Positions 1-10,432 of a stretch of 10,432 nucleotides of DNA are shown here, piece by piece (the first letter of the stretch is position 1; every line of letters starts with the position of its first letter). Position numbers and translations under genes: made by a program. The notes under the pieces are model-generated. The model was not told the DNA's origin. It worked only from the letters and a program-made list of their open reading frames with translations, and did no database searches. Source of the stretch: Acidithiobacillus sp. (GTDB lineage Bacteria; Pseudomonadota; Gammaproteobacteria; Acidithiobacillales; Acidithiobacillaceae). The stretch is taken from assembly GCA_028065135.1 (NCBI GenBank), contig JAPTWR010000170.1, positions 1-10,432 on the forward strand, read 5' to 3'.

Positions 1-444
1 CAAAACCGCCGGCGCAGTGGACTTAGCAATCCCCCCTTCGATTGCCTGTGCCAACCCTGTCACGTTGGCCAGAACCGCAGCTTGCACTTGTCCAGAAATA
101 TCTCCCGCTCCTGAGGTCACCGCGCGGCATATAATGTCAGGGAGCTTCGACACATCCTCATGGATAAGCGTTGCAGCTTGCCCGGCAGCAATCGCCGCCG
201 AAAACGTGGTCTTTGTCATGATGTACCCGCCGAACAATGGATCATCCCCGCCCAGATGGTAGGTCTGGACCCACTTGTTGAGCGCCTTGAGTTCTTCATG
301 AGGCAGCAGGTCTGCGATGACGTCGTACCCGCTGCTCACTGGTGCCGTTTGCACGGACAGCAACGGGGGAGGGGTTTCCCCCTTCCCTGCTTCCGTGTTC
401 CCCGTACCGATACCACTCATACTTTCCAAATCGTTCAGTTCCAT
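1..444 (-). CDS. Third gene of stb-like operon, partial (StbC position), unknown function
   Basis: An open frame on the minus strand runs from an ATG at 444 through the left edge of the window without a stop (148 codons seen). The ATG lies one base past the TGA of the ATPase gene (446-448), with GGGAGA just upstream, so translation is probably coupled. The first ~45 residues are polar and rich in G, P and S, and look disordered. From about residue 45 the protein looks folded: a helical HEELKALNKW segment, then DDPLFGGYIMTKTTF, then alanine-rich helices with AAIAAGQAATLIHEDV. I do not recognise the family. Position as third gene after a helix-turn-helix protein and a ParA-like ATPase matches stbC of R388-type plasmids, but that is context only. 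No signal peptide or membrane segment is visible. ATG at 420 is an alternative start. Confidence is high that it is coding, low on function. Confidence 0.75.
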   Translation of the reverse strand, partial: MELNDLESMSGIGTGNTEAGKGETPPPLLSVQTAPVSSGYDVIADLLPHEELKALNKWVQTYHLGGDDPLFGGYIMTKTTFSAAIAAGQAATLIHEDVSKLPDIICRAVTSGAGDISGQVQAAVLANVTGLAQAIEGGIAKSTAPAVL

Positions 445-445
445 A

Positions 446-1171
446 TCATTCTCCCAATGCTTGGTAAATTGGCGCCACACCTTCAGCCCAGGCGTTGTCT
501 ACCCACCGTTTTACCGCCTGGCGCTCAATAATGGAAAGCCCAACATCTGCGGTGACGATCTCAGAGAATGGCATTTGAATTTCCCGGACCTTGCTAACTA
601 CGCGTTCCGTGAGGCCTGGCAACGTCACCTCCAGACCGCCGCTTTTCAACCACGCATCACGCGCTTTGTGGGTAGCCCACGGCAATGCGGCGGCGGCTTT
701 TAACCGGGTATTCCGCACCGCCACTTTCAGATTGGCGAGTTCACAGAGCTTGCTTTGCATACTGAGCCGCGCGCTATCTTCACCAACGTCTACCATCCAG
801 CAAACCACCAGTTTATAGCCCAGCCCTTCGATGGCCGGAACAATCAAGTCAGCCTGTGCATCAAGCGTCTTTCCCGCACTGGCGGGCGTATTTATGATGA
901 TATGGGAATCACCATCAACGCCGCGTTCGATTTCATCAAACAGTGCAACAATCGCGTCTTCCGACATATCTGGTCGCGCCAAATCCACGGCCATAATGTC
1001 CATGTCTGGGCTGTTCTCAAACCGTGGCGCAACATCGAAAATGGTGCTGTCTCCCTCGACCAACGCTGCCTTCCCGAACGTGTGCAACACATAGTCAGTT
1101 GCTAACGCGGCGAAAGTGGATTTACCGACGCCGCCCTTATCTCCGTGTACAACTAAAATGCTCTTATCCAT
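446..1171 (-). CDS. stbB: ParA/StbB-like P-loop ATPase
   Basis: A 241-aa cytoplasmic ATPase of the ParA/MinD superfamily. The deviant Walker A motif GDKGGVGKST is at residues 10-19, with the signature lysine K12 and the P-loop lysine K17. A Walker A'-like VEGDST is at 38-43 and a Walker B-like strand IIINTPAS at 91-98, where the usual aspartate is replaced by asparagine. Length fits StbB of R388-type plasmids and other small ParA proteins. There is no N-terminal DNA-binding extension, so DNA contact would depend on a partner, most likely the helix-turn-helix protein encoded just upstream. In R388, StbB is reported to influence plasmid positioning and conjugation (family knowledge). The start at 1171 follows TAAGGAG, which overlaps the stop of the upstream gene; the gap is 12 bases, so the two are one operon. 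A generic ParA partition role without an StbB relationship is the alternative. Confidence 0.88.
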   Translation of the reverse strand: MDKSILVVHGDKGGVGKSTFAALATDYVLHTFGKAALVEGDSTIFDVAPRFENSPDMDIMAVDLARPDMSEDAIVALFDEIERGVDGDSHIIINTPASAGKTLDAQADLIVPAIEGLGYKLVVCWMVDVGEDSARLSMQSKLCELANLKVAVRNTRLKAAAALPWATHKARDAWLKSGGLEVTLPGLTERVVSKVREIQMPFSEIVTADVGLSIIERQAVKRWVDNAWAEGVAPIYQALGE

Positions 1172-1183
1172 TTTTGATGCTCC

Positions 1184-1495
1184 TTATTGCGGTCCGATAT
1201 ACTTGATACGCGATGGTTTTGGTTCCGCATTGCCACCGCCACTACTCCGGTTTTGTGCCTCTGGTGTAGTAACCTGTGACGGCGGCTGCGGTTTTGGTAT
1301 GTTTGGTATGGATGGCAATGGCAATTGTTCCTCAGCGCGATACCTCCTCTTCGCCGTCTTCGCTGCCTCAGCCATGTATTTCCCATTGGTTCCAAAAAGT
1401 GCGCCTAGTTGCGCCCAGGTAACCCCAGCCTGCCGCGCCAGATCAATCGCATTCAAATATGCGGACAACCGGGCAGACAGCCGTGAACTTTCCAT
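1184..1495 (-). CDS. Small helix-turn-helix protein, StbA-like by position
   Basis: A 103-aa protein that opens the leftward operon. The N-terminal half is helical, and residues about 17-50 (LARQAGVTWAQLGALFGTN) have the spacing of a helix-turn-helix with TW at the start of the first helix and a Q-L-G turn. The second half (residues 58-103) is proline-, serine- and glycine-rich, probably flexible, and ends in a short basic tail. Start choice is secure: TCACCTCCTT at 1499-1508 reads on the minus strand as AAGGAGGTGA, a near-perfect ribosome binding site six bases from ATG. In R388, StbA binds 11-bp-phased direct repeats upstream of its own operon (recalled from the literature). The arrays at 1550-1679 have just that arrangement, which supports an StbA-like role as operator-binding repressor and partition factor. 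That role is inferred, not shown by recognisable sequence identity. Confidence 0.82.
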   Translation of the reverse strand: MESSRLSARLSAYLNAIDLARQAGVTWAQLGALFGTNGKYMAEAAKTAKRRYRAEEQLPLPSIPNIPKPQPPSQVTTPEAQNRSSGGGNAEPKPSRIKYIGPQ

Positions 1496-1522
1496 TTTTC
1501 ACCTCCTTGAATGCACCCTCGC

Positions 1523-1544
1523 TAATGTGTGCCAAGCGGAAACA
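1523..1544 (-). repeat. Conserved 20-bp element, copy 1 (leader of stb-like operon)
   Basis: Read on the minus strand the sequence is TGTTTCCGCTTGGCACACAT followed by TAGCGAGGGT. It differs at one base from the consensus TGTTTCCGCCTGGCACACAT. It lies 28 bases upstream of the start codon of the helix-turn-helix gene, in the same orientation as that gene, and only five bases downstream of the last 11-bp repeat. The following segment (AGCGAGGGT) is also shared with copy 2 (AGTGAGGGT), so similarity between the two divergent leaders extends to about 30 bp. The function is unknown; an operator or promoter element is most likely. Confidence 0.8.
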
Positions 1545-1549
1545 AAAAC

Positions 1550-1679
1550 ACCGGGAACAACCCGCGAATCGCCCACGAAGCACCAACAAATGCTCCCTAA
1601 TTCACCCGTAATCCATGCTATCAGTCTGTAAAGCGTCATCGAAACGCCAGACATACGCCCGCGAATCACCCGCATAAGG
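1550..1679 (-). repeat. Two arrays of 11-bp-phased direct repeats upstream of stb-like operon
   Basis: Read on the minus strand, five consecutive 11-mers from 1679 down to 1625 are CCTTATGCGGG, TGATTCGCGGG, CGTATGTCTGG, CGTTTCGATGA, CGCTTTACAGA. After a 9-bp gap come five more from 1615 to 1561: TGGATTACGGG, TGAATTAGGGA, GCATTTGTTGG, TGCTTCGTGGG, CGATTCGCGGG. A sixth, weaker copy (TTGTTCCCGGT) occupies 1560-1550. Across the ten main copies position 10 is G in all, position 11 is a purine in all, position 4 is A or T in all, and position 5 is T in nine, giving consensus YGNWTYNNNGR. An 11-bp period puts the sites on nearly the same helix face. Two sets of five repeats at 11-bp spacing is the layout I recall for R388 StbA sites. 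The repeats are degenerate, and significance was judged by eye. Confidence 0.6.
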
Positions 1680-1779
1680 CCCTTTTTGGGTTATTTGCAG
1701 GCTAAAAGCAGTATGAAGACGGGCACCGCTTCGCAGTACCCTTTTCACGCACAGCCCCACCCCTTCGGGATGGCGACGT

Positions 1780-1793
1780 GCCCCTGCCGGGGC
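1780..1793. other. Short GC hairpin
   Basis: GCCCC, a four-base loop TGCC, then GGGGC form a five-pair perfect stem. The bases after it on the plus strand (TCTCTTGT) are only weakly T-rich, so it is a poor terminator candidate. It is one of several GC-rich inverted repeats in the middle of the intergenic region, as is common in transfer origins. Confidence 0.4.
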
Positions 1794-1887
1794 TCTCTTG
1801 TGCTGACTGTCACGCCCGGTGCGCTTTCGCCGTCCGGCTCCGTTGTTAGCACCGCCTTTGTTCCTGCCCCTGTTTTTCCTTGTATGT

Positions 1888-1902
1888 GTGCCCGAAGGGC
1901 AC
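1888..1902 (+). other. Perfect hairpin followed by TATT; candidate nick-site hairpin
   Basis: GTGCCC, loop GAA, GGGCAC form a six-pair perfect stem-loop, followed directly by TATTTCAGGAC. In R388 a comparable hairpin with a GAAA loop sits immediately 5' of the nick sequence TATTGTCT (recalled). The shape is similar, but the sequence after TATT diverges, so this is one of several possible nick regions. It lacks a T-run and is not a convincing terminator on either strand. Confidence 0.35.
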
Positions 1903-1943
1903 TATTTCAGGACAAACCATCAACGAGAAGCGACAGGGCGCAG

Positions 1944-1961
1944 CCCCGTGCGCAGCCGGGG
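1944..1961. other. GC-rich inverted repeat
   Basis: CCCCG and CGGGG flank an eight-base loop TGCGCAGC. GCGCAGCC also occurs twice in direct orientation here (within 1938-1958). It sits at the border between the GC-rich and AT-rich halves of the control region. The function is unknown. Confidence 0.35.
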
Positions 1962-2055
1962 TGGAGCCAGGGCGCGTCTATTCATTTCTCAAAAAATAAT
2001 AAAAAACCATGCAACACATCCAGTCTTAATTGACGCCACAAAATACACCAACACG

Positions 2056-2083
2056 TTGATCTTAATTATTAAAATAATATTGT
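2056..2083 (+). promoter_or_regulatory. Weak sigma-70-like promoter candidate for the transfer operon
   Basis: TTGATC (2056-2061) and TATTGT (2078-2083) are separated by 16 bp of AT-only sequence. Each hexamer matches four of six consensus bases. It points toward the transfer operon whose first gene starts about 150 bp downstream, and the palindrome and phased repeats would lie in the transcript leader. The same DNA also holds ATTATT-AA-AATAAT at 2065-2078, which overlaps a TATTGTC identical to the left side of the recalled R388 nick, so it could instead belong to oriT. Confidence 0.2.
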
Positions 2084-2109
2084 CAGGATCAATATATAGA
2101 CTAGCTCTT

Positions 2110-2135
2110 TATGCGTCACGCATGCGTGACGCATA
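2110..2135. repeat. Perfect 26-bp palindrome
   Basis: The arm TATGCGTCACGCA (2110-2122) is followed without a spacer by its exact reverse complement (2123-2135). A perfect 26-bp dyad with no loop favours binding of a dimeric protein over an RNA hairpin. It contains two of the phased ACGCAT repeats. The right arm continues as TGCGTGACGCATAGC, which loosely resembles the bases around the recalled R388 nick (TGCGT...ATAGC). It is either an operator for the transfer operon or an inverted repeat of oriT. Confidence 0.75.
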
Positions 2136-2161
2136 GCATCCGCATACCTAACGCATGATTG
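2118..2161 (+). repeat. Four 11-bp-phased ACGCAT repeats upstream of transfer operon
   Basis: ACGCAT at 2118, ACGCAT at 2129, CCGCAT at 2140 and ACGCAT at 2151 are spaced exactly 11 bp apart. The first two lie inside the 26-bp palindrome, and the last abuts the conserved element. The last unit, ACGCATGAT, matches six of nine bases of the R388 StbA repeat TTGCATCAT as I recall it. The same 11-bp phasing upstream of both divergent operons suggests one regulator, perhaps the StbA-like protein, acting on both. Confidence 0.6.
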
Positions 2162-2189
2162 TTTCCGCCTGGCACATATAAGTGAGGGT
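2160..2189 (+). repeat. Conserved 20-bp element, copy 2 (leader of transfer operon)
   Basis: TGTTTCCGCCTGGCACATAT followed by AAGTGAGGGT. It differs at one base from the consensus, points toward the transfer operon and lies 49 bases before its first start codon. The sequence after it continues into ACCAACCCG, a string I recall from the R388 oriT. This copy may therefore overlap the transfer origin as well as the operon leader. Confidence 0.8.
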
Positions 2190-2228
2190 ACCAACCCGTC
2201 CGGTTCATCAGCCAAGAGGGTGTGAATC

Positions 2229-2414
2229 ATGTTGCAAAAGCAAAAGCATCGGCGCCAGCCGCGGAAACACGAAATGCCAGGCGCGTCAAAAGTTATAACC
2301 GAGCGACTTCTAGAGTTACGGGAAAAAATAGATTTTGAATACGGTTTCTCGGCAGAAAATGCGCGCCATGAATCGCAGTATGACTATGCAAAGGAAATCG
2401 GCCATGACCACTAA
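2229..2414 (+). CDS. Small basic protein, first gene of transfer operon, unknown
   Basis: A 61-aa product. The ATG follows AGAGGGTG by about eight bases, a reasonable ribosome binding site. Residues 1-15 are strongly basic (KQKHRRQPRKH). Residues about 20-35 form a likely amphipathic helix (SKVITERLLELREKI), and the tail is acidic and aromatic. I do not recognise the family. Its position, directly downstream of the probable oriT and upstream of the relaxase, is where R388 has trwA, the relaxosome accessory protein. The sequence does not look like the TrwA ribbon-helix-helix fold, so an accessory DNA-binding role is only a guess from charge and position. Confidence 0.65.
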   Translation: MLQKQKHRRQPRKHEMPGASKVITERLLELREKIDFEYGFSAENARHESQYDYAKEIGHDH

Positions 2415-2450
2415 ATCTAAATCCACGAGAAAGGAAAAGGGGTACGCGCA

Positions 2451-2705
2451 ATGATTCCGCCAACGCCAGATGAAATTCGCATTGGTGGCGGGGTCGCGCA
2501 CTTTGCCAAAAAGTCGATCCAGTCCGCCGTTGCACGGGCATTGGCTGGCGATAAACACGATCAGGAAATGCTTATCAATAGCCGTTTTCTCTCTGCATTT
2601 TTCAATTACATCAATGAAGACCTGGAGAGAAAAGCCGCGCAGGCCATCACGCCGACCGTCGGTAATGGCGACGGTCTTAAGCATAATGATGAGGTTGCGC
2701 CATGA
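2451..2705 (+). CDS. Small helical protein, coupled to traI, unknown
   Basis: An 84-aa product. GGAAAAGGGG lies eight bases before the ATG. The stop overlaps the traI start as ATGA (2702-2705), so traI is probably translated by coupling to this gene. After a short PTPDE start the chain is predicted helical: FAKKSIQSAVARALAGDK, then EMLINSRFLSAFFNYINEDLERKAAQ, ending in a polar tail. No metal-binding, membrane or signal motif is visible, and I do not recognise the family. A relaxosome accessory or regulatory role is possible from position only. Confidence 0.75.
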   Translation: MIPPTPDEIRIGGGVAHFAKKSIQSAVARALAGDKHDQEMLINSRFLSAFFNYINEDLERKAAQAITPTVGNGDGLKHNDEVAP

Positions 2706-5700
2706 TCCGGAACACTCACCTGACCGGATCACCGGTCGCTGTTGCCAAATATATGGAAAGCAAGCACGAAGAGCACCTTACGCGCTCCGGAGAGGTCAAA
2801 GCGACCGGCTACTACTCAATGAGTGGTGGTGCCCCGTCTGAGTGGTTTGGAAAGGGTGCCGAAACACAGGGTCTTATCGGGGCGGTGTCTGCTGAAGATA
2901 TGGTTCGTGCGCTCTCGGGTACCGTGAAACATACCGGCGAGGACATCGGTACGCGCGGTGGTCAAACGGCTGAAACCCGGCGGATGGGCGAAGAACTCAC
3001 GATTGCTGCGCCGAAGAGCGTTTCCATTATGGCCGTGGAAGATCCGCGTATTGTTCAGGCTCACCAAAGGGCCGTACGGGCGGTCATGAAGTACGTGGAG
3101 TCCGAAATGGTGCATGCCAGGATAGGAAAAGGCGGAGGCAAAGGTAATGACTTCAACGGAAATTTAACGGCGGGGCTTTATGTGCATGAAGACGCCCGCG
3201 ACTCCACATCTGAGCGGGTAGCTCCGCACCTCCACACCCATGCCATCATCTCAAATATGACGCAACGGTCCGACGGCCAATGGGTCGGACTGAAACTGGA
3301 CTGGGGTCACAACAACGAAAAAAAGATGGCCGCCGATGCCGTTTACAAAGCGGAACTGGCCCGAGAGGTCAAGGATCTTGGATACCAGATTGAAAAAGGC
3401 AAGGGTACTGATTTTGAAATTGCAGGCATCACTCGTGAGCAAATTGAATACTTTTCCCCGCGCTCCCAGGACATAAAAAAAGAGATCGGTGGAGAACGGG
3501 ACGCTGTATCGCCGAAAGAGCGGCAGGCTGCCCAGAACAAAACGAAGGGCAACAAGTCCACCCTCAATCACATTGACCAACGCTATGCCTGGCGCCGCGA
3601 ATTTCGTGAGCAAAACATGGACCTTCACGCCATCCATGATGACGCTCTGCGACGTCATACCGCAGGTATCCCCGCATCCCAGATAACGGCGGAGGATGCC
3701 CTTAAATCCGCGATTCGCCATTTGAGTGAGCGCGACAGTGTTTTCAGTGAATCTGCTCTAAAGTCCGAAGCCCTGGCGTCCGGACTTGGTGACATTTCCT
3801 ATGTGGATGTTCAAAAGGCCATAAAGGAATGTGCGGGCGGACTGGTGTCCGCAGGCAAGGGCGAAGGGCTTAATGAGCGTCAATTCACGACAAAACACGA
3901 CATTTATAGAGAAGCAGAAATCCTGAAAAGAGCCGAAGGCGGAAAAGGTCAAGCACAGTCCCTTATAAATATAAACCATGAAGAAAAGGAAAGCGTTGTA
4001 CAACCAGATGTTTCATTTACCCAGCAGGAGATTCAAGATGGAAAACGGCGATACAACAGCGACGACACAATCAGCGGTCCTCAAGAAGCTGAACCACTCA
4101 CCAGCCACGGCATGCGGGAATTGTCCCAATGCCGTATGGATGCAAAACGAATCGGGGAAGATTCAAGTGTTTTGCATGGTGATGAGGGCCTTGATAGATC
4201 AGGAAATCAGGGTTTGCGACGGGCAGTTGATGACGAACGAGTAAGCAAAGTGATAGCCGAACGCGAGGCCCGCCAAGGCTTTACGTTCAGCCAAGGCCAG
4301 CGCAATGCTGTCGCTCTGGCCCTGACTACCGAAGATCAGCATATCGGCATCGTGGGCGCCGCCGGGGCGGGCAAGACGACGGCCATGGCCGCGATTGTTG
4401 AGCAGTACAAAGCGGCAGGGTTTGAGGTTATAGGCGTTGCGCCTAGCGCCGCAGCGGCGAAAGAACTGGAATCGGCAGGGTGCGATGACACCCGCACCCT
4501 GGCGTCCGCATTGCTGCAGAAGCAGCAGGAAAAGGACGGGGAACAGCCACCCAAAAGACTATACGTGATGGACGAGTCGGGCATGGTGTCAGCAAAAGAC
4601 ATGGATGCTTTCCTGAAAAAAACTGATTCAGAAGGCGCGAGATCAATTCTAGTCGGTGATCCCTTGCAACTGGCGGCGGTCGAAGCGGGCAGCCCGTATG
4701 CGCAAATGCTAAAAACGGGAGCCATCGCGCACGCGAACATCGACGAAATCCAACGCCAAAAAGACCCGCAACTGCGTGCCATTGCCCAGGCTTTTGCCCG
4801 GGGCAATGCCGCTGCTGGTGTAGAGCTTGCTAGGCCGTACATGGTGCAAGTCCAAGCCACCGATCAGGATTTTGCGGAAGCGGCGGTGGACAGGGACGCG
4901 GGAAACGCCCCGCCGGACGCAAAAGCAACTGAAAAAATGCTGGATTTTGCGGCGGATCACGGCTGGAAGGGCTCTGATAATTTTGCCGACGTTCGCAAGT
5001 TTTTAGACGCAAAGGCCTACGAAATAGAGCTTAATAACGGCACGGCGGACGTACCCAAGGCCCCGCCAGCGGTTAGGCAAATTGCTTTGGCCCGTGCCGC
5101 GGCCAATGCATACCTTGATCTATCTCCGGACGAGCGCAGCAAAACGTTGTTGCTTGCGGGCACCAACGCAACCCGGCAAGCGATCAACGAAAAAATACGC
5201 GATGGGTTAAAACGTGAGGGTACCCTGGGCGATTGTGCGGTAAAAATAACAGCCATGGACAAGCTGGATCTCACCCGAGAAGCCGCGACCAGGGCCGAAA
5301 ACTACACAAGCAAAGACGGCGCGCAGGTGGTCGTGCAATTTAACACCGACCTCAAAAATAACGATCCCGGAAAACACGGCGGTGCGCCGCTGGCAGCGGA
5401 AAAAGGCAGTCAGTGGACAGTAACCGGCACTGCGAGCGGCAAGCTGCAACTGCGAAGCCTCACCGACCCGTCAAAAACACTGGAAATGCGCCCCACGGAT
5501 GCAAAAATAAGCGCCTACGCCGTCCGGGAAATGGAGCTATGCGCCGGGGATCGGGTGATGTTCCGGCAAAACAATAAAGATCAGGGAGTGAACAACGGCA
5601 CGCACGGCACTGTAATTATTGACCAAAACGGCAAGGCAAGCGTTAAAACTGACACAGGGCAAATCGTGGCGCTGGATGCCTGGCGCGGGCAAACGATTGA

Positions 5701-6118
5701 TTACGCGTATGCAAAAACGGTGCATATGTCCCAGGGGGCCACCGTGGACCGAACTATAGCCGTCGGTGAAGCGGGCCGGGTGTCTACCGCCGAGGCGGCG
5801 TATGTAGGTAACAGCCGGGAGCGGCGCGGCCTGATCATTATTACTGACCACATCGAAAAACTGTGCAAGTCCTGGTGTAAATACGCGGACCGTCAGAACG
5901 CTATAGACGCTGCGAAGCTGCAAACCCCGGAAAGCCTGGAAGAAATCCGCAAAGCGCGTCGTGCAGCCGATTATGAACTGGGTCAGGCTGGCGACTTGGC
6001 CGAAAAACGCTCACTGGAGGTGGAGCCTGAGCAGGAGAGAGAAGGTGAACCAGAACCCGAACATGCGGCATATCAGTTCTCCTCCGGGGTGGAGGCGGAG
6101 ATGGAACTCGGGGAATAA
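2702..6118 (+). CDS. traI: MobF conjugative relaxase-helicase (TraI/TrwC family)
   Basis: This 1138-aa cytoplasmic protein should nick one strand at oriT, stay bound to the 5' end and unwind the DNA for transfer. The relaxase domain is about residues 1-300. Tyrosine candidates are Y17 and the pair Y37/Y38, the latter followed by SEWFGKGAE as in TrwC. The metal-binding histidine triad is APHLHTH (H176, H178, H180). The SF1 helicase domain begins near 520: Walker A GAAGAGKTT at 552-560 (K558), motif II VMDESG at 622-627, VGDPLQL at 651-657, and late motifs YAKTVHMSQGAT near 1003-1014 and AYVGNSRERRGL near 1033-1044. The linker at about 390-515 is hydrophilic and low in conservation motifs; part of it is encoded by DNA that also carries a nested gene. 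The C-terminus is strongly acidic. Length is close to TrwC (966 aa) plus extensions. The start is set by the ATGA overlap. Confidence 0.96.
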   Translation: MIRNTHLTGSPVAVAKYMESKHEEHLTRSGEVKATGYYSMSGGAPSEWFGKGAETQGLIGAVSAEDMVRALSGTVKHTGEDIGTRGGQTAETRRMGEELTIAAPKSVSIMAVEDPRIVQAHQRAVRAVMKYVESEMVHARIGKGGGKGNDFNGNLTAGLYVHEDARDSTSERVAPHLHTHAIISNMTQRSDGQWVGLKLDWGHNNEKKMAADAVYKAELAREVKDLGYQIEKGKGTDFEIAGITREQIEYFSPRSQDIKKEIGGERDAVSPKERQAAQNKTKGNKSTLNHIDQRYAWRREFREQNMDLHAIHDDALRRHTAGIPASQITAEDALKSAIRHLSERDSVFSESALKSEALASGLGDISYVDVQKAIKECAGGLVSAGKGEGLNERQFTTKHDIYREAEILKRAEGGKGQAQSLININHEEKESVVQPDVSFTQQEIQDGKRRYNSDDTISGPQEAEPLTSHGMRELSQCRMDAKRIGEDSSVLHGDEGLDRSGNQGLRRAVDDERVSKVIAEREARQGFTFSQGQRNAVALALTTEDQHIGIVGAAGAGKTTAMAAIVEQYKAAGFEVIGVAPSAAAAKELESAGCDDTRTLASALLQKQQEKDGEQPPKRLYVMDESGMVSAKDMDAFLKKTDSEGARSILVGDPLQLAAVEAGSPYAQMLKTGAIAHANIDEIQRQKDPQLRAIAQAFARGNAAAGVELARPYMVQVQATDQDFAEAAVDRDAGNAPPDAKATEKMLDFAADHGWKGSDNFADVRKFLDAKAYEIELNNGTADVPKAPPAVRQIALARAAANAYLDLSPDERSKTLLLAGTNATRQAINEKIRDGLKREGTLGDCAVKITAMDKLDLTREAATRAENYTSKDGAQVVVQFNTDLKNNDPGKHGGAPLAAEKGSQWTVTGTASGKLQLRSLTDPSKTLEMRPTDAKISAYAVREMELCAGDRVMFRQNNKDQGVNNGTHGTVIIDQNGKASVKTDTGQIVALDAWRGQTIDYAYAKTVHMSQGATVDRTIAVGEAGRVSTAEAAYVGNSRERRGLIIITDHIEKLCKSWCKYADRQNAIDAAKLQTPESLEEIRKARRAADYELGQAGDLAEKRSLEVEPEQEREGEPEPEHAAYQFSSGVEAEMELGE
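4038..4244 (+). CDS. Nested four-cysteine small protein inside traI
   Basis: A 68-aa frame lies wholly within traI, shifted one base relative to it. The ATG at 4038 has AGGAG at 4026-4030, seven bases upstream, a better ribosome binding site than traI itself has. The product has CGNCP at residues 26-30, then W34, FC at 45-46 and CDG at 60-62. Thus four cysteines are spaced CxxC-x16-C-x13-C, a pattern typical of a small zinc- or iron-sulphur-binding protein. The layout (CxNCPxAxW, then VFCxxM, then CDG) resembles small hypothetical proteins I associate with mobile elements, though I cannot name the family. In the traI frame the same bases (residues 446-514) encode an unstructured linker between relaxase and helicase, which would tolerate overprinting. 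A chance frame is the alternative, but the signal, motif and location agree. Confidence 0.55.
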   Translation: MENGDTTATTQSAVLKKLNHSPATACGNCPNAVWMQNESGKIQVFCMVMRALIDQEIRVCDGQLMTNE

Positions 6119-6120
6119 AA

Positions 6121-6143
6121 ATGTTTCCGCCTGGCACACATAT
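6121..6143 (+). repeat. Conserved 20-bp element, copy 3 (after traI)
   Basis: TGTTTCCGCCTGGCACACAT at 6122-6141, an exact match to the consensus, preceded by A so that an ATG stands two bases after the traI stop. Frame from that ATG reads MFPPGTHI and runs on in frame into the next small gene. The element faces the same direction as that gene and traD. Confidence 0.8.
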
Positions 6144-6168
6144 ACAAGAACAGCAAATGGAGACAGAA

Positions 6169-6357
6169 ATGGAAGACAAGACGATGATTTTCAAGAGGCT
6201 TATCAAAATTTGGCCCAGCGGGGTAAGGCACTTGGGCTTTTTGATCAGGCATTTCGATATTCTTTATCCTCTTGCACCTGGTGAGCCAGATAGCTGGGAT
6301 AATGGTCCTGACCTTGAAACCGTAAAATTGCTGACTCCGCCGCTTGAACATGAGTAA
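6169..6357 (+). CDS. Small protein between traI and traD, unknown
   Basis: The preferred start at 6169 gives 62 aa and is preceded by GGAG (6159-6162) with six-base spacing. The same frame is open from ATG 6121 (78 aa), within the conserved element, and from ATG 6157. The 6121 start would add only the element-encoded MFPPGTH and a polar stretch. The protein has a basic, amphipathic N-terminal part (MIFKRLIKIWPSGVRHLGFLI), possibly membrane-associating, and an acidic second half (DSWDNGPDLETVKLL). The stop overlaps the traD ATG by eight bases, implying coupled translation, which argues that it is a real gene. I do not recognise the family. A role with the coupling protein is suggested only by the overlap. 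Confidence 0.6.
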   Translation: MEDKTMIFKRLIKIWPSGVRHLGFLIRHFDILYPLAPGEPDSWDNGPDLETVKLLTPPLEHE

Positions 6358-8428
6358 GTATTCAGGTCCAAATGATCCCCGTTTTCAAACCGGATCAGGC
6401 TTTTTTGAGGTCGTTGGTTTGGGCACGGTTGCAGGCGGAGCCGTTGGATATTTTGCTGGCTGGGAAACGGTCGGGCTATGGAAAGGCGCGGGTTTCTTAT
6501 CTCCTGGCACGATCATGGCGGCAATCCATCAAGTGGGCATCCTGCCCCATGAGTACTTGCCAATTATTGCTGGATGGTCCGGTATTGGCGCACTTGCTGG
6601 GGGTGTGGTTGGGTTTTTGGCAGGGAACATTTCTGCCGAGATCCACATACGCGGATCCCAATTGACTAAAAATCCCAAAGTGTTGCAGCAGGCGATTATG
6701 GAAGCCTCGCCTCCAGTCAAAGGAAAAAACGCGGGCATCCGGATCCACCCGAAGATACAAACTACGGAAGCGTTGGAAGCCTCTCACATGCTCATCGTGG
6801 GAGGATCAGGCGCGGGCAAAACCACGATCATCTGGCCTATGATCAATCAAATTATAGCCCGCGGAGATAAGGCGATAATCTTTTCTTTTAAGGGAGACTT
6901 TGAACAGAAAATAGGCACAGGAGAACGGCTCGGAAAACAATTTGCATTGCTTGCTCCGTGGGATAACCGCAGTGCACTTTGGGCGCTAGGGAAAGATGTT
7001 CGCACACGTCTTGATGCCGAAGCCTTGGCCAACACGCTGATTCCTGAGCCTGAAAAATCAGACAATCCGATGTGGACAAACGGCGCCAGAAGTCTTGTTA
7101 CAGGGATCATATCCGATGTTCAGCGTGAATATGATGGGGAGGCTTGGGGCTTCGCCGAACTCGCAAAGCACTGTGCTGAGGCATTGGCCGACTTCAAAGT
7201 GCTCAAGGAAATAATAACGCGAGAGAATCCAGTTGCGGCGGCACTTATAGGCGGCGGCGCGGATAGCAAAACCACAACATCTTTTCTTGCGAATATTTCA
7301 GCTTACCTTACTCATGTGGTGAACCTTGGCGTTGCCGCCGATGATTTGAAAGACGCGGCCAGGGGCAAGCAATGGAGTGTAAACGGCTGGATCGCTGGGA
7401 GGGTTCCATCTATTGCAGTGCTCGGCTTTCGTCCCTCAGCGAAATCCCTCAGCGAAGCGTGGTGCGCTTCTCTAATAGAGCAGATTGTATTGAAACTTGA
7501 GGATTTGCCGGACGTTTCGCCAGAGGACCGGCGCATTTGGCTTATCCTTGATGAAGTTCCCCGCATGGGAAAGATACCGAGCATAACAGAGGCGCTGGAA
7601 GTGCTTCGGAGCAAAGGCGTTCGCATCGTGTTAGGGTGTCAAGGCATCAACCAAATAGAAGAGAAGTATTCAAAAACAACGGCGCGAAGTTGGGCTATGC
7701 AAACCGCCACCAAGATTTTAGGTAGAATCACTGAACCGGAAGATCAGCGCTGGGCGTCATCACTTGTCGGTGAACGCGATCTGGAGAGGTTCGCCGCGCA
7801 ATACAATGTTTCCGGTGGCGGAGGCGGCGGTAGCAGCCAGGGTGGATCATATCAGCGAGTGAAGGAGCATACGGTGCTCCCGTCGCAATTTGGTCAAATC
7901 GTGAGAATCACAAAACGCGGACCACGGGCGATTCTGACCTTGGGCGGGTCAGAATATGTAGGGTTGCTGGACTGGCCGTTTCAATCGAATCCAAACCAGA
8001 GAAAAAGTAGAGAGCAGCACCAGGCAGACTGGGTGCTCCCACGTTATGCCCGGCCAACATGGGGCGCGATCCCCCCGAAGGTGGATATTCCACCAGTCAT
8101 TACCGTACCCGCTAAAAAAGAGAAAGACCCGCAGCAGTTGAGCATCCCACCACAACAAACCCAGATTGACCAGCCACCTCAATCTCAACAATCTCAGCAA
8201 TCAGGAGATGGCGGCGTGGGTGAAATTATGGGGGACCATGTGGCGGGCGAAGCCTTGGACGCGTTGCTGCCTGGAGCGGGAATGGCCTTTGAAATGATGA
8301 AAATGATAACCGAGATGTCCGGCTCCGGCGGAGGAAGCGCACCCTCATTATCAGCGCCACGAATACAGCAGGAGCAGGAGACTGATATGGCAGAAACCGA
8401 GACCGCAGAAGAGGCGGAAGCGGAATAA
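6350..8428 (+). CDS. traD: TraD/TrwB-type type IV coupling protein
   Basis: A 692-aa inner-membrane ATPase that should link the relaxosome to the secretion channel. The N-terminus has two hydrophobic, glycine-rich segments at about 20-37 and 70-92, likely transmembrane, with the rest cytoplasmic. Walker A is GGSGAGKTT at 151-159 (K157). Walker B is IWLILDE at 396-402, and VLGCQGINQIEEKY at 427-440 matches the conserved sensor segment of VirD4/TraD proteins. Residues about 225-330 between the motifs correspond to the all-alpha domain seen in TrwB. After a glycine run at 489-494, the last ~110 residues are rich in P, Q and S and end in an acidic tail. That resembles substrate-docking tails of TraD proteins. 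The start at 6350 (ATGAGTAAG) overlaps the previous stop; TTG at 6344 in the same frame is possible. Gene order traI-traD is reversed relative to R388 trwB-trwC. Confidence 0.94.
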   Translation: MSKYSGPNDPRFQTGSGFFEVVGLGTVAGGAVGYFAGWETVGLWKGAGFLSPGTIMAAIHQVGILPHEYLPIIAGWSGIGALAGGVVGFLAGNISAEIHIRGSQLTKNPKVLQQAIMEASPPVKGKNAGIRIHPKIQTTEALEASHMLIVGGSGAGKTTIIWPMINQIIARGDKAIIFSFKGDFEQKIGTGERLGKQFALLAPWDNRSALWALGKDVRTRLDAEALANTLIPEPEKSDNPMWTNGARSLVTGIISDVQREYDGEAWGFAELAKHCAEALADFKVLKEIITRENPVAAALIGGGADSKTTTSFLANISAYLTHVVNLGVAADDLKDAARGKQWSVNGWIAGRVPSIAVLGFRPSAKSLSEAWCASLIEQIVLKLEDLPDVSPEDRRIWLILDEVPRMGKIPSITEALEVLRSKGVRIVLGCQGINQIEEKYSKTTARSWAMQTATKILGRITEPEDQRWASSLVGERDLERFAAQYNVSGGGGGGSSQGGSYQRVKEHTVLPSQFGQIVRITKRGPRAILTLGGSEYVGLLDWPFQSNPNQRKSREQHQADWVLPRYARPTWGAIPPKVDIPPVITVPAKKEKDPQQLSIPPQQTQIDQPPQSQQSQQSGDGGVGEIMGDHVAGEALDALLPGAGMAFEMMKMITEMSGSGGGSAPSLSAPRIQQEQETDMAETETAEEAEAE

Positions 8429-8430
8429 CA

Positions 8431-8473
8431 ATGTTTCCGCCCGGCACACATTATTAATAGCCCGGCACCATTA
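8431..8473 (+). repeat. Conserved element, copy 4, with adjacent half-repeat (before dotA/traY)
   Basis: TGTTTCCGCCCGGCACACAT at 8432-8451, one base different from consensus, with an ATG two bases after the traD stop. The right half recurs: GCCCGGCACACATTA at 8439-8453 and GCCCGGCACCATTA at 8460-8473. The two half-repeats start 21 bp apart, two helical turns, which is typical of protein-binding sites. Reading from the ATG gives MFPPGTHY and a stop. It lies in the short gap between traD and the DotA-like gene. Confidence 0.75.
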
Positions 8474-8487
8474 GAAAGGAAAACATC

Positions 8488-10432
8488 ATGAGCAGCATCG
8501 CCATCAGTCTTTCACCGCCCTCCACCGACATTTCCACCGGCTTACTGTCTTCGCTGCTGGGACCCAACTGGTGGCTGCTGGCGACCGGGCAGGCCCCAGC
8601 CGGCGCAGGGTCCATTCTGGCGCACCTGTTCTCCATAGCGGACATCGCGCTGCTGATGTACGTCAGCGCATTACTGGTGTATCAGGCCACGGTAGGCGGC
8701 ATGGCGACCGCGCACGAGGGGACGCCATTGGGTCGCCGGTACCACAGCATCTGGGCGCCCATTCGCGGACCGGCTTCTTTCGCATTACTGTTTCCCCTGC
8801 CCTGGGCCAAGGGCCTGGCGTTGATCCAGTGCATCGCACTACTGGCCGTCTATTGGGGGGTCGGGGTGGCCGATGACGTCTGGAGTGGCTTCGTGCAGGA
8901 GATCCCCGCGATGTCCGGGGTGATCATGCCGAGTCAGAGCAGTGCCAGGAGAGATAACGAATTTGTCGAAAAACTGGCGGTGTTGACCGCCGTTCAGTCT
9001 TACGTGGTCAACCGGGAGAATGTGCCTTTAACGCCGACCTGGGTCTGGCGCGGAAACGTCAACAGTGGTGACTGGATCGATACCGTGGCATTGGGAACCG
9101 GCGGGGCGGCGGCAGCCGCGCAAGCGACTGGATCCGCCGCCAATCAATTTATTGCCGGGATGGGCACCATTGAAATCCCCTGTTCCAACAACATGAACAG
9201 TCAGGGGGCCACGGCAGCATCGTCGGGATTCTGGTCCGGCATCGGGAACGACATCACCGGTGCATTCAATTATGCGGCGAACGCCGTATCCACCGTGATT
9301 CCAGCAGCGTCTGCGCTCGTCACACAGGCGCAGGCCAATCCAGTCTGCGTCGCCGAGCAAAACGCCGTGAACAACGTCATGAACGCCATGCGGCCCATCG
9401 CCAACCAGATCGTGGACCAGAACGCGCAAAACAACGCCGCCCCGGTAACGCCCTCGCAAATCGCCGCTGTGGTCCAGACCTACGCGACGCAGCAGGAGAA
9501 TCTCTACAACCAATTCAACAACGATCAGGGAATCGCGTTGAATGCGGAGATCAAAAACTTCGCGAATGAATCTTCCGGTTTGGGCTGGGTATCTTCCTCC
9601 TTTTATTACTGGACGCTCAACAACATCAATGCTTCCGCCCTTGCGTCCGAAGCGATGCTGCACCCGAAGGTCAATATGCCCAATCTGCAGTATATCGGCA
9701 TGGGAACGGCCAGTTACATTGAACCTACGCTAAAGACCGCTTTCGCGGTCGTCAATCATTACCAGTCCAGCAACAGTTACCTGGGTGCCGCCACCCTCGC
9801 GGCAACAGCTGGTGGAACTTCCGGAAAGTCCAGTTGGCTGGGCGGCAAGGTGCTGGATGTAGTTTCTTCATTGGACTCGGGGAATCCTCTGGCCAACATG
9901 ATGGCGGCGGGACACAGCATAATTACGGCCGGCGAACTGGTTGCAGCGGGCGGCGGCGTAATGGCGGGTGTGGCTAACGGTATTGCCGTCGCCGCGCCCA
10001 TCGTGGGAGCCGGAGCCGGGGCACTCATACCGGGTGGCGGTGAAACGGGAGGCACAGAGATTGCCGGCGATGCGGCAGGCGGCGCTGCTGGCGGCTGGAT
10101 TGCTGGAAAGTTGGCCAGCCCGGCCGCTCGTATGGTCGCGAATACGGCAGACACGCTGGGCAAGCTGATGATCCCCATCGGCCTAGGCCTCGTCGTCGAA
10201 GGGGCCATCATCGCTTACGTGATTCCGGCCATTCCTGGCGCCATTATGACCATTGCCGTTATCGGCTGGCTGTTTCTGGTTATGGAACTGATGATCGCGG
10301 CACCGCTCTGGGCCGCGGCGCACGCCTATGCGGAAGGCGAGGGATTCGCGCCGCAACAAGCGCAATATGGATACGGGGCGGCCATCGGCATCGTCATGCG
10401 GCCCGTATTGCTGACCTTCGGCTTCATCTTCA
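8488..10432 (+). CDS. traY: DotA/TraY-family type IVB secretion membrane protein, partial
   Basis: An open frame from ATG 8488 to the right edge (648 codons seen, no stop). AGAAAGGA lies seven bases before the ATG. The N-terminal region carries family hallmarks: a hydrophobic segment at about 45-68, then TAHEGTPLGRRYHSIWAPIR at 74-93, a second hydrophobic stretch LLFPLPWAKGLALIQ at 100-114, and WGVGVADDVW at 123-132. The middle (about 135-550) is rich in A, G, N, Q and S and probably periplasmic. The visible end has further membrane segments and the second hallmark MELMIAAPLWAAAHA followed by GEGF and GYG, near residues 597-632. DotA and TraY are polytopic inner-membrane parts of the Legionella Dot/Icm and IncI transfer channels. 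The gene therefore predicts a type IVB apparatus encoded to the right. It looks more GC-rich than traD by eye, which may reflect a separate origin. Confidence 0.92.
   Translation, partial: MSSIAISLSPPSTDISTGLLSSLLGPNWWLLATGQAPAGAGSILAHLFSIADIALLMYVSALLVYQATVGGMATAHEGTPLGRRYHSIWAPIRGPASFALLFPLPWAKGLALIQCIALLAVYWGVGVADDVWSGFVQEIPAMSGVIMPSQSSARRDNEFVEKLAVLTAVQSYVVNRENVPLTPTWVWRGNVNSGDWIDTVALGTGGAAAAAQATGSAANQFIAGMGTIEIPCSNNMNSQGATAASSGFWSGIGNDITGAFNYAANAVSTVIPAASALVTQAQANPVCVAEQNAVNNVMNAMRPIANQIVDQNAQNNAAPVTPSQIAAVVQTYATQQENLYNQFNNDQGIALNAEIKNFANESSGLGWVSSSFYYWTLNNINASALASEAMLHPKVNMPNLQYIGMGTASYIEPTLKTAFAVVNHYQSSNSYLGAATLAATAGGTSGKSSWLGGKVLDVVSSLDSGNPLANMMAAGHSIITAGELVAAGGGVMAGVANGIAVAAPIVGAGAGALIPGGGETGGTEIAGDAAGGAAGGWIAGKLASPAARMVANTADTLGKLMIPIGLGLVVEGAIIAYVIPAIPGAIMTIAVIGWLFLVMELMIAAPLWAAAHAYAEGEGFAPQQAQYGYGAAIGIVMRPVLLTFGFIF

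Follow-up and report, generated by a model that had tools for sequence, protein, structure and literature searches.

RSF1010 (MobB) and ColE1 (MbeB and MbeD) have small mobilisation proteins whose genes, like the nested gene analysed here, occupy a second frame of a relaxase gene. In IncP plasmids the comparable protein is TraH, which in RP4 is the acidic product of a different reading frame inside traI and is described as stabilising TraJ-TraI at oriT (PMC7314908), and traH is likewise given as relaxosome-stabilising in a paper on an IncP-1beta plasmid (PMC3614916). The MobF relaxosomes described comprise TraI, TraY, TraM and IHF in F and TrwC, TrwA and IHF in R388 (PMC12117103). The gene studied here resembles the TraH genes of RP4 and R751 (IncP) in that it is homologous to them, lies in the +1 frame inside a relaxase gene (as at IncP loci L008 and L009) and has its own ribosome-binding site. 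It differs in that IncP TraH measures 120-141 aa at the three IncP loci measured and carries an acidic N-terminal extension, whereas the product described here has 68 aa and lacks the extension, and in that IncP traH lies close to the C-terminal end of its MOBP relaxase gene rather than between the relaxase and helicase parts of a MobF gene. The host class likewise departs from the RP4-type relaxosome, which combines a MOBP relaxase (TraI) with TraJ, TraK and TraH. Unannotated TraH-type ORFs detected elsewhere belong to the same family, with the same Cys, Trp and CDG residues and the same +1 frame, but lie in other relaxase classes and at other positions in the gene.

The window, by which is meant the whole stretch of DNA analysed, comprises 10,432 nucleotides of an Acidithiobacillus sp. 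contig (JAPTWR010000170.1), with the features collected in Table 1.

Table 1. Features of the window around the nested TraH-type gene (positions are those of the window).
Feature	Position	Strand	Basis or remark
P-loop protein	446..1171	-	weakly like IncP TraL (30% over 139 aa, E 2e-4); divergent from traI
84-aa ORF	2451..2705	+	overlaps traI start by four bases
traI, MobF relaxase-helicase, 1138 aa	2702..6118	+	Pfam and NCBIfam MobF
TrwC relaxase domain PF08751, aa 16-303	2747..3610	+	Pfam, E 5.9e-70
TraI extra stretch, aa 422-513	3965..4240	+	unaligned to other MobF TraI; carries nested gene
Ribosome-binding site AGGAG	4026..4030	+	7 nt 5' of nested ATG
Nested TraH-type gene, 68 aa	4038..4244	+	+1 frame of traI; homology, nesting, constraint
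Codons Cys26, Cys29, Cys46, Cys60	4113, 4122, 4173, 4215 (span 4113..4217)	+	invariant, 97-row alignment
Helicase AAA_30 PF13604, aa 529-709	4286..4828	+	Pfam

A preliminary description of this DNA had claimed a 68-codon +1 frame within traI, an AGGAG seven bases before its ATG and a four-cysteine pattern, and all of these were found as described, the cysteine spacing being C-x2-C-x16-C-x13-C (residues 26, 29, 46 and 60). The +1 frame is already open from 3975 and an in-frame ATG at 3978 would give 88 aa, but the conserved start signal is the one at 4038. Residues C26, C29, P30, W34, C46, M49 and C60 are invariant both among 60 and among 97 aligned members, and the cysteine quartet probably holds together a small fold stabilised by a bound metal or by disulfides. 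The pI of the window product is 5.2, with IncP members at 4.1-4.3 and Desulfovibrionaceae-type members at 7.7-8.5. The product matched no family in the Pfam, NCBIfam or PHROG models (0 in each library), and structure models of the nested TraH-type protein gave no usable fold.

The ORF by itself is weak evidence because synonymous shuffling of the traI codons often yields +1 ORFs of this length, 1423 of 2000 shuffled versions of the gene containing an ATG ORF of at least 68 aa in that frame. The 4038-4244 stretch itself was open in 192 of the 2000, and in 33 of the 2000 it was open and also encoded a comparable four-Cys pattern. The case for a nested gene therefore rests on comparison, that is, on a conserved family and on the pattern of constraint.

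A check for stand-alone homologues, proposed in the preliminary description, was run with the 68-aa product and returned one relative, the separately predicted protein P0002 (68 aa, 71% identical). A translated search of a plasmid collection, with the E cutoff set loosely at 10, matched 904 of 72,556 records, and 60 rows spread over the ranking of these were examined for the annotation under the match. A relaxase-type name (relaxase, TraI, LPD7-domain protein, MobP1 or MobQ) lay under 50 of them, while seven were unannotated and one each was an AAA ATPase (L001), a hypothetical protein and an ABC transporter; in three rows, from IncP-type plasmids, the match fell under traI and traH both. A profile built from nine members (the window product, P0002 and seven plasmid members) matched the annotated TraH of two IncP-type plasmids with E values of 1e-16 and 1.2e-16. 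Searched against a large protein set it returned 489 proteins at E <=0.001, and among the 120 of these listed, four bear the name TraH in a source (P0003, P0012, P0038 and P0100), P0038 being the UniRef 'Protein TraH'. The matches to annotated TraH and the description of the RP4 protein together mark the nested ORF as a TraH relative, and there is very little doubt, as far as sequence comparison goes, that its product belongs to the TraH family. This kinship to RP4 TraH goes beyond the earlier four-cysteine reading and agrees with its suggestion of a possible modulator of TraI; nothing found here spoke for its other suggestion, a modulator of the host.

Scanning of 34 sources (the window and L001-L033) with the profile gave a match in 29, and all 29 lay in the +1 frame of the longest overlapping ORF; the match was absent from five, namely the MobF plasmids L010-L013 and L021. 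These figures are no estimate of frequency, because the sources were mostly fetched as family matches and eight of the 29 positives had helped to build the profile, with L020, L029 and L030 repeating others. By Pfam the hosts are MOBP in L002, L015, L017 and L028 (Relaxase PF03432), MOBQ in L006 and L031 (MobA_MobL) and MobF in the window. The hosts in L001, L003 and L024 contain LPD7 and no nuclease domain at E 1e-5, and PLSDB types L003 and L024 as MOBP. Unannotated TraH-type ORFs occur in IncI2, IncX4, Polaromonas, Vibrio and Desulfovibrionaceae sources and in MOBQ genes of Selenomonas and Klebsiella.

The position within the host gene varies, from ahead of most of the nuclease domain (L014-L016 and L019), between TraI_middle and LPD7 (L002), between LPD7 and TraI-like_C (L028, and similarly in IncP at about codons 583-650 of 752), between LPD7 and MobA_MobL (L006) and beyond the best MobA_MobL stretch (L031) to between relaxase and helicase in the window. 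At L017 and L018, in contrast to loci with full nesting, the TraH-type ORF lies across the 3' end of the relaxase ORF and continues beyond its stop. For seven placements to share one frame the chance is about 1 in 64, if placements are independent and frame is random. An ATG with a Shine-Dalgarno match of at least 5 nt was present at 12 of 26 loci (the 29 less L020, L029 and L030) vs 32 of 1046 ATGs in the host ORFs, with the best start picked at each locus, which favours the loci over the control.

Unannotated TraH-type ORFs were also seen in the LPD7 relaxase genes of IncX4 and IncI2 plasmids of E. coli and Salmonella (L003, L027, L032 and L033); mcr-1 adjoins the relaxase gene in L033, and L027 is an mcr-1 plasmid by name. 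In Aminobacter pSR8 (L025, IncP-type) traI looks interrupted, as the host ORF has just 184 codons and the traI region is without an annotated CDS.

Selection on the nested frame should show itself in conserved relaxase third positions, which are second positions in the nested frame, and in variable relaxase first positions, the nested wobble. Such a flip in codon positions was found inside the nested stretch in all seven DNA sets, five of them non-overlapping, which comprise only loci groupable by similarity and all lie outside the lineage of the window. In the Desulfovibrionaceae-type MOBP genes variation at first and third positions was 0.250 and 0.168 inside the nested stretch and 0.191 and 0.439 after it, and in IncP-1 none of 112 four-fold sites varied inside it vs 239 of 739 before it. 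The IncI2 set also shows the flip (0.121 vs 0.022), but its four-fold sites are nearly invariant after the nested gene too (42 of 961 vs 64 of 290 before), and therefore the contrast there lies in the stretch before and in the flip of positions. For the lineage of the window, pairs of TraI proteins at identity of at least 0.85 (71 of the 74 close homologues, P0129, P0134 and P0160 being omitted) gave first-to-second position counts of 90:44 in the nested stretch vs 469:360 (p 0.02) and third-position counts of 1 of 135 vs 66 of 895 (p 0.001), these p-values assuming an independence that codon pairs do not have. The signal can be seen clearly only in these close pairs and weakens at an identity of 0.75 (193:139 in the nested stretch).

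Among the best 120 of 154 matches listed for the TraI of the window, 74 form a close set (P0123-P0196, 42-100% identity) and 46 are distant. One of the close TraI is identical to that of the window, and those with a named organism are all from Acidithiobacillus. Written as a pattern after the family had been seen, the footprint that the nested Cys, Trp, Met and CDG residues leave in TraI-frame proteins was present in 71 of the 74 close TraI vs none of the 46 distant MobF proteins listed, and in 0 of 1480 shuffled sequences. At the CDG footprint TraI has R in 64 and W in 7, an exchange that is radical in TraI and silent in the nested frame. Loss of the motif beside an intact traI had been put forward earlier as evidence against the gene, and the TraI proteins speak mostly in its favour: P0129 and P0134 keep the Cys footprint and have lost that of CDG, while P0160 lacks the linker with the footprint and is otherwise full, so that TraI can exist without the linker. 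The nested gene is in this sense dispensable to TraI in some relatives.

The start signal has left a similar footprint. In the alignment, 72 of the 74 TraI have D, N, H or Y over the nested ATG and two have E, which is what a need to preserve xAT would predict; over the GAG of the Shine-Dalgarno sequence, 72 of the 74 have E. A pattern search for both found 68 of the 74, with P0138 and P0140 among the misses through a wrong anchor, and also 249 of 2731 control stretches of 75 aa. P0002, which comes from another contig, is encodable in the +1 frame by the DNA of the TraI P0136 with all 68 residues fitting, vs 43 misfits in the best of the 46 distant TraI. Between the window and P0136/P0002 the nested product is identical at 48 of 68 residues and the TraI frame over the same DNA at 36 of 69 (52%), so that the nested frame is the better conserved of the two; caution is needed here, as the helicase part of TraI is likewise just 54% identical, with the relaxase (aa 1-410) at 85%.

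The host TraI has the TrwC relaxase and helicase domains that the MobF family requires. At the nested gene it carries about 90 residues more than four other MobF TraI (Acidiphilium, Pseudomonas twice and IncN), in none of which the nested gene was found, and BLASTP against the Acidiphilium TraI aligned it in the pieces 14-421 and 514-718. A second stretch, aa 719-795, is also extra relative to these four and contains no nested sense ATG ORF of at least 60 aa, so that the presence of an additional linker is in itself nothing special for this TraI. When L015, a MOBP relaxase from Desulfovibrionaceae, is compared with three others of its class, the nested stretch stands out as an insertion close to the N-terminus. 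The pattern fits a putative DNA insert open in two frames, and a tree of the short proteins (24 of the 29 loci with P0002 and P0038) was too weak to indicate its donor. The 84-aa ORF upstream of traI had no family match and no recognisable TraJ in Pfam and NCBIfam. The layout of the P-loop gene and this ORF recalls the IncP gene order around oriT.

That a real nested gene lies between relaxase and helicase, as the preliminary description had proposed, has the support of homologues and of nested-frame constraint, and can be regarded as very probable. It is hardly credible that the ORF arose by chance in a polar linker, with its conserved residues serving TraI alone: the shuffles do yield long +1 ORFs readily, and occasionally the four-Cys pattern, but homologues exist in other relaxase classes, relaxase third positions and four-fold sites are conserved where first positions vary, the nested frame is the better conserved over the same DNA, and the R/W exchange at CDG is silent only in that frame. 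Programmed frameshifting, by which the relaxase domain would acquire a TraH-like tail and no free small protein would be made, could account for the +1 frame in all 29 detected cases and for the fact that this frame is open some distance upstream in several loci. It is nevertheless improbable, given that the footprint of the window's Shine-Dalgarno sequence and ATG is kept in the aligned TraI (72 of 74 at each key column), that Shine-Dalgarno matches are enriched at the best start of each locus, and that the annotation of IncP traH gives it a start of its own.

The function is less firmly indicated. Against an RP4-like role stands the fact that RP4 TraH pairs with a MOBP relaxase and TraJ, while the host here is MobF and no TraJ was recognised upstream; nor do the MobF relaxosomes as listed in PMC12117103 include a TraH-like part. 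A true TraH-family protein might on these grounds have some other job in the MobF system, in traI regulation, coupling-protein contact or an effect on the recipient, but this is rather unlikely, as the homology and the consistent nesting within relaxase genes suggest a role alongside the relaxase. The explanation preferred here, with a probability of roughly 0.7, is that of a translated small TraH-family protein acting as a relaxosome helper and carried into a MobF gene as a two-frame insert. The helper role taken separately is, from the sequence relationships, quite likely. Translation would begin by internal initiation on the traI message at the nested gene's own ribosome-binding site, and because it would be read from that message, helper and relaxase would be made together. 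By homology to RP4 TraH the protein would most likely join the relaxosome at oriT and stabilise contact of the relaxase with its accessory DNA-binding protein. The MobF lineage would have acquired the gene on inserted DNA that can be read in two frames, with the TraI-frame reading serving as a freely varying linker.

What is new is that a MobF relaxase gene carries a TraH-type overprint and that overprints of this type are more widely spread than annotation indicates. Among the open-access matches listed, judged by titles and the starts of abstracts, no report of TraH-type ORFs outside IncP was found, a weak negative with subscription papers mostly outside that set and the original RP4 work not covered. 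A more tentative possibility is that TraH is a widespread relaxosome component, a dual-frame cassette having moved among MOBP, MOBQ and MobF relaxase genes into several domain junctions with the +1 frame kept; its spread would then have escaped notice owing to the overprinting. Annotation readily passes over nested genes, and therefore many plasmid maps, including those of IncI2 and IncX4, may lack a conserved part of the relaxosome. For some MobF relaxosomes the finding suggests a further component, and an overprinted gene found in different host genes in one constant frame would make the origin and movement of overlapping genes testable by sequence.
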